Positions 1 through 64,000 of a stretch of DNA of 64,000 nt are shown piece by piece. The stretch spans positions 3,667,501 to 3,731,500 of the forward strand of contig NZ_LT629771.1 in NCBI RefSeq assembly GCF_900105175.1, given 5' to 3'. The stretch comes from Jiangella sp. DSM 45060 (GTDB lineage: Bacteria; Actinomycetota; Actinomycetes; Jiangellales; Jiangellaceae). The position numbers were made by a program, and so were the translations under genes. The notes beneath the pieces are model-generated. The model had not been told where the DNA came from, searched no databases, and was given only the letters and a program-made list of their open reading frames with translations. Position 1 is the stretch's first letter. Each line of letters starts with the position of its first letter.

Positions 1-590
1 GTCGGCTCGCCGTCCAGCCAGAATCGCCACGGGAACGCGACGCCGTCGCCGCCGATGCCGCTGACGCCGACCCGCGGGCCGGTCCGCACCCGGCCGCCGT
101 CGACCGGCGGACCCGGGAGCAGCTGCGTCGGCGAGCCGGGAGCGCACAGGTCGACGCCGTTGTCGGGGCGGCCGAGGCCCAGCGCGGACGTCAGACGGGC
201 CGGGCCGCGGGCGTACTCGCGCGCCGTCCGCGCGGACAGCCGCCTGGACGCGGCCAGCGCGGCGCCTTCGACGACCTCGCCGGCCCGCAGCAGCACCGCC
301 GTCGCCGTCCCGTCGACGTCGCACACCACGTTCGCGCAGAAGTGCATGCCGTAGGTGAAGTAGACGTAGAGGTGGCCGGCCGGCCCGAACATGACGTCGT
401 TGCGCGGCGTGCGCCCGCGGTACGCGTGCGAGCCGGGGTCTTCGGCGCCCTGGTACGCCTCGACCTCGGTCAGCCGCACCGCCACCGTCCCCTCAGGCGT
501 CGTGTGCCGCAGCACGCTGCCGAGCAGGTCGGGTGCCACCTCGAGGCCGGGTCGGGCCAGGAACGCGCGGTCGATCGTCGCCGTCTCCAC
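1..590 (-). CDS. 3-methyladenine DNA glycosylase (Aag/MPG family), 3' end cut by window edge
   Basis: Base-excision repair enzyme that removes alkylated purines. The reading frame has the Aag/MPG signatures: an EVEAYQG motif carrying the expected catalytic Glu, then [32 protein letters not shown], and near the window edge [11 protein letters not shown]. About 196 residues are visible, close to the full family length of roughly 200, so only a few C-terminal residues are missing. The GTG at 590 is chosen because the next residues ([11 protein letters not shown]) match a typical family N terminus. It lies 22 bp after the DUF6510 gene and may be the last gene of that operon, although a functional link is not obvious. 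Confidence 0.85.
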
Positions 591-612
591 CGCGCCAGTA
601 TCGACGACGGCG

Positions 613-882
613 TCAGGCGGGCGGCAGCGGGACGCGCAGGCTCACCGTCCCCTGGAGGTCCAGCCACGCCGCGTCGGGCGCCCGGACCAGCCGCAGGATG
701 ACGTGCTCGCAGCTCGGGCAGCGCGCCACCCAGCCCTGCGCGTGGCCGTACACCCGCAGGTCCGCGACCCGGCGGGTGTCGCCGCAGCTCACACAGCGTC
801 CGGTGGCAGCGGTGACGTCGACGGCGAACAGCTCGGCGAGCGGGCCGGCCAGGGCGTTGCCGTCCTGGTAGTCGTCAGTCAT
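613..882 (-). CDS. DUF6510 small zinc-ribbon-like protein
   Basis: An 89-residue protein with two CxxC pairs, at CVSCGD near residue 30 and CPSCEH near residue 55, spaced as in a small zinc ribbon. The C-terminal part is hydrophobic and strand-rich ([14 protein letters not shown]). It resembles the DUF6510 family, which has no known function. The ATG at 882 has a good AGGAGA ribosome-binding site that overlaps the end of the upstream reductase gene, with 1 bp between the two genes. Position as third gene of a molybdenum oxidoreductase/FAD reductase operon suggests a maturation, electron-transfer or regulatory role; that is inference. Confidence 0.8.
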
Positions 883-883
883 G

Positions 884-1621
884 TCAGTCTCCTGTCGGGC
901 CGAACCGCTCGGTGCGGATGCGGCGCGGGTCGTGGCCCAGTCCGACCAGCGTGTTCGCCACCTTCTCGACGAACCCGGTCGGGCCGCAGACGAAGCACGT
1001 CGGCTCGAACTGCGGCGGCCAGCCGTAGAGCTCCAGGTCGGCGGGCCCGATGCGGCCCGGCGTCCGCACGGACCCGGCCGGCGCCGACCGGGTGAACAGC
1101 GTCGCGATGTCGAGCCCGCCGTCGTCGCGGGCGGCGCGGCGCAGTTCGGACGCGTAGAACTGGTCGGACGGCGAGCGGACGGAGTGGATGAGCCGGAACG
1201 GCGCCCGGCTGCGCGCCTCGCGCCGGGCCCGGACCATCGCCATCAGTGGGACGATGCCCGACCCACCCGCCACCAGCAGCGCCGGCGCCGTCCGCGACGG
1301 GTGCCAGACGAACCAGCCGCCGACCGGGCCGCGCAGCTCGACCGGGTCGCCGACGGCGAAGGTGTCCGTCAGGTACTCCGACACCTCACCGTTGTTCACC
1401 CGTTGAACGGTGAGCTCGACGCGGTCGCCGTCGGCCGGTGCGGCCAGCGAGTAGCTGCGCTGGGTGCTGTAGCCGTCCTCGTCGGTCAGCCGGACGTCGA
1501 CGTGCTGCCCGGGCACGTGGCCGGGCCAGCCGGGGACGTCGAGCAGCAACGTCCGGGCGGTCGCGGTCTCGGTGCGGATGCCGGCGAGGGTCGCGACGCG
1601 CCACTCGAGGCGGGCGTTCAA
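884..1621 (-). CDS. FAD/NAD-binding oxidoreductase (ferredoxin reductase-like)
   Basis: Soluble flavin reductase of the ferredoxin-NADP reductase superfamily, expected to pass electrons from NAD(P)H through FAD to a partner. The FAD-binding RSYSLA motif is near residue 55, the nucleotide-binding GGSGIVPLMAM near residue 120, and the C-terminal CFVCGPTGFVE near residue 215. There is no 2Fe-2S domain. I chose TTG at 1621 because it overlaps the stop of the upstream sulfite-oxidase-like gene as TTGA; an ATG at 1648 would add nine residues. The neighbour is the likely electron acceptor. The family is clear, but the partner is inferred from position. Confidence 0.88.
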   Translation of the reverse strand: MNARLEWRVATLAGIRTETATARTLLLDVPGWPGHVPGQHVDVRLTDEDGYSTQRSYSLAAPADGDRVELTVQRVNNGEVSEYLTDTFAVGDPVELRGPVGGWFVWHPSRTAPALLVAGGSGIVPLMAMVRARREARSRAPFRLIHSVRSPSDQFYASELRRAARDDGGLDIATLFTRSAPAGSVRTPGRIGPADLELYGWPPQFEPTCFVCGPTGFVEKVANTLVGLGHDPRRIRTERFGPTGD

Positions 1622-2217
1622 TCGCCCGCGTAGCGCTGCTCGCGCCACGGGTCACCGTAGTTGTGGTAGCCGACGCTCTCCCAGAACCCCGGCTCGTCGA
1701 ACTCGAGCAGTTGCAGGCCGCGCAGCCACTTCGCCGACTTCCAGAAGTACAGGTGCGGCACCAGCAGCCGGGCCGGCCCGCCGTGCTGCGGCGCCAGCTC
1801 GGAACCGTCGAACTCGTAGACGACCCACGCCTTGCCGTCGAGCAGGTCCTCGAGCGGCAGGTTCGTCGTGTAGCCGCCGTAGCAGTGCGCCAGCGCGTAG
1901 TCGGCTGTCGTGTCGACGTCCTCCATCAGCAGGTCCAGCGACACCCCGCGCCATGACGTGGCCAGCTTGGACCACTTCGTGACGCAGTGGATGTCGACCG
2001 TCGGCTCCTCGGCCGGCAGCTCGAGCAGCTCGTCCCACGTCCACCGGTACTCCTGGCCGGTCTCGCTGGCGATGGTGAACTCCCACCGGTCCAGCGAGAT
2101 GTTCGGCGTCGGCCCGGCGGACAGCACCGGGAAGTCCTCGGTCAGGTACTGCCCCGGCGGCAGCTGGACGTCAGCGTCGTGCCTTCTTCTCCGGAACCCC
2201 GGAGACACGATCCCCAT
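1618..2217 (-). CDS. Sulfite oxidase-like molybdopterin-dependent oxidoreductase
   Basis: A 199-residue protein of the sulfite oxidase/MsrP molybdopterin superfamily. It has VDIHCVTKWS with the Mo-ligand Cys at residue 78, then HCYGGYTTNLPLEDL, HGGPARLLVPHLYFWKSAKW and the C-terminal GFWESVGYHNYGDPW. No signal peptide, Tat motif or dimerisation domain is visible, so it is probably cytoplasmic and a minimal catalytic domain, unlike periplasmic MsrP. The ATG at 2217 has a purine-rich site upstream; the frame stays open further upstream, but that extension is Arg-rich shadow sequence. It is the first gene of the operon with the FAD reductase and DUF6510. The substrate is unknown; methionine or biotin sulfoxide reduction are possibilities. 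Confidence 0.88.
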   Translation of the reverse strand: MGIVSPGFRRRRHDADVQLPPGQYLTEDFPVLSAGPTPNISLDRWEFTIASETGQEYRWTWDELLELPAEEPTVDIHCVTKWSKLATSWRGVSLDLLMEDVDTTADYALAHCYGGYTTNLPLEDLLDGKAWVVYEFDGSELAPQHGGPARLLVPHLYFWKSAKWLRGLQLLEFDEPGFWESVGYHNYGDPWREQRYAGD

Positions 2218-2321
2218 CGTTCCACCCCGTTTCCCTCGCGCCTGCGGACGCGCCCTCCCACCCTGGGCACATGGTCCTCTCCCCCAGGTCCGGAGTCCAG
2301 AGCATTCGGGAGGTCGGTTCG

Positions 2322-3341
2322 TCAGGTACCGAACTCGGCCCGCACGCCCAGGAGCCGGACCGGGCGGCGGTCGGTGAACCGGGACAGCGCCACCAGCGCG
2401 GCCGTGGCGAGCGCGTCGGCGTCGCTCGTGGGCTCGGCAAGCTTGTGGCCGTGGGTGGAGGTGAAGAACGGGGCATAGCGGACCTTGACGACGACGCGGA
2501 CGGCCGGGCGGCCCTCGGCGACGACCTCGCCGGCGACCTCGTGCGCCAGCCTGGCCACCTCGCGGGCGACCTCGTCCCAGTCGTCGAGGTCGTGCTGGTA
2601 CGTGAACTCCTTGCCGCGCGACCTCGCCAGCCACGGCTCGCCGCTGACCCGCGCCGACGCGACCCCGCGGGCCACGCGGACCAGCCACGGCCCGATGGTG
2701 GGGCCGAACCTCTTGGCGACGTCGTCGGGGTGGGTGGTGGCGAGGTCGCGGACGGTGTGGATGCCGAGCTCGGCCAGCTTCTTCGCCGTCTTCGCGCCGA
2801 TGCCCCACAGCGCGTCCGTCGAGCTCTCGCCCAGCACGTCGAACCAGGAATCGTAGGTGAGCGTGGCGACGCCGGCCGGTTTGCCGAACCCGGTGGCCAG
2901 CTTGGCCTGCAGCTTGTTCTCGCCGATGCCGACGGTGCAGTCGAGGTCGGTGGCCTCGCGGACGCGCCGCTGGATGCGCCGGGCGGTTCCCTCGGGGTCG
3001 TCGTCGCCGACGTCGAGGAACGCCTCGTCCCAGCCGAGCACCTCGACGGTGCCGAACTCGCGCAGCGTCTGCATGACGTCGGCGGAGACGGCCTCGTAGG
3101 CGGGCTTGTCGACCGGCAGGAAGACGGCGTCGGGGCAGCGTTTCAGCGCCGTGCGCAGCGGCTGGCCCGAGTGGACGCCGAACGCGCGGGCCTCGTACGA
3201 CGCGGTGGCGACGACGCCGCGCTTGGACGGGTCGCCGTCGCCGCCGACGACGACCGGGCGGCCGGCCAGCTCGGGACGGCGCAGCACCTCGACGGCAGCG
3301 ATGAACTGGTCGAGGTCGACGTGCAGGACCCAGCGGGACAC
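2322..3341 (-). CDS. dinB: Y-family DNA polymerase (DNA polymerase IV)
   Basis: Translesion DNA polymerase, 339 residues. The palm begins with HVDLDQF, giving the metal ligand D9, and continues to the second catalytic pair D105-E106 in GWDEAFLDV; most DinB proteins read SIDEAYLDV here. YEARAFGV is the steric-gate/finger region near residues 49-56. Two HhH-like segments follow (VGIGENKLQAKLAT and LWGIGAKTAKKLAELGI), then the little-finger domain from about residue 235. There is no recognisable C-terminal beta-clamp motif, although the family can lack it. It stands alone, 37 bp after the end of the phage-like gene. Confidence 0.93.
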   Translation of the reverse strand: MSRWVLHVDLDQFIAAVEVLRRPELAGRPVVVGGDGDPSKRGVVATASYEARAFGVHSGQPLRTALKRCPDAVFLPVDKPAYEAVSADVMQTLREFGTVEVLGWDEAFLDVGDDDPEGTARRIQRRVREATDLDCTVGIGENKLQAKLATGFGKPAGVATLTYDSWFDVLGESSTDALWGIGAKTAKKLAELGIHTVRDLATTHPDDVAKRFGPTIGPWLVRVARGVASARVSGEPWLARSRGKEFTYQHDLDDWDEVAREVARLAHEVAGEVVAEGRPAVRVVVKVRYAPFFTSTHGHKLAEPTSDADALATAALVALSRFTDRRPVRLLGVRAEFGT

Positions 3342-3378
3342 GTGGCCATTCTGGCCCGGCGCACTGACAAGGTGGGGG

Positions 3379-4263
3379 TCAGCGGGCGGGATCCGTGGGA
3401 TCTGCCGGGTCCTGCGGGTCGGCGGGGTCGGCCGGGTCCTGCGGGTCGGCCGGGTCCGCCTGGTCGGCCGGGTCGGCCGGCTCTGCGGGGTCGGCCGGCT
3501 CGGCCGGGTGGTCGGTGGCGGCGCGCCAGACGTCGTCCGCCGCGGGCCGCTCGTCCGCGACGGGCCCAGGGGCGGCGTCGGCGCCGTCCTTCCCGACCGC
3601 CGCGCCGCTGGCGTCGTACTCGACCTCGCCGGCCGGTTCGGGCGCGGCGCCGGGCGTGCCCGCGACCGGGAAGCGCTCCGCGTCGTCGAGGTGATCGTCG
3701 TGGCGGGCGGGTGCGCCGCCGAGGAAGTCGCGGATGCGCTGGCCGTACGCCGTCGCCTTGGAGGGGTCGACGGGGAAGGTGACGTCCTCGACGATGCGGG
3801 CGAAAGTGTCGCGGACCCTCGCCGTGCCGGCGTTGGTGGCGGCGCCGCCGAGGATCGAGCCGACCTGGTCTTGGACCGACGTGATGGTGTCGCCGACGAA
3901 CTCGCGGATGCCGGAGTCGTGGACCGGGCAGCGCGGCAGCGCCGACTTCGCCGGGCGGACCAGCCGCTGCCGCCGTCGCCACGCCGGATCGTGCAGATAC
4001 GCCTGGCCGTCGACCGCGTAACGGCAGATCAGCCCCTCGAACGCCAGCGCGTCGAGGTCGTCGGACATGGCGGCCGTCGGGTGCTCGTCGAACCGCAGCG
4101 CCCACAGCCGGCCGTTGACCACGGCGGCGTTGTCGACCGCGCGGCCCTCGTCGTCGAGGACGGTGGGCAGGTAGGCCCAGGTGTAGGCGGCGGTCAGCGA
4201 CAACCGGGCCACCCGCTCGTCCTGGACGTCGCCCGGCTGGATGGTCCTGGGACTGTGCGCCAT
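3379..4263 (-). CDS. Phage replication-initiator-like protein with Pro-Ala-Asp repeat tail
   Basis: A 294-residue protein. The N-terminal 100 residues (PRTIQPGDVQDERVARLS to DGQAYLHDPAWRRRQRL) resemble the winged-helix N-terminal domain found in actinophage replication-organiser proteins. The middle (about 115-190) is unassigned. The C-terminal third is acidic and ends in about 40 residues of PADPADPxDP repeats, probably disordered. The ATG at 4263 is preceded by a textbook GAAGGAG at the right spacing, so upstream ATGs at 4278 and 4371 are not needed. No other phage gene is nearby. Function is unknown; a domesticated phage DNA-binding protein is my best reading. Confidence 0.7.
   Translation of the reverse strand: MAHSPRTIQPGDVQDERVARLSLTAAYTWAYLPTVLDDEGRAVDNAAVVNGRLWALRFDEHPTAAMSDDLDALAFEGLICRYAVDGQAYLHDPAWRRRQRLVRPAKSALPRCPVHDSGIREFVGDTITSVQDQVGSILGGAATNAGTARVRDTFARIVEDVTFPVDPSKATAYGQRIRDFLGGAPARHDDHLDDAERFPVAGTPGAAPEPAGEVEYDASGAAVGKDGADAAPGPVADERPAADDVWRAATDHPAEPADPAEPADPADQADPADPQDPADPADPQDPADPTDPAR
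3382..3507 (-). repeat. In-frame Pro-Ala-Asp coding repeat
   Basis: The 3' end of the phage-like gene consists of short degenerate repeats around CGACCCGGCCGACCCG (minus strand) that encode repeated PADP/PQDP/PAEP units, about 41 residues. The unit length is mostly 6-9 bp, so slippage would change tail length in frame. Confidence 0.75.
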
Positions 4264-4369
4264 GGTCGGCTCCTTCATGTGCTCCGTCGGCTGCTTCGAA
4301 TCTACGTCAGCTCCGGGCGGCGGAACGGGTCTAGGCTCGACGAAGGAGCAGTTCGAGGGGGCGGTCGCC

Positions 4370-4750
4370 ATGACCGGACAAGTCGTTCACTTCGAGATCC
4401 CCGCCGACGACGTCGAGCGGGCCCGCGAGTTCTACCGCGACGCCTTCGGCTGGGACGTCACGCCCATGCCGGACGTCGACTACACGATGGTCGCCACCAC
4501 CCCGGTCGACGAGACCGGGCGGCCCAAGGAGGCGGGCGCCATCAACGGCGGCATGTTCACCCGCGACGCCGACCGCCCCGGCCCCATCGTCACCATCGGC
4601 GTCGACGACGTCGACGCGGCGCTGGCGGCGGTGCAGCGACTGGGCGGCGCGGTGGTCCTGCCGAAGGCCGAGGTCATGGGCATGGGGTACGCGGCCTACT
4701 TCCGCGACAGCGAGGGCAACGTGCTCGGCCTCTGGCAGGCAGCCGGGTGA
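4370..4750 (+). CDS. VOC-family (glyoxalase/bleomycin resistance-like) protein
   Basis: A single-module vicinal-oxygen-chelate protein of 126 residues. It shows the typical start VVHFEIPADDVERAREFYRDAFGW and the closing module YAAYFRDSEGNVLGLWQ, with putative metal ligands H6 and the Glu of DSEGN. The central GGMFTRD and IVTIGVDDVDAALAAVQRLGG fit the CF32-like group of actinobacterial VOC proteins. The ATG at 4370 follows a GAGGGGG stretch. It is transcribed divergently from the phage-like gene and lies 155 bp before the LacI gene. Substrate unknown. Confidence 0.87.
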   Translation: MTGQVVHFEIPADDVERAREFYRDAFGWDVTPMPDVDYTMVATTPVDETGRPKEAGAINGGMFTRDADRPGPIVTIGVDDVDAALAAVQRLGGAVVLPKAEVMGMGYAAYFRDSEGNVLGLWQAAG

Positions 4751-4849
4751 CCTCGCCGCCGTCGGCGCTCGGTGGTTGAGCCGATCGGGTGACCAGGGCG
4801 GCGGCATAGCTGCCTCACCCATCGGCCGTCCACTCCCTTGCGAGCAAAC

Positions 4850-4886
4850 CTAAACCGGTATAGGCTCCGATTCTAAACCGGTTTAG
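4850..4886. promoter_or_regulatory. Two LacI-type operators
   Basis: Two copies of the same operator stand 23 bp apart, centre to centre, just before the lacI-type gene. The right copy (4873-4886) is the perfect 14-bp palindrome CTAAACCGGTTTAG with the central CG typical of LacI-family sites. The left copy (4850-4863) is CTAAACCGGTATAG, one mismatch. They lie 20 bp upstream of the regulator's ATG, so the regulator most likely controls its own operon. Confidence 0.8.
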
Positions 4887-4905
4887 ACGCGAGAGGCGAC
4901 CGCCG

Positions 4906-5955
4906 ATGCCCGCCGAACCATCCCCAGTCACCATCGCCGACGTCGCGCGGCGGGCAGGCGTGAGCAAGGGGCTGGTGTCGTTCGCGCTCAACGGAAAGCC
5001 CGGGGTCTCGGCGCAGACGCGCGACCGCATCCTCGAGGCGGCGCGCGACCTGGGCTGGCAGCCGAGCCTGCGGGCCCGCGCCCTGTCGGTGAACCGGGCG
5101 TTCGCTCTGGGGCTGGTCATCACCCGCGACCCGGAGATCATCACCGGCGACCCCTTCTACCCGTCGTTCATCGCGGGCGTGGAGCGCGAACTGGCACCGG
5201 CCGGCCAGGCGCTGGTGCTGAGCGTCGTCCCGGACGAGGTGGCCGAGCTGGCCGCGTACCGGAAGCTGGTCGCCGACCGCAGGGTCGACGGCGTCTTCAT
5301 CACCGACCTGCGCCACGACGACGCCCGCATCGCCCTCGCCGAGGAGCTCCAAATCCCCGCCGTCACGCTTGGCCACCCGGAGACGCCGTCACCGTTCCCG
5401 GCGGTGTCGATGGACGACCGGGCCGGCATCGAGGCCGCCGTCGACCACCTGGTCGGGCTCGGCCACCGCGGCATCGCGCACGTCGCCGGGCCGGCCCGCA
5501 TGCTGCACGGCAGCCGCCGCCGGAAGGCGTTCGAGGACGCGATGGCCCGCGCCGGGCTGCCGGCCGAGCTCGTCGTCGAGACCGACTTCCGGGCCGCCGA
5601 CGGCGCCCGCGCGACCCGCGACCTGCTCGCCCGCCCCGACCGGCCGACGGCGATCGTCTACGCGAACGACCCGATGGCGATCGCCGGGCTCGGCGTCGCG
5701 CAGCGGTCCGGGCTGCGGGTGCCCGACGAGCTCTCCGTCACCGGCTTCGACGGCAGCGACGTGGGCGAGCACCTCTTCCCCGCGCTCAGCACCGTGGCCA
5801 CCGACGCGGTCAGCTGGGGCGCCGTCGCCGCGCGGGTGCTGCTGCGCTCGATCGCCGGCGAGGAGCCGGGTGACACCGACCTGCCGCCCGCGCGCTTCGT
5901 GCCGCGCGAGTCGACCGCCAGCCACTCAGAGCCCCCCACCCGGGCCGGCCGCTGA
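4906..5955 (+). CDS. LacI-family transcriptional regulator of the sugar operon
   Basis: A 349-residue repressor. The N-terminal HTH reads TIADVARRAGVSKGLVSFALNGKPGVS (residues about 8-35), followed by a hinge helix and a periplasmic-binding-protein-like sensor domain (GLVITRDPEIITGDPFYPSF to the end). Ligand-binding family features include SVTGFDGSD and a conserved DDRAGIEAAVDHLVGLGH. It is the first gene of the sugar-transport operon, 29 bp before the binding protein, and two matching operators precede it. Release of repression by a mannoside or its breakdown product would fit the downstream GH130 enzyme; the inducer itself is inferred. Confidence 0.93.
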   Translation: MPAEPSPVTIADVARRAGVSKGLVSFALNGKPGVSAQTRDRILEAARDLGWQPSLRARALSVNRAFALGLVITRDPEIITGDPFYPSFIAGVERELAPAGQALVLSVVPDEVAELAAYRKLVADRRVDGVFITDLRHDDARIALAEELQIPAVTLGHPETPSPFPAVSMDDRAGIEAAVDHLVGLGHRGIAHVAGPARMLHGSRRRKAFEDAMARAGLPAELVVETDFRAADGARATRDLLARPDRPTAIVYANDPMAIAGLGVAQRSGLRVPDELSVTGFDGSDVGEHLFPALSTVATDAVSWGAVAARVLLRSIAGEEPGDTDLPPARFVPRESTASHSEPPTRAGR

Positions 5956-5984
5956 CGCCGTCCGGGCCGACAGAAGGAGACACC

Positions 5985-7280
5985 GTGCAACGACGCACCC
6001 GAGCCACCGCAGCAGCCCTCACCGCCGCCGGCCTGCTCGCCGTCACCGCCTGCGGCGGCAGCGACGACGACGCCGAGACCGGCGACGACGGCGGCCGCGG
6101 CGACATCACCATCTGGTACTCGAACAACGAGGCCGAGGTCGCGTGGGGCGAGCAGATGGTGGAGGCCTGGAACGCCGAGCACCCGGACGAGCAGATCGAG
6201 GCGCAGGAGATCCCGGCCGGCGCCAGCAGCGAGGAGGTCATCGGCGCCGCCATCACGGCGGGCAACGCGCCGTGCCTGATCTTCAACACCGCGCCCGTGG
6301 CGGTCCCCGACTTCGAGCGGCAGGGCGGCCTCGTGTCGCTGTCCAGCTTCGAGGACGGCGACGACTACGTGACGGCGCGCAGCGGCGACATCGCCGAGCA
6401 GTACCAGTCGGCGAGCGGCGAGTACTTCCAGCTGCCGTGGAAGTCGAACCCGGTGATGATCTTCTACAACAAGGCGATGTTCGCCGCCGCCGGGCTCGAC
6501 CCGGAGAACCCGCCGCTGGGCACGCACGACGAGTTCCTCGAGACCGCACGCACGCTGGTGGCGTCGGGCGCCGCGCCGAAGGCGATCTGGCCGGCCCCGA
6601 CCAGCGAGTTCTTCCAGAACTGGTTCGACTTCTACCCGCTCTACGCGGCCGAGACGGGCGGCACGCCGCTGGTCGAGGACGGCGCGGCGACGTTCGCCGA
6701 CGACGCCGGGCAGAGCGTCGCGGAGTTCTGGAAGACGCTGTACGACGAGGGCCTGGCCAGCCGCGAGGCCTACCAGGGCGACTCGTTCGCCGACGGCCAG
6801 GCGGCCATGGCGATCGTCGGCCCGTGGGCGATCAGCGTCTACGGCGAGAACATCGACTGGGGCGCCGTCCCCGTCCCGACATCCGCCGGCACCGCCCCGG
6901 AGGAGACCTACACGTTCAGCGACGCCAAGAACATCGGCCTCTACACCGCGTGCGAGAACCAGGCGACGGCGTGGGACGTGCTGAAGTTCGCCACCAGCGA
7001 GGAGCAGGACGGCCTGCTGCTGGAGATGACCGGCCAGATGCCGATGCGCCAGGACCTCCCCGGCACCTACCCGGACTACTTCGCCGCCAACCCGGCGTAC
7101 GAGGCGTTCGGCGACCAGGCGGCCCGCACGGTCGAGGTCCCGAACATCGCGAACTCCGTCGCCGTGTGGCAGACGCTGCGCGACGCGTGGTCGCAGTCGG
7201 TGATCTTCGGCGAGGGCGACCTCCAGGACTCGCTGCAGGGCGCCGCCGACGAGATCGACGGCCTGGCCGGCCAGTCCTGA
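5985..7280 (+). CDS. ABC transporter sugar-binding lipoprotein
   Basis: A 431-residue extracellular solute-binding protein of family 1. It begins with a signal peptide and a lipobox, LLAVTACGG, so it should be anchored to the outer face of the membrane. The mature part starts DITIWYSNNEAEVAWGEQMVEAW, and contains the family's YNKAMFAAAGLDP and GQAAMAIVGPWAI segments. The GTG start at 5985 follows AGAAGGAGA. Genes for two matching permeases follow directly. No ATPase gene is present, so a shared MsiK-like ATPase encoded elsewhere is expected, as is common in actinomycetes. Confidence 0.94.
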   Translation: MQRRTRATAAALTAAGLLAVTACGGSDDDAETGDDGGRGDITIWYSNNEAEVAWGEQMVEAWNAEHPDEQIEAQEIPAGASSEEVIGAAITAGNAPCLIFNTAPVAVPDFERQGGLVSLSSFEDGDDYVTARSGDIAEQYQSASGEYFQLPWKSNPVMIFYNKAMFAAAGLDPENPPLGTHDEFLETARTLVASGAAPKAIWPAPTSEFFQNWFDFYPLYAAETGGTPLVEDGAATFADDAGQSVAEFWKTLYDEGLASREAYQGDSFADGQAAMAIVGPWAISVYGENIDWGAVPVPTSAGTAPEETYTFSDAKNIGLYTACENQATAWDVLKFATSEEQDGLLLEMTGQMPMRQDLPGTYPDYFAANPAYEAFGDQAARTVEVPNIANSVAVWQTLRDAWSQSVIFGEGDLQDSLQGAADEIDGLAGQS

Positions 7281-7293
7281 CGGGCGGCCGGGC

Positions 7294-8244
7294 ATGACGG
7301 TCGTCGACACGGACGCCCGGGCCGCGGGCGGCGCACCGGCACCGCCCGCGCGCCGGCGACGGGCGCGGGGGCTGCTGGGCCGCAACCCGTCCGGCCTGCT
7401 GTTCAGCGCGCCGTACCTGGCGTACGTGCTGGTCGTGTTCGCGGTGCCGCTGGGCTTCGCGGTGTGGATGTCGTTCCACGACTACTTCTTCGCCGCGCCC
7501 GGCGCCGACGTCGACCGGCCGTTCGTCGGGCTGGACAACTACACCGACGTCCTGACCGATCCGGACGTGCGCCGCTCGTTCGTGAACATCGGGATCTTCC
7601 TGGTCATCAACGTGCCGCTGACCGTGGTGCTGTCGCTGGTGCTGGCGACGCTGCTCAACCAGGTGGTGCGCGGCCGGATCTTCCTGCGGGTCGCCTTCTA
7701 CGTCCCGTACGTGACGGCGTCGGTCGCGGTGGTGGGCGTGTGGTTGTTCCTGTTCAGCGGGGACGGGCTGGTCAACGAGGTGCTGGGGCCGCTGGCGCCG
7801 GACCCGCCGTGGCTGATCAACTCGTTCTGGGCGATGCCGTCGATCGCGTTCTTCGTCACCTGGAAGCAGCTGGGCTTCTACATCCTGCTGTACCTGGCGG
7901 CGCTGCAGAACGTCCCGAAGGAGCTGTACGAGGCGGCGGCGACGGACGGAGCGGGCCGGCTGCGGACGTTCTGGTCGGTGACGGTGCCCGCGGTGCGGTC
8001 GGCGACGGTGCTGGTGCTGCTGCTGTCGACGATCATCGGCGCGAACCTGTTCACCGAACCGTACCTGCTGACGGGCGGCGGCGGGCCGAACGGCGCGTCG
8101 GCGTCGCCGGTGCTGATCATGTACCAGCGCGGCATCGAGCAGGGCACGCCCGGCGTGGCCGCGGCCATCGGCGTGATCCTGGTGCTGCTGGTGCTGCTGG
8201 TCGCGTGGCTGCAGCGGCGCTTCGTCGGAGGTGGTGAGTCGTGA
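7294..8244 (+). CDS. Sugar ABC transporter permease, MalF type
   Basis: Inner-membrane permease of 316 residues with a basic N-terminal region and six predicted hydrophobic segments, the first at APYLAYVLVVFAVPLGFAVWM. The EAA loop that docks the ATPase is YEAAATDGAGRLRTFWSVTVP (near residues 210-230). It starts 14 bp after the binding-protein gene and ends with a 4-base GTGA overlap with the next permease, so the three are one transport unit. Substrate is inferred from the downstream GH130 enzyme. Confidence 0.94.
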   Translation: MTVVDTDARAAGGAPAPPARRRRARGLLGRNPSGLLFSAPYLAYVLVVFAVPLGFAVWMSFHDYFFAAPGADVDRPFVGLDNYTDVLTDPDVRRSFVNIGIFLVINVPLTVVLSLVLATLLNQVVRGRIFLRVAFYVPYVTASVAVVGVWLFLFSGDGLVNEVLGPLAPDPPWLINSFWAMPSIAFFVTWKQLGFYILLYLAALQNVPKELYEAAATDGAGRLRTFWSVTVPAVRSATVLVLLLSTIIGANLFTEPYLLTGGGGPNGASASPVLIMYQRGIEQGTPGVAAAIGVILVLLVLLVAWLQRRFVGGGES

Positions 8245-9074
8245 GCCGCGGAGCCTCCGTGACGAGGTACGTCGTGCTCGGTGTGGGCGCCCTGGCGTTC
8301 CTCTTCCCCTTCTACTACATGGTCATCGGGTCCCTGCAGACCGCACCCGACCCCACCCCGGCCGGCGCGTTCCCGGACCCGTCGAACCTGACGCTGGACA
8401 ACTACGCCGCGATCGACGGGCGCATCGACCTGCTGCAGGGGCTGGTGAACTCGGGCATCTTCACCGGCGGGGTGATCCTGGGGACGGTCGTGTTCGGCGT
8501 GCTGGCCGGGTACGCGCTGGCGGTGCTGCGGTGGCGCGGCCGCGGGACGACGTTCGCGCTGGCGCTGCTGGTGCAGGTGGTGCCGTTCCAGCTGCTGATG
8601 ATCCCGCTGTACGTGCTGATCGCCCGCGACTACGGGCTGGCCGACAGCTACCTCGGGATGATCCTGCCGTTCGCTATCAACTCGACCGCGGTGATCGTGT
8701 TCCGCCAGTACTTCCTGCAACTGCCCCGCGAGCTGTTCGACGCGGCGGCTGTGGACGGAGCGGGCGATCTGCGGACCCTGTGGAACGTCGCGTTGCCGCT
8801 GGTCCGGCCGGTGCTTCTGACCGTCGTCCTGATCACGTTCATCGGGCCGTGGAACGAGTTCCTGTGGCCGTTCCTCATCACCAAGGACCAGTCGATGCAG
8901 CCGCTGGCGGTGTCGCTGGCCAACTACATCAGCAACGTGGCGGCGTCGGCGGCCAACCCGTTCGGCGCCGTGCTGGCCGGCGCCGTCGTGCTGGCGGCGC
9001 CCGCGGTCGTCCTGTTCATCGTCTTCCAGCGCTACTTCACCAGCACGAACCTCGATTCCGGCGTGAAAGGCTAG
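8241..9074 (+). CDS. Sugar ABC transporter permease, MalG type
   Basis: Second permease, 277 residues, MalG class. The first membrane segment is YVVLGVGALAFLFPFYYMVI and the EAA loop is FDAAAVDGAGDLRTLWNVALP near residues 168-188. The GTG start overlaps the stop of the MalF-type gene. The C terminus (VLFIVFQRYFTSTNLDSGVKG) is typical of the family. It ends 2 bp before the GH130 gene, which ties import and intracellular phosphorolysis in one transcript. Confidence 0.94.
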   Translation: MSRGASVTRYVVLGVGALAFLFPFYYMVIGSLQTAPDPTPAGAFPDPSNLTLDNYAAIDGRIDLLQGLVNSGIFTGGVILGTVVFGVLAGYALAVLRWRGRGTTFALALLVQVVPFQLLMIPLYVLIARDYGLADSYLGMILPFAINSTAVIVFRQYFLQLPRELFDAAAVDGAGDLRTLWNVALPLVRPVLLTVVLITFIGPWNEFLWPFLITKDQSMQPLAVSLANYISNVAASAANPFGAVLAGAVVLAAPAVVLFIVFQRYFTSTNLDSGVKG

Positions 9075-9076
9075 GC

Positions 9077-10150
9077 ATGCCCGTCTCCACCACCGTCCCG
9101 TACACGCTGACCCGGCTCGGGGTCGTCATGGCCCCGCTCGACGGCGAGCCGCTCGAGGCCGAGGGGGTGCTCAACCCGGCCTCCGGCCGCGACCCGGACG
9201 GCGTCCTGTACCTGCTCCCCCGGCTGGTCGCGGCGGGCAACGTGTCGCGGGTGGGCCTCGCCCGCGTGGTGATCGACGACGACGGCGTGCCGGTCGGCGT
9301 GGCGCGCGAGGGCGTCGTCCTGGAGCCGGACCGGGCCTGGGAGCGCGGCGCCGCGCACAGCGGCGTCGAGGACCCCCGGATCACCTGGATCGGCGCGCTC
9401 GGGCTGCACGTCATGACGTACGTCGCGTACGGGCCGCTGGGGCCGCGCACCGCGCTGGCGGTGTCGGACGACCTGCGGACGTGGCGGCGGCTCGGGCCGG
9501 CGCTGTTCGCCTACGACGACGACCTCGACGTCGACCTCAACCTGTTCCACAACAAGGACACCGTGTTCTTCCCGACGCCGGTGACGTCGCCGTCCGGGGT
9601 CGAGAGCCTCGCCGTGCTGCACCGTCCGATGTGGGATCTCGGCGAGATCCGCCCCGGTCAGGGCGTCGTGCTGCCGCGCGGTGTGACCGACGAGCGGCAC
9701 AGCGTCTGGATCTCGTACGTGCCGCTGGCATCGGCGCTGGCCGACGTCCGCAACCTGGTGCACTGGGGCGAGCACCGGTTCCTCGCCGGCCCGGAGTACC
9801 CGTTCGAGGAGCTGAAGATCGGCGGTGGACCGGCGCCGCTGCGGGTCCCCGAGGGCTGGCTGCTGCTGCACCACGGCGTCACCGGCGTGCTCGCGTCGGG
9901 CGTCGCGCAGCAGCAGCGCGTCAACTATGCCGCCGGCGCCCTGCTGCTCGACGCCGCCGACCCGTCCGTCGTGCTGGCCCGCACGCCGCAACCGCTGCTG
10001 GCGCCGGAGACCGACGACGAGCGCAGCGGCATCGTTCCGAACGTCGTCTTCCCCACCGCGATCGAGGAGATCGGCGGCGCGCACTACGTCTTCTACGGGA
10101 TGGCCGACAGCAAGATCGGGGTCGCCCGCCTGGACCGCACGGACCTCTGA
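9077..10150 (+). CDS. GH130-family beta-mannoside phosphorylase
   Basis: A 357-residue cytoplasmic five-bladed propeller enzyme of glycoside hydrolase family 130. Visible family landmarks are LNPASGRDPDGVLYLLPRL near residue 35, EDPRITWIGALG near residue 98, LNLFHNKDTVFFP near residue 155, KIGGGPAPL and WLLLHHGV near residue 250, and the closing VFYGMADSKIGVARL. Characterised members phosphorolyse beta-mannosides such as mannosyl-glucose or mannosyl-GlcNAc; some members are hydrolases. Which applies here cannot be told from motifs. There is no signal peptide. The start is ATG at 9077, after a GAAAGG stretch. Confidence 0.9.
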   Translation: MPVSTTVPYTLTRLGVVMAPLDGEPLEAEGVLNPASGRDPDGVLYLLPRLVAAGNVSRVGLARVVIDDDGVPVGVAREGVVLEPDRAWERGAAHSGVEDPRITWIGALGLHVMTYVAYGPLGPRTALAVSDDLRTWRRLGPALFAYDDDLDVDLNLFHNKDTVFFPTPVTSPSGVESLAVLHRPMWDLGEIRPGQGVVLPRGVTDERHSVWISYVPLASALADVRNLVHWGEHRFLAGPEYPFEELKIGGGPAPLRVPEGWLLLHHGVTGVLASGVAQQQRVNYAAGALLLDAADPSVVLARTPQPLLAPETDDERSGIVPNVVFPTAIEEIGGAHYVFYGMADSKIGVARLDRTDL

Positions 10151-10167
10151 CCGAAGGGAGAGCCGCG

Positions 10168-12165
10168 ATGACGCGGAGCTCGTGGACGGCGGCCCTGGCC
10201 GCGACGCTGCTGACGACCGGGACGCTCGTGGCCGGGGCGGCGCCCCAGCCGGACCCCGTCCAGCCACTGGCGAACACCGCGCACCTGGACTTCCTGCTGG
10301 ACCAGGCATCGCCTGCGGAGGTGGCCGGCCACACGACCTACCGGCTGGCCGAGGAGCCGGCGCTGACCTTCCCGTGGACGTACGCCGACGCGCGGGCGGG
10401 CGGGACGTTCGAGCGGATCGGCGGCGGGCGGCTCGACCCCGCGACGGGACACTGGTCGCAGGGCGCCTACAACGCCGACGACGTGTCCCGCGCGGCCGTC
10501 GTCTACCTGCGGCACTGGCGGCAGACGGGCGCCGCCGCCAGTCGCGAGAACGCGTACGAGCTGCTGCGATCACTGGCCTACCTGCAGACGACCAGCGGGC
10601 CGAACGCCGGCAACGTCGTCCTCTGGATCCAGCCCGACGGCGAGCTGAACCCGAGCGCCGAGCCGGTCGAGCTGCCCGACCCGTCCGACTCCGGGCCGAG
10701 CTACTGGCTGGCGCGGACGATCTGGGCGTTCGGCGAGGGGTACGCGGCGTTCGAAGACGCTGACCCGGCGTTCGCCGGCTTCCTCCAGGATCGGCTCCGG
10801 CTGGCCGTCGACGCCGTCGACCGGCAGGTCCTGACGCGGTACGGCGAGTACACCGTCGCCGACGGGCTACGGGTGCCGTCGTGGCTGATCGTGGACGGCG
10901 CGGACGCGACGGCGGAGGCGGTGCTGGGGCTGGCGGCGTACACGACGGCGGCGCCGTCGGACCGGCCGGCGCGGAGCGCGCTGCGCAAGCTGGCCGAAGG
11001 CGTGGCGGCGATGGGCGGCGGCGACCCGGACGCGTGGCCGTACGGCGCGGTCCTGCCGTGGGCGCGGTCGCGGTCGATGTGGCATGCGTGGGGGTCGCAG
11101 CTGCCGGCGTCGCTGGCGGCCTCGACGGCGTTGTCGTCGCCGGAGCTGCTGCGCCCGGCCGTCGTCGACTCCGCGCGGTTCGTGCCGACGCTGCTGACGG
11201 CGGGCGGCGCGGACAACGGGTGGATGCCGACGCCGACCGAGCGGGTGCAGATCGCCTACGGCGTCGATTCGCGGCTGCAGTCGCTGCTGGCCGTCGGCGA
11301 GGCGGCGGACCGGCCGGCGTTCGGCGAGCTGGCCGGGCTGACGGCGGCGTGGTACTTCGGCGCGAATCCCGCCGGTGAACCGATGTACGACCCCGCGACC
11401 GGCGTGACGTACGACGGCGTCGCGGCCGACGGGACGATCAACCGGAACAGCGGCGCCGAGAGCACCATCCACGGGCAGCTGTCGATGCTGGCGCTGGACG
11501 CGCACCCCGAGGTGCGGGAGCGCGCCGCCGCTCTGACGGACGTCGTGGCGCGCGACGGGCTGCGGCTGGTCGAGGCCGAGGCGGCGACGTCGACGACCGG
11601 GACCGTGCGGGCGCCGGAGGCCGCGTGGACCGGCGAGTCGCTGTGGAGCGGGTCGCTGCTGGCGCTGTCGCCTGGGCAGACTGCGACGTTCGACCTGGGA
11701 CCGTCGGACCAGCCGCGGTTGGTCGAGCCGGTGTCGTGGCTGCCGCTCGGCGGAACGGCGCGGTCGGCGTGGACGGCGTCCGGGCGAGCCGTCGGCACGC
11801 TGGAGCACCGGGTCGGAGCGCAGGGGCTGACCGCGGTCCCGGGCGCGCTGCTGCCGCTGCCGCTGCGCCGGCCGGTGCCCGCGGGCGCGTCGTCGGTGTC
11901 GGTGACGGCATCGCGCGGCGCGGTCGAGCTGGATGCGCTGCTGGTCCGGCCGGACGTGTCCCGGCTCGCCCTGGCCGGCGACGGCGGGGCGCGGGCCGAG
12001 CTGCTGCACTCGGCCGCGGCGACGCCCCGCCGGGTCGAGGTCGACGGGCCCGGGACCGTGCGGGTGTACGACGGCTCCGGCCGGCTGCAGGCGTCCCGCG
12101 AGCTGACCGGGCGGACGACGATCACGCTGCGGCCGGGCGGCTTCGCCGTCGTGTCGGGCGGTTGA
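10168..12165 (+). CDS. Secreted protein, probable (alpha/alpha)6-barrel carbohydrate-active enzyme
   Basis: A 665-residue exported protein: signal peptide (WTAALAATLLTTGTLVAGAA), then a long helical region with repeated Trp/Tyr-rich segments (WTYADARAGGTFERIGGG, WLARTIWAFGEGYAAFE, WAWGSQLPASLA-like) that read like an alpha/alpha toroid. WYFGANPAGEPMYDP followed by NRNSGAESTIHGQLSMLALD near residues 395-445 resembles the end of GH9- or epimerase-like barrels. The last 200 residues, from VEAEAAT, look like one or two beta-sandwich carbohydrate-binding modules. I could not assign a CAZy family. The start is ATG at 10168 after GAAGGGAG. It follows the GH130 gene by 17 bp, so it probably acts outside the cell on the same glycan. 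Confidence 0.75.
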   Translation: MTRSSWTAALAATLLTTGTLVAGAAPQPDPVQPLANTAHLDFLLDQASPAEVAGHTTYRLAEEPALTFPWTYADARAGGTFERIGGGRLDPATGHWSQGAYNADDVSRAAVVYLRHWRQTGAAASRENAYELLRSLAYLQTTSGPNAGNVVLWIQPDGELNPSAEPVELPDPSDSGPSYWLARTIWAFGEGYAAFEDADPAFAGFLQDRLRLAVDAVDRQVLTRYGEYTVADGLRVPSWLIVDGADATAEAVLGLAAYTTAAPSDRPARSALRKLAEGVAAMGGGDPDAWPYGAVLPWARSRSMWHAWGSQLPASLAASTALSSPELLRPAVVDSARFVPTLLTAGGADNGWMPTPTERVQIAYGVDSRLQSLLAVGEAADRPAFGELAGLTAAWYFGANPAGEPMYDPATGVTYDGVAADGTINRNSGAESTIHGQLSMLALDAHPEVRERAAALTDVVARDGLRLVEAEAATSTTGTVRAPEAAWTGESLWSGSLLALSPGQTATFDLGPSDQPRLVEPVSWLPLGGTARSAWTASGRAVGTLEHRVGAQGLTAVPGALLPLPLRRPVPAGASSVSVTASRGAVELDALLVRPDVSRLALAGDGGARAELLHSAAATPRRVEVDGPGTVRVYDGSGRLQASRELTGRTTITLRPGGFAVVSGG

Positions 12166-12186
12166 CCGTGTGCGAAGGTGGTGGGC

Positions 12187-12669
12187 GTGCGGCCGAACCT
12201 CGAACGCATCCACGGCGGCGACGCCCTGGCCGAACAGGTCCTCCGTGACCTGCCGGCGGTCCTCGACGACGCGACGCTGGCGCGGCTCGGCCGCTCGGCC
12301 GTGCAGGCGCTGGGCCGCTACAGCGCGCGGCAGGTCGTGGTCGCGCTGCGCACCCGGTCCGCGGGGCTGCTCCGCGACGCGTTGACGGCGGCCGCGGTGT
12401 CCGAGCAGCTGGTCATGGCCGACCCGCGCGACACCATGGTGGGGCTCGCGCCGCACCTGCACGTCGCGCGGGAGCTCGGACTGGACGCGCCGCGGCTCTT
12501 CGCCGACGTCGCCGCACGCCTCCCGGCCGGCGACGTCGCGACCCTGCTGCGCACGTTCGGCGCCCGCACCGACGTCAGGTTGCCGGGCTTCGGCTGGCGC
12601 ATCGTCGACACCCCGGACGGACCGGACCTCATGCCCGATGCGGGACGAGCGGCGGCGCCGTCGCGGTGA
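12187..12669 (+). CDS. Conserved hypothetical protein
   Basis: A 160-residue, mostly helical, soluble protein without recognised domain. The N-terminal part (RPNLERIHGGDALAEQVLRDLPAVL) and a basic middle (RSAVQALGRYSARQVVVALRTRS) are followed by a short strand-rich end (LPGFGWRIVDTPDGPDLMP). The GTG at 12187 is preferred because AAGGTGG lies 6-7 bases upstream; GTG at 12178 is the alternative. It lies 21 bp after the secreted protein, so it may be co-transcribed with the sugar operon. Its 3' end overlaps the convergent transglutaminase gene by 41 bp. Confidence 0.6.
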   Translation: MRPNLERIHGGDALAEQVLRDLPAVLDDATLARLGRSAVQALGRYSARQVVVALRTRSAGLLRDALTAAAVSEQLVMADPRDTMVGLAPHLHVARELGLDAPRLFADVAARLPAGDVATLLRTFGARTDVRLPGFGWRIVDTPDGPDLMPDAGRAAAPSR

Positions 12670-14875
12670 CCGGCGGCGGCGACATACGGGCCGGCCAGAG
12701 CGCGGCCCGCACCCGCCGCCGGAGCGGCCGCGTCCGCAGCACGGCCCGCCGGACGGTACGGACGTCCTGGCGCAGCGTGGCGACCGGCTCGGCCGACCGC
12801 GCGTAGCGGGCTCTCTCGACCGCCGTCGTCAGTCGCCGCAGCGCCGCGCGGGCGCCGTCGTCGAGGGACACGGCCTGCGCCAGCCGGGCGGCCGTGGCGC
12901 GCGGCGTGCCCTGGACCGGCCCGAGCCCGGCGTCGCGGACGGCCAGGCGCAGCTCGGTCCAGGCCGCCTCGGCCTCGTGCCGCGGCCGGCCGGCGGCCCG
13001 CCGCCAGCGCCGTCGCCGCCGGAACGCCGTCATCGCTGGCCGACCGGTCAGCAGCATCATGACGGCGGCCGCGACCAGCGCGCCGGGCGGGACCCCGTCA
13101 CCGCCGGCGGCGCCGGCGGCGACGTCGTCCGGCTCGTCCGCGGGCGCCGGCGAGGTCTCGGCCGGCGGCGCCTCAGCAGGCGGGGTCCCGGGCTGCGGCG
13201 ACGGGGTGCCGGGGCCGGGCGCGGCGCCCGGCCGGGCCGGGGTCGGCTCGAAGGCGACCCAGCCGGTGCCCTCGAACCACAGCTCCGGCCAGGCGTGTGC
13301 GTCGTGCGTAGTGACGATCCGGCCGCCGCCGGGCAACGCGTCGCCGGGCAGGAAGCCGACCGCGACCCGCGCCGGGATGCCGAGCCGGCGTGCCATGACC
13401 GCCATCGTCGCCGCGTACTGCTCGCAGTAGCCGCGGCGGTCCTGGAGGAACGTCAGCAGCGACCCGGTCGCCGTGCCGGGGTCCACGGTGTCGGTGTCGT
13501 AGACGAACCCGCCGCCGCCGCGGAACCAGGCCTCCAGCGCGCGGGCCCGGTCGTAGTCCGTCGCGGCGGCGCCGACGGCCTCGTCGAGATACGGATCGAC
13601 GACATCGGCGTCAGCGGACAGCGCGACCATCGGGTCGAGCCCGGGGCCGGGCGGCGGCGCGGACCGCAGCCGTTCGGCGTCGTACGAGACCAGCGCGACG
13701 TCGGCGCTGAAGCGCAGCCCGCGCGGGTCACCGCTGGGCGAGCCGACCTCGAGGGTGTCCGGGTCGTAGAACCACTCCCCCGCGACCGCCACCCGCAGCG
13801 GCGGGTACGGCAGCGGCAGCGACCGCCACGGGTAGTTCTCGGTGACCGTGATCTCGATCTCCGCGACGGGCGGCTCGCCGCCGGCGACCGGTGGCGCCGG
13901 CAGGTCACCGCGCAGCAGGCGCAACGTGGTCCCCTCGCCCTGGTGCCAGCGGCTTCCGTCGAACTCGTCGTGGACGGCGACCCGCAGGTACGGCGGCTCC
14001 GGCGCGTCCGTCGTGTACTGGAGCACAGGGAGGTCCTGCGGCCGGGTGAGGTTGCGGTGCAGGTCGACGATCGGGTTGTCGACGGGGACGGACGGCGCCC
14101 GGGCTGCTTCGTCGTCGAGCCGGGCGAACAGCGACTCGTCGATGACGCCGTCGCCCAGGCCGGGCAGCAGCGCCGGCACGACGACCGCCGCCGACACCGC
14201 GGCCAGCCCGGCCCGGCGGCTGGTGCGCAGGCCGGTGTGCAGCCCGGCCCGGCCCGGGCGGTCGCCGTGGCCGGCGCCGGGCCCGACGAACCGGCCCCAG
14301 CGGGCGACCCGGGCGTGGCCCTCCGCCGCGAGCAGGACGAGGTAGCCGGCCGCCGGCGGCACGAACCAGAACCACGCGACGCCGCCCGGCAGCACGCCGG
14401 CCGCGATGAGGTAGCCGGCCGCCAGCACCGGACCGGCCAGCGCCGGCCGGCGCCGCGCGGCGACGAGGAGGTCGGCGGTGATCGCGACCGCCCCGGCGCA
14501 CGCGACCAGCAGCACGACGGCGCCCGGGTCCGGCGGCAGCGGTGCGGCGTTCTCGCGGACCACCTCGACGCCGTCGCGGACCGTGGCCGCGAGCCGGGCC
14601 GGATCGGGCAGCAGCGCGGGCCACGGGGAGGCGCCCCGGTCGGCGTTCGACGCCAGCACGCCGAGCCACCAGCCGAGGACGACCACCTGCACGGCCACGA
14701 CCAGCGGCGCCGGCGTCCGGTGCCGGCGCAGCGTCCAGCCGGCCGCCGCGACCAGCACGACCGCCGCCGGAACCGCGCTCGCCCACCCGGGCGACTCCGC
14801 GAGCGCCAGCAGCGGCACGGCGGCGAGCAGCGCGGCGACCGCCGTGACAATGGTCGTCCGGAGCCCACCGGGCAC
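12629..14875 (-). CDS. TgpA-like membrane protein with transglutaminase-like domain
   Basis: A 748-residue membrane protein. The N-terminal 200 residues hold five or six hydrophobic helices. An extracellular DUF3488/TgpA-type region follows, with the transglutaminase core at RRGYCEQYAATMAVMARRLGIPARV (catalytic Cys), TTHDAHAWPELWFEGTGWVAFEPTP (catalytic His and Asp). After a Pro-rich linker comes one more membrane helix and a basic cytosolic DUF4129-like C terminus. Relatives usually sit beside moxR and DUF58 genes; neither is here. GTG start at 14875 with GGGGGG upstream. Probable role is cell-surface protein crosslinking or processing. Confidence 0.88.
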   Translation of the reverse strand: MPGGLRTTIVTAVAALLAAVPLLALAESPGWASAVPAAVVLVAAAGWTLRRHRTPAPLVVAVQVVVLGWWLGVLASNADRGASPWPALLPDPARLAATVRDGVEVVRENAAPLPPDPGAVVLLVACAGAVAITADLLVAARRRPALAGPVLAAGYLIAAGVLPGGVAWFWFVPPAAGYLVLLAAEGHARVARWGRFVGPGAGHGDRPGRAGLHTGLRTSRRAGLAAVSAAVVVPALLPGLGDGVIDESLFARLDDEAARAPSVPVDNPIVDLHRNLTRPQDLPVLQYTTDAPEPPYLRVAVHDEFDGSRWHQGEGTTLRLLRGDLPAPPVAGGEPPVAEIEITVTENYPWRSLPLPYPPLRVAVAGEWFYDPDTLEVGSPSGDPRGLRFSADVALVSYDAERLRSAPPPGPGLDPMVALSADADVVDPYLDEAVGAAATDYDRARALEAWFRGGGGFVYDTDTVDPGTATGSLLTFLQDRRGYCEQYAATMAVMARRLGIPARVAVGFLPGDALPGGGRIVTTHDAHAWPELWFEGTGWVAFEPTPARPGAAPGPGTPSPQPGTPPAEAPPAETSPAPADEPDDVAAGAAGGDGVPPGALVAAAVMMLLTGRPAMTAFRRRRRWRRAAGRPRHEAEAAWTELRLAVRDAGLGPVQGTPRATAARLAQAVSLDDGARAALRRLTTAVERARYARSAEPVATLRQDVRTVRRAVLRTRPLRRRVRAALWPARMSPPPVTATAPPLVPHRA

Positions 14876-14946
14876 GCCGTCACCCCCCTTTTCCAGGTCA
14901 GACGCCCGAGACCACCGGCAGGTTGCGTTGTCGCTAGGGTGGGGGC

Positions 14947-15369
14947 ATGGTGGACGACGGCGAGCGGGCCGCGACGGTCGCCGACGTGCACGAGGTGGCG
15001 CTGGCGATGCCCCACGTCACCGTGTACCCGGGCACCGAGCACAAGCCCGTCTACCAGGTCGGCGGACGGTCGTTCGTGTTCTTCCGCAACCCGCGGCCCG
15101 ACGCCGTCGACCCGGAGACGGGCGAGCGGTACGACGACGTCATCGTGCTGTGGGTGGAGTCCGAGGCCGAGAAGCAGGCGCTGGTCCAGGACCCGCGCAC
15201 CCCGTACTTCACGACGCCGCACTTCGACGGGCACCTGTCGGTGCTGGTGCGGGCCGGCCGGCTGGGCGAGCTGACCCGCGCCGAGCTGGCCGAGCAGGTC
15301 CAGGACGCGTGGCTGGCGCGCGCCTCGAGGACGCGGGCCGCCGCGTGGCTGCGCGATCATGGACGGTAA
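14947..15369 (+). CDS. MmcQ/YjbR family protein
   Basis: A 140-residue single-domain protein of the MmcQ/YjbR (cysteine-rich-like, double-wing) fold. Diagnostic features are ADVHEVALAMPHVTVYPG near the start, the strand pair YQVGGRSFVFFRNPRP, VLWVESEAEKQALV, FTTPHFDGHLSVLVR and the C-terminal helix pair ending WLARASRTRAAAWL. Family members are suspected DNA-binding proteins, but no function is proven. It overlaps the methyltransferase gene by 11 bp, which suggests co-translation. Confidence 0.88.
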   Translation: MVDDGERAATVADVHEVALAMPHVTVYPGTEHKPVYQVGGRSFVFFRNPRPDAVDPETGERYDDVIVLWVESEAEKQALVQDPRTPYFTTPHFDGHLSVLVRAGRLGELTRAELAEQVQDAWLARASRTRAAAWLRDHGR

Positions 15370-16093
15370 CCGCGCCGCCTGGGACGACGCCTCGCTGAAG
15401 CACGTCCGCGAGGACGACGAGTTGCTGGCGCAGGCGCGGACGGCGACGCTGCTGCCGGCCGAACTGGAGCTGCTGGGCCTGGTGCTGGCGGCGGCGCCCG
15501 AGGTCGTGCACCTGCAGAGCGGCCATGGCCTCGACGACGCGGCGCTGGTGCGGGCCGGCGCGCGGTCGGTCGTCGGTGTCGACTTCAGCGCCGTCGCCGT
15601 GACGGCGGCGCGGCGGCGGGCCGCCCGGCTGGGCCTGCCGTGCCGGTACGTCGTCGGCGAGCTGCCCGGTGCCCCCCTGCGCTCCGGTGGCGCGGACCTC
15701 GTCTACACCGGCAAGGGCGCGCTGATCTGGCTGCCCGACCTGGCCGCCTGGGCCCGCGACGTGGCGCGGCTGCTGCGACCGGGCGGGTCGCTGTTCGTCT
15801 ACGAGGCGCACCCCGCGGTGCCGCTGTGGACGTGGGACGCCGACGAGCCGCGGATCCGGCCGGACCGCGGTTACTTCGAGCGCCGTCATGTGAACGACAC
15901 GTTCCCGGCCCGCGGCGCGGTGGAGCGGCAGGCGACGCTCGGCGAGATCGTGACGGCGGTGGTCGGCGCCGAGCTGGAGCTGCGCCACCTCGCCGAGTAC
16001 CCCGATCCGTTCTGGCGTCCCGACGGCGTCGACGCGGCGGCCTGGCGCGGGCGGCTGCCGAACGCCTTCTCACTGCTGGCGCTCCGGCGCTGA
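15359..16093 (+). CDS. Class I SAM-dependent methyltransferase
   Basis: A 244-residue Rossmann methyltransferase. The SAM-binding motif is degenerate (VVHLQSGHGLDDAALVRAGARSVVGVDFS, near residues 42-70) with HLQ-GxG where many enzymes have LDLGCGxG; this HLQCHxG-like variant is common in a known subgroup. The later motif RLLRPGGSLFVYEAHP is clear. The substrate is unknown. It overlaps the upstream YjbR gene and is followed by a strong hairpin terminator 11 bp after the stop. Confidence 0.88.
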   Translation: MDGNRAAWDDASLKHVREDDELLAQARTATLLPAELELLGLVLAAAPEVVHLQSGHGLDDAALVRAGARSVVGVDFSAVAVTAARRRAARLGLPCRYVVGELPGAPLRSGGADLVYTGKGALIWLPDLAAWARDVARLLRPGGSLFVYEAHPAVPLWTWDADEPRIRPDRGYFERRHVNDTFPARGAVERQATLGEIVTAVVGAELELRHLAEYPDPFWRPDGVDAAAWRGRLPNAFSLLALRR

Positions 16094-16104
16094 GACCACG
16101 CACA

Positions 16105-16132
16105 GACGGGGCCGGCTCTCGCCAGCCCCGTC
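16105..16132 (+). terminator. Hairpin terminator after the methyltransferase gene
   Basis: GACGGGGC pairs perfectly with GCCCCGTC across a 12-base loop, 11 bp after the stop. No U-tract follows, which is usual in GC-rich actinomycetes. It may also serve the convergent small membrane-protein gene that ends at 16155. Confidence 0.7.
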
Positions 16133-16154
16133 TCGCTCCCAGCGGTTCGTGGCG

Positions 16155-16322
16155 CTACCTCAGCAGCGCGACGAACTGGTGCAGGGCGACACCCAGGATG
16201 GAGAACGCTCCCGCGATCAGTGGCCAGAGATCCCTCAGGATCTGGCTGATGACCTCGGTGTGCTGACGCAGCTGTTCAAGCCTGGCCAACGTCGTGCGCT
16301 CGTCCCTGTCACTGTGGTTCAC
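16155..16322 (-). CDS. Small membrane protein with N-terminal coiled coil
   Basis: A 55-residue open frame with strongly GC-biased third positions (about 87 percent), which argues for real coding. Residues 5-28 are charged and heptad-like (RTTLARLEQLRQHTEVISQIL), and the C terminus is one membrane helix (WPLIAGAFSILGVALHQFVALL). GTG at 16322 is preferred because GGAAAGAGG lies 6 bases upstream; an ATG at 16328 is the alternative. The plan resembles tiny XhlA/holin-like proteins, but no partner gene is present. Function unknown. Confidence 0.5.
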   Translation of the reverse strand: MNHSDRDERTTLARLEQLRQHTEVISQILRDLWPLIAGAFSILGVALHQFVALLR

Positions 16323-16511
16323 GTGCATCCTCTTTCCGAGGGGCCACACAGTGAGCCGCTGTCACAGCCCGCCGGGTAGCCCATCTCTGGACTACTCCGG
16401 GGGTTCCCGATGTAGTTAGCCCTCCAGGATGACACCTGGTCAATGAGTCGTCAACGGCGGTACTCTGGTCCTGGTCGGCGGAGGTGCTGTCACACCGATG
16501 ATCCCGGCCGG
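16323..16511. other. Intergenic stretch, nothing recognised
   Basis: I see no gene here. The only noteworthy point is that the 12-mer TCACTGTGGTTC at 16309-16320 recurs in the terminator loop at 16531-16542. Confidence 0.5.
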
Positions 16512-16553
16512 ACCCCGGCGCGCCTCTCATTCACTGTGGTTCCGCGCCGGGGT
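16512..16553 (-). terminator. Hairpin terminator after the macro-domain gene
   Basis: ACCCCGGCGCG and CGCGCCGGGGT form a perfect 11-bp stem with a 20-base loop, 11 bp downstream of the macro-domain stop on the minus strand. On the plus strand it is followed by TTT, so it could work in both directions. Confidence 0.7.
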
Positions 16554-16563
16554 TTCTGCTGCC

Positions 16564-17067
16564 TCAGGCGTCCAGAGCGGCGGTGAGCAGGTCGTACGTC
16601 GGGCGGTCGTAGGCGACCAGGCGGATCAACTCCACCTCGGTCGAGGCGGCCCGGACGGTGTCGACGGCGATGCGGGCGGCCTGGTCGGGCGGGTAACCGA
16701 AGATGCCGGTCGAGATCGCCGGGAACGCGACCGACCGGGCGCCCAGCGAGTCCGCCACCTCCAGCGAACGCCGATAGCAGGACGCCAGCAGCGCGGCCTC
16801 GCCGGCCGCTCCCCCGCGCCAGACCGGCCCCACGGTGTGGATGACGTGGCGCACCGGCGGGTCGAGGTCGAACGCCGGGGTCGCGACGGCGTCACCCGGC
16901 CGGCACGGCGCCAGCGCGGCACCGGCCTCCTTCAACCGTGGCCCGGCGGCCCAGTGGATCGCCCCGTCGACGCCGCCACCGCCGCGCAGCGACGAATTGG
17001 CCGCGTTGACGATCGCGTCGACGTCCTCGCGGGTGATGTCGCCCTGTGCCACCTCGACCCGAGCCAT
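16564..17067 (-). CDS. Macro-domain protein (O-acetyl-ADP-ribose deacetylase type)
   Basis: A 167-residue single macro domain. It shows the full set of binding motifs: [28 protein letters not shown] (residues about 16-43), [11 protein letters not shown] near residue 74, and [20 protein letters not shown] near residue 112. MacroD-type enzymes remove ADP-ribose from proteins or hydrolyse O-acetyl-ADP-ribose. The AAN and GGGGVDGAI features match the catalytic YmdB/MacroD group. It begins 10 bp after argH and may be read through from the arginine operon, but there is no metabolic reason to link them. Confidence 0.93.
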
Positions 17068-17077
17068 GAGGCCGAAC

Positions 17078-22049
<4,972 letters not shown>

Positions 22050-22053
<4 letters not shown>

Positions 22054-23207
22054 GTCGAGTACGCCGAGTTCTCGTGCACGTAGTCGTGCGTGAGGTCGCT
22101 GGTCAGGATCGTCGCCGCGGCCGGGCCGGCGTTCAGCTCGACCAGCACGTGCACGCCGCGGCCGGACAGATCGACGCCGTCCGACGGCGCGCCGACACCC
22201 GTCCCGCCGGCGACGCAGACCTTGACGCCGTTCATCGAGATGTCGATGCGCTCCGGCTCGAACGCCGCCTTCGTGGTGCCGACGGCGGCCAGCACCCGGC
22301 CCCAGTTCGGGTCGTTGCCGAACACCGCGGCCTTGAACAGGTTGCTGCGGGCGACGGCGCGGGCGACCTCGACGGCGTCGTCGTCGCTCGCGGCGCCGGT
22401 GACCTCGATGGCGATGTCGTGCTGCGCGCCCTCGGCATCGTGCCAGAGCTGCTGCGCGAGGTCGGCGCAGACGGCTCGGACAGCCTCGGTGAGGTCCTGT
22501 TCGGACGGCGTGGCCCCGGACGCGCCGCTGGCCAGCAGCGCGACGGTGTCGTTGGTGGACATGCAGCCGTCGGTGTCGAGCCGGTCGAACGTCGTCCTCG
22601 TGGCCGCCCGCAGCGCGGCGTCGAGCGTGGCCGCGTCGGCGACGGCGTCGGTGGTGATGACGACCAGCATGGTGGCCAGCGCGGGCGCCAGCATGCCGGC
22701 GCCCTTGGCCATGCCGCCGACGACCCAGCCGTCGCCCGCCGCCGTGGCCTGCTTGGCGACGGTGTCGGTGGTCATGATGGCCGTCGCCGCCGCGGGCCCG
22801 CCGTCGGGTGACAGCTCGGCGTGGGCGGCGCGGATGCCCTTCTCCAGGATCGGCCGGTCCAGCGGCTGTCCGATCAGCCCGGTGGAGCAGACGGCGACGT
22901 CGAAGGCCTGGCCGCCGGTCAGCTCGGCCACCAGCTCGGCGCTGGCGTGCGTCGTCTGGAACCCCTCGGGGCCGTTGTAGCAGTTGGCACCGCCGGAGTT
23001 CAGGACGACGGCGGAGAGCTTCCCGTCGGCGATGGTCCGCTCGCTCCACAGCACCGGGTTGGCCTTGCACCGGTTCGACGTGAACACGGCGGCGGCGGTG
23101 TGCTGGGGTCCGTCGTTGACGACGAGCGCGACGTCGGGCTTGCCGCTGGGCTTCAGGCCGGCGACGACGCCCGCGGCCCGGAATCCGGCCGCCGCGGTGA
23201 CGCTCAC
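22050..23207 (-). CDS. argJ: Bifunctional ornithine acetyltransferase/N-acetylglutamate synthase
   Basis: A 385-residue ArgJ that recycles the acetyl group from acetylornithine to glutamate. It is made as a precursor that cuts itself before Thr; the cleavage motif is visible as [19 protein letters not shown] near residue 175-193. Other family motifs are [10 protein letters not shown] near residue 70 and [15 protein letters not shown] near residue 295. Start is GTG at 23207, overlapping the argC stop. With ArgJ, a separate synthase is needed only if the enzyme is monofunctional, which cannot be told here. Confidence 0.96.
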
Positions 23208-24244
23208 GGCGCCACCCCCGTCGTCGGCAGGCCGAGTGTCTCCGGCAGCCCGAGCGCGAGGTTGGCCGATTGGACGGCGGCCCCCGCTGTGCCCTTGGTG
23301 AGGTTGTCGATGGCGGCGACCGCGACCACCCGACCGGCCGCCTCGTCCACCGTCACCTGCACGTGGGCGGTGTTGGCGCCGAGAACGGCGGCGGTGGTGG
23401 GCCACTGCCCCTCGGGCAGCAGGTGCACGAACGGCTCGTCGGCGTACGCGGCTTCCCAGGCGTTGCGCGCGGCGGCCGCGTCGCCGGTGAGCTTGGCCGT
23501 CACCGTGGCGAGGATGCCGCGGCTCATCGGGACCAGCGTGGGCGTGAACGAGAGCGTCACGTCGGCGCCGGCCGCCAGCTGGAGGTTCTGCTGGATCTCC
23601 GGGATGTGCCGGTGCACGCCGCCGACGGCGTACGGGGTGGCCGCGCCGAGGATCTCGCTGGCCAGCAGGTGCGGCTTCAGCGACTTGCCGGCGCCGGACG
23701 GGCCGCAGGCCAGCACCGCGACGATGTCGTCGGGCGCGACGACGCCGGTGGCCAGGCCGGGCGCGAGCGCCAGCGTGACGGCGGTGACGTTGCAGCCGGG
23801 GACGGCGATGCGCCGCGCGCCCGGGAGCGCGTCGCGCTGCTTGTGGCCGTCGGCGTGGACGAGCTCGGGCAGGCCGTAGGGCCAGCTGCCGGCATGCTCG
23901 GTGCCGTAGAAGCGCTGCCAGGCCGCGGCGTCGGTGAGGCGGTGGTCGGCGCCGCAGTCGAGCACGAGGACGTCGTCGGGCAGCTGCGCCGCGATCTCGG
24001 CCGACGCGCCGTGCGGCAGCGCCAGGATCACGACGTCGTGCCCGGCCAGCGTCTCGGCCGTCGTCGGCGCCAGCGTGCGGTCGGCCAGTTCGATCAGCTG
24101 CGGGTGGTGCGCGGTGAGACGGTCGCCCGCCTTCGAGTGCGCCGTCACCGTCCCCACGCCGAGTTCGGGGTGCGCGAGCAGCAGGCGCAGCAGCTCGCCG
24201 CCCGCGTAACCGCTCGCTCCCGCGATCGCCACAGTCGCTCCCAT
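23204..24244 (-). CDS. argC: N-acetyl-gamma-glutamyl-phosphate reductase
   Basis: First gene of the arginine operon, 346 residues. The NADP-binding start is [20 protein letters not shown], and the active-site Cys lies in [15 protein letters not shown] near residue 150, where most relatives have [21 protein letters not shown] and [13 protein letters not shown] are also characteristic. ATG at 24244 begins just inside a promoter region containing candidate ARG boxes. The gene is divergent from the phosphotransferase gene. Confidence 0.95.
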
Positions 24245-24245
24245 G

Positions 24246-24281
24246 CGAATGATTATGCAGAGTTCCGCAAATTCATGCAAC
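24246..24281 (-). promoter_or_regulatory. Candidate ARG-box pair before argC
   Basis: Two AT-rich, partly matching sites are seen in an otherwise GC-rich region: CGAATGATTATGCAG (24246-24260) and GCAAATTCATGCAAC (24268-24282). Their centres are about 21 bp apart, the spacing of tandem ArgR boxes in other bacteria. Position directly before argC and the argR gene in the same operon support autoregulation. The match to a consensus was judged by eye. Confidence 0.5.
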
Positions 24282-24343
24282 GTGGTGGCCGTCACGCCGA
24301 AATTCGGGTGCGGCCGGTCTCCGGGGTTCGCGAGGATGGTCGC

Positions 24344-25285
24344 ATGCCCGCCGTCACCGCGTCCGGAGTCCGTGCGACCTGGGAGTCCCTGCCCGTCGCC
24401 GTGCGGGCCGGCATCGACGACGTGCTCGGCTCGCGGGTCGTGGCCGCCGACAACCAGTCCGGCGGCTTCTCCCCCGGGCTGGCCGCGCGCGTGCGCTGCG
24501 CCGACGGCGGGCGGGCGTTCGTCAAGGCGGTCGGCATGCCGCTCAACCCCGAGTCGCCTGGGCTCTACCGGCGCGAGATCGAGGTCGCCGCGGCGCTGCC
24601 GTCCGGCGTTCCCGCGCCGCGGTTCCGTGGCTCCTACGACGACGGCGACTGGGTCGCGCTGGTCTTCGACGAGGTCGACGGCCGCATGCCGCACGAGCCC
24701 TGGCGTCCGGACGAGCTGCGGCTGGTGGCCGACGCGGTCACGGGGCTGTCGCGGTCGCTGACGCCGTGCCCGGTGCCGTCACCGCGGCTGGCCCGCGACG
24801 AGATGCGCGAGCCGATGCTGGGCTACCGGTCGCTGGCGGCCGACCCGCCGGACGACCTCGACCCGTGGGAGCGGCGTCACCTCGACCGGCTGGCCGCGCT
24901 GGCCGAGTCCTCGCTCGACGTCGTCGACGGCGACACCTTGGTCCACTTCGACCTGCGGGCCGACAACGTCCTGCTGTCCGGTTCGCGGGTGTGGTTCGTG
25001 GACTGGCCGTGGGCGTTCCGCGGCGCGGCCTGGCTCGACTCCGTGCTGCTGATGCTCAACGCGGCCTACCACGGCCACGACCCCGAGCCCTACCTCGACG
25101 CCCACCCCCTTCTCGCCGGCGTCGACCCCTCGCAGGTGACGGCGGTCCTGGCCGGGTTCGCCGGGTTCTTCGGCGCCTTCGGGCGGCGGCCGCCGCCGCC
25201 CGGGCTTCCGACCATGCGCGCCTTCCAGCTCGCCCAGCACGCGACGACGCTCGCCTGGGTGCGCCGGCGCACCGGCTGGGAGTGA
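24344..25285 (+). CDS. APH-family phosphotransferase
   Basis: A 313-residue aminoglycoside phosphotransferase/choline-kinase-like protein. The phosphate-binding region is [25 protein letters not shown] with the ATP-site Lys near residue 59, and the catalytic loop is [29 protein letters not shown] (HxDxxxxN near residue 203, metal-binding D near 221). The substrate cannot be inferred; most chromosomal members are not antibiotic-resistance genes. It is divergent from argC and ends 3 bp before the convergent Uma2 gene. Confidence 0.87.
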
Positions 25286-25288
25286 GTC

Positions 25289-25864
25289 TCAGCGCGGGGC
25301 GACCAGCTCGGCCGGGATGATGCGGACGGGGTACGGCAGGGTCAGCTCCAGCGCGTCGCCGCCGCCGGCCCGGCCGGCCTCGGCGTACGCGCCGTCGCGC
25401 AGCTCCCAGGCGATGATCGACGGCTCGTCGGGATCGACCACCCAGTACGACGGCGTGCCGGCGGCCTCGTAGCGGGACCTCTTGAGCAGCAGGTCGTACC
25501 GTCGCGTGGACGGCGACAGCACCTCGACCGCCAGCAGCGGCGGTCCGGTCAGCTCGCGCTTGATGACGTCCTCCCATGGCGCCACCAGCACATCCGGCTG
25601 AAGCACCGTGTCCTTGGCCAGCGCCACATCGAACGGCGCGACGATCGCCTCCAACCCGGGCGGACAGCTGTCGCCGAGCAACCGCGCAAGTCGTATCACC
25701 GCGACCTGATGCATTCCCGTGGGCGCCGGGGTCACGAGAAGCATCCCGTCGAGAAGTTCGTGCCGGCGCCCGTCATCGGGCATCGCGTCCAGCTCGGCCC
25801 GGGTGATCGGCCCCGGGTTGAGCGGCGGCAGCTCGTCGCTGCGCGGAACGGTCATGGCCACCAT
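25289..25864 (-). CDS. Uma2-family (DUF820) putative nuclease
   Basis: A 191-residue member of the Uma2 family with the PD-(D/E)xK nuclease fold. The core runs ITRAELDAMPDDGRRHELLDGMLLVTPAP (Glu of HELLDG), VLQPDVLVAPWED (catalytic Asp), PPLLAVEVLSPSTRRYDLLLKRSRYEAAGTPSYWVVDPD (Glu-x-Lys-type residues near 120). Uma2 proteins are abundant in cyanobacteria and actinomycetes, and their role is unproven. AGGAGG lies 5 bases before the ATG at 25864. It stands alone, with no mobile element visible nearby. Confidence 0.9.
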   Translation of the reverse strand: MVAMTVPRSDELPPLNPGPITRAELDAMPDDGRRHELLDGMLLVTPAPTGMHQVAVIRLARLLGDSCPPGLEAIVAPFDVALAKDTVLQPDVLVAPWEDVIKRELTGPPLLAVEVLSPSTRRYDLLLKRSRYEAAGTPSYWVVDPDEPSIIAWELRDGAYAEAGRAGGGDALELTLPYPVRIIPAELVAPR

Positions 25865-25924
25865 CGTGCCTCCTGTTCGTCACGACCGCCAATGCTGCCG
25901 CGCGAAGGCCAAAGGCGCGAATAG

Positions 25925-25946
25925 CTATCCACAGGGCTGTGGATAA
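25925..25946. promoter_or_regulatory. Pair of head-to-head DnaA boxes
   Basis: TGTGGATAA (25938-25946) is the exact complement of the DnaA box TTATCCACA, and CTATCCACA (25925-25933) is an 8/9 match facing it. Together they form the perfect palindrome TATCCACAG-GG-CTGTGGATA. The site ends inside the stop codon of the SDR gene. It could also act as a hairpin terminator for that gene. Confidence 0.55.
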
Positions 25947-25947
25947 C

Positions 25948-26769
25948 TTAGCTGAGCGGGTCGTTGGGCCCGGCGGTGGGCAGGCGCAGCGCCCGCGCGT
26001 CGTGCGCGAGGATCTCGTCGCGCAGGGCCAGCAGCGACTCGGGCGTGTCCGTTCCGGCGCGGAAGAACCGGCCGCCGAGGTCGTCGAGGACGCCGTCGCC
26101 GATGGCGGCGACGAGGTCGACCACGTCCGATGGCGCCGTCCACGAGGTGCGGCCGGCGTGCATGGGCATCGCCGTCGTCATCTCGGTCTCGACGTGGCCG
26201 GGCGCGAGGTCGAACGCGCGCACGCCCCGCGACCGGTACTGCAGGTCGAGCAGTCCGGTGAACCGGGCCAGCGCGCCCTTCGAGACGGCGTACCCGGTGT
26301 AGATCTCGGCGCTGCGATAGCCCAGGCCGCTGTTGAGGTTGACGACGCGGCCGCCGCCACCGGCCAGCATGACCGGGAGCACGGCGTGGGTGACCAGCAG
26401 CGGGCCGCGCACGTTGACCTCGACGACGCGCCAGGTCTCCTCGACCTCGGTGTCGAGGAACGGCTGCTCGACGCCCTCGATGACGCCGGCGTTGTTGACC
26501 AGCAGGTCGATGCGGTCCAGCCCGCCGGCCAGCGCCGACACGGCCGCGGCGACGTCGTCGTGGTCGGTGACGTCGGCGGTGACGCCGACCGCCGTCGCGC
26601 CCTGCGCCCGGCATTCGGCGACGACGTCGTCGAGGCGGTTGCGGTCGCGGGCGACCACGCCCACCGACACCCCGCGCGCGGCCAGCCCGACCGCGATGGC
26701 CCGGCCGATGCCCCGGCTGGCGCCGGTGATCAGCGCCGTCCGGGCCGCGGGCACCCCGGCGACGCTCAT
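25948..26769 (-). CDS. Short-chain dehydrogenase/reductase (SDR)
   Basis: Classical SDR of 273 residues. The cofactor motif [20 protein letters not shown] is at residues about 11-30, [12 protein letters not shown] near residue 88, and the active-site [11 protein letters not shown] (Tyr-x-x-x-Lys) near residue 158. Arg residues after the first strand (VARDRNR) suggest NADP preference. The ATG at 26769 overlaps the pheT stop as ATGA, so it is translated with pheST. The link looks accidental; the substrate is unknown. Confidence 0.92.
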
Positions 26770-29266
26770 GTGCCGCGCAGGACCGCGCCGGTCCGCTGCG
26801 TGGCCGCGGCCACGGCGGCGTCGCGGGCGGCGGTGGTCTCGTCGACGGTGAGCGTGCGGTCGGGCGCGCGGAACCGCAGCGCGTAGGCCAGCGACTTCCT
26901 GCCGTCGCCGAGCTGAGCGCCGGTGAACACGTCGAACAGCCGCACCGACTCGAGCAGCTCGCCGGCGCCGGAGCGCAGCGCGTCCTCGACATCGGCGGCC
27001 GGGACGGCGAGGTCGACGACCAGGGCGACGTCCTGGGTGGCGACCGGGAAGGTCGAGACGGACGGGGCGCGCACCGGCTCGTCGGCGACGCCGTCGAGGC
27101 CCGCCGGGAAGAAGCGGTCCAGCTCGAGCTCCATGGCGCTCGTGCGCGGCGGCAGACCGAGCGCCGAGACGACCCGCGGGTGCAGCTCGCCGGCGTGCCC
27201 GACCAGGGTGTCGCCGACGTACAGGGCGGCGCAGCGGCCCGGGTGCCAGGGTGCGTGCTCGTCCTTCTCGACCCGCAGCGTCACGCCGGCGGACCGGGCG
27301 ACGACCCGCGCGGCCTCGACTGCGTCGGCCCAGGTGGCCGGACGGCCGGCGCCCCACCAGCCGGCCGGCTCGCGCTCACCGGCCAGCGCGACGGCGACGC
27401 GGTGCGGCTGCGACGGGACCGCCGCGAGCAACGAGTCCAGCTCGGCGTCGGTGGGCCGGCGGTCGACCGGCAGCCGCGGCGGCACCGGCAGCGCGCCCGG
27501 CGCCGGGCGGAACACCAGGCCGGCCTCGTAGACGGCGACGTCGGAGGCACCGCGCCCGACGTTGCGCCGCAGCGTCGCGAGGAGGCCGGGCAGCAGCGTC
27601 GTGCGCAGCAGCGGCTGCTCCTCGGAGATCGGGTTGGCCAGCCGCAACGCGACCCGGCGGGCATCGTCGGCCGGGAAGCCCAGGGCATCGAAGTCCGCCG
27701 AACCGACGAACGGGTACGACGGCGCCTCGACGTAGCCGGCCGCGGCGACGGCCCGCTCGACCCGGCGACGCAGCCGCTGCGACGGCGTGATGCCGCGCCC
27801 GGCCGGGGCCACCGGCAGCACCGACGGCACCGCGTCGTAGCCGTGCAGCCGGGTCACCTCCTCGACGAGGTCGTACGGGTCGGTGAGGTCGGGCCGCCAC
27901 GTCGGCGGGGTGACGGCGATGCGCTGGCCGCCCGCCGGCGCCACCGCCGCGCCCACGGCCGTGAGCAGCGACGTCACCTCGTCCGCCGGGTAGTCGACGC
28001 CCACGACGCGGGCGGGCAGGCCGGCCGGGATCTCGATCGGCGCCGGCGCCGGAACCACGCCCGCCACCGTCAGGCCCGGCTCCTGGGTGGCCCCGCCGAG
28101 CGAGACCAGGAGGTCGACCACCCGCTGCGCCGCCACCGCGGGCAGGGCGGGGTCGACGCCGCGCTCGAACCGCTTGGACGCCTCGCTGGGCAGCTTGTGC
28201 CGGCGCGCCGTGCGAGCGATGCCGGTGGCCTCGAAGTGCGCCGCCTCGACCACGACGGCGGTGGTGGCGGAGCTGAGCTCGGTGGACCCGCCGCCCATGA
28301 CGCCGGCCAGGCCGATCGGCCCGGAGTCGTCGGTGATGAGCAGGTCGTCGGGGTCGAGCGCGCGGACGGCGCCGTCGAGCGTCGTCAGCTTCTCCCCCGC
28401 CACCGCGCGACGCACGACGATGGGCCCGCGCAGCGCGTCGCGGTCGTAGCCGTGGATCGGCTGGCCCAGTTCGAGCATGACGAAGTTGGTGATGTCGACG
28501 GCCAGCGAGATGGGCCGCATGCCGGCCAGCTGGACCCGTCGCTGCAGCCACCGCGGGCTCGGCGCGGCGGGGTCGAAGCCCGTGACCGTGCGGGCGGCGA
28601 ACACCGGGCAGCGCCCGGCGTCCTCGACCCGCACCGGGTAGCCGTCGCCGCCCGTCGTGTCGATGTCGTCGCGCACGCCGGGGTCGGTGAAGGGCACCCC
28701 GTACGCCGTCGCTGCCTCGCGGGCCACGCCGCGCACGGACAGGCAGTAGCCGCGGTCGGGCGTGACGGCGATGTCGAGGACGTCGTCGCGCAGGTGCAGC
28801 AACTCGACGGCGTCGGCCCCCGGCTCCGCCTCGCCGTCGCCCAGCACCAGGATGCCGGCGTGGTCGTCGCCGATGCCGAGCTCGCGGACCGAGCAGATCA
28901 TGCCGTCGGACACGTGGCCGTACGTCTTGCGCGCGGAGATGGCGAACCCGCCGGGCAGGACGGCGCCGGGCAGCGACACGACGACGAGGTCGCCCACAGC
29001 GAAGTTGTGCGCGCCGCACACGATGCCGCGCGGCTCGGCCTCGCCGACGTCGACCGAGCACCAACGGATGGTCTTGCCGTTCTTCTGCGGCTCGTCGGTG
29101 AACTCGAGCACGCGGCCGACGACCAGCGGGCCGGTGATGTCGGCGCCGGCTTCGTCGACGGTCTCGACCTCGAGACCGGCCCGGATCAGCCGGGCCGCGA
29201 CGTCGCGCGCGCTGACGTCGTCGGGCAGCGGCGCGTAGTCGCGCAGCCAGCTCAGGGGGACGCGCA

Positions 29267-29267
<1 letters not shown>
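26766..29267 (-). CDS. pheT: Phenylalanine-tRNA ligase beta subunit
   Basis: An 833-residue beta subunit of the alpha2-beta2 synthetase. Domains in order: B1 start ([14 protein letters not shown]), the EMAP-like tRNA-binding domain with [20 protein letters not shown] (about 40-150), B3/B4 core with the editing site, B5 ([15 protein letters not shown]), the catalytic-like domain ([24 protein letters not shown]), and the C-terminal anticodon-recognition domain ([20 protein letters not shown] to the end). The start overlaps the pheS stop by 1 base (TGATG). Confidence 0.97.
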
Positions 29268-30385
<1,118 letters not shown>

Positions 30386-30392
30386 CTACTCA

Positions 30393-30413
30393 CGCGGGGC
30401 TCGCAACCCCGCG
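30393..30413 (-). terminator. Hairpin between the MOSC gene and pheS
   Basis: CGCGGGG and CCCCGCG form a perfect 7-bp stem with a 7-base loop, 17 bp before the pheS start and 18 bp after the MOSC stop. It may end the MOSC transcript, or form part of the pheST leader if transcription begins upstream. There is no room for a separate long leader. Confidence 0.5.
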
Positions 30414-30431
30414 AGTCTACGCGGCTGACCG

Positions 30432-30971
30432 TCACACCGGGGCGAGCGGGCGGTGCGGCCCGTCGGGCAGGTCGACGGCGATCGGGTCGCCCGGCCGCAC
30501 CTCGCCGCCGACCAGCACGATCGCCATGATCCCGGCCCGCCGGACGATCTCACCGTCCGCGTCGCGCCCGACGACCTGCCTGAGCAGGCCGGGCCGGAAG
30601 TCGTCGATCTGGTAGCAGGGGTTGCGCAGCCCGGTGACCTCGACGACGGCCTCGGCGCCCAGCCGCAGCCGCGTGCCCGCCGGCAGGCCGAGCAGGTCGA
30701 CGCCGCGAGTGGTGACGTTCTCGCCCAGGTCGCCGGGTGCGACGTCGAACCCGGACCCCGTCAGCTCGTCGTGCAGTTCCGCGTGCATGAGGTGGACCTG
30801 GCGCAGGTTCGGCTGACGAGGGTCGCGCCGCACCCGGGACCGGTGCTTCACCGTCGTCCCGGCATGGGCGTCGCCGTCGACGCCGAGCCCGGCCAGCAGC
30901 GCGATGGCCGGCTGGTTCGGCTTGCCGAAGCTGTGCGTGGGGCTGGCGCTGACCGCGGTGACCTGCGCCAT
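30432..30971 (-). CDS. MOSC-domain protein
   Basis: A 179-residue protein with a single MOSC (Moco sulfurase C-terminal) domain: LLAGLGVDGDAHAGTTVKHRSRV near residue 26, RQVHLMHAELHDEL, GDLGENVTTRGVDLLGLPAGTRLRLG near residue 80, and the conserved Cys in VTGLRNPCYQIDDF near residue 118. MOSC proteins carry sulfur or handle molybdenum-cofactor ligands; the YiiM-like group detoxifies N-hydroxylated bases. Start ATG at 30971 shares one base with the stop of the PPOX gene. The pairing is conserved enough here to suggest an operon, but the role is open. Confidence 0.9.
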   Translation of the reverse strand: MAQVTAVSASPTHSFGKPNQPAIALLAGLGVDGDAHAGTTVKHRSRVRRDPRQPNLRQVHLMHAELHDELTGSGFDVAPGDLGENVTTRGVDLLGLPAGTRLRLGAEAVVEVTGLRNPCYQIDDFRPGLLRQVVGRDADGEIVRRAGIMAIVLVGGEVRPGDPIAVDLPDGPHRPLAPV

Positions 30972-31480
30972 CAGTGGCCGTGGCCGTGGCCGCCGTGACC
31001 GTGGCCGTCCTGCTCGTCGTCCGGGACGAGGTGCGGCGGGAAGCCGCCGGTCGCGATGGGGCCCCACCGCTGCGGCGTGATGCGCAGCAGCGACTTGCCC
31101 TGCCGGTGCATGGCCTCGCGGTAGCCGTCCCAGTCCTCGTGCTCGCCGGCGACGTTGCGGTAGTACTCGATCAGCGGCTCGACGGAGTCGGGCAGGTCGA
31201 TGATCTCGGCCGGCCCGTCGACCTGCACCCATGCGCCGTCGAAGTCGTCGGAGAGCACGACGATGCTGGCGCGCGGGCGCTGGCGGACGTTGTTCGCCTT
31301 GGCGCGGTCGGGGTAGGTCGACACGACGATGCGCCCGGAGTCGTCGACGCCGCAGGTGACCGGCGAGGCCTGCGGGCCGCCGTCGGCGCGGGTGGTGATG
31401 ACGATGCCGTGGTGGCGCGGCCGGACGAACTCGAGCAGCCCGGCGAGATCGACGGTGGTGTTCGTGGCGATGTTCGGCAT
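30971..31480 (-). CDS. PPOX-class F420-dependent oxidoreductase with His-rich tail
   Basis: A 169-residue split-beta-barrel flavin/deazaflavin protein. The family pattern is VRPRHHGIVITTRADGGPQASPVTCGVD, then IVVSTYPDRAKANNVRQRPRASIVVLSD and WVQVDGPAEIIDLPDS. Members use F420 or FMN and act as reductases or pyridoxamine-phosphate-oxidase relatives. The C-terminal end is unusual: after DDEQD it reads GHGHGGHGHGH, six His in eleven residues, a possible metal-binding tail. It is divergent from the LLM gene and overlaps the MOSC gene. Confidence 0.9.
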   Translation of the reverse strand: MPNIATNTTVDLAGLLEFVRPRHHGIVITTRADGGPQASPVTCGVDDSGRIVVSTYPDRAKANNVRQRPRASIVVLSDDFDGAWVQVDGPAEIIDLPDSVEPLIEYYRNVAGEHEDWDGYREAMHRQGKSLLRITPQRWGPIATGGFPPHLVPDDEQDGHGHGGHGHGH

Positions 31481-31515
31481 GGGGCCACCTTAAGAGGAAT
31501 GCGTAGTCTCGACGC

Positions 31516-32352
31516 ATGCTCCCCGACACCGAACTGCGGGTCGTCCTGCCCAACGAGTCGCCCGCCATGCAGCCGTCCCGGCTGACCGAGCTCGCGGCCG
31601 GCGCCGAGCGGCTCGGCTACGGCGCCGTCCTGCTGCCCGACCACCTGCTGCCGCCGTCGCCGTACGGCCCTGAGTACGGCGGGGTCTACGAGCCGCTGAC
31701 GACGCTGGCGTTCCTCGCGGCGGCGACGCGGCGCATCGGGCTGGGGATGTCGGTGCTGGTGCTGCCGCTTCGCGAGCCGTTCCTCGTCGCCAAGCAGGCC
31801 GCCACGGTGCACCGGCTGTCCGGCGGGCGGCTGACGCTCACCGTCGGGGCGGGGTGGGTGCGGTCGGAGTTCGACGCCGCCCGGGCCGACTACGCGGGCC
31901 GCGGCGGCTACGTCGAGGACGCGTTGCGCCTGATCCGGACCCTGTTCTCCGGCGCCACCTCGTACGACGACGCGCGGTTCGGGTTCGAGCACGGCGTGTT
32001 CGAGCCGCGGCCGCTGACGCCGCTGCCGATCGCCGTCGGCGGCACGACCGACGCGGCGCTGCGCCGGGCCGCTGCTGTGGCCGACGAGTGGCACGCGCTC
32101 GCCCTCGACGCCGACGGGTTCGCGTCGCGGCTCGCGGTGCTGCGGTCGCTGCGCGAGACCGGGCCGCTGGCCGGGCAGCCGCTGCGGGCGGGCACCCGCA
32201 TCGAATGGGCCGGCGGACGGTCGTCGCTCGCGGCAGCGGTCGATTCGGTGCACGCCCTCGCCGCGGCCGGCGCCGACTCCGTCGCCGTCTGGTTCGGCGA
32301 CGAGGACGGCTTCGGGGAGCGCATGGAGGAGTTCGCGGCCGCGTTCGGCTGA
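31516..32352 (+). CDS. LLM-class F420-dependent oxidoreductase
   Basis: A 278-residue luciferase-like monooxygenase-fold enzyme, most like the TIGR03619-type F420-dependent group. Supporting segments are ELRVVLPNESPAMQPSRLTELAAGAERLGYGAVLLPDHLLPP (start), MSVLVLPLREPFLVAKQAATVHRLSGGRLTLTVGAGW near residue 75, and PLPIAVGGTTDAALRRAAAVADEW near residue 170. Substrate unknown. It is divergent from the PPOX gene with 35 bp between starts, so the two may share regulation. It ends 4 bp before the convergent VapC gene. Confidence 0.93.
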   Translation: MLPDTELRVVLPNESPAMQPSRLTELAAGAERLGYGAVLLPDHLLPPSPYGPEYGGVYEPLTTLAFLAAATRRIGLGMSVLVLPLREPFLVAKQAATVHRLSGGRLTLTVGAGWVRSEFDAARADYAGRGGYVEDALRLIRTLFSGATSYDDARFGFEHGVFEPRPLTPLPIAVGGTTDAALRRAAAVADEWHALALDADGFASRLAVLRSLRETGPLAGQPLRAGTRIEWAGGRSSLAAAVDSVHALAAAGADSVAVWFGDEDGFGERMEEFAAAFG

Positions 32353-32356
32353 CGGC

Positions 32357-32755
32357 TCACACGAGGTGCGCACGCAACGGCAGGGAGCTGGCGATGGCGT
32401 CGTAGTCGGCGTCCTTGTGCAGCAACGCGACGTCATGCCGTAGCGCGACGGCCGCGATGAGGCAGTCGACGAGGCTGCGCACCGTCCGGCCCTGGCGGCG
32501 CACCGCCAGGTAGATCGCGGACGCCTGCCTGAAATCCAGCCTCGGGTCGACGCCCAGCACCGGCAGTCCGTTCGTGAGCCTCTCCAACGCGTCGGCACGC
32601 GTGGGCGTGTCGGCGCCGGCGAGCAGCTCCATGATCACCGGCTCGGTCGTGCACACCTCGGCGCCCCGCTGGATCAACGCTGTGAGTTCCCTGGCCGCCG
32701 CCGTGTCAGCCGCCCGCAGGTAGTCGATCCAGGCCGACGTGTCGACGAGGATCAT
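32357..32755 (-). CDS. PIN-domain toxin, VapC family
   Basis: A 132-residue PIN ribonuclease. The four acidic active-site positions are visible: [14 protein letters not shown] (D5), [11 protein letters not shown] (E of TEPVIMELL near 42), [23 protein letters not shown] with the two late Asp near residues 96 and 115. Length and motifs match VapC toxins, which cut tRNA or rRNA. It overlaps the VapB gene by 4 bases (ATGA), the usual toxin-antitoxin arrangement. Confidence 0.93.
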
Positions 32756-32964
32756 CCGGCCGTTGCGGCGTCGGCCGACCGCAGCTCGTCCAGATCGGCG
32801 CCCCAGCCGACGCCGCGCAGCCCCAACAGGAAGTCCTTCGTCAACGGCACACCGACGAGACGGCGCAGGGCGAGATCGACCGCCTCACGCTTGGTCGCGA
32901 CTCCGTATCGCCGCATGACTTCACCGACGAGCGCATCGTCGAGTTCGATGTTGGTACGCGTCAT
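32752..32964 (-). CDS. VapB-family antitoxin
   Basis: A 70-residue antitoxin. The N terminus [37 protein letters not shown] is a ribbon-helix-helix DNA-binding unit of the VapB type 2 group, and the C terminus ([18 protein letters not shown]) should wrap the toxin. ATG at 32964 is chosen by family alignment. A GTG at 32979 would extend it by five residues into the operator region. No clear ribosome-binding site precedes the ATG, so the message may be leaderless. Confidence 0.92.
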
Positions 32965-32975
32965 ACACCAACCAT

Positions 32976-32986
32976 ACACCTGGTGT
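32976..32986. promoter_or_regulatory. Candidate VapB operator
   Basis: ACACC-T-GGTGT is a perfect inverted repeat 12-22 bases upstream of the vapB ATG, next to a direct repeat of GGTGTATG on the minus strand. Toxin-antitoxin pairs commonly repress their own promoter at such sites. Confidence 0.45.
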
Positions 32987-33120
32987 CATGCGTCGCTGAT
33001 TCGTTGACGATGGTGACCGTCGCTCGGGGTGACGACCTCCACGTTCATGATCATCAACCCTTCCGGCCGCCATGTCGACCAAGAAGGTGGATGGCAACGG
33101 CCTGTCTCAGACGCGTGACA

Positions 33121-33930
33121 CTAGCGGGTGGCGCGGCGGCCGGCCCGAGCCGAGCCGTAGAGACAGACGGCGGCCGCCGTGGCGAGGTTGAGGCTCTCTG
33201 CGCGGCCGTAGATCGGGACCCGGACGACGTGGTCGGCGAGCGCGGCGACGTCGTCGGGCAGGCCCCACGCCTCGTTGCCGAACAGCCACGCGACCGGGCC
33301 GGCGAGCAGGCCGTCGTCCTCGGCGTCGTCGAGGTCGAGCGAGCCGGCGCCGTCGGCCGCCAGCACCGTCAGCCCGCGCTCGCGCAGCGCCGCCACCGCA
33401 TCGGCCGCCGGCACGCCGGACACCACCGGCAGGTGGAACACGCTGCCCGCCGACGCGCGCACGGCCTTGCCGCCCTGCGGGTCGGCCGAGCCGTGGGTGA
33501 GCACGACGGCGTCCGCTCCGGCCGCGTCGGCGCAGCGGACGACCGTGCCGGCGTTGCCCGGGTCGCGGGCCTCGGCGAGGACGGTTACCAGCCGCGGCTC
33601 CCCCGTCAGCGCGACGTCGAGGTCCACTGTCAGCGACCGGCACACGGCGACCAGCCCCTGCGGCGTCACCGTCTCCGACAGCGCCGCCAATGCGGCGTCG
33701 CCGGCCGCGTGCACGGGGATGCCGGCGTCGTCGGCGGCGGCGACGATCGGCGACCACCGGGCCGCCGCGTCCGCCGTCACGAACAGCTCCACCACCCGGC
33801 CCGGCCCGGCGGCGACCGCCTCACGGACCGCCTGCGGGCCCTCGGCGAGGAACAGCCCCGCCTTCTCGCGGGCGGGCCGGCGCAGCAGTTTGTGCGCCTC
33901 GCGCACCCGGCCGGACCGTTCGGTCAGCAT
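33121..33930 (-). CDS. TrmH-family RNA 2'-O-methyltransferase
   Basis: A 269-residue SpoU/TrmH-type enzyme. An N-terminal RNA-binding domain (REAHKLLRRPAREKAGLFLAEGPQAVREAV) precedes the trefoil-knot SAM domain with motif 1 LAEARDPGNAGTVVRCADAAG near residue 139, motif 2 VAWLFGNEAWGL near residue 213 and motif 3 VPIYGRAESLNLATAAAVCLY near residue 236. It most resembles the 23S rRNA/TsnR-like group that follows rplT in actinomycetes. It lies 126 bp downstream of rplT behind a terminator, so it has its own promoter. Confidence 0.94.
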   Translation of the reverse strand: MLTERSGRVREAHKLLRRPAREKAGLFLAEGPQAVREAVAAGPGRVVELFVTADAAARWSPIVAAADDAGIPVHAAGDAALAALSETVTPQGLVAVCRSLTVDLDVALTGEPRLVTVLAEARDPGNAGTVVRCADAAGADAVVLTHGSADPQGGKAVRASAGSVFHLPVVSGVPAADAVAALRERGLTVLAADGAGSLDLDDAEDDGLLAGPVAWLFGNEAWGLPDDVAALADHVVRVPIYGRAESLNLATAAAVCLYGSARAGRRATR

Positions 33931-33947
33931 GGGTCTCCAGCATCCTT

Positions 33948-34004
33948 CCGGTGATCATGATCCCTGGCGGTCACCCTGCGACCGCCAGAGCACATCATCA
34001 CCGG
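33948..34004. repeat. 57-bp palindromic element upstream of the TrmH-family gene
   Basis: CCGGTGAT and ATCACCGG form the outer arms, and CTGGCGGTC/GACCGCCAG (33964-33972, 33980-33988) form a perfect inner hairpin with a 7-base loop. It lies between the start of the TrmH-family gene and the rplT terminator. It may be a dispersed repeat element, or part of the promoter region. Confidence 0.6.
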
Positions 34005-34013
34005 ACAGACGAA

Positions 34014-34041
34014 GACCGGGCCTGCCGACGCAGGCCCGGTC
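34014..34041 (-). terminator. Terminator of the infC-rpmI-rplT operon
   Basis: GACCGGGCCTGC and GCAGGCCCGGTC form a perfect 12-bp stem with a CGAC tetraloop, 15 bp downstream of the rplT stop. On the transcribed strand it is followed by TTCGTCTG, a weak U-rich stretch. Confidence 0.85.
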
Positions 34042-34056
34042 TCGGCGAACGAACGC

Positions 34057-34437
34057 TCAGGCCGCCGGCGCGTTGCGGTCGGCGGGCAGCGCCGCGCGCG
34101 CGACCTCGACCAGGGCCTTGAAGGCGCCCGGGTCGTTGACGGCGAGGTCGGCGAGCATCTTGCGGTCGACGTCGACCTCGGCCAGCCGCAGGCCCTGGAT
34201 GAAGCGGTTGTACGTCAGGCCCTCGGCGCGGGACGCCGCGTTGATGCGGGTGATCCACAGCTGCCGGAAGTCGCCCTTGCGCTGCTTGCGGTCGCGGTAG
34301 GCGTAGACGAGCGAGTGGGTGACCTGCTCCTTCGCCTTCCGGTACATCCGGGACCGCTGACCCCGGTAGCCGCTGGCCCGCTCGAGGGTCTCACGGCGCT
34401 TCTTGTGGGCGTTGGCCGCCCGCTTCACGCGTGCCAC
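34057..34437 (-). CDS. rplT: 50S ribosomal protein L20
   Basis: A 126-residue L20, slightly longer than the usual 118 or so because of a C-terminal PADRNAPAA tail. The N terminus [39 protein letters not shown] and the core [24 protein letters not shown] are unmistakable. It binds 23S rRNA early in assembly. It follows rpmI by 58 bp and precedes a strong terminator. Confidence 0.98.
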
Positions 34438-34495
34438 TGGTACTCCTTGCTGAGTTCGGCCATACCGGCCGAAGGGTGAACTGGACGGTCGCCGC

Positions 34496-34690
34496 TTACT
34501 TGCCGAGCAGCTTCTTGATGCGGGGCGCGTCGGCCTTGGACACCTCGGTGGTGCCGGCGAGCTTCCGCGTCAGGGTGGACGGCTTGTGCTCCAGGTAGTG
34601 GCGACGGTTCGCCTTCTGGCGCAGCACCTTCCCGCTTCCGGTGATCCGGAACCGCTTGCTCGTGCCGCTGTGCGTCTTGTTCTTCGGCAT
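34496..34690 (-). CDS. rpmI: 50S ribosomal protein L35
   Basis: A 64-residue basic L35, normal length. [36 protein letters not shown] is the conserved N terminus. It lies 20 bp after infC and 58 bp before rplT, the standard IF3-L35-L20 operon order. Confidence 0.98.
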
Positions 34691-34710
34691 GGCGCCGTCT
34701 GTCTCCTCGG

Positions 34711-35391
34711 TCAGTCTTCGTTGTCGGGGGTCGGCCGCTCGACCGGCTCCCGCTCGGCCTTCTCGGCCTCGGCCGCTGCCCGGCTCGCCGCGCGCTCGGC
34801 CTTCTCGGCCTCTTCGTCGGCGTGCCGCTGTGCCTGCCGCTCGACCTTCGCCGCTTCCTTCTCGGCCTTGGCGTCGGCCTTCTTGCGATGCGGCCCCAGC
34901 ACCATGATCATGTTGCGGCCGTCCTGCTTCGGCGACGATTCGACGAAGCCAAGCTCATTGACGTCCTCGGCCAGGCGCTGCAGCAGCCGGAAGCCCAGCT
35001 CCGGACGCGACTGCTCACGGCCGCGGAACATGATGGTGACCTTGACCTTGTCACCCTCGGCCAGGAAGCGCTCGACCGCGCGCTTCTTGGTCTCGTAGTC
35101 GTGCTTGTCGATCTTGGGGCGGAGCTTCTGCTCCTTGATCAGGACGTGCGACTGGTTCCGGCGAGCCGCGCGCTCCTTCATGGCGGACTCGTACTTGAAC
35201 TTGCCGTAGTCCATGAGCTTGGCCACCGGCGGCCGGGCGCCGGGCGCGACCTCGACCAGGTCGAGATCGGCCTCCGCCGCAAGCCGGAGCGCGTCCTCGA
35301 TGCGGACGATGCCGACCTGCTCACCGTTGGGGCCGACGAGCCGGACCTCCGAAACGCGGATCCGGTCGTTGATGCGGGGCTCTGCGCTGAT
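34711..35391 (-). CDS. infC: Translation initiation factor IF-3, apparent ATC start
   Basis: IF-3, 226 residues with the proposed start. The N domain begins [27 protein letters not shown], and the C domain contains [46 protein letters not shown] charged Ala/Glu/Lys-rich tail of about 55 residues follows, as in other actinomycetes. The sequence AGGAGGAAGGC stands immediately before an ATC codon at 35391-35389. That position matches where actinobacterial IF-3 proteins begin. Non-AUG starts are known for infC and allow autoregulation. In-frame ATGs further up (35466, 35481, 35529) lie in the structured leader and have no good site. Confidence 0.95.
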
Positions 35392-35446
35392 GCCTTCCTC
35401 CTGAATTCGACGGGGTGGTGCCTCGACCACGCCGCGGAAACACGAA

Positions 35447-35539
35447 TGGCCTCCGCGAACGTGCATCGCAGAGGCCAAACCCATCGGCGTCGCGGCACAT
35501 TCCTGAGCCACGACCACAAGGGCGCCCAAAGGACGCCCT
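35447..35539 (-). promoter_or_regulatory. Structured leader of the infC operon
   Basis: Two hairpins lie in the 5' region of the infC transcript. One (35447-35477) pairs TGGCCTC with GAGGCCA, plus GCG/CGC above one mismatch, with a 9-base loop. The other (35519-35539) pairs AGGGCG with CGCCCT. Both lie between the likely promoter (TAGGCT on the minus strand near 35645-35650) and the AGGAGG at about 35397-35402. This is the place where IF-3/L20 leaders control the operon in other bacteria. Confidence 0.5.
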
Positions 35540-35656
35540 GACCAGGGAACCCGACGATCTGTGCGATCGTTGCGGGTGGGAGCGGACTCCGCTTGCTGGC
35601 CGCCTCACCCGAGGGTTCGAGTCAGACGGTCCGGTCGGTGTGAGAGCCTACCATGA

Positions 35657-36004
35657 ATGAGCACGCCCGATCACATCGCCGCCGACGCCAGTCGCGACAT
35701 CGCCGACGTTCCCGCCGTCGAGGTCATCTCCACGGCCGCCGTCCACCTCATGAGCGCCGCCGCCGTCCACCTCGGGCTGGCCGAGGACCTCCCGGAGCAC
35801 CGCGATCTCGACGAGGCGCGGTCGCTGATCGAGGCGCTCGCCGGCCTCATCACCGCCGCCGCCCCGTCGCTGGGGACGCACCACGCGGGGCCGTTGCGGG
35901 ACGGGCTGAAGACGCTGCAGCTGGCGTTCCGCGAGACGTCGCCGATGCCTGACGCTGTTGGTGAGGGGCCCGGGGAGAAGTACACGGGACCGGTCTACTC
36001 GTAG
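35657..36004 (+). CDS. DUF1844-domain protein
   Basis: A 115-residue protein with the DUF1844 core VEVISTAAVHLMSAAAVHLGLAED near residue 23, DLDEARSLIEALAGLITAAAPSLG and a C-terminal LRDGLKTLQLAFRE. The family is mostly helical and often found next to infC in actinomycetes, as here, in divergent orientation. Function unknown. ATG at 35657 is used; an ATG at 35653 is out of frame. Confidence 0.9.
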   Translation: MSTPDHIAADASRDIADVPAVEVISTAAVHLMSAAAVHLGLAEDLPEHRDLDEARSLIEALAGLITAAAPSLGTHHAGPLRDGLKTLQLAFRETSPMPDAVGEGPGEKYTGPVYS

Positions 36005-36133
36005 TCCGGCCATTTGGGTTCGCCGGACGCTCGTTGGCGCTGATCTGCCGCGGTGGCCAGCCGGAAAATGGGCCCCGGCTTCTGGCCCTGCTGCGCTTCT
36101 TCTCCGCTGGCCGCTCGCTGGCCGCTCTCCGTC

Positions 36134-36189
36134 CCATGATCATCCAGGTTTCGGGGCGTGATAGCGCCACAGAACCTGGATGATGATGG
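36134..36189. repeat. 56-bp palindrome
   Basis: ATCATCCAGGTT (36139-36150) and AACCTGGATGAT (36173-36184) are perfect 12-bp arms, extended outward with one mismatch to CCAT/ATGG. The centre has a GGCG/CGCC mini-stem. It could be a bidirectional terminator between the convergent genes or a dispersed palindromic repeat. Confidence 0.65.
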
Positions 36190-36300
36190 CGCGAAAGCCA
36201 CCGAGGGCCCGGTTGCGTGTGTGGGGGAAGCGGCGCGGGGACGACTACGGCGCTGCGCACGCGTCGCGTTGGGGTAGGTATGACCCGCCCCTCTAGGGAG

Positions 36301-36325
36301 GGTGCCCACCCTACGGGCGGGCACC
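36301..36325. repeat. Hairpin in gene-free region
   Basis: GGTGCCC-a-CCC-tac-GGG-c-GGGCACC folds into a 10-bp stem with one A/C mismatch and a 3-base loop. Possible terminator for the SseB-like gene, although it lies about 230 bp downstream. Confidence 0.5.
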
Positions 36326-36405
36326 GACAACCTCGCGCCGCCACTGCAGCACTCGGGCGTACGTCCGCCGCCGTGAACGTCGGCCACACGACGAGCGAGC
36401 CGGAC

Positions 36406-36550
36406 GGGGCCAGTCGACCACGGGGCAAGCGAGCAAGACGGGGGCCAGTCGACCACCGGGTGAGCAGAGCGAGCAGCACGGGGCCAGTCGACCACCGGGC
36501 GAGCAGGCCGAGCTGGCCAAGTCGAGCACGGGGCGGGCAGGTTGAGCGGG
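36406..36550. repeat. Imperfect tandem repeat, 35-39 bp period
   Basis: GGGGCCAGTCGACCAC occurs at 36406, 36441 and 36480, each followed by CGGGG/CGGGT/CGGGC and a GAGCA-type spacer. A fourth, decayed copy covers about 36515-36550. Unit lengths are 35 and 39 bp. The gene-free position and variable units suggest a minisatellite-like intergenic repeat. Confidence 0.7.
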
Positions 36551-36551
36551 G

Positions 36552-37148
36552 TCAGCCGATCAGGGCGCGGCGGACCCGGCGGCGGACGCGGCGCCAGATG
36601 CCGCCGCGGGAAGCACCGCTCCCGTCACCGGAATCGGCGCGCGCGGCGGCGGCCACCGCCGGCTCGGCGTGGCCGACGCCGGGCCAGGGGCCGAGCGGCC
36701 GCCAGCCGGAGGCGAGGGACCGCAGGTCGGCCGCGTCGACGGCGAACATGATGGGGCCGGCGAGGTCGATGACGAGGGCTTCGGCGCCGTCGGCGAGGGC
36801 GGCCTCGGCGGCGCTGCGGGTCGGCACCGGGGACGGTCGAGCCTCGGGGTTCCAGCGTTGCAGCGACTCGACGCAGGTGAAGGCGAGCAGCCCGCGGCGG
36901 CCGTCGCGGCCGGTGGTGAGGACCGTCGCCATGGCGGTCTCCTTCTCCGCGCCCGTGGCGTCGACAGACTCGGCGACCGCGACCACGGGGATCAGCAGCC
37001 GGCCCGCCGCCAGCGCCGCGAGCACGTCGGCGGAGCCGCCCTCGCCCCGCTCGTACGCGGCCAGCGCGGCCACGATGCGAGGGTCGGCCGCGCCGTCGTC
37101 ATCGCCGAAGGGCGTGGACGGCACGCGGCGTCGGGGCACAGCGGTCAC
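36552..37148 (-). CDS. SseB-family protein
   Basis: A 198-residue protein with an SseB N-terminal-type domain: DPRIVAALAAYERGEGGSADVLAALAAGRLLIPVVAV, then TAMATVLTTGRDGRRGLLAFTCVESLQRWNPEARPSPV, and ALVIDLAGPIMFAVDAADLRSLASG. The C-terminal 30 residues are basic. SseB domains are common in actinomycetes and their role is unknown. The start is uncertain: GTG at 37148 is used because the codons above it include a rare CTA; GTG at 37172 is possible. Confidence 0.85.
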   Translation of the reverse strand: MTAVPRRRVPSTPFGDDDGAADPRIVAALAAYERGEGGSADVLAALAAGRLLIPVVAVAESVDATGAEKETAMATVLTTGRDGRRGLLAFTCVESLQRWNPEARPSPVPTRSAAEAALADGAEALVIDLAGPIMFAVDAADLRSLASGWRPLGPWPGVGHAEPAVAAAARADSGDGSGASRGGIWRRVRRRVRRALIG

Positions 37149-37316
37149 GGGCGGCGACCATAGCCCGCCCACGCGCCCAGCGCCATCCGAGTGCCGGTAT
37201 TGGTCCGCAGCAATGCCCGCAAGAACGACATATCGGACGCACGCCTACGAGCGGCGACGTATCGGGCGGGACGGATCGGCGGACCGTGTCGATCGGCTCA
37301 GGTCCTCCGGTGAACG

Positions 37317-37322
37317 TACACT
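37317..37322 (+). promoter_or_regulatory. -10 box of pknB, leaderless layout
   Basis: TACACT matches the TANNNT -10 pattern and ends only six C residues before the GTG start at 37329. That spacing implies transcription starts at or next to the start codon. No clear -35 box was seen. Confidence 0.45.
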
Positions 37323-37328
37323 CCCCCC

Positions 37329-39461
37329 GTGGACCTCTCCGTCTCCGACGCACCGGTGGGCCGTCTCCTCGACGGACGCTACCGGATCGAGGCGCTCGTC
37401 GCCCGCGGCGGAATGGCCACGGTCTACAAGGCCACCGACACCCGGCTCGACCGCCCCGTCGCGCTGAAGATCATGCACGCGGAGCTGGCCGCCGACGACG
37501 ACTTCGTGGCCCGGTTCATCGGCGAGGCCAGGGCCGTCGCCCAGCTGTCCGACCCCAACGTCGTCAACGTGTTCGACCAGGGCGAGGACGACGGCGCCGT
37601 GTACCTGGCCATGGAGTACATCCACGGCCGCACGCTGCGCGACGTCCTGCACGAGCGGGGGCGGCTGGGCGCCGACCTCGCGCTCGAGGTGGCCGAGTCG
37701 GTGCTGTCGGCGCTGGCCTCGGCGCACCGGGCCGGCATCGTGCACCGCGACGTCAAGCCCGAGAACGTGCTGGTCGGCAACGACGGACGGGTGAAGGTCG
37801 CCGACTTCGGGCTGGCCCGGGCCAACAGCAGCTCGTCGAAGACCACCCGCGGCCTGCTGGGCACCGTCAGCTACATCTCCCCCGAGCAGGCGCTCGGCGA
37901 GCGGGCCACGCCGCGCTCGGACGTCTACTCGGCCGGCATCATGCTCTACGAGCTGCTCACCGGTAAGACGCCGCACGAGGGCCCGACGGACTTCGTGGTG
38001 GTCCGCAGCCACATCGACGACGACGTCCCGCCGCCGTCCGAGTCGGTCCCGCTGCCGCCCGCCGTCGACGCCCTCGTGCTGACGGCCACGGCGCGCGAGC
38101 CGATGGAGCGCTACGCCGACGCCAGCGCGTTCCTCAACGCCATCCGCTCCGCCCGCGCGGCCATCGCCGGCGCCCCGCTGCCCGAGCCCGACGACGACCC
38201 CGAGCTCACCGCGGCGCACGCCGAGCCGCGCGACTCCGCCGGCGTCACCGTCGACGAAGCGCTGGCCGGCACCGTGCTGGCCGGCCAGGTCGGCCAGGTC
38301 GGACGGGCCGAGCCCGACGACCCGGGCCCGCCGGACGACGACGGCGACGCCGACGGCGAAGACGCGACGGCCGAGGACCGCTGGGCCGGCGAGGACAGCC
38401 ATCCGGGCTCGACCCGCCTCATCGACGCGCCGCTGTCGATCCGGTTCACCGCCGACGACACCGGCGAGGAGCAGGCCGTCGCCGCCGCGCCGGCCGGCAC
38501 GCGGGCCGCCCGGCAGGCCGAGGCGCGCGCCCGCACCAGCAGCCACCGCCGCACCGAGCAGGCGCGCAGCCGTCGCGGCCTGTACCTGTTCCTGTTCGTG
38601 CTGCTGCTGGCCATCGGCGTCGCCACGGCGGCGTGGTGGTACGGGTCGGGACGGTGGGAGTCGACGCCTTCGCTGCTCGGCCTCACCGCCGAGCAGGCCG
38701 AGGCGCGCGCCGACGACTCCGGGTTCAACGCGGTCAACGGCGGCGAGCAGTACTCCGAGTCGGTCGAGGCCGGCCAGGTCGTGAGCACCGATCCGGCGCC
38801 GGGCGAACGGCTGCTCGGCGGCGCCGAGATCACCTACGTGCTGTCGCTCGGCCCGGAACGCTACGAGGTGCCGGAGCTGGTCGGGCAGACCGTCGATCAG
38901 GCGAACGAGCTGGCGGCGCCGCTGTCGATGACGGTCCGCGTCGAGGACGAGGTCTACCACGACGAGGTGGAGGCCGGGCTGATCCTGACCCAGAGCATCG
39001 AGCCGGGCGAGCAGGTGCGCCGCGACACCGAGGTCGTGGTCACCGTCAGCCGCGGGCCGCAGCCGGTCGAGATCGAGGACTTCACCGGCCGCTCCGGCGA
39101 AGAGGCGCAGGCCGCGCTCGCCGAGGCCGGGTTCACCGTCAACCGGCAGGAACAGACCTCCGAGGACGTCGAGGCGGGCCTGGTCATCTCGCAGGACCCC
39201 GCCTCCGGCACCGGTTTCCGCAACGACGAGATCACGATCATCGTCTCCTCCGGGCCGGAATTGATCGAGGTTCCGAATGTGCGCGGCGAAAGAGTGGAAA
39301 GGGCCGAGGAAATCCTCCGCGAAGCGGGCTTCGTGCCCGAGGCCGTCGATCTCTTCCCCGAGTTCGGCAGCAGCGGCCGCGGCGACCGCGTCCAGAACCA
39401 GGAGCCCGCGGCCGGTGAGCAACTGCCGCGCGGCTCGACCGTCCGCATCATCTACTTCTGA
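37329..39461 (+). CDS. pknB: PASTA-domain Ser/Thr protein kinase
   Basis: A 710-residue PknB-type receptor kinase. The kinase domain spans about 18-275 with ATP-loop RGGMATVYKA, catalytic Lys47, HRDVKPEN with D141 and DFG at 159-161, so it should be active. An acidic, Pro-rich juxtamembrane region follows. One membrane helix lies at about 417-437 (LYLFLFVLLLAIGVATAAWW). Four PASTA domains fill 440-710 and bind peptidoglycan fragments or lipid II. The usual pknB neighbours (pbpA, rodA, pstP) are absent, so this is a second-site PASTA kinase. Its message is probably leaderless. Confidence 0.95.
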   Translation: MDLSVSDAPVGRLLDGRYRIEALVARGGMATVYKATDTRLDRPVALKIMHAELAADDDFVARFIGEARAVAQLSDPNVVNVFDQGEDDGAVYLAMEYIHGRTLRDVLHERGRLGADLALEVAESVLSALASAHRAGIVHRDVKPENVLVGNDGRVKVADFGLARANSSSSKTTRGLLGTVSYISPEQALGERATPRSDVYSAGIMLYELLTGKTPHEGPTDFVVVRSHIDDDVPPPSESVPLPPAVDALVLTATAREPMERYADASAFLNAIRSARAAIAGAPLPEPDDDPELTAAHAEPRDSAGVTVDEALAGTVLAGQVGQVGRAEPDDPGPPDDDGDADGEDATAEDRWAGEDSHPGSTRLIDAPLSIRFTADDTGEEQAVAAAPAGTRAARQAEARARTSSHRRTEQARSRRGLYLFLFVLLLAIGVATAAWWYGSGRWESTPSLLGLTAEQAEARADDSGFNAVNGGEQYSESVEAGQVVSTDPAPGERLLGGAEITYVLSLGPERYEVPELVGQTVDQANELAAPLSMTVRVEDEVYHDEVEAGLILTQSIEPGEQVRRDTEVVVTVSRGPQPVEIEDFTGRSGEEAQAALAEAGFTVNRQEQTSEDVEAGLVISQDPASGTGFRNDEITIIVSSGPELIEVPNVRGERVERAEEILREAGFVPEAVDLFPEFGSSGRGDRVQNQEPAAGEQLPRGSTVRIIYF

Positions 39462-39489
39462 CCCGGCCTCCGGCCGACCGAGGACGCAC

Positions 39490-40362
39490 GTGACCGACGC
39501 GCTCGCCCTGCTGGGCACCCACCTCCCCGCGGCCGGGAAGCCGGCCACCGTCCCCGAGCGGGCCGCCGCCATGGGCGCGTCGTCGGTGCAGGTGTTCCTC
39601 GGCAACCCGCGCGGCTGGGCCATGACGCCCGGCGACCCGGCCACCGACGACGCCTTCCGCGCCGCCGCGGCCGAGCACGGCCTGACGGTGCTCGTGCACG
39701 CCGCGTACTTGGTCAACCTCGGCAGCCCGGTGCCCGAGACGGCGCAGCGCTCGGCCGCCGCGCTGGCCCACTCCCTGCGGCGGGCCCGCGACGTGGGCGC
39801 CGCCGGGGTCGTCGTCCACACCGGCTCGTGCGTGACGGCGGGGAACCGCGACGACGCGTTACGGCAGGTCCGCGAGCTGCTGCTGCCACTGCTGGACGAG
39901 CTCGACGGCACGCCCGGCGGGCCGGAGCTGCTGCTCGAGCCGACCGCCGGCCAGGGCCAGTCGCTGTGCGCGACGATCGACGACCTCGAGCCGTACCTCG
40001 GCGCGCTCGACCACCATCCTCGGGCGCGGGTCTGCCTCGACACCTGCCACCTGTACGCGGCCGGCCACGACCTCGCGGCGCCGGGCGGCATGACGGCGAT
40101 GCTGGACCGGTTCGCCGACGTCGCCGGCGCGGACCGGCTGGCGGCCGTCCATGCGAACGACTCGATGGACGGCTGCGGCTCGTTCCGCGACCGTCACCAG
40201 CGCATCGGCAAGGGGCACATCGGCGCCGCCGCGTTCGGCGAACTGCTGCACCACAAATCGGTCGCCGGATTGCCGGTGGTGCTGGAGACGCCGGGCGGCC
40301 CACCGGCTTATGCCGAAGATCTTTCGATGCTGAAGGAATTACAGCCGAGTTCCCAGAAATAA
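39490..40362 (+). CDS. nfo: Deoxyribonuclease IV (AP endonuclease)
   Basis: A 290-residue TIM-barrel AP endonuclease of the Nfo family. Zinc-ligand motifs are visible: VLVHAAYLVNLGSP near residue 68, VVHTGSCV near 110, LLLEPTAGQGQSL near 148, VCLDTCHLYAAGHDL near 182, AAVHANDSM near 218, RHQRIGKGHIG near 235 and VVLETPGG near 266. It nicks DNA 5' to abasic sites. GTG at 39490 has GAGGAC upstream. It lies 28 bp after pknB and may be co-transcribed. Confidence 0.95.
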   Translation: MTDALALLGTHLPAAGKPATVPERAAAMGASSVQVFLGNPRGWAMTPGDPATDDAFRAAAAEHGLTVLVHAAYLVNLGSPVPETAQRSAAALAHSLRRARDVGAAGVVVHTGSCVTAGNRDDALRQVRELLLPLLDELDGTPGGPELLLEPTAGQGQSLCATIDDLEPYLGALDHHPRARVCLDTCHLYAAGHDLAAPGGMTAMLDRFADVAGADRLAAVHANDSMDGCGSFRDRHQRIGKGHIGAAAFGELLHHKSVAGLPVVLETPGGPPAYAEDLSMLKELQPSSQK

Positions 40363-40481
40363 CAACATGAGATGTCAAGTGACCTGATTGTGACCAACTG
40401 TCTTACTCCCCGGACAACCCTGCCGAACTAGGCTTTCGGTGCCCTACTTTCGAGTCTGGGGACGAGGCGGGAGGTTGCGTC

Positions 40482-41537
40482 ATGGTGGTCGTGATGTCGC
40501 CCGAAGCGACGCCGGAACAGATCGACGCCGTCGTGGCGCGGGTCCGCACCATCGGCGGCGAGGCGTTCGTCAGCCGCGGCGTCCAGCGCACCATCATCGG
40601 CCTCGTCGGCGACGTCGACGACTTCCGCGCACTCAACCTGCGCGGCCTGCCCGGGGTGGCCGACGTCATCGCCATCTCCACGCCGTACAAGCTGGTCAGC
40701 GTCGACCACCAGCCGGCCCGCAGCACCGTTGTCGTGGGCAGTGGCACCGGCGCGCGCCCGGTCCTCATCGGCCCCGACACCTTCACGCTGATCGCCGGGC
40801 CGTGCGCCGTCGAGTCGCTCGAGCAGACGCTCGAGGCGGCCGAGATGGCCAAGGCGGCCGGCGCCACCATGCTGCGCGGCGGGGCGTTCAAGCCGCGGGC
40901 CGCGCCGCGCGAGTTCCAGGGCCTGGGCAAGGTCGGCCTGCACATTCTGGCCGAGGTCCGCGAGGTCACCGGCCTGCCCGTCGTCACCGAGGTCATCGAC
41001 CCCGGCGACGTCGACCTCGTCAGCGGGTACGCCGACATGCTGCAGGTGGGCGCGCGCAACATGCAGAACACCGCGCTGCTGCAGGCGGTCGGCCGGGCCG
41101 GCAAGCCGGTGCTGCTCAAGCGCGGCATCCAGGCCACCGTCGACGAGTGGCTCATGGCCGCCGAGTACGTCGCCCAGCGCGGCAACCTCGACATCGTGCT
41201 GTGCGAGCGCGGCATCCGCACCTTCGAGACCGCCACGGCGACGACGCTCGACATCGCGGCGGTGCCCATCGTGCAGCGGCTCTCGCACCTGCCGGTCATC
41301 GTCGACCCGTCCCATTCGGCCGGGCGGCGCGACCTCGTGCTGCCGCTGTCGCGGGCGGCCATCGCGGTCGGCGCCGACGGCATCCTCGTCGACGTCCACC
41401 CCGATCCCGAGGCGGCGCTGTGCGACGGCCCCCAGGCCCTGGCCGGTGCCGACGTCCGCGAGCTGGCGTCGACGCTGCGGCGACTCATCCCGGCGGCGGG
41501 GCGCCGGCTGGGCGACCCCTCCCCCGTCGGGCTCTGA
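40482..41537 (+). CDS. aroF: 3-deoxy-7-phosphoheptulonate synthase, type I-beta
   Basis: First enzyme of the shikimate pathway, 351 residues. A ferredoxin-like N-terminal regulatory domain (MVVVMSPEATPEQIDAVVARVR to YKLVSVDHQPA) precedes the barrel with LIAGPCAVESLEQTLE near residue 104, LRGGAFKPRAAPREFQGLG near 127, VGARNMQNTALL near 190 and VDPSHSAGRRDLVLPLS near 270. GGGAGG lies 7 bases before the ATG. It is followed by the convergent TSUP gene 4 bp later. A second, unrelated class II enzyme is encoded at 52444-53805. Confidence 0.96.
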   Translation: MVVVMSPEATPEQIDAVVARVRTIGGEAFVSRGVQRTIIGLVGDVDDFRALNLRGLPGVADVIAISTPYKLVSVDHQPARSTVVVGSGTGARPVLIGPDTFTLIAGPCAVESLEQTLEAAEMAKAAGATMLRGGAFKPRAAPREFQGLGKVGLHILAEVREVTGLPVVTEVIDPGDVDLVSGYADMLQVGARNMQNTALLQAVGRAGKPVLLKRGIQATVDEWLMAAEYVAQRGNLDIVLCERGIRTFETATATTLDIAAVPIVQRLSHLPVIVDPSHSAGRRDLVLPLSRAAIAVGADGILVDVHPDPEAALCDGPQALAGADVRELASTLRRLIPAAGRRLGDPSPVGL

Positions 41538-41541
41538 TCTC

Positions 41542-42450
41542 TCAGCCGACCCTGACGAGCTCGGGCTCCGCGGTGGCGGCCGCCCGCTGCTGACGCAGGT
41601 GGGCGCGGATCGAGTAGGCCAGCGCGGCCGCCCACACCATCGCGACCACCACGTACACCACGGCCCGCACCCCGCCCGGCGCGTCGACCCAGTCGCTGCG
41701 CAGGATGGTGCGGCCGTTCGTCAGCACGATCATGCCGCCGACGGCCGAGCCGAGCACCCGTGGCGGGACGATGCGCACCAGCCACGCCGCGATCGGCGCG
41801 GCGAGCACGCCGCCGGCCAGCAGCACGCCCACCCAGGCGAAGTCGATGTTCTCGGTGCCGAGGCCGATCAGGAAGCCCACGCTCGCCGCGACCGCGACGA
41901 GGAACTCGCTGGTGTCGATCGAGCCGATCACCTTCCGCGGCTCCATGCGGCCGCTGGCCAGGATCGCGGGCGTGCCGACCGGGCCCCAGCCACCGCCGCC
42001 GGTCGAGTCGACGAACCCGGCGACCAGCCCGAGCGGCGTGAGGAACCGGCGGCCGAGCGGCTTCGGGTCGCGGCGGACGGGCAGGCCGCGCAGCGTGAAC
42101 CGCACCAGTAGGTAGATGCCGAGCGCCAGCAGGATCAGCGACATCACCGGCGCCGCGGCCTCGGTGGACAGGCTCGACAGGAACGTCGCGCCGGCGAACG
42201 CGCCGACCGCGCCGGGCACCCCGATCTTCGCGACGACCTTCCAGTCGACGTTGCCGAACCGCCAGTGCGACAGGCCGGAGACCAGCGTGGTGCCGATCTC
42301 GGCCAGGTGGACGGTGGCCGACGCGGCCGCGGGATTCGCCGTGACGGCGAGCAGCAGCGTGCTGGAGGTGACGCCGTACGCCATGCCGAGGCTGCCGTCG
42401 ATGAGCTGGGCGGCGAAACCGACCAGGCCCAGCAGGACGAGGGTACGCAC
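41542..42450 (-). CDS. TSUP-family anion exporter (TauE/SafE type)
   Basis: A 302-residue membrane protein with about eight hydrophobic helices. The two TSUP repeats are recognisable: GFAAQLIDGSLGMAYGVTSSTLLL near the start and GLVAGFVDSTGGGGWGPVGTPAIL near residue 148. Members export sulfite, sulfonates or organic acids. GTG at 42450 is preferred because GGGAGG stands 7 bases upstream; a TTG at 42465 would be the alternative. The sulfate-uptake operon lies 2 kb away, and an inverted repeat is found 33 bp upstream. Confidence 0.92.
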   Translation of the reverse strand: MRTLVLLGLVGFAAQLIDGSLGMAYGVTSSTLLLAVTANPAAASATVHLAEIGTTLVSGLSHWRFGNVDWKVVAKIGVPGAVGAFAGATFLSSLSTEAAAPVMSLILLALGIYLLVRFTLRGLPVRRDPKPLGRRFLTPLGLVAGFVDSTGGGGWGPVGTPAILASGRMEPRKVIGSIDTSEFLVAVAASVGFLIGLGTENIDFAWVGVLLAGGVLAAPIAAWLVRIVPPRVLGSAVGGMIVLTNGRTILRSDWVDAPGGVRAVVYVVVAMVWAAALAYSIRAHLRQQRAAATAEPELVRVG

Positions 42451-42482
42451 CCGGCCGCCTCCCAACCACCTAACCCGTCAGA

Positions 42483-42496
42483 ACTATAGGAATAGT
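42483..42496. promoter_or_regulatory. Inverted repeat upstream of the TSUP gene
   Basis: ACTAT-AGGA-ATAGT is a perfect AT-rich inverted repeat about 33 bp upstream of the TSUP start. It is one of the few AT-rich spots of the area and is a plausible operator. The sequence ATAGGAA also occurs just before the sulfur leader peptide at 43722-43728. Confidence 0.4.
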
Positions 42497-42638
42497 CGCC
42501 TAGGTCGGGATTGTGGTCAACAGATGGACGGCGGTGTCTCGCACTGCGGACGCGCCGGCGGGCGCGGGGAGCTGTTCGGCGGGATGCCGGAGGGACGGCC
42601 GGTGGGTCGGCCGGGCGGGCGTCAGGTGGGCAGCAGCG

Positions 42639-43667
42639 TCAGGCGCGGAGCAGATCGGCCAGGACGCCGGCCGCTCGCTTGGCGTCCTCGGCGCTCACGT
42701 CGAGGTGCGTGATGAGCCGCACGAGGCCGGGGCCGACGGTGCCGGTGAGGATGCCGGCGTCGGCCGCGTCAGCCACGAGGGCCGTGGCCCGGTCACCCAC
42801 GTCGAGGATGACGACGTTGGTCTCGACGGCGGCGAGGTCCACGGCCGCGGGATCGACGGCGGCCACGGCCTCGGCGATGAGGCGGGCGTTCGCGTGGTCG
42901 TCGGCCAGGCGGTCGACGTGGTGGTCGAGGGCGTAGAGGCCGGCGGCCGCGAGCACGCCGGCCTGCCGCCAGCCGGCGCCGAGCCGCTTGCGCCACACCC
43001 GCGCCTCGGCGATCGCCGCCGCCGGGCCGACCAGGACCGAGCCGACCGGCGCGCCCAGGCCCTTGGACAGGCAGACGGCGACGGTGTCGAAGAGGCGGCC
43101 GTAGTCGGCCAGCGGGACACCGGTCGCGACGTGCGCGTTCCAGAGCCGGGCGCCGTCGAGGTGCAGCCGCACGCCGACCGGGTCGACCAGCTCCCGTAGT
43201 GAACGCAGCGAGTCCAGCGGCTGCACCGTGCCGCCGGCGAAGTTGTGCGTGTTCTCCACCGCGACCGCCGCCGTCGACACCAGGTACGGCCCCGCGTCGG
43301 GGGTCATGAGGCGGCGGACGGCGTCGAGGTCGACGTGGCCACGGGGGTCGGACCAGGTGCGCGTGGTGACGCCCTGCGTGACGGCGTGGGCGCCCAGCTC
43401 GGCGCGGACGACGTGCGCCCGCTCTTCGCACAGCAGCTCCTGCCCCGGCGCGACCAGCGACCGCACCCCCAGCACGTTCGCCAGCGACCCGCTGACGGTG
43501 AACAGGCCGGCCTCGTGCCCGAGCAGCCCGGCGACCCGCTCCTCGAGCGCGCGCACGGTCGGGTCCTCGCCGTAGACGTCGTCGCCGGTGCCGGCGGTGG
43601 ACATCGCGGCCAGCATGGCGGCGGTGGGCCGGGTGACGGTGTCGCTGCGCAGGTCGATCACGCCCAC
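42639..43667 (-). CDS. Threonine aldolase family PLP enzyme
   Basis: A 342-residue fold-type I PLP enzyme of the beta-eliminating lyase/low-specificity threonine aldolase family. Landmarks: [19 protein letters not shown] at the start, [22 protein letters not shown] near residue 30, [18 protein letters not shown] near residue 165 (PLP Asp), and [19 protein letters not shown] near residue 196 with the Schiff-base Lys. It should cleave threonine or allo-threonine to glycine and acetaldehyde. GTG at 43667 is used; a GTG at 43661 is the alternative. Confidence 0.94.
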
Positions 43668-43739
43668 ACTCTAAGCCGCCGTGCCCACGATACGGATGGC
43701 CGGTTGCTTTCCCATAAGACCCATAGGAAATTGGGTGAC

Positions 43740-43811
43740 GTGCCCAGGCTGCTGCTCACCCAGCGACGCGCCGTCGATCTGATGCGCGTCGCCAGCCAGC
43801 TCTGTCACTGA
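43740..43811 (+). CDS. Leader peptide of the sulfur-uptake locus
   Basis: A 23-codon frame, GTG to TGA. The peptide contains LLLTQRRAVDLMRVASQLC and ends with His. This fits the pattern of short actinobacterial leader peptides found before sulfur and cysteine genes, with an LL start, an R-x-x-VDL-x-R core and a C-terminal S-x-x-C. Upstream lies CATAGGAAATTGGGTGAC, with AGGA as a weak ribosome-binding site. The stop is followed within 4 bases by a long inverted repeat. Together they look like an attenuator that senses cysteine or sulfur supply. The assignment rests on pattern recognition and position. Confidence 0.7.
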   Translation: MPRLLLTQRRAVDLMRVASQLCH

Positions 43812-43814
43812 CCC

Positions 43815-43875
43815 GGTCCGCCGGCCGACCAGCCGGCCCGCCAGGCAGACCAGCCGACGGGACGGCCGGCGGACC
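43815..43875 (+). promoter_or_regulatory. Attenuator-like inverted repeat
   Basis: GGTCCGCCGGCCG (43815-43827) and CGGCCGGCGGACC (43863-43875) form a perfect 13-bp stem around a 35-base loop, directly after the leader-peptide stop. The loop and right flank repeat GACCAGCCG-type segments (43828, 43849, 43872), which permit alternative pairings. This arrangement would let ribosome position on the leader peptide choose between structures. Confidence 0.6.
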
Positions 43876-43952
43876 AGCCGGCGCACCCCATCGCCCACCC
43901 CGCGATCCCCATCCACCGGCCGCACCCCGGCCACCTTTCCCCGGAGCCGTCC

Positions 43953-44309
43953 ATGCCCCTCGCCATCGCACCCCCGCCACCGCCCCTCGACGCGCCCGAG
44001 CCGTCGCCGCTGGGCCTGGTCGTCTTCGTCGAGGTCGACGATGCGCTGGCCGGCCGGTCCGGCGCCACCGTCGTCGTCGACGGCCGGGCCGAGGCGCTGA
44101 CGTTCCGCGAGTTCGAGCCGCTCGCCTACCTGATCGAGAACCGGCGCCGCGCGCTCACCCGGCTCGAGCTGATCGGCCAGGTCTGGCCGCTGGGCACGCG
44201 GGCCGGCAGCCGCACCGTCGACGTCCACATCAGGCGGCTGCGGGTGAAGCTCGGCCGGCACGGACGGCGGATCCGCACGCTCCGTGGCCACGGCTGCCGG
44301 CTGGACTGA
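43953..44309 (+). CDS. Orphan winged-helix (OmpR/PhoB-type) DNA-binding protein
   Basis: A 118-residue protein consisting of a short Pro-rich start, a strand (LGLVVFVEVDDAL) and a complete trans_reg_C winged helix: VVVDGRAEALTFREFEPLAYLIENRRRALTRLELIGQVW, then SRTVDVHIRRLRVKLG and IRTLRGHGCRLD. There is no receiver domain and no kinase nearby, so it is not a normal two-component regulator. GGAG lies 8 bases before the ATG. It lies between the leader peptide and the sulfate-transport operon, which suggests a sulfur-related regulator. Confidence 0.88.
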   Translation: MPLAIAPPPPPLDAPEPSPLGLVVFVEVDDALAGRSGATVVVDGRAEALTFREFEPLAYLIENRRRALTRLELIGQVWPLGTRAGSRTVDVHIRRLRVKLGRHGRRIRTLRGHGCRLD

Positions 44310-44320
44310 CCACTATCCGG

Positions 44321-44349
44321 GCAATTCTCGCTCAGCATGCGAGACTTGC
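44321..44349 (+). terminator. Weak hairpin after the winged-helix gene
   Basis: GCAA-tt-CTCGC-tcagcat-GCGAG-ac-TTGC folds into two stacked stems 12 bp after the stop. It could partly end the winged-helix transcript before the next promoter. Confidence 0.4.
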
Positions 44350-44353
44350 TCTA

Positions 44354-44384
44354 TTGTCCACTAATCCACCGTGATTACTATGAT
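44354..44384 (+). promoter_or_regulatory. Promoter of the sulfate ABC operon with operator in the spacer
   Basis: TTGTCC (44354-44359) and TATGAT (44379-44384) form a -35/-10 pair with a 19-bp spacer, 29 bp before the binding-protein ATG. Within the spacer lies TAATC-CACCGT-GATTA (44362-44377), a perfect inverted repeat placed where a bound regulator would block or remodel the promoter. Confidence 0.55.
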
Positions 44385-44412
44385 CCGACCGATCCGAGGG
44401 GGCACCACACTC

Positions 44413-45444
44413 ATGAGCACCCGAACCAGAGCAGCAGTCACCACGTTCGTCCTGGTCGGCGGGCTGGCACTGGCGGCCTGCGGCGGCGACGACACCGACG
44501 CGGCATCGGGCGAGGAGACGACGCTGTCGATCGTGGGCTTCGCGGTCCCCGAAGCGGCCAACGTCGCCATCGCCGAGGAGTGGAGCCAGACCGACGAGGG
44601 CGCCGGCGTGCGCTTCCGCAGCTCCTACGGCGCGTCCGGCGACCAGAGCCGGGCGGTCGAGTCCGGCCTCGAAGCCGACTACGTCCACTTCTCCGTCACC
44701 AGCGACGTCACCCGGCTGGTCGACGCCGGCCTGGTGGACGAGACCTGGGACGACGGCCCGACGAAGGGCGTGGTGTCGTCGTCGGTGGTCGTGCTGGCGG
44801 TCCGGCCCGGCAACCCGGAGAACATCCAGGACTGGGACGACATCGTGCAGCCGAGCGTCGAGATCGTCACGCCGAACCCGGCGTCGTCCGGCGCCGCCCG
44901 CTGGAACGCGCTGGCCGCCTGGGGCCACGTCGCGGCGAACGGCGGCACCGACGCCGAGGCCGAGGAGTTCGTCCGCCAGGTGTTCGCGAACGTCGTCGCG
45001 CTGCCCAACAGCGGCCGCGACGCCACCACCAGCTTCCTCGGCGGCACCGGCGACGTGCTACTGGCCTACGAGAACGAGGCCATCCTCGCCACCCAGAACG
45101 GCGAGGAGCTGGACTGGGTCATCCCCGAGACCACCCTCCTCATCGAGAACCCGGGCGCGGTGCTCAGCGACGCCGACCCGAAGGCGCAGGAGTGGCTGGA
45201 CTTCGTGCTCAGCGAGGCCGGCCAGCGCCAGTTCGCGCTGAAGGGCTTCCGGCCGGTCATCGACGGCGTCGACACCAGCGGCGTCGAGGGCGCACTGGAC
45301 CCGGACGACCCGTTCCCGGCGCCCGCGCACCTGCTCACCGTCGAGAACGACTTCGAGAGCTGGAGCGCGCTGTCGGACAAGTTCTTCGACGAGGAGAACG
45401 GCATCATCACCCGGATCATCGCCGAGTCCGGGAAGGCGCAGTGA
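44413..45444 (+). CDS. Sulfate ABC transporter substrate-binding lipoprotein
   Basis: A 343-residue binding protein of the sulfate/thiosulfate (Sbp/CysP) family. The signal peptide ends in a lipobox, GGLALAACGG. Family features in the mature part are LSIVGFAVPEAANVAIAEEW, FRSSYGASGDQSRAVESGLEADYVHFS near residue 75, GNPENIQDWDDIVQPSVEIVTPNPASSGAARWN near residue 140 and GDVLLAYENEAIL near 215. ATG at 44413 is used, since upstream in-frame starts fall within the promoter. The stop overlaps the next gene. Confidence 0.95.
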   Translation: MSTRTRAAVTTFVLVGGLALAACGGDDTDAASGEETTLSIVGFAVPEAANVAIAEEWSQTDEGAGVRFRSSYGASGDQSRAVESGLEADYVHFSVTSDVTRLVDAGLVDETWDDGPTKGVVSSSVVVLAVRPGNPENIQDWDDIVQPSVEIVTPNPASSGAARWNALAAWGHVAANGGTDAEAEEFVRQVFANVVALPNSGRDATTSFLGGTGDVLLAYENEAILATQNGEELDWVIPETTLLIENPGAVLSDADPKAQEWLDFVLSEAGQRQFALKGFRPVIDGVDTSGVEGALDPDDPFPAPAHLLTVENDFESWSALSDKFFDEENGIITRIIAESGKAQ

Positions 45445-46235
45445 GCTCAGTGCGGCTCACCCGCGGGTCCGGGCTGGGGCTGGGCGTCGCCCTGCTCTGG
45501 TTCAGCCTGCTGGTGCTGATCCCGCTGGCGGCGGTCGTCGCGACGGCCGCCGCCGGCGGGTGGGACGGGTTCTGGCGGGCGGTGACGAACGAGCAGACGG
45601 CCGCGGCGATCCGGCTCACGGTCGGGACGGCGCTGCTCGTCACCGTCGTGAACGTGGTGATGGGGACCCTGATCGCGTGGGTCCTGGTGCGCGACCGGTT
45701 CCCCGGGCAGCGGGCGCTCGAGGTGCTCATCGACGTCCCGTTCGCGCTGCCGACGATCGTGGCCGGGCTGGTGCTGCTGTCGCTGTACGGGCCGGACAGC
45801 CCGCTCGGCCTGGACGTCGCCAACACCCGGGCCGCGGTGTTCCTGGCCTTCTTGTTCGTGACGCTGCCGTTCGTGGTCCGGACGGTGCAGCCGGTGCTGG
45901 CCGACCTGGACCGGGAGGTCGAGGAGGCCGCGGCGTCGCTGGGCGCGTCGCGGCTCACGACGTTCCGCCGGATCATCCTGCCGGCGCTGGCCCCGGCCAT
46001 CGCGGCCGGCGCGGCGCTCTCGTTCGCCCGCGGCGTCAGCGAGTACGGCTCGCTGGTGCTGCTGTCGGGCAACCTGCCGCTGCGGACGGAGGTGACGTCG
46101 GTGCGCATCCTCAGCAGCATCGAGAACGACAACCTCGCCAACGCGGCGGCGGTGGCGACGGTGCTGCTGGCGGTCTCGTTCGCGGTGATCGTCGCGCTCG
46201 ACGTCATCCAGCGCCGGGTGGGACGCCGTGGGTAG
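45441..46235 (+). CDS. cysT: Sulfate ABC transporter permease CysT
   Basis: A 264-residue permease with six hydrophobic helices. It shows LRLTVGTAL-like AIRLTVGTALLVTVVNVVMGTLIAWVLVRDRFPG, DVPFALPTIVAGLVLLSLYGPDSPLG, and the EAA loop EEAAASLGASRLTTFRRIILPAL near residue 170. GVSEYGSLVLLSGNLPLRTEVTSVRI is characteristic of CysT/CysU. GTG at 45441 overlaps the upstream stop as GTGA and has GGGAAGG before it. Works with CysW in the sulfate channel. Confidence 0.95.
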   Translation: MSSVRLTRGSGLGLGVALLWFSLLVLIPLAAVVATAAAGGWDGFWRAVTNEQTAAAIRLTVGTALLVTVVNVVMGTLIAWVLVRDRFPGQRALEVLIDVPFALPTIVAGLVLLSLYGPDSPLGLDVANTRAAVFLAFLFVTLPFVVRTVQPVLADLDREVEEAAASLGASRLTTFRRIILPALAPAIAAGAALSFARGVSEYGSLVLLSGNLPLRTEVTSVRILSSIENDNLANAAAVATVLLAVSFAVIVALDVIQRRVGRRG

Positions 46236-47040
46236 GGGCCGCGGGCCCGGCCGGTGGGTCGCCCGCGCCGTCGTGACGGCGTACCTGGTGCTGCTGGTCG
46301 CGTGGCCGCTGTGGCTGGTCGCGCAGCACACCTTCGCCGACGGCCTCGACAGCCTGCGCGGCATCCTCGACGACCCGGACGTCGCGCACGCGCTGCGGCT
46401 CACCGTCGTCGTCGCGGTCGTCTCGGTCGTGCTGAACACGGTGTTCGGCGTCGGCATCTCGCTGCTCGTCGTGCGGTACGCGTTCCCCGGGAAGCGGCTG
46501 CTCAACGCGCTGCTGGACGTGCCGCTGTCGGTGTCGCCGATCGTGGTCGGGCTGGCGCTGGTGCTGGTGTACGGAGGGCGGTCCGGCTGGTTCGGGCCGG
46601 CGTTGGAGTCCGCCGGGCTGCAGGTGGTCTTCGCCACCCCGGGCATCGTGCTGGCGACGACGTTCGTGGCGTTGCCGCTGGTGATCCGCGAGGTGGTGCC
46701 CGTCCTCGAGGAGATCGGCACCGAGCAGGAGCAGGCGGCGCAGAGCCTCGGCGCGACGGCCGCGCAGACGTTCCGCCGCATCACGCTGCCGGCGATCCGC
46801 TGGGGCGTCACGTACGGCGTGGTGCTCAGCCTGGCGCGGTCGCTGGGCGAGTTCGGCGCCGTCAAGGTCGTCTCCGGCAACGTCCTCGGCGAGACCCGCA
46901 CCGCCACGCTCGTCGTCGAGGAGAAGTACCTGAACTTCGACCAGGGCGGCGCCTACGCCACCGCGTTCCTGCTCGCGCTGGTCGCCGTCGCCTGCATCGT
47001 CGTCGTCTCGATCGTCCGGCCGAAGGAGGAACCCCGTTGA
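46228..47040 (+). CDS. cysW: Sulfate ABC transporter permease CysW
   Basis: A 270-residue partner permease. Features: [58 protein letters not shown], the EAA loop [25 protein letters not shown] near residue 165, and [38 protein letters not shown], which is diagnostic for CysW. Start is GTG at 46228, overlapping cysT by 8 bases. Its stop overlaps the cysA start. Confidence 0.95.
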
Positions 47041-48038
47041 GCATCGAGATCACCGGCGTGACCAAGCGCTTCGGCGACTTCGTCGCGCTCGAGGACGTCT
47101 CCGTCAGCATCCCGTCCGGGCAGCTCACCGCGCTGCTCGGCCCGTCGGGCGGCGGCAAGTCGACGCTGCTGCGGATCATCGCCGGGCTGGAGTACGCCGA
47201 CGCCGGCACCGTCGGCATCGAGGGCCTGGACGCCACCGCGCTGCCGGCCCGCAAGCGCGGCGTCGGCTTCGTCTTCCAGCACTACGCCGCGTTCAAGCAC
47301 CTCACGGTGCGGCGCAACATCGCCTTCGGCCTGGAGATCCGCAAGCGGCCGAAGGACGAGATCCGCCACCGGGTGGACGAGCTGCTGGCGCTGGTGCACC
47401 TGGAGCAGTTCGCCGAGCGGCTGCCGGCCCAGCTGTCCGGCGGCCAGCGCCAGCGCATGGCGCTGGCCCGCGCGCTCGCCGTCGAGCCGAAGGTGCTGCT
47501 GCTGGACGAGCCGTTCGGCGCGCTGGACGCGAAGGTCCGCAAGGAGCTGCGCGAATGGCTGCGCCGGCTGCACGACGAGGTGCACGTCACCACCGTCTTC
47601 GTCACGCACGACCAGGAGGAGGCGCTGGAGGTGGCGGACGAGATCGTCGTGGTCAACGAGGGCCGGGTGGAGCAGATCGGCACGCCGGACCAGCTCTACG
47701 ACGAGCCGGCCAACGACTTCGTCATGCGCTTCCTCGGGCCGGTGACGCAGCTGGGCGACCTGCTGGTCCGTCCGCACGACGTCGCGCTGGCGCCGGGCGC
47801 GGACGACCCGGACGCGGTCGCCGGACGGGTCGCGCGGGTGGTGCGCGTCGGGTTCGAGGTGCGGGTCGAGGTCAGCACCGGCGAGCAGGTCGTGCTGGCC
47901 ACCCTGACCCGCACCGAGTTCCTGCGCCTGGGTGTCGGCGTCGGCGCGACGGTGTCCGTGCGGGTGGTGCCCGGCGCGCCCGTCGTCCCGGTGCGGGGTT
48001 CTGTCGTTCGATCGGGTCTGGAGGTTCCCGCGAGATGA
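47037..48038 (+). CDS. cysA: Sulfate ABC transporter ATP-binding protein
   Basis: A 333-residue importer ATPase. Walker [10 protein letters not shown] near residue 36, Q-loop VFQHYAAF near 81, signature [19 protein letters not shown] near 133, Walker [13 protein letters not shown] near 156 and H-loop [11 protein letters not shown] near 190. The C-terminal 90 residues form a TOBE-like regulatory domain. The start is a TTG at 47037, overlapping the cysW stop, with GAAGGAGGA upstream. It ends with an ATGA overlap with the FMN reductase gene. Confidence 0.96.
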
Positions 48039-48559
48039 GCATCGTGACAGTGGTCGGCAACCCGCGGCCGGGGTCGCGCACGCTGGGGGTGGCGACGGCG
48101 CTGTCGTCGGCGGTCGCCGCCCGTGCCGGTCTGCCGGACGGTCCGGTCTTCGACCTGGCCGGGTTCGGCGGGCAATGGCTGGGCGACCTCGCGTCCGACG
48201 GTGAGTCGGCGCTCGCCGCCGCCGCCGAGGCGTCGGTGCTGGTCGTGGCCACGCCGACGTACAAGGCCAGCTACACCGGGCTGCTCAAGGCGTTCCTCGA
48301 CCGGCTGCCCGGTGGGGCGTTGCGCGGAACCGTCGCCGTGCCGGTGACGGTGGCCGCGGCGCCCACGCACCGGTTCGTCGCCGACCTGCAGCTGCGCCCC
48401 GTCCTCGCCGAGCTGGGCGCCACCCTGCCGGTGCCGTCGTTCGTGGTGGAGGAGCGGGAGCTGCCGGACCTGCTGGCGCTGGCCGAGCGCTGGGCCGCCG
48501 GCCACGGCGCCGTCCTCACCGCGACGGCGAGCGCGCTGGCCGCTGCCGAGGCGGCCTGA
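48035..48559 (+). CDS. NADPH-dependent FMN reductase
   Basis: A 174-residue flavodoxin-fold reductase: [24 protein letters not shown] at the start (phosphate loop), [31 protein letters not shown] near residue 67, and [28 protein letters not shown]. It resembles the SsuE/MsuE group, which feeds FMNH2 to sulfonate monooxygenases. No such monooxygenase is in the window. ATG at 48035 overlaps cysA, so it belongs to the sulfate operon. Its end overlaps the convergent LuxR-type gene by 44 bp. Confidence 0.93.
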
Positions 48560-51362
48560 CGGCGGTGAGTCCGAGGCCGGCGAGCGCGTCGGCGCCCGTG
48601 GCGTCGCCGGCCAGCAGCAGCGTCCGGGCCCGCTGGTACGGGCAGCCGGCCTCCTCGAACGCGGCGGCCGTGGCGAGCAGGCGGTCGCCGTTGTCGTCGA
48701 GCAGGGCGGACGCGCGCTCGACGATGGCGCCCGCGACGGGGTTGCCGTCGACGACCGGGCGGGCGGCCGCGAGCCGCTCGGCCGCGCCGGGCCGACCGCC
48801 CAGGACGGCGGCCTCGGCCGCCAGCGCGACGTGCCAATGCAGCAGGATCCCGGTGCGCCATGGCGCCGGCCCGCCGTCACCGTCGTCGAGCCCGTCCAGC
48901 GCCTCGTCGGCCCGTCCCTGGTGCAGCAGCGCGATGGCGTCCAGCGTGGGACTGTAGCCGGCGCGGTCCGCGGGGCCGACGCCCAGCTGGTCGAGGACCG
49001 CGAGCCAGTCGGCCCGGGCCGCGTCGTCGCCACGCAGGCCGTGGATCATCGCGACCGCCGCGGCGACCGGTCCGAAGCCGCGGGCCGGCGGGCGGCCGGC
49101 CCGGGTCCAGGAGTCGAGGAAGCGGCCGCTTCCGGCGACGACGTCCGTGGCGTAGCCCGCGAGCGCGTCGGCCACGATCAGCTGTGACGTGGCGAGGTGC
49201 CCGACCTCGGCCAGCGGCGGCAGGTCACGCAGCCGCCGCCCCCACCGTCGCGCGGCCGGCAGGTCGCCGACGCCGATGCCGGCCGCCGTGGCGACGAACA
49301 GGGCGTCGATCAGCTCGTCGGCGCTGTCCGGGGTGAGCGGCACGGTGTCGAGCCGGTCGACGCGGCGACGCGCGGTGGCCGCGGCGGCGAAGGTGTCGCC
49401 GGCCCGCCGCTGGGCCGCGGTCAGCGCCTGCAGCGCGGCGCACTCCGCCAGCGGGTCGTCGAGGCGGCCGGCCAGCTCGACGGCCTGCTCGGCGCGTGCG
49501 GTCAGCTCGGCCGCCGAGGTCGCGGACCCGGCCGGCCCGGCGGGACCGTCAGGGCCGGCGAAGAACGCGTAGCCGAGGGCGACGCAGTCGGCCAGCGCCA
49601 CCGCCGCCCGGGCCGCGGGGTCGTCGCCGGCCAGCTCGCGCGCCCGGGCCAGCAGGCCGGCCGGTTCGTCGCGCGGCGGCGGCTCGGCGAACGTCCCGGC
49701 CTTGCGGATGTAGGTGGTGACCGCCGTCGCGAGGTCGTGGGCGGCGCCGGCGTGGTCGCCGGCCCGCAGGGAGACGTCGGCGGCGGCCTGCCAGAGGCGG
49801 TAGGCGTCGGCGCCGCGCATGCGGCACGCGGCGACGTTGGCGGCCCGCCGCAGCGCGTCGGCCGCCACCGGGCCCTCGGCGAGGGCGGCCGCCTGCTCGT
49901 AGCGCTGCTGGGACTCGCCGGCCAGGTTCCGGGTGAACGCCAGGCCCGCCAGCGCCAGGGCCAGCCGGTGGGCGTCGCCGCGGTGTCCGGGACGTCCGGC
50001 CGCCCAGCCGAGCGCGGCGCGCAGGTCGTCGGCCACCGCGTCGAACCCGGCCCGCCAGGCGCCGCCGGGCGATGGATCGTCGGACAGCTCGGCGGCCGTG
50101 GTCAGGCACCAGCGCAGCTGCCGGGTGCGGGTGGCGTCGTCGTCGCCGGACGCGGCGAGTTGCTCGGCGCCGTACTGGCGGATGGTCTCCGCGGCCCGGT
50201 ACCGAGTGGCCCCGGCCGAGACCGTGACGCCGAGCAGGTGCTGGTCGGCGAGCCGGGCCAGCCCGTCGACGACCTCACCGGGCTCGAGCGGGGCGAACCC
50301 CGCGACCGTCTCGGCGGCCGCGGCGGTGAACGGCGCGACGAACACCGAGACCCGCCGCAGCAACGCGAGGTCGGGCCCGGCCAGCAGCGCCTGGCTCCAG
50401 TCCAGCACCGCCCGCACCGAACGGTGCCGGTCGTCGGCCCGGTAGCCGCCGACCAGCAGCCGCAGGTGGTCGGAGAGCCCCGCGACCAGCCCGTCGAAGC
50501 CCAGCGCGGGCAGGCGGGCGGCGGCCAGCTCGATGGCCAGCGCCACGCCGTCGAGCTTGCGGCACACGTCGGCGACCTGGTCCCGGTGTGCGGCGTCGAC
50601 GGTCCAGCCCACGGCCGCGGCACGGTCGGCGAACAGGGCGACGGCGTCGGAGTCGCCGTCGAGGGACAGCGGCGGCACCGAGTAGACCCGTTCGAACGGC
50701 ACCGAGAGCCGGGCCCGGCTGGTCGTCAGCACGTGCACCGACGGGCAGCGGGCCAGCAGCCGCTCGACGAACGGCGCCACGCCGTCAGGCAGGTGCTCGC
50801 AGTTGTCCAGCACCAGCAGGGCGCGCCGGTCGGCCAGGGCGGCCGTCACCGAGTCGTCGATGCCGCGGCCCTGCTGCTCGCCGACGCCGAGCGCGCCCGC
50901 CACGGCGGACCCGACCATGGCCGGGTCGGTGACCGGAACGAGGTCGGCGAACCACACGCCGTCGGCGAAGTCCGCGGCGAGGTCGGCGGCGACGGCCAGC
51001 GCCAGCCGGGTCTTGCCGACGCCGCCCGGCCCGACCGCCGTGACCAGGCGGTGCTCGCCAACCGCCGCGCGCAGCTCACGGCGTTCCCCGGCCCGGCCGA
51101 TGAACGGGTTCAGCGGCGCCGGGAGCGCGGCCAGCGCCTGGGTGGTCCGCTCGGCGTGCGCCGCCTCGGCCGCGAGTGTGGCGAGCGCCCGGCGGTCGGG
51201 CGCCCCGAGCTTGCGCAGCAGCGATGACACGTGGGTCTCGACCGTGCGCACCGAGATGACCAGCTGCGCGGCGATCTCGGCGTTACTGCGGTGGTCGCCG
51301 ACCAGCGCCAGGACCTCGGCCTCGCGCGCCGAGATGGCCGTGGTGGCCGCCTGCTTCGACAC
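48516..51362 (-). CDS. LuxR-HTH/ATPase regulator with N-terminal HTH
   Basis: A 948-residue regulator. A LuxR-type HTH is at residues about 10-65 (ISAREAEVLALVGDHRSNAEIAAQL, SVRTVETHVSSLLRKLG). Then comes an AAA/NB-ARC-like ATPase with Walker A GPGGVGKT at 111-118 and Walker B-like RRALLVLDNCEHLPDG near 200, an AfsR/LAL-type winged region (LDWSQALLAGPDLALLRRVSVF), and 450 residues of helical TPR-like repeats. Most LAL regulators carry the HTH at the C terminus, so this order is reversed. GTG at 51362 is the likely start, though its ribosome-binding site is weak. Divergent from the VOC genes. Confidence 0.9.
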   Translation of the reverse strand: MSKQAATTAISAREAEVLALVGDHRSNAEIAAQLVISVRTVETHVSSLLRKLGAPDRRALATLAAEAAHAERTTQALAALPAPLNPFIGRAGERRELRAAVGEHRLVTAVGPGGVGKTRLALAVAADLAADFADGVWFADLVPVTDPAMVGSAVAGALGVGEQQGRGIDDSVTAALADRRALLVLDNCEHLPDGVAPFVERLLARCPSVHVLTTSRARLSVPFERVYSVPPLSLDGDSDAVALFADRAAAVGWTVDAAHRDQVADVCRKLDGVALAIELAAARLPALGFDGLVAGLSDHLRLLVGGYRADDRHRSVRAVLDWSQALLAGPDLALLRRVSVFVAPFTAAAAETVAGFAPLEPGEVVDGLARLADQHLLGVTVSAGATRYRAAETIRQYGAEQLAASGDDDATRTRQLRWCLTTAAELSDDPSPGGAWRAGFDAVADDLRAALGWAAGRPGHRGDAHRLALALAGLAFTRNLAGESQQRYEQAAALAEGPVAADALRRAANVAACRMRGADAYRLWQAAADVSLRAGDHAGAAHDLATAVTTYIRKAGTFAEPPPRDEPAGLLARARELAGDDPAARAAVALADCVALGYAFFAGPDGPAGPAGSATSAAELTARAEQAVELAGRLDDPLAECAALQALTAAQRRAGDTFAAAATARRRVDRLDTVPLTPDSADELIDALFVATAAGIGVGDLPAARRWGRRLRDLPPLAEVGHLATSQLIVADALAGYATDVVAGSGRFLDSWTRAGRPPARGFGPVAAAVAMIHGLRGDDAARADWLAVLDQLGVGPADRAGYSPTLDAIALLHQGRADEALDGLDDGDGGPAPWRTGILLHWHVALAAEAAVLGGRPGAAERLAAARPVVDGNPVAGAIVERASALLDDNGDRLLATAAAFEEAGCPYQRARTLLLAGDATGADALAGLGLTAVRPPRQRPARSPSR

Positions 51363-51477
51363 CTCGCCCAGTATTCCGTACGGGCTCCGTGACGAGACCC
51401 GTGCTCGGCACGGATGCGGGCGGGGCCGGCCCGGCGGGAGGCTGGTCCAGCAGGCCCGATCCACCGAGGAGGCAGCC

Positions 51478-51819
51478 GTGAGCCACGGCATCAAGACCAT
51501 CATCGTCCCGGTCCGCGACCTGGGCCGGGCCCGGGCGCTCTACGGGACCGTCCTGGGCGTGCCGCCCTACGCCGACGAGCCCTACTACGTCGGCTTCCGG
51601 GTCGGCGACCAGGAGATCGGGCTGGACCCGAACGGCCACGGCCACGGCATGACCGGCCCCGTCGGCTACTGCCACGTGGCCGACGCCGCCGCGGCCCTGC
51701 GCCGGGCGGTCGAGGCCGGCTGGCGCGTCCGTCAGGACGTCAAGGACGTCGGCGCCGGGCAGCTGGCCGCCGTCGTCGAGGACCCCAGCGGCAACCTGCT
51801 CGGCTTCCTCCAGCGCTGA
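51478..51819 (+). CDS. VOC-family protein, short
   Basis: A 113-residue VOC module: IKTIIVPVRDLGRARALYGTVLGVPPYADEPYYVGFRVG, then GPVGYCHVADAAAALRRAVEAGW and VVEDPSGNLLGFLQ with the metal-ligand-type Glu. The GTG start at 51478 has an excellent GAGGAGG site. It is 28 bp before a second VOC gene and divergent from the LuxR-type regulator, which may control the pair. Confidence 0.88.
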   Translation: MSHGIKTIIVPVRDLGRARALYGTVLGVPPYADEPYYVGFRVGDQEIGLDPNGHGHGMTGPVGYCHVADAAAALRRAVEAGWRVRQDVKDVGAGQLAAVVEDPSGNLLGFLQR

Positions 51820-51847
51820 CCACACCGAACCGAGAAGAGGAACCCTC

Positions 51848-52447
51848 ATGACCACCATCGATCACGTCACCCTCGAGGTGGCCGACCCCGCGACCGCCGC
51901 CGGCTTCTACGCGTCCCTCGGCCTGGCCGAGCGGGTCCGGGTCCGGCCGGCCGACGCGCCGGCGACCGGCTTCAGCGGGTTCACGCTGTCGCTCGTCGCG
52001 TCGCAGCCGAGCACCGTCGACGCGCTCGTCGCCGCCGCCGTCGAGGCCGGCGCCACGGTGCTGAAACCCGCCTCGAAGTCGCTCTGGGGCTACGGCGGGG
52101 TCGTGGCGGCACCGGACGGCACCATCGTGACGTTCGCGTCGTCGTCGAAGAAGGACACCGGCCCGGCCACCCGGCAGGTCGACGACCTCGTGCTCCAGCT
52201 GGGCGTCGACGACGTCGCCGCGAGCAAGCGGTTCTACACGGACCGCGGCCTCACCGTCGCGAAGAGCTTCGGCCGCAAGTACGCCGAGTTCGACACCGGC
52301 GCCGTCACGCTCACCCTCAACCGGCGCAAGGACCTCGCCAAGGTCGCCGGCGTCGACCCGGACGGCTCCGGCGCGCACGGCGTCGTCATCGGCGGCGCCG
52401 ACGGCGCGTTCACCGACCCCGACGGGTTCCGCTGGGAGACCGCCTAG
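51848..52447 (+). CDS. VOC-family protein, two modules
   Basis: A 199-residue protein with two VOC half-modules. The first is TTIDHVTLEVADPATAAGFYASLGLAERV to GVVAAPDGTIVTFASSSK, the second LVLQLGVDDVAASKRFYTDRGLTVAKSFG to GAFTDPDGFRWETA. The expected HIS and GLU ligand positions are only partly kept. Translation probably follows the upstream VOC gene. It overlaps the convergent DAHP synthase gene by 4 bases. Substrate unknown. Confidence 0.88.
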   Translation: MTTIDHVTLEVADPATAAGFYASLGLAERVRVRPADAPATGFSGFTLSLVASQPSTVDALVAAAVEAGATVLKPASKSLWGYGGVVAAPDGTIVTFASSSKKDTGPATRQVDDLVLQLGVDDVAASKRFYTDRGLTVAKSFGRKYAEFDTGAVTLTLNRRKDLAKVAGVDPDGSGAHGVVIGGADGAFTDPDGFRWETA

Positions 52448-53805
52448 TTCGCGGACTCGAGCAGCTCGGCGACGAGGAAGGCGAGCTCGAGCGACTGGGT
52501 GCGGTTGAGCCGCGGGTCGCAGACGGTCTCGTAGCGGCTGCCCAGGCCGTCCTCGGCGATGGGGTCGCCGCCGCCGACGCACTCGGTGACGTCGTCGCCG
52601 GTGAGCTCGACGTGGATGCCGCCGGGGTGGGTGCCGAGCGCACGGTGCACCTCGAAGAAGCCGCGCACCTCGTCGACGACGTCGTCGAAGCGGCGGGTCT
52701 TGTGGCCGCTGGCCGCCTCGTAGGTGTTGCCGTGCATCGGGTCGCAGATCCAGGACGCGACCAGGCCGTCGGCCGCCGCCTTCTGCACCAGCGCCGGCAG
52801 TGTCTCGCGGATCTTCCCGGCGCCCATGCGGGTGACGAACGTCAGGCGGCCCGGCTCGCGCTGCGGGTCGAGCTTCTCGGCCAGCGCCAGCAGCTGGTCG
52901 GGCGTCGTGGACGGGCCGACCTTGACGCCGATGGGGTTGCGGATGCGGGCCGCGAACTCCAGGTGCGCGCCGTCGAGCTGGCGGGTCCGCTCGCCGATCC
53001 ACACGTAGTGGCCGGACACGTCGTACGGCGCGCCGGTGCGGGAGTCGACGCGGGTCAGCGCCAGCTCGTAGTCGAGCAGCAGCGCCTCGTGGCTGGAGTA
53101 CAGCTCGACGGTGCGCAGCTGGTCGGTGTCGATCTCGATGGCGCGCATGAACTTCAGCGCCTGGTCGAGCCGCCGGGCCAGCCGCTCGTAGCGCTGCCCG
53201 GCCGGCGACGTGCGGACGAAGTCGGTGTTCCAGGCGTGCACCTGGTGGAGGTCGGCGAACCCGCCGCCGACGAACGCGCGGGTGAGGTTCAGCGTGGCCG
53301 ACGACGCGTGGTAGGCGCGGACCATGCGGTGCGGGTCGGGCACCCGCGCGCCGGGCGTGAACTCGAAGTCGTTGACGATGTCGCCGCGGAAGGCGGGCAG
53401 CGTGACGCAGTCGCGGGTCTCGGTGGACTTCGACCGCGGCTTCGCGTACTGGCCGGCCAGCCGGGCGATCTTCACGACGGGGACGCTGGCGGCGTAGGTG
53501 AGCACGACGGCCATCTGCAGCAGCGTCTTGAGCTTGTTGCGCACGTTGTCGGCGCTGACCCCGGCGAAGGTCTCGGCGCAGTCGCCGCCCTGCAGGACGA
53601 ACGCCTCGCCGCGGGAGACGGCGGCCAGCCGCTCGCGCAGCAGGTCGCACTCGCCGGCGAACACCAGCGGCGGCATGGCGCGCAGCTGCGCGACGGCGTC
53701 GTGGACGGCGGCGGGGTCGGGCCACTCGGGCTGCTGGCCGGCCGGCAACGCGCCGACCGCCTCGGTCAGCTCGGTGTACAACGCAAGGTCCTCCGGGGAG
53801 TTCAC
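52444..53805 (-). CDS. 3-deoxy-7-phosphoheptulonate synthase, class II
   Basis: A 453-residue class II (plant/actinomycete type) DAHP synthase. Key segments: FVLQGGDCAETFAGVSADNVRNKLKTLLQM near residue 85, RLAGQYAKPRSKSTET near 132, NTDFVRTSPAGQRYE near 200, GVKVGPSTTPDQLL near 290, TRMGAGKIRE near 320, WICDPMHGNTYEA near 350 and GGIHVELTGDDVTECVGG near 395. The aromatic-amino-acid feedback sites of this class are likely present. GTG at 53805 is used: a TACCCT -10 box ends 7 bases upstream, which suggests a leaderless message. Confidence 0.95.
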   Translation of the reverse strand: MNSPEDLALYTELTEAVGALPAGQQPEWPDPAAVHDAVAQLRAMPPLVFAGECDLLRERLAAVSRGEAFVLQGGDCAETFAGVSADNVRNKLKTLLQMAVVLTYAASVPVVKIARLAGQYAKPRSKSTETRDCVTLPAFRGDIVNDFEFTPGARVPDPHRMVRAYHASSATLNLTRAFVGGGFADLHQVHAWNTDFVRTSPAGQRYERLARRLDQALKFMRAIEIDTDQLRTVELYSSHEALLLDYELALTRVDSRTGAPYDVSGHYVWIGERTRQLDGAHLEFAARIRNPIGVKVGPSTTPDQLLALAEKLDPQREPGRLTFVTRMGAGKIRETLPALVQKAAADGLVASWICDPMHGNTYEAASGHKTRRFDDVVDEVRGFFEVHRALGTHPGGIHVELTGDDVTECVGGGDPIAEDGLGSRYETVCDPRLNRTQSLELAFLVAELLESAN

Positions 53806-53812
53806 ACCTGAC

Positions 53813-53818
53813 AGGGTA
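53813..53818 (-). promoter_or_regulatory. -10 box of the class II DAHP synthase gene
   Basis: TACCCT on the minus strand ends 7 bases before the GTG start, fitting a leaderless transcript. No good -35 box was found. Confidence 0.4.
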
Positions 53819-53937
53819 GGCCGCCGCACTGTGAACCCGCCGTGAACGCCCACACCCCGGACAGCGCGGCCGGCGGTCTCAGGAACCGGCGATAAGGTGT
53901 CAGGCGATTCGTCCCCTCCGACAGAAGGTCACCTCAC

Positions 53938-55152
53938 ATGCCCGAGAGCACACCGGTGCGCAAGGTCGCGATGCTCACGGCCGGCGGCCTGGCGCCGTGC
54001 CTGTCGTCGGCCGTCGGCGGCCTGATCGAGCGGTACACCGAGATCGCGCCCGAGGTCGAGATCATCGCCTATCTCGACGGCTACGCGGGCCTGCTGACCG
54101 GCCGCTCCATCACCGTCACGCCCGAGATGCGGGCCACGGCGTCGCGGCTGCACCGGTTCGGCGGCTCACCCATCGGCAACAGCCGGGTCAAGCTGACGAA
54201 CGTCGCCGACTGCGTGAAGCGCGGGCTGGTCCAGGAGGGCCAAGATCCCCTGCACGTGGCGGCCGAGCAGCTCACCCGCGACGGCGTCGACGTGCTGCAC
54301 ACCATCGGCGGCGACGACACCAACACCACGGCCGCCGACCTCGCGGCCTATCTCGCCACGAACGACTACGAGCTGACCGTCGTCGGGCTGCCGAAGACCG
54401 TCGACAACGACATCGTGCCGGTGCGGCAGAGCCTGGGCGCCTGGACGGCCGCCGAGCAGGGCTCGGTCTACGCCCGCAACATCATCGCCGAGCACTCCTC
54501 CAACCCGCGCATGCTCATCGTGCACGAGGTCATGGGCCGGCACTGCGGCTGGCTGACGGCCGCCACGGCGCGCGTCTACCGCAAGTGGCTGGCCGCGCAG
54601 GAGTGGGCGCCCGAGCTGGGCGTCGACCCCCGCCGCTGGGACGTCCACGCCGTGTACGTGCCCGAGCAGAAGCTCGACCTCGACGCCGAGGCCGGCCGGC
54701 TGCGCTCGCTGATGGACGAGCTGGGCTGCGTCAACATCTTCCTGTCCGAGGGCGCCGGCGTCGACGCCATCGTCGGTGAGCTCGAGGCGGCCGGCGAAGA
54801 GGTCCCGCGCGACCCGTTCGGCCACGTCAAGATCGACAAGATCAACCCCGGCGCCTGGTTCGCGAAGCAGTTCGCCGCCCGCGTCGGCGCCGAGAAGGTC
54901 ATGGTGCAGAAGAGCGGCTACTTCAGCCGCTCCGCCGCCGCCAACGCCGACGACCTGCGCCTCATCAAGAGCTGCACCGACCTCGCCGTCGAGTGCGCAC
55001 TGCGGCACGAGGGCGGGCTGATCGGCCACGACGAGGAGCGCGGCGGCCGGCTGCGCGCCATCGAGTTCGACCGCATCAAGGGCGGCAAGGAGTTCGATCC
55101 GTCCACGCCCTGGTTCGCCGACCTGATCGGGGCGATCGGGCAGCCGGCCTGA
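53938..55152 (+). CDS. Pyrophosphate-dependent 6-phosphofructokinase
   Basis: A 404-residue phosphofructokinase. The phosphate-donor loop is IGGDDTNTTAADLA with D127 at the position that is Gly in ATP enzymes, and PKTVDND at 152-158 carries the Lys typical of PPi users. Other segments are LTAGGLAPCLSSAVGGLIERY at the start, NPRMLIVHEVMGRHCGWLTAATA near 193 and SGYFSRSAAAN near 323. The enzyme can run glycolysis or its reversal with PPi. AAGG stands before the ATG; TAAGGT near 53893 may be the -10 box. The membrane acyltransferase gene begins at its stop. Confidence 0.94.
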   Translation: MPESTPVRKVAMLTAGGLAPCLSSAVGGLIERYTEIAPEVEIIAYLDGYAGLLTGRSITVTPEMRATASRLHRFGGSPIGNSRVKLTNVADCVKRGLVQEGQDPLHVAAEQLTRDGVDVLHTIGGDDTNTTAADLAAYLATNDYELTVVGLPKTVDNDIVPVRQSLGAWTAAEQGSVYARNIIAEHSSNPRMLIVHEVMGRHCGWLTAATARVYRKWLAAQEWAPELGVDPRRWDVHAVYVPEQKLDLDAEAGRLRSLMDELGCVNIFLSEGAGVDAIVGELEAAGEEVPRDPFGHVKIDKINPGAWFAKQFAARVGAEKVMVQKSGYFSRSAAANADDLRLIKSCTDLAVECALRHEGGLIGHDEERGGRLRAIEFDRIKGGKEFDPSTPWFADLIGAIGQPA

Positions 55153-57308
55153 CTTCCGCCACGACGACCACAGCCGGAGCCGAGGCCCGTCCTCGGTTCC
55201 GGCCGGACGTCGAGGGCCTGCGCGCCGTCGCGGTGCTGCTGGTGCTCGCCTACCACGCGGGCCTGCCGCTGGTCAGCGGCGGGTTCGTCGGCGTGGACGT
55301 GTTCTTCGTCATCTCCGGATTCCTCATCACCGGGCTGATCCTGCGCGAGGTCGAGTCGACCGGCCGGCTGCGGCTGGGCCGGTTCTACGCCCGCCGGATC
55401 CGCCGGCTGCTCCCGGCGACGGCGGTCGTGCTGGCCGCGACCGCGGCGCTGACGATGCTGCTGCTGCCGCCGCTGCGCTGGCCGTCGGTGGCCGGCGACA
55501 TCGCGGCGTCGGCGACGTACGTCGTCAACTGGCGCCTCGCCGCCGACTCGGTCGACTACCTGGCCGCGGGCGACGCGCCCAGCCCCGTGCAGCACTTCTG
55601 GTCGCTGGCCGTCGAGGAGCAATTCTACCTGCTCTGGCCGGTGCTGATCCTCGCGCTGGTGTGGTGGCGGCGGCGCCGCCGCGGCGGGTCGGTGCGACGG
55701 ACGCTGCTGGCCGGGCTCGCGGTGGTCGCGGTGCCGTCGTTCGCGTGGTCGGTGCACCTGACGGCGGCGTCGCCCGGCGCGGCGTACTTCGTGTCGACGA
55801 CACGGGCGTGGGAGCTGGCCGCCGGCGCGGCGGTGGCGATCGGCGCGCGGCGGCTGGAGCGGCTGCCGGTGTGGCTGGCCGGCGCGCTGGCGGGCGGCGG
55901 TCTGGCGGCCGTCGGCTGGGCGGCGCTGAGCTACGACGCGGCGACGGCGTTCCCGGGCGCGGCGGCGCTGGTTCCGGTGCTCGGGACGGCCGCGGTGATC
56001 GCGGCGGGTGTGGCGACGCCGTCCGGGACGGTGCCGGGGCGGCTGCTCGGGAGCGCACCGTTGCGCGTGTTCGCTGGCGGGCTGGCGTCCACGCTGCCTA
56101 CCCGTCTGCTCGGGAGCGCACCGTTGCGGTGGGTGGGTGGGCTGTCGTACTCGCTGTACCTGTGGCACTGGCCGTTGCTGCTGGCCGCCAGCGCGCTGTG
56201 GGGCGCGCTGTCGCCGTCGCAGGGGACGCTGGTGGTGCTGGCCGCGTTCGGGCCGGCCTGGCTGACGCACCGGCTGGTCGAGGCGCCGATCCACCACGCC
56301 CGCGCGCTCGCCGTCCGGCCGCACCGGGCGTTCGCCGTCGGGGTGGCGGCGACGGCGACGGCGCTGCTGGCCGCGCTGGTCACCGTCAAGGCGGTGCCGG
56401 AGTACGCGACCGCCGACGAGGCGCCCGGCGCCGCCGTCCTCGCCCCCGACCCGGCCGGCGACCCTGACGGCGAGCCCGTCGACCAGGTGCCGGCGATGAC
56501 CCCGGACCCGATCGACGTCCCCGAGGACAACCCGGACATCTACCCCGACGGCTGCCAGCAAAACGCCGAGGACGCCGACCTCGCCAGCTGCGCGTACGGC
56601 GACCTCGACGCCGGGCGCGTCATCGCGCTGGCCGGCGACTCGCACGCGGCGCAGTGGCAGCCCGCGCTGGACGTGCTGGGCGAGCGGTACGGCTGGCGGA
56701 TCGAGACGTACACGAAGTCGTCCTGCGGGTTCTTCTCGGTGGAGGTCACGACGGCGGCCGGTGCGCCGTACACGTCCTGCCGCGACTGGAACGAGGCGCT
56801 GCTGGACCGCCTGACCGGGCCGGACAAGCCGGAGCTGGTGGTGACGTCGGGCAGCAACTCCTACCGGGTGTGGGAGGACGGCCGCGAGCTGGGCGACGAC
56901 GCCAGCGCCGACCGGCTGGCCGACGGCCTGCGCGAGAGCTGGCAGGCGGTGCGCGACGCCGGGGTCGAGCTGGTCGTGCTGGAGAACACGCCCTGGCTCG
57001 ACCAGGACCCGGCCGAGTGCGTCAGCGCGAAGCCGGACCGCCTCACCGAGTGCGCCCAGCCGCGCGCCGACGCCGTCGAGAAGGCCGGCGACGAGCAGCG
57101 GGTGGCGGCCGGCGAGCTGGGCGACGTCGACGTCGTGGACCTCAACCGGGCCATCTGCCCGACCGACGAGTGCCCCGCGGTCATCGGCAACGTCGTCGTC
57201 TGGCGCGACGACCACCACCTCACCGCGACGTACGCGCGCAGCCTCGCCTCGCACCTGGAGACCCAGCTGCGCCCGTACCTCGCCGCGGCCCGGCGGTCAG
57301 CCGCCTAG
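55149..57308 (+). CDS. Membrane acyltransferase with SGNH domain (OafA/YrhL type)
   Basis: A 719-residue acyltransferase 3 protein with about ten membrane helices followed by an extracellular SGNH hydrolase-like domain (ALAGDSHAAQWQPALDVL near residue 495, block V DDHHLT near the end). The conserved N terminus RPDVEGLRAVAVLLVLAYHAG-like segment lies only 18-35 residues into the frame, with HFWSLAVEEQFYLLWPV near 148. It probably O-acetylates a surface polysaccharide. No ATG, GTG or TTG fits between 54993 and this motif. A CTG at 55149 overlapping the upstream stop as CTGA is my best start. An in-frame duplication lies at about residues 299-340. Confidence 0.9.
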   Translation: MTSATTTTAGAEARPRFRPDVEGLRAVAVLLVLAYHAGLPLVSGGFVGVDVFFVISGFLITGLILREVESTGRLRLGRFYARRIRRLLPATAVVLAATAALTMLLLPPLRWPSVAGDIAASATYVVNWRLAADSVDYLAAGDAPSPVQHFWSLAVEEQFYLLWPVLILALVWWRRRRRGGSVRRTLLAGLAVVAVPSFAWSVHLTAASPGAAYFVSTTRAWELAAGAAVAIGARRLERLPVWLAGALAGGGLAAVGWAALSYDAATAFPGAAALVPVLGTAAVIAAGVATPSGTVPGRLLGSAPLRVFAGGLASTLPTRLLGSAPLRWVGGLSYSLYLWHWPLLLAASALWGALSPSQGTLVVLAAFGPAWLTHRLVEAPIHHARALAVRPHRAFAVGVAATATALLAALVTVKAVPEYATADEAPGAAVLAPDPAGDPDGEPVDQVPAMTPDPIDVPEDNPDIYPDGCQQNAEDADLASCAYGDLDAGRVIALAGDSHAAQWQPALDVLGERYGWRIETYTKSSCGFFSVEVTTAAGAPYTSCRDWNEALLDRLTGPDKPELVVTSGSNSYRVWEDGRELGDDASADRLADGLRESWQAVRDAGVELVVLENTPWLDQDPAECVSAKPDRLTECAQPRADAVEKAGDEQRVAAGELGDVDVVDLNRAICPTDECPAVIGNVVVWRDDHHLTATYARSLASHLETQLRPYLAAARRSAA
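56043..56168 (+). repeat. In-frame 63-bp tandem duplication within the acyltransferase gene
   Basis: CTGCTCGGGAGCGCACCGTT plus GCG occurs at 56043-56065 and again at 56106-56128, exactly 63 bp (21 codons) apart. The protein reads RLLGSAPLRVFAGGLASTL then RLLGSAPLRWVGGLSYSLYL. The second copy matches the normal family sequence before LWHWP; the first is a diverged extra copy. Confidence 0.8.
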
Positions 57309-57456
57309 GGGGTGCGTGACGGATATTGGTGGATGCGGGCGGCGTCCAGGGGCCGGTCCAGCAAGGCGGAGGAGAAGGTCGATGCGGAGCCATCGGCCGA
57401 CGACGACAACGCCGCTGGTCGGTTCCTGGGCGTCGATCCGCGCCGCCGAAGATCCG
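57309..57456. other. Intergenic stretch between convergent genes
   Basis: 148 bp between the acyltransferase and penicillin-binding protein stops. I see no gene, terminator hairpin or repeat of note. Confidence 0.4.
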
Positions 57457-59475
57457 TCAGGTACCCCCTAAGAAGGCCTCGAGCAGCGGGCCGGCGGTGC
57501 GGGAGCCGGACTCGCCGTCCTCGACGAACGCGGCGACGGCGAGGTCGCCCTGGGTCGCGATCATCCAGGCGTGCAGCCGGATCTCGCCGTCGGCCTCGTA
57601 CTCGGCGGTGCCGGTCTTCGCGCCTACGGGGCCGGGGACGTCGCCGAGGAACGCGCCGCTGCCGTCCTCGACCACGGCGCGCATGAGGTCCTGCAGGACG
57701 GCCGCCTCGTCGGCCGTCAGCGTGCTCTCGGGCGCCGCGGCGGGCGGGTCGACCAGCGTCGGCGCCACGGTGTGCCCGGCGGCCACCGACGCGGCCACCG
57801 TCGCCATGGCCAGCGGCGACGCCAGTACCTCGCCCTGGCCGATCATCGACGCGGCGTGCGCGGTGCCGTCGGCCTCGGCCGGGACGGCGCCGAGGAAGAC
57901 CGGCGCGCCGGCCTGGTACTCGGCGCCGAGCCCCAGCGACGCCGCGGCCTGCGCCAGCGCGGCCTGGTCGGCGACGCCGTTCTGGCTGATGAACGCGGTG
58001 TTGCAGGAGTTCGCGACGGCCTGGCGCAGGGTGATGTCGCCGATGGCGCCGGACGGGTAGTCGTCGTAGTTCTCGAACGCGCGGCCGTCGACGGTGACCG
58101 TCGGCGTGCACGGCACGGTGGACTCGGCGGTCAGCCCGGCGCGCAGCAGCGCCAGCGACGTCACCACCTTGAACGTCGAGCCCGGCGCGTACTGCCCGAG
58201 CGTCGCCGTCGAGTAGCCCTCGCCGCCGGGCCCGCTGGCGGCGGCCAGGACGGCGCCGGTGGACGGCTGGACCGCGACGATGGCGCTGGCCGGGCCGACG
58301 TCGGCGAGGATGGTCTCGGCGCGGGTCTGCAGATCGATGTCGAGCGTTGTCGCGAGCGGGGTGCCGGCCACCGGCTCGCGCTCGAACAGCACCTCCGGCT
58401 CGGCCGGCGCGGGCGCGTCCGCGGGCGCGTCCGAGGCCGGCGACGCGGTGGCCGTGGGGTCCTCGGCCGGCGCGGGCGGCACCAGCTCGACGGCCAGCCC
58501 GGGCGTGCCGCCGAGCTGCTCGTCGTACTGCGCCTGCAGCCCGGACAGCCCGACGACGTCGCCGGCGACGATGCGCCCGCCGGACTCCTCGACCAACTCG
58601 GCCGTGGCGTCGCCGACGGTGCCGAGGATGGGCCGGGCGAAGTCGCGGGTCGGGGCCAGCGCGAGCGTGTCGTCGATGGCGACGGCGCCCTCGATGGCCG
58701 CGATCTGGTCCAGCAGCGGCGCGGCGTCGCCCTCGCGCAGCGTGATGGCGTCGACGAAGGCCCGCTCCCCCGCGTTCTGCACGCGCTCGGCGAACCCGGC
58801 CGCGTCGACACCCACCAGCTCGGCCAGCGACGCCGCCGACTCGGGCGCCAGCGCGGCGTCGACCCGGGTCTTGTCGATGCCGATGCGGTACACCGGCCGC
58901 TCGGTGACGACGACCGCGCCGCCCGCGCCCAGGATGTCCGCGCGCGGCGCCTGCGTGCGCGAGAGGTCGAGGGTGGCGCCGTCGGTGAGCTGCGGGTGCA
59001 GGACCGCGGGCGACCAGTCGACCGTCCACCCGGCCTCGGTGTCGTCGGCGACCCGCAGTGTGGCCGTCGTCTGGTAGGTCCAGTCGGGGGTGTCCGGTGT
59101 CGCACTGGCCGTCGGGGTGGCCGCTGGTGTCTCGGTGCCCGTGGTGACCGGCGGCGCCGCGGAGCCGTCGAGGTCCCAGCCGACGTCGAGGGTGACCTCG
59201 CGGGTGTTCTCGTCGTCGGTCCGGGCGAGGTCGGCGACCGTGACGGTGCGGGTGGCCTCGCCCATGCCCGCGACCATGGCCTCGACGGCGGCGTTCGCGT
59301 CCTCGGCGCCGGTGTCGCCGAGCGGGACGCCGCCGAAGTCGCCGGACGCGACCGCCTCGGCCAATTGCTCGGCCACCGGCGTGGCGTCGGGTCGGTCGTC
59401 GCCGCTGCACCCCGCCGCCGTCGCCACCAGCACGCCCCCGGCCATCGCCGCGAGGGCCCTGTTCTTCCCGATCAT
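57457..59475 (-). CDS. Penicillin-binding protein 2a-like lipoprotein (MecA_N + transpeptidase)
   Basis: A 672-residue class B penicillin-binding protein. The signal peptide ends in a lipobox-like ATAAGCSGDD, so it is a lipoprotein. Residues about 40-170 form an NTF2-like MecA_N domain, and 175-340 the dimerisation region. The transpeptidase has all three motifs: S433-TFK, S490-C-N492 and K620-TGT. Low-affinity PBPs with MecA_N domains confer beta-lactam resistance in some Gram-positives, but they are common housekeeping spares in actinomycetes. It starts 47 bp after the beta-lactamase gene in the same direction, so they likely share a transcript. Confidence 0.95.
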   Translation of the reverse strand: MIGKNRALAAMAGGVLVATAAGCSGDDRPDATPVAEQLAEAVASGDFGGVPLGDTGAEDANAAVEAMVAGMGEATRTVTVADLARTDDENTREVTLDVGWDLDGSAAPPVTTGTETPAATPTASATPDTPDWTYQTTATLRVADDTEAGWTVDWSPAVLHPQLTDGATLDLSRTQAPRADILGAGGAVVVTERPVYRIGIDKTRVDAALAPESAASLAELVGVDAAGFAERVQNAGERAFVDAITLREGDAAPLLDQIAAIEGAVAIDDTLALAPTRDFARPILGTVGDATAELVEESGGRIVAGDVVGLSGLQAQYDEQLGGTPGLAVELVPPAPAEDPTATASPASDAPADAPAPAEPEVLFEREPVAGTPLATTLDIDLQTRAETILADVGPASAIVAVQPSTGAVLAAASGPGGEGYSTATLGQYAPGSTFKVVTSLALLRAGLTAESTVPCTPTVTVDGRAFENYDDYPSGAIGDITLRQAVANSCNTAFISQNGVADQAALAQAAASLGLGAEYQAGAPVFLGAVPAEADGTAHAASMIGQGEVLASPLAMATVAASVAAGHTVAPTLVDPPAAAPESTLTADEAAVLQDLMRAVVEDGSGAFLGDVPGPVGAKTGTAEYEADGEIRLHAWMIATQGDLAVAAFVEDGESGSRTAGPLLEAFLGGT

Positions 59476-59522
59476 CGCTCCCCGTTCCGCCCGTCGTCCC
59501 GCATACCCTAGTCCCAATGCAC

Positions 59523-60410
59523 TCAGCCCAGCCGCCGCACCACCAGCCGGGCCACGTCGGCCAGGGCGGCGTCGACGCGCGGGGCGTCGCGCTCGTCGCG
59601 GCGGCTCATGGCAACGATGACGATCGGCTGGCCGGCCGGGTTCCATGCCACCCCGGCGTCGTTGTTCGTGCCGTAGTCGCCGGCGCCGGTCTTGTCGGCC
59701 AGCCGCCAGCCGTCCGGCAGCGCGTCGCGGAAGCGCGGGCCGGACGTCGTGTTCGCCAGCATCCAGTCGCGCAGCCGCCGCCGGTCCCGCGGCCGCAGCA
59801 GGTCGCCGACGAGCAGGCCGGCGAGCGTGCGGGCCAGCGCCGCGGGCGTCGACGTGTCGCGGACGTCGCCCGGCTCGGCCGAGTTCAGCTCGATCTCCCA
59901 GCGGTCCAGCCGGGTCGCGTCGTCGCCGATCGACCGGGCGAACGCGGTCAGCCCGCGCGGGCCGCCGAGCTCGCGCAGCAGCAGGTTCCCGGCGGCGTTG
60001 TCGCTGAACCGGATCGCGGCGTCGCACAGTTCCGCGACGGTCATGCCGGTGTCGACGTGCTCGGCGGTGATGGCCGAGTTCAGCACGATGTCGGCCGGCG
60101 GGTACCAGACGCGGTGCTCCAGCCGCGACTCGTCGAGGTCGCGCAGGACGGCGGCCGCGGCGATCGACTTGAACACCGACAGGATCGGGAACCGGTCGCC
60201 GGACCGGTGCGCGAGCCGGGCGCCGGTCGCGAGGTTCGTCGCGCTGACGCCGAGCGTGACGTCGTGGGCGCGCTCCAGCTCGCGGACCGCCGGGTCCGGG
60301 CCGGGGCTCGCCGCGCCGGCGCCGCCGCCGGCGAGCAGGCCGGCCGACGCGGCCAGCGGGACGGCCAGGCCGGCCCGCAGAACGGTGCGGCGGCTGAGCG
60401 GACGGGTCAT
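59523..60410 (-). CDS. Class A beta-lactamase, Tat-exported
   Basis: A 295-residue class A beta-lactamase with all catalytic motifs: S78-VFK81 (Ambler S70/K73), S136-DN138 (SDN loop), E172-IELN176 (omega-loop Glu166) and K240-TG. The signal peptide has a twin-arginine SRRTVLRAG followed by a hydrophobic stretch, so export is probably by Tat. It should hydrolyse penicillins; the spectrum cannot be predicted. The gene is divergent from a LysR regulator, with 114 bp between starts, like ampR/ampC. Confidence 0.95.
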   Translation of the reverse strand: MTRPLSRRTVLRAGLAVPLAASAGLLAGGGAGAASPGPDPAVRELERAHDVTLGVSATNLATGARLAHRSGDRFPILSVFKSIAAAAVLRDLDESRLEHRVWYPPADIVLNSAITAEHVDTGMTVAELCDAAIRFSDNAAGNLLLRELGGPRGLTAFARSIGDDATRLDRWEIELNSAEPGDVRDTSTPAALARTLAGLLVGDLLRPRDRRRLRDWMLANTTSGPRFRDALPDGWRLADKTGAGDYGTNNDAGVAWNPAGQPIVIVAMSRRDERDAPRVDAALADVARLVVRRLG

Positions 60411-60510
60411 CGGGGTTCCTCCTCGAGGCGGTGCGGCCAACGCCGTCACCGTCGCAAGGCGGCCGCAGCGATGTCCAAGACGCAACCGCCACCGATCCAT
60501 GCCGAATGGG

Positions 60511-60516
60511 TATGGT
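60511..60516 (+). promoter_or_regulatory. -10 box of the LysR gene
   Basis: TATGGT ends 8 bases before the GTG at 60525, suggesting a leaderless LysR transcript. The 114-bp space shared with the beta-lactamase gene must also contain that promoter and any LysR site. I could not single out a convincing T-N11-A site. Confidence 0.4.
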
Positions 60517-60524
60517 GGCTGCCC

Positions 60525-61415
60525 GTGGACCTGTTGCGGCACCTGGAGGCGTTCGTCGCGGTGGCCGAGGCCCGCAGTTTCACCCGCGGCGCCGACCTCT
60601 GCGGCGCCCCGCAGCCGGTGGTCAGCCGGCGGGTCGCGGCACTGGAGCGCGACCTCGGCGCCACACTGCTGCACCGCTCGTCCCGGCAGGTCGAGCTGAC
60701 CGACGCCGGCCGCACGCTGCTCCCCCACGCCGCCGACCTCGTCGCCCGGGCCGGGCACTTCCGCGAGCTGGCCGCCGCGGCCCGCGCCGCCGGCCTGAGC
60801 GCCGGCATCCCGGCCGGGCCCGACCCGCGTGCACTGGTGGCCGCCCGCCGCCTGGCCGCCGCGGCCGGTGTCACGCTGAGCTTCGCCGAGCAGCCCGCCG
60901 CGGAGCGGGCCGCGCTCGTCCGCCGCGGCCGGCTCGACGTCGCGCTGCTGCCCTGCCCGCCGGACGAGGAGGAGATCGGCGCAGAGCTCGGCGCGGGCAC
61001 CGCGACCGAAGACCTGCGCGGGCGGCGGCTGCACCTGGACCAGCTGCGCCGTTCCGCCGGCGACGACGGCCGGCCGCGCGCGCTGCACCTGTCCGCCGAG
61101 GACGACGTGCCGTGGGTGCGCGACCCGGTGCGCCGCGCCGGCCGGCTGGCCGGGCTGCTGGACGGCCAGCTGCGCGTCGGCACCCCCGACACCGAGGCGC
61201 TGACCTGCGCGCTCGAGTACGGCGACGCCGTCCTGTGCACGCCCGCGTGGGCCGCGGCGCACCGGCTGCGCTGGCGTCCGCTCGGCGACGTCGCGGTGCG
61301 CCGCGCGTACGCCGTCGCCGGCCGGGCGCGGGTGCCGCGCGAGCTGGCCGGCGCCGTCCTGCCGGCGCTGGCGCGCGCTGCCGGGCTGGTCAACGACCCG
61401 GAGGAGCGGCGGTGA
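60525..61415 (+). CDS. LysR-family regulator, divergent from the beta-lactamase gene
   Basis: A 296-residue LysR-type regulator. The HTH is DLLRHLEAFVAVAEARSFTRGADLCGAPQPVVSRRVAALERDLGATLLHRSSRQVELTDAG-like over residues 2-60. The effector domain is short and Ala/Arg-rich (DPRALVAARRLAAAAGVTLSF, GRLDVALLPCPPDEEE, GTPDTEALTCALEYGDAVLCTPAW). GTG at 60525 is used since family proteins start at this point. Its stop overlaps the next gene as GTGA. By analogy to AmpR it may sense cell-wall fragments and control the divergent bla-PBP operon. Confidence 0.9.
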   Translation: MDLLRHLEAFVAVAEARSFTRGADLCGAPQPVVSRRVAALERDLGATLLHRSSRQVELTDAGRTLLPHAADLVARAGHFRELAAAARAAGLSAGIPAGPDPRALVAARRLAAAAGVTLSFAEQPAAERAALVRRGRLDVALLPCPPDEEEIGAELGAGTATEDLRGRRLHLDQLRRSAGDDGRPRALHLSAEDDVPWVRDPVRRAGRLAGLLDGQLRVGTPDTEALTCALEYGDAVLCTPAWAAAHRLRWRPLGDVAVRRAYAVAGRARVPRELAGAVLPALARAAGLVNDPEERR

Positions 61416-62332
61416 CGACGACCGACGCGTTCGGGTTCTCCGGCGAGGCGGTGCGCACGGCGCACGACATCCGCGCCGACTGGGCCGCCACCGGGCTGCG
61501 CGGCGCCCTGTACGCCCGCAACGTCGACACCGGCGAGGATCTCGGCTTCGACGTGCACGCGCCGTACGCGCTGGCGTCGGTGAGCAAGCTGCCACTGGCG
61601 CTGGTCGTGCTCGACCTCATCGCGGCCGGCTCGCTGGACGCGTCGACGCCGGTCGATCTCGTCCCCGGCCGGATGACCGCCGGCCCGACCGGCGCGGCGC
61701 TGTTCCGGCACCCGAGCCGCATCGCGCTGGAGGACCTGCTGCTGCTCATGCTGTCGGTGAGCGACAACGCCGCCGCCGACGCCGTCTTCGCGCTGGTGCC
61801 GCCGGAGCGGGTCACGGCGACGCTGCAGGGCTGGGGGTGCGACGGCATCGTCGTGCGGCACCCGATGCGGCGGCTGTACGAGGCCGCGGCGGCGGTCGCG
61901 CCGGACGATCCCGTGCTGGCGCTGGAGCTGGCGGTGCGCGCGACCACCGACGGCGGCGGGCACGTGCTACCGACGCTGGACGTCGCGGCGGCCACGAGCG
62001 GGACGGCGGCCGGGCTGGTGGCGCTGGTCGAGCGCGTCTGGACCGACGACGTCAGCGTCCCGGCGGCGACGGCGCGGCTGCGCGAGCTGCTGGGCCACCA
62101 GGTGCGCCAGCGGATGGGCGCCGAGCTGGCCGCCGACGCCGTCACCGTCAGCAGCAAGACCGGCACGTTCCTCAACCTGCGGCACGAGGCCGGCATGATC
62201 ACCACGTCGACCGGCGACCGCATCGCCGTCGCCGCCCTCACCGCCTCGACGGTCGCCGCCCGGTCCCAGCCCGAGGCCGACCGCGCGATCGGCCGGGCCG
62301 CCCGCGCCGCCCTCGACGTGCTGCGGGTCTAG
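61412..62332 (+). CDS. Cytosolic class A beta-lactamase-fold serine hydrolase
   Basis: A 306-residue protein of the beta-lactamase/serine hydrolase fold. S56-VSK59, S117-DN119 and K249-TG are present. No clear counterpart of the omega-loop ExxLN Glu is seen; the region instead reads VVRHPMRRLYEAAAAV. There is no signal peptide or Tat motif, so it should stay in the cytoplasm. GTG at 61412 overlaps the LysR stop and has GGAGGAG before it. Possibly a hydrolase or sensor for beta-lactam-like or muropeptide-like compounds, co-expressed with LysR. Confidence 0.88.
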   Translation: MTTTDAFGFSGEAVRTAHDIRADWAATGLRGALYARNVDTGEDLGFDVHAPYALASVSKLPLALVVLDLIAAGSLDASTPVDLVPGRMTAGPTGAALFRHPSRIALEDLLLLMLSVSDNAAADAVFALVPPERVTATLQGWGCDGIVVRHPMRRLYEAAAAVAPDDPVLALELAVRATTDGGGHVLPTLDVAAATSGTAAGLVALVERVWTDDVSVPAATARLRELLGHQVRQRMGAELAADAVTVSSKTGTFLNLRHEAGMITTSTGDRIAVAALTASTVAARSQPEADRAIGRAARAALDVLRV

Positions 62333-62736
62333 CGGTCGCCTTCGATCGAGAAGAGGTTGCCGTCGGGGTCCTTGAACCAGGCGACCTTGCCGCCGCCGGC
62401 GCGGGCCGAGATGCCCTTCTCGTCCGTCCCGTAGTCGAAGCCGCTCTCGAGCACGCCCTCGTACTGCTCGAACGTCACGCCGTTCGCGGTCAGCTCGTCG
62501 ACCGTCCGTTCGACGTCGTCGACGTACCAGGCGACCAGGGTCGCGGTCGAGCTGCCGGCGTGGTCCGGTGACGGGTAGACGACCAGCGACTCGTGACCGC
62601 CCGACGCGTAGACCTTGCTGCCGTCGGCGTCCGTTCGCGTCGCGGAGAGACCGAGCCGTCCCTCGTAGAACTCCGTCGCCCGGGTCATGTCGGTGACCGC
62701 GACCTGCGCGGTCAGGCGGAAGCTGCTCAAGCCCAT
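62329..62736 (-). CDS. VOC-family protein
   Basis: A 135-residue VOC protein: RLTAQVAVTDMTRATEFYEGRLGLSATRTDADGSKVYASGG, then STATLVAWYVDDVERTVDELTANGVTFEQYE and GKVAWFKDPDGNLFSIEGD, with the terminal Glu ligand. GGGAGG stands before the ATG at 62736. It overlaps the convergent serine hydrolase gene by 4 bases. Substrate unknown. Confidence 0.9.
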   Translation of the reverse strand: MGLSSFRLTAQVAVTDMTRATEFYEGRLGLSATRTDADGSKVYASGGHESLVVYPSPDHAGSSTATLVAWYVDDVERTVDELTANGVTFEQYEGVLESGFDYGTDEKGISARAGGGKVAWFKDPDGNLFSIEGDR

Positions 62737-62783
62737 GGGGTCCTCCCTCGACGAGGCGATCCGCCGATTCTCCTCCCGGCTCA

Positions 62784-62939
62784 CTACCCCGGACGCACCA
62801 CCACCAGCCCGCCGCAGCCGCAGCGGGCGTAGCCGACGAACCCGTCGCCGGTGCGGTGCCAGGACGTCACGCGGTCCGGCTGGACGGCGGCGCCGCACCG
62901 GCCGCACGCGCGGACCACCTCCAGTGCTCTTCCCTTCAT
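62784..62939 (-). CDS. Tiny zinc-ribbon-like protein
   Basis: A 51-residue frame, ATG to TAG, with high-GC third positions. It contains ACGRCGAAVQPDRVTSWH near residue 12 (CxxC) and YARCGCGGLVVVRPG near residue 38 (CxC), which could bind one zinc. GGCTC is the only upstream purine-poor stretch, so translation may be weak or leaderless. It is divergent from the CGNR gene with 25 bp between starts, and is followed 47 bp later by the VOC gene. Function unknown. Confidence 0.6.
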   Translation of the reverse strand: MKGRALEVVRACGRCGAAVQPDRVTSWHRTGDGFVGYARCGCGGLVVVRPG

Positions 62940-62964
62940 GAGCCAAGGGTGCTGTCATGGCATT

Positions 62965-63489
62965 GTGCATTTCAACCATTACAGCGACGAGGGCGCGCTG
63001 CTCGCCGCCGCGGTGGTGAACGCCCGCTTCGACTCCCCCGCCGACGTCGCCGCGCTGGCGGCCGAGCACGACCTGCTGCTGGAGCGCTCTCCCACCAAGG
63101 AGGACGTGACCGGGCTGCGACGCTGGCGAACGGCGCTCGCCGGCGTCGTCGACGCGCAGACGCCCGGGGAGCGCATCGAGGCGCTCAACCGGCTGCTCGC
63201 CCGCGGCACCGCGCACCCGCGCATCAGCCTGCACAACGGGCCGCCGCACGTGCACTTCCGCCCCGACGACGTGCCGCCGGAGCGGCAGTTCGCGGCGATC
63301 ACGGCGTTCGGGCTGGCGTGGTTCCTCACCCAGCGCGGGCTGCACCGGCTGGGCCGCTGCGCCGCCCCCGACTGCACCGTCGCCTACGCCGACGTCACCC
63401 GCAACGGGCGGCAGCGCTACTGCTCGTCCCGCTGCGCCAACCGCCAGGCCGTCCGCCGGCACCGCCTCCACCGCGCCCCCTTGCAATGA
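62965..63489 (+). CDS. CGNR zinc-finger transcription factor-like protein
   Basis: A 174-residue protein with an N-terminal ABATE-like domain (VHFNHYSDEGALLAAAVVNAR at the start, DLLLERSPTKEDVTGLRRWRTAL near residue 38) and a C-terminal CGNR-type zinc finger: GRCAAPDCTVAYADVTRNGRQRYCSSRCANRQAVRRHR, with CANR in place of CGNR. Such proteins are thought to be stress-responsive regulators. GTG at 62965 is the most likely start. The stop codon lies inside the left arm of a long palindrome. Confidence 0.88.
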   Translation: MHFNHYSDEGALLAAAVVNARFDSPADVAALAAEHDLLLERSPTKEDVTGLRRWRTALAGVVDAQTPGERIEALNRLLARGTAHPRISLHNGPPHVHFRPDDVPPERQFAAITAFGLAWFLTQRGLHRLGRCAAPDCTVAYADVTRNGRQRYCSSRCANRQAVRRHRLHRAPLQ

Positions 63490-63531
63490 GCACCCAGACG
63501 CATCGATGCGCAGGGGTGCTCATTGCAAGGG
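63478..63531. repeat. 54-bp palindrome over the CGNR stop codon
   Basis: Two perfect 18-bp arms, CCCTTGCAATGAGCACCC (63478-63495) and GGGTGCTCATTGCAAGGG (63514-63531), enclose an 18-base loop that itself contains the palindrome GCATCGATGC. The CGNR gene's TGA lies inside the left arm. It can act as a bidirectional terminator between convergent genes. Confidence 0.85.
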
Positions 63532-63532
63532 C

Positions 63533-63600
63533 AGGGCGACGCGGTCCAGCGGGGCGACGCGGCCCAGCGGGGCGACGCCGTCCAGCAGGGCGACGCGGTC
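63533..63600. repeat. 18-bp tandem repeat, 3.8 copies
   Basis: AGGGCGACGCGGTCCAGC repeats at 63533, 63551, 63569 and 63587 with one or two changes per copy. It lies directly after the P-type ATPase stop (minus strand). The 18-bp period keeps frame, so readthrough would give a TASPRW-type repeat. Confidence 0.85.
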
Positions 63601-64000
63601 AGCGAGCTAGCTGGTCCGGCCGCAGGTTCAGCCGCCGCAGCAGCTGGGCGTTGGCCGCGACGATGACCGTCGAGGCGGTCATGGCGACGGCGGCGGCCGC
63701 GGGCGGGAGCACGAACCCGATCGGCGCGAGCACGCCGGCCGCGAGCGGCACGGACAGCAGGTTGTACCCCGTCGCCCACACCAGGTTCTGCACCATCTTC
63801 CGGTAGCTGGCCGTCGACAGCCGGCGGGCCGAGACGACGCCGCGGGGGTCGTCGGAGGCCAGGACGACACCGGCGGACTCGACCGCGACGTCCGTTCCGG
63901 CGCCGATCGCCACGCCGACGTCGGCGCGGGCCAGCGCGGGCGCGTCGTTGACGCCGTCGCCGACCATGGCGACCGACAGGCCGCGCTGCTGCAGCGACGT
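63599..64000 (-). CDS. Heavy-metal P-type ATPase, C-terminal part
   Basis: C-terminal 133 residues of a P1B-type metal pump, continuing beyond the window. The hinge motif [22 protein letters not shown] is complete, followed by [21 protein letters not shown] and the last two membrane helices ([43 protein letters not shown]). [15 protein letters not shown] with YN in helix 7 resembles the CopA/CopB copper group. The phosphorylation site and metal-binding domains lie outside. Confidence 0.93.

Follow-up and report, generated by a model that had tools for sequence, protein, structure and literature searches.

A known actinobacterial leader peptide in a genus-restricted arrangement before a winged-helix regulator gene, eroded in Jiangella sp. 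DSM 45060

Upstream of the sulfate transporter operon in a 64,000-nucleotide stretch of the Jiangella sp. DSM 45060 genome (the window), we found a leader peptide gene that belongs to a known family and stands in a new arrangement, one that is restricted to the genus and eroded in the window's own genome. The leader precedes a winged-helix regulator gene. The mechanism we think most likely is translational attenuation, in which the stop codon region of the leader pairs with the Shine-Dalgarno region of the regulator gene; that leader and winged-helix gene form such an attenuator in the genus, eroded in the window's genome, we hold to have about an even chance of being right. When no ribosome is near the leader end, the stop codon and the next six bases would pair with the Shine-Dalgarno region and the gene would be shut. 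One codon separates the single Cys codon of the leader from its stop, and a ribosome slowed at that Cys codon would cover the stop-region arm and free the Shine-Dalgarno sequence, so that the level of the winged-helix protein would rise when cysteine is scarce. That such pairing operates in living cells, with cysteine as the signal and with this direction of response, is our inference. If true, the reading extends the targets of cysteine-type leaders to a regulator gene, and a stop codon set against a Shine-Dalgarno sequence is a simple, testable RNA element. All features below are on the forward strand and are numbered by window position.

The leader gene (43740..43811) has 23 codons, a GTG start, and the product VPRLLLTQRRAVDLMRVASQLCH. 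The first-pass annotation had picked out this frame from the sequence alone, and profile matching and conservation bear it out. The peptide scores 30.1 bits against the NCBIfam model NF042934 ("putative leader peptide"), above the curated cut-off of 27; in a six-frame search the score was 27.9 bits. A further model, NF042933 (Ms5788A family Cys-rich leader peptide), aligns to leader residues 4-22 with 31.8 bits, below its curated cut-off of 45; this family is reportedly linked to the work of Canestrari. Of 246 genomes sampled from the class, 170 had an NF042934 match at E ≤ 0.001 (150 of 246 above the cut-off), as against none of 14 control genomes; at a relaxed E ≤ 1, matches appeared in six of the 14 control genomes, none of them above the cut-off. 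Because of this score and the class-wide occurrence, the leader is assigned to a widespread, already described actinobacterial family. Family membership and the one Cys codon together suggest that it senses cysteine.

Orthologues of the sulfate-binding protein gene sbp were sought in 22 genomes of the family at E ≤ 1e-30; eight of the 12 that belong to the genus had one, and the remaining 10 had none. These eight sbp-bearing congeners, which include the window's genome (G000), are the basis of the comparisons that follow. The leader lies upstream of sbp in all eight, almost letter for letter. Its start codon is GTG in seven and ATG in G012, where residue 3 is E instead of R; the final residue is either H or R, and each leader has a single Cys codon (TGT), with no run of consecutive Cys codons in any of the eight. 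Genome pairs differ by an average of 0.75 synonymous codons over 22 leader codons, against 2.45 in 22-codon windows of sbp, and just one of 278 such sbp windows is as low as the leader. Because synonymous changes are rare there, we consider the leader to be constrained at both the RNA and the peptide level. A predicted 9-bp hairpin within the leader frame (43763..43792, arms GCGACGCGC and GCGCGTCGC) is part of the predicted fold in all eight congeners, and both of the base changes observed in the arms leave G-U pairs. The alignment also shows a conserved block 5′ of the leader (43694..43739, GGATGGCCGGTTGCTTTCCCA...TAGGAAATT), which may carry putative promoter signals, ribosome-site signals or both; a scan of this block for the sigma-70 consensus gave no match.

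An overlapping GTG frame (43735-43782) crosses the leader in a different reading frame and would encode a short peptide rich in Cys. It was dropped as a candidate, its start codon being GGG in two of the eight congeners (G005 and G006).

The pairing itself is clearest in five relatives (G005, G013, G006, G007 and G014), where the leader stop plus the next six bases read TGACTCCCG, the exact complement of CGGGAGTCA, a segment that contains the winged-helix Shine-Dalgarno sequence and ends 2-3 bases ahead of the winged-helix ATG. The anti-Shine-Dalgarno arm of G010 is TGACCCGGG, and the helix is kept there with changed letters and one bulge. Pairing is thus predicted in six of the eight congeners, across a separating sequence that varies among them. 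The exceptions are G012 and the window's genome; in the latter the stop codon region (43809..43817) reads TGACCCGGT and no longer matches the Shine-Dalgarno region (43941..43949), which is CCGGAGCCG here. A regulator under leader control had been proposed by the first-pass annotation, and the family match and the predicted RNA pairing in six of eight congeners speak for it, but the pairing is lost in the very genome for which it was proposed.

Two calculations separate the six from the two. The stop/Shine-Dalgarno duplex energy was equalled or beaten, per 1000 dinucleotide shuffles, by 0 in G007 and G006, by 1 in G005, G013 and G014 and by 6 in G010, against 171 in the window's genome and 77 in G012; these counts are optimistic because the shuffle and folding tests were chosen after the pairing had been noticed, and the six pairing genomes are close kin from one genus. 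Masking a ribosome footprint at the Cys codon raised the predicted openness of the Shine-Dalgarno sequence from 0.12 to 0.33 in G005, 0.12 to 0.46 in G013, 0.25 to 0.53 in G007, 0.27 to 0.42 in G014, 0.16 to 0.39 in G006 and 0.12 to 0.47 in G010. There was no rise in the window's genome (0.51 to 0.50) or in G012 (0.44 to 0.41).

As a general rule for NF042934 leaders the pairing was rejected: over 25 loci the leaders' own pairs did not outperform permuted ones (p 0.28), and over the 17 loci outside the genus p was 0.70. The pool for this test was 59 leader loci (L001, L003, L247-L303), from which 7 shorter than 3 kb and 2 that offered no candidate start were dropped to leave 50. The 25 were hand-picked from these, dropping same-genus repeats, gaps over 400 nt and genus loci with the start assigned to sbp, and start codons were chosen by script or by eye.

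The winged-helix gene (43953..44309) encodes 118 amino acids and matches Pfam PF00486 (OmpR/PhoB Trans_reg_C) with 62.7 bits, above the gathering score of 26.2. No Pfam receiver domain was matched in this protein or in the full-length protein of congener G007, in agreement with the first-pass description of a winged-helix gene without a receiver. The window's protein is without part of an N-terminal region that is present in G007, G010 and G014; in G005, G013 and G006 the N-terminal region is absent and the winged helix is retained. The domain dN/dS is 0.33 over 21 pairs (sbp, 0.21 over 28 pairs), which indicates selection on the domain across the genus, and the stretch TVDVHIRRLRVKL is identical in seven winged-helix proteins. 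A scan of contigs with the winged-helix protein as query gave relatives that share 37-56% identity and belong mostly to other phyla. The four genus genomes in which no sbp match was found at E ≤ 1e-30 also gave no close winged-helix orthologue.

In the window's genome the gene appears, from its sequence, to have decayed. Its PF00486 score is the lowest, the six orthologues scoring 78.2-87.7 bits, and P replaces L in EFELLAYL and C replaces Y in GHGYRLD. Against G005, its nearest relative by sbp, the winged-helix pair has dN 0.049 and dS 0.079, a high ratio that rests on few changes. In G012 an in-frame deletion has removed nearly all of the winged helix and left a 63-codon frame. Loss of the RNA helix and damage to the regulator gene coincide, both occurring in the window's genome and G012 and in no other of the eight congeners; this provides a natural comparison of six congeners with the pairing and two without, the regulator gene being damaged in exactly those two. 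The switch in the window's genome probably works poorly or not at all, because the pairing is lost, the segment with the stem described below is present and the winged-helix gene shows decay. The leader is still conserved in the window's genome and in G012, where its proposed target is damaged, and it may have another role.

The most conspicuous RNA feature of the window's genome is a perfect 13-bp inverted repeat with a 35-nt loop (43815..43875; arms 43815-43827 and 43863-43875), which begins at the fourth base after the leader stop and sits within a larger 23-nt, 87% inverted pair. Both the repeat and its repeated segments were present as first described: GACCAGCCG occurs three times in 43827-43880, and 12 times in the whole window against 2.34 expected (about five times expectation). 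The region 43735-43953 folds better than its own shuffles (z -3.42). Among the eight congeners this repeat was found in the window's genome only; it lies in a G+C-rich segment absent from the other seven, whose longest perfect repeat in the same spacer is 5-6 bases. It looks like a lineage-specific expansion. Rfam 15 gave no match at gathering score in the 64,000 bases of the window. The case illustrates that a hairpin can be striking in one genome without being the functional one.

The operon order given in the first-pass annotation, sbp-cysT-cysW-cysA-FMN reductase, is backed by family matches throughout. The sulfate ABC transporter substrate-binding protein gene sbp (44413..45444, ATG at 44413) matches TIGR00971 with 172 bits, and is followed by the permease genes cysT (45441..46235; TIGR02139, 287.1 bits) and cysW (46228..47040; TIGR00969, 280.7 bits, above its cut-off of 240, the best match being TIGR02140 at 296.1 bits, under its cut-off of 329.1), the ATP-binding protein gene cysA (47037..48038; TIGR00968, 404.1 bits) and the FMN reductase gene (48035..48559; PF03358, 81.8 bits). 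In the alignment of the eight congeners a strongly conserved promoter/operator-like block precedes sbp (44350..44383), with TATTGT at 44352-44357, a palindrome TAATC-N6-GATTA at 44362-44377 and, in most congeners, ACTAAnCCACCGTGATTACTATGA at its end. The TATTGT part is TATTGT in four congeners, TATTGA or TATTGG in three and TATTAA in G012. A promoter had been placed before sbp, and the conserved block agrees with it, but the sigma-70 consensus scan upstream of sbp gave no match. A 20-base core of the block was searched for with a degenerate pattern at up to 2 mismatches, for which a backward control matched once in each of three genomes; it occurs once per genome in all eight sbp-bearing congeners, G012 included, each time at 0 mismatches, with no second copy seen in any genome and none found in the other four genus genomes. 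The operon has its own conserved promoter-like block, which probably does not depend on the winged helix.

We then compared 60 sbp regions from outside the genus, which were taken by hand from 59 of 108 matching genomes (L187 and L236 had little upstream DNA). None of the 60 fetched stretches held a winged-helix gene of this kind. A TWWWGTC-type element precedes sbp in 14 of the 60 at ≤1 mismatch against 0.42 expected, for a pattern that was written after the sequences had been viewed and a shuffle that preserved two-base blocks. Within the genus this pattern is present with 0 mismatches in four genomes, 1 in three and 2 in G012; the kinship of the outside elements is loose because the half of the block to which the pattern applies is the one that varies within the genus. 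A leader with the same motif preceded sbp in 1 of the 60 regions by a strict pattern. By eye, Cys-rich frame ends were seen before several other outside-genus sbp genes.

The original proposal had two layers, in which cysteine would control the winged-helix protein and this protein would in turn bind the promoter of sbp and control the transporter. Seven of the eight sbp-bearing congeners have this gene order and an intact winged-helix domain, which fits it, as do the joint absence of sbp and a close winged-helix orthologue from the other four genus genomes, the invariant stretch in seven proteins and the palindrome in the block before sbp; the departure of G012, which has lost the winged helix, furthest from TATTGT may also be counted for it. 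However, the 20-base core is intact in that same genome, a similar if loosely linked element precedes sbp in 14 of 60 outside regions that have no winged-helix gene, and the protein looks eroded in the window's genome. Conservation had been set as the check on the proposal, and leader and gene order came through it among the congeners, whereas the 13-bp stem was confined to one genome and the winged helix was lost in G012. Dedicated winged-helix control of sbp has some evidence against it, because most of the block is kept in G012 and no such gene was found in the 60 regions outside the genus; these data do not support the claim that this protein controls the transporter, and we regard the two-layer design as unlikely. 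Slightly less probable is a genus-specific two-step sulfur switch, in which the leader, with its own stop codon as the anti-Shine-Dalgarno arm, would gate translation of the orphan regulator by cysteine supply, the regulator would tune sulfate import, and RNA helix and regulator would be lost together species by species. We give more room, while still judging it improbable, to a reading in which the leader mainly governs read-through into the sulfate operon, where ribosomes on the leader and on the open frame after it would shield the transcript from Rho and the winged-helix frame would serve partly as a relay instead of a regulator gene. In its favour are G012, where a leader and an open frame of 63 codons are kept despite the in-frame deletion, and a leader stop-to-sbp distance that varies (393-813 nt among congeners) while the order stays the same in all eight; Rho-dependent attenuation has been suggested for actinobacterial cys leaders in PMC1262725. 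Yet a single deletion falls in frame by chance one time in three, the winged-helix domain is itself under purifying selection, and sbp has its own promoter-like block.

Two further readings concern the leader more directly. The first-pass annotation had called the 13-bp stem attenuator-like, and the leader ribosome could read it as an intrinsic terminator or antiterminator, as in trp-type attenuation. The position of the perfect repeat just behind the stop and the favourable fold of the region suit this, but the stem is absent from the other seven congeners, no terminator-like site was found by a scan that permits loops of 3-8 only, and the letters that follow the stem contain no T-run, so that the G+C-rich hairpin followed by a U-run of a trp-type attenuator is not seen after this leader. 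The stem was ruled out as a terminator or conserved attenuator, and we consider trp-type attenuation very improbable. Alternatively, the leader could be a nascent-chain arrest peptide, with LTQRRAVDLxRVA acting in the exit tunnel and sensing something besides charged tRNA-Cys. The motif is kept at the protein level in leaders before differing genes (the next genes being judged by eye) and this leader has only one Cys codon; on the other side, its nucleotide sequence is also unusually conserved, which RNA structure could explain. An arrest peptide strikes us as improbable.

Several described systems come close to this one. Passages of PMC9094748, PMC9031893 and PMC13236596, citing Canestrari 2020, describe mycobacterial short 5′ frames that end in Cys and act by cysteine-responsive attenuation of downstream translation. 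Our leader, too, is a short 5′ frame whose Cys lies close to the end; the mycobacterial frames have contiguous Cys codons in those accounts, in contrast to the single TGT here. Leaders with Cys have been predicted before cys operons or cbs in Mycobacterium spp., Propionibacterium acnes and Bifidobacterium longum, and the passages on them describe runs of Cys codons near the stop and no obvious terminators (PMC1262725); our leader has no Cys run, and those passages mention no winged-helix gene. PMC4633059 describes, ahead of cysA2, a small conserved frame that ends in Cys and is occupied by ribosomes. The leader resembles other NF042934 leaders in sequence family and length and in standing as a short frame ahead of other genes, and differs in that the gene after it is a winged-helix regulator. 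Among the literature titles, none had an arrangement of leader, winged-helix gene and sulfate transporter.

Trans_reg_C proteins without a receiver were also seen in other actinobacterial families (L142-L156). They share 38-43% identity over most of their length and resemble the full-length congener proteins in the N-terminal region and the winged helix. At 23 such homologue loci no convincing leader peptide and no adjacent sbp or cysT match was found, in a search where one pattern match had an internal stop, strands were hand-set, and L156 was short and mis-registered. In three of eight inspected loci (L142, L143 and L148) the neighbours resemble, by eye, a phosphoribosyltransferase gene and a MarR-type gene, and the N-terminal region of the L143 homologue had no Pfam match.

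The genus carries other leaders besides this one. A second one, also of this family (NIWGLTxRLHVDLRRQAS; L001 at 337526-337579 of the window's own genome, L278-L287 and L296) precedes a transporter-like gene (MSETAT... type, by eye) in all 12 genus genomes. A third, LTVRRSVDLLRTASALCR, scores 26 bits, just below the NF042934 cut-off, and precedes a lipoprotein-like gene by eye (L003 at 4363090-4363140 of the own genome, L299, L301 and L302). G010 has another leader, MPICPLLTQRRAVDLMRVASSLCR (L277, C89:243601-243657), which is on the opposite strand some 160 bases away from the first and points away from it.
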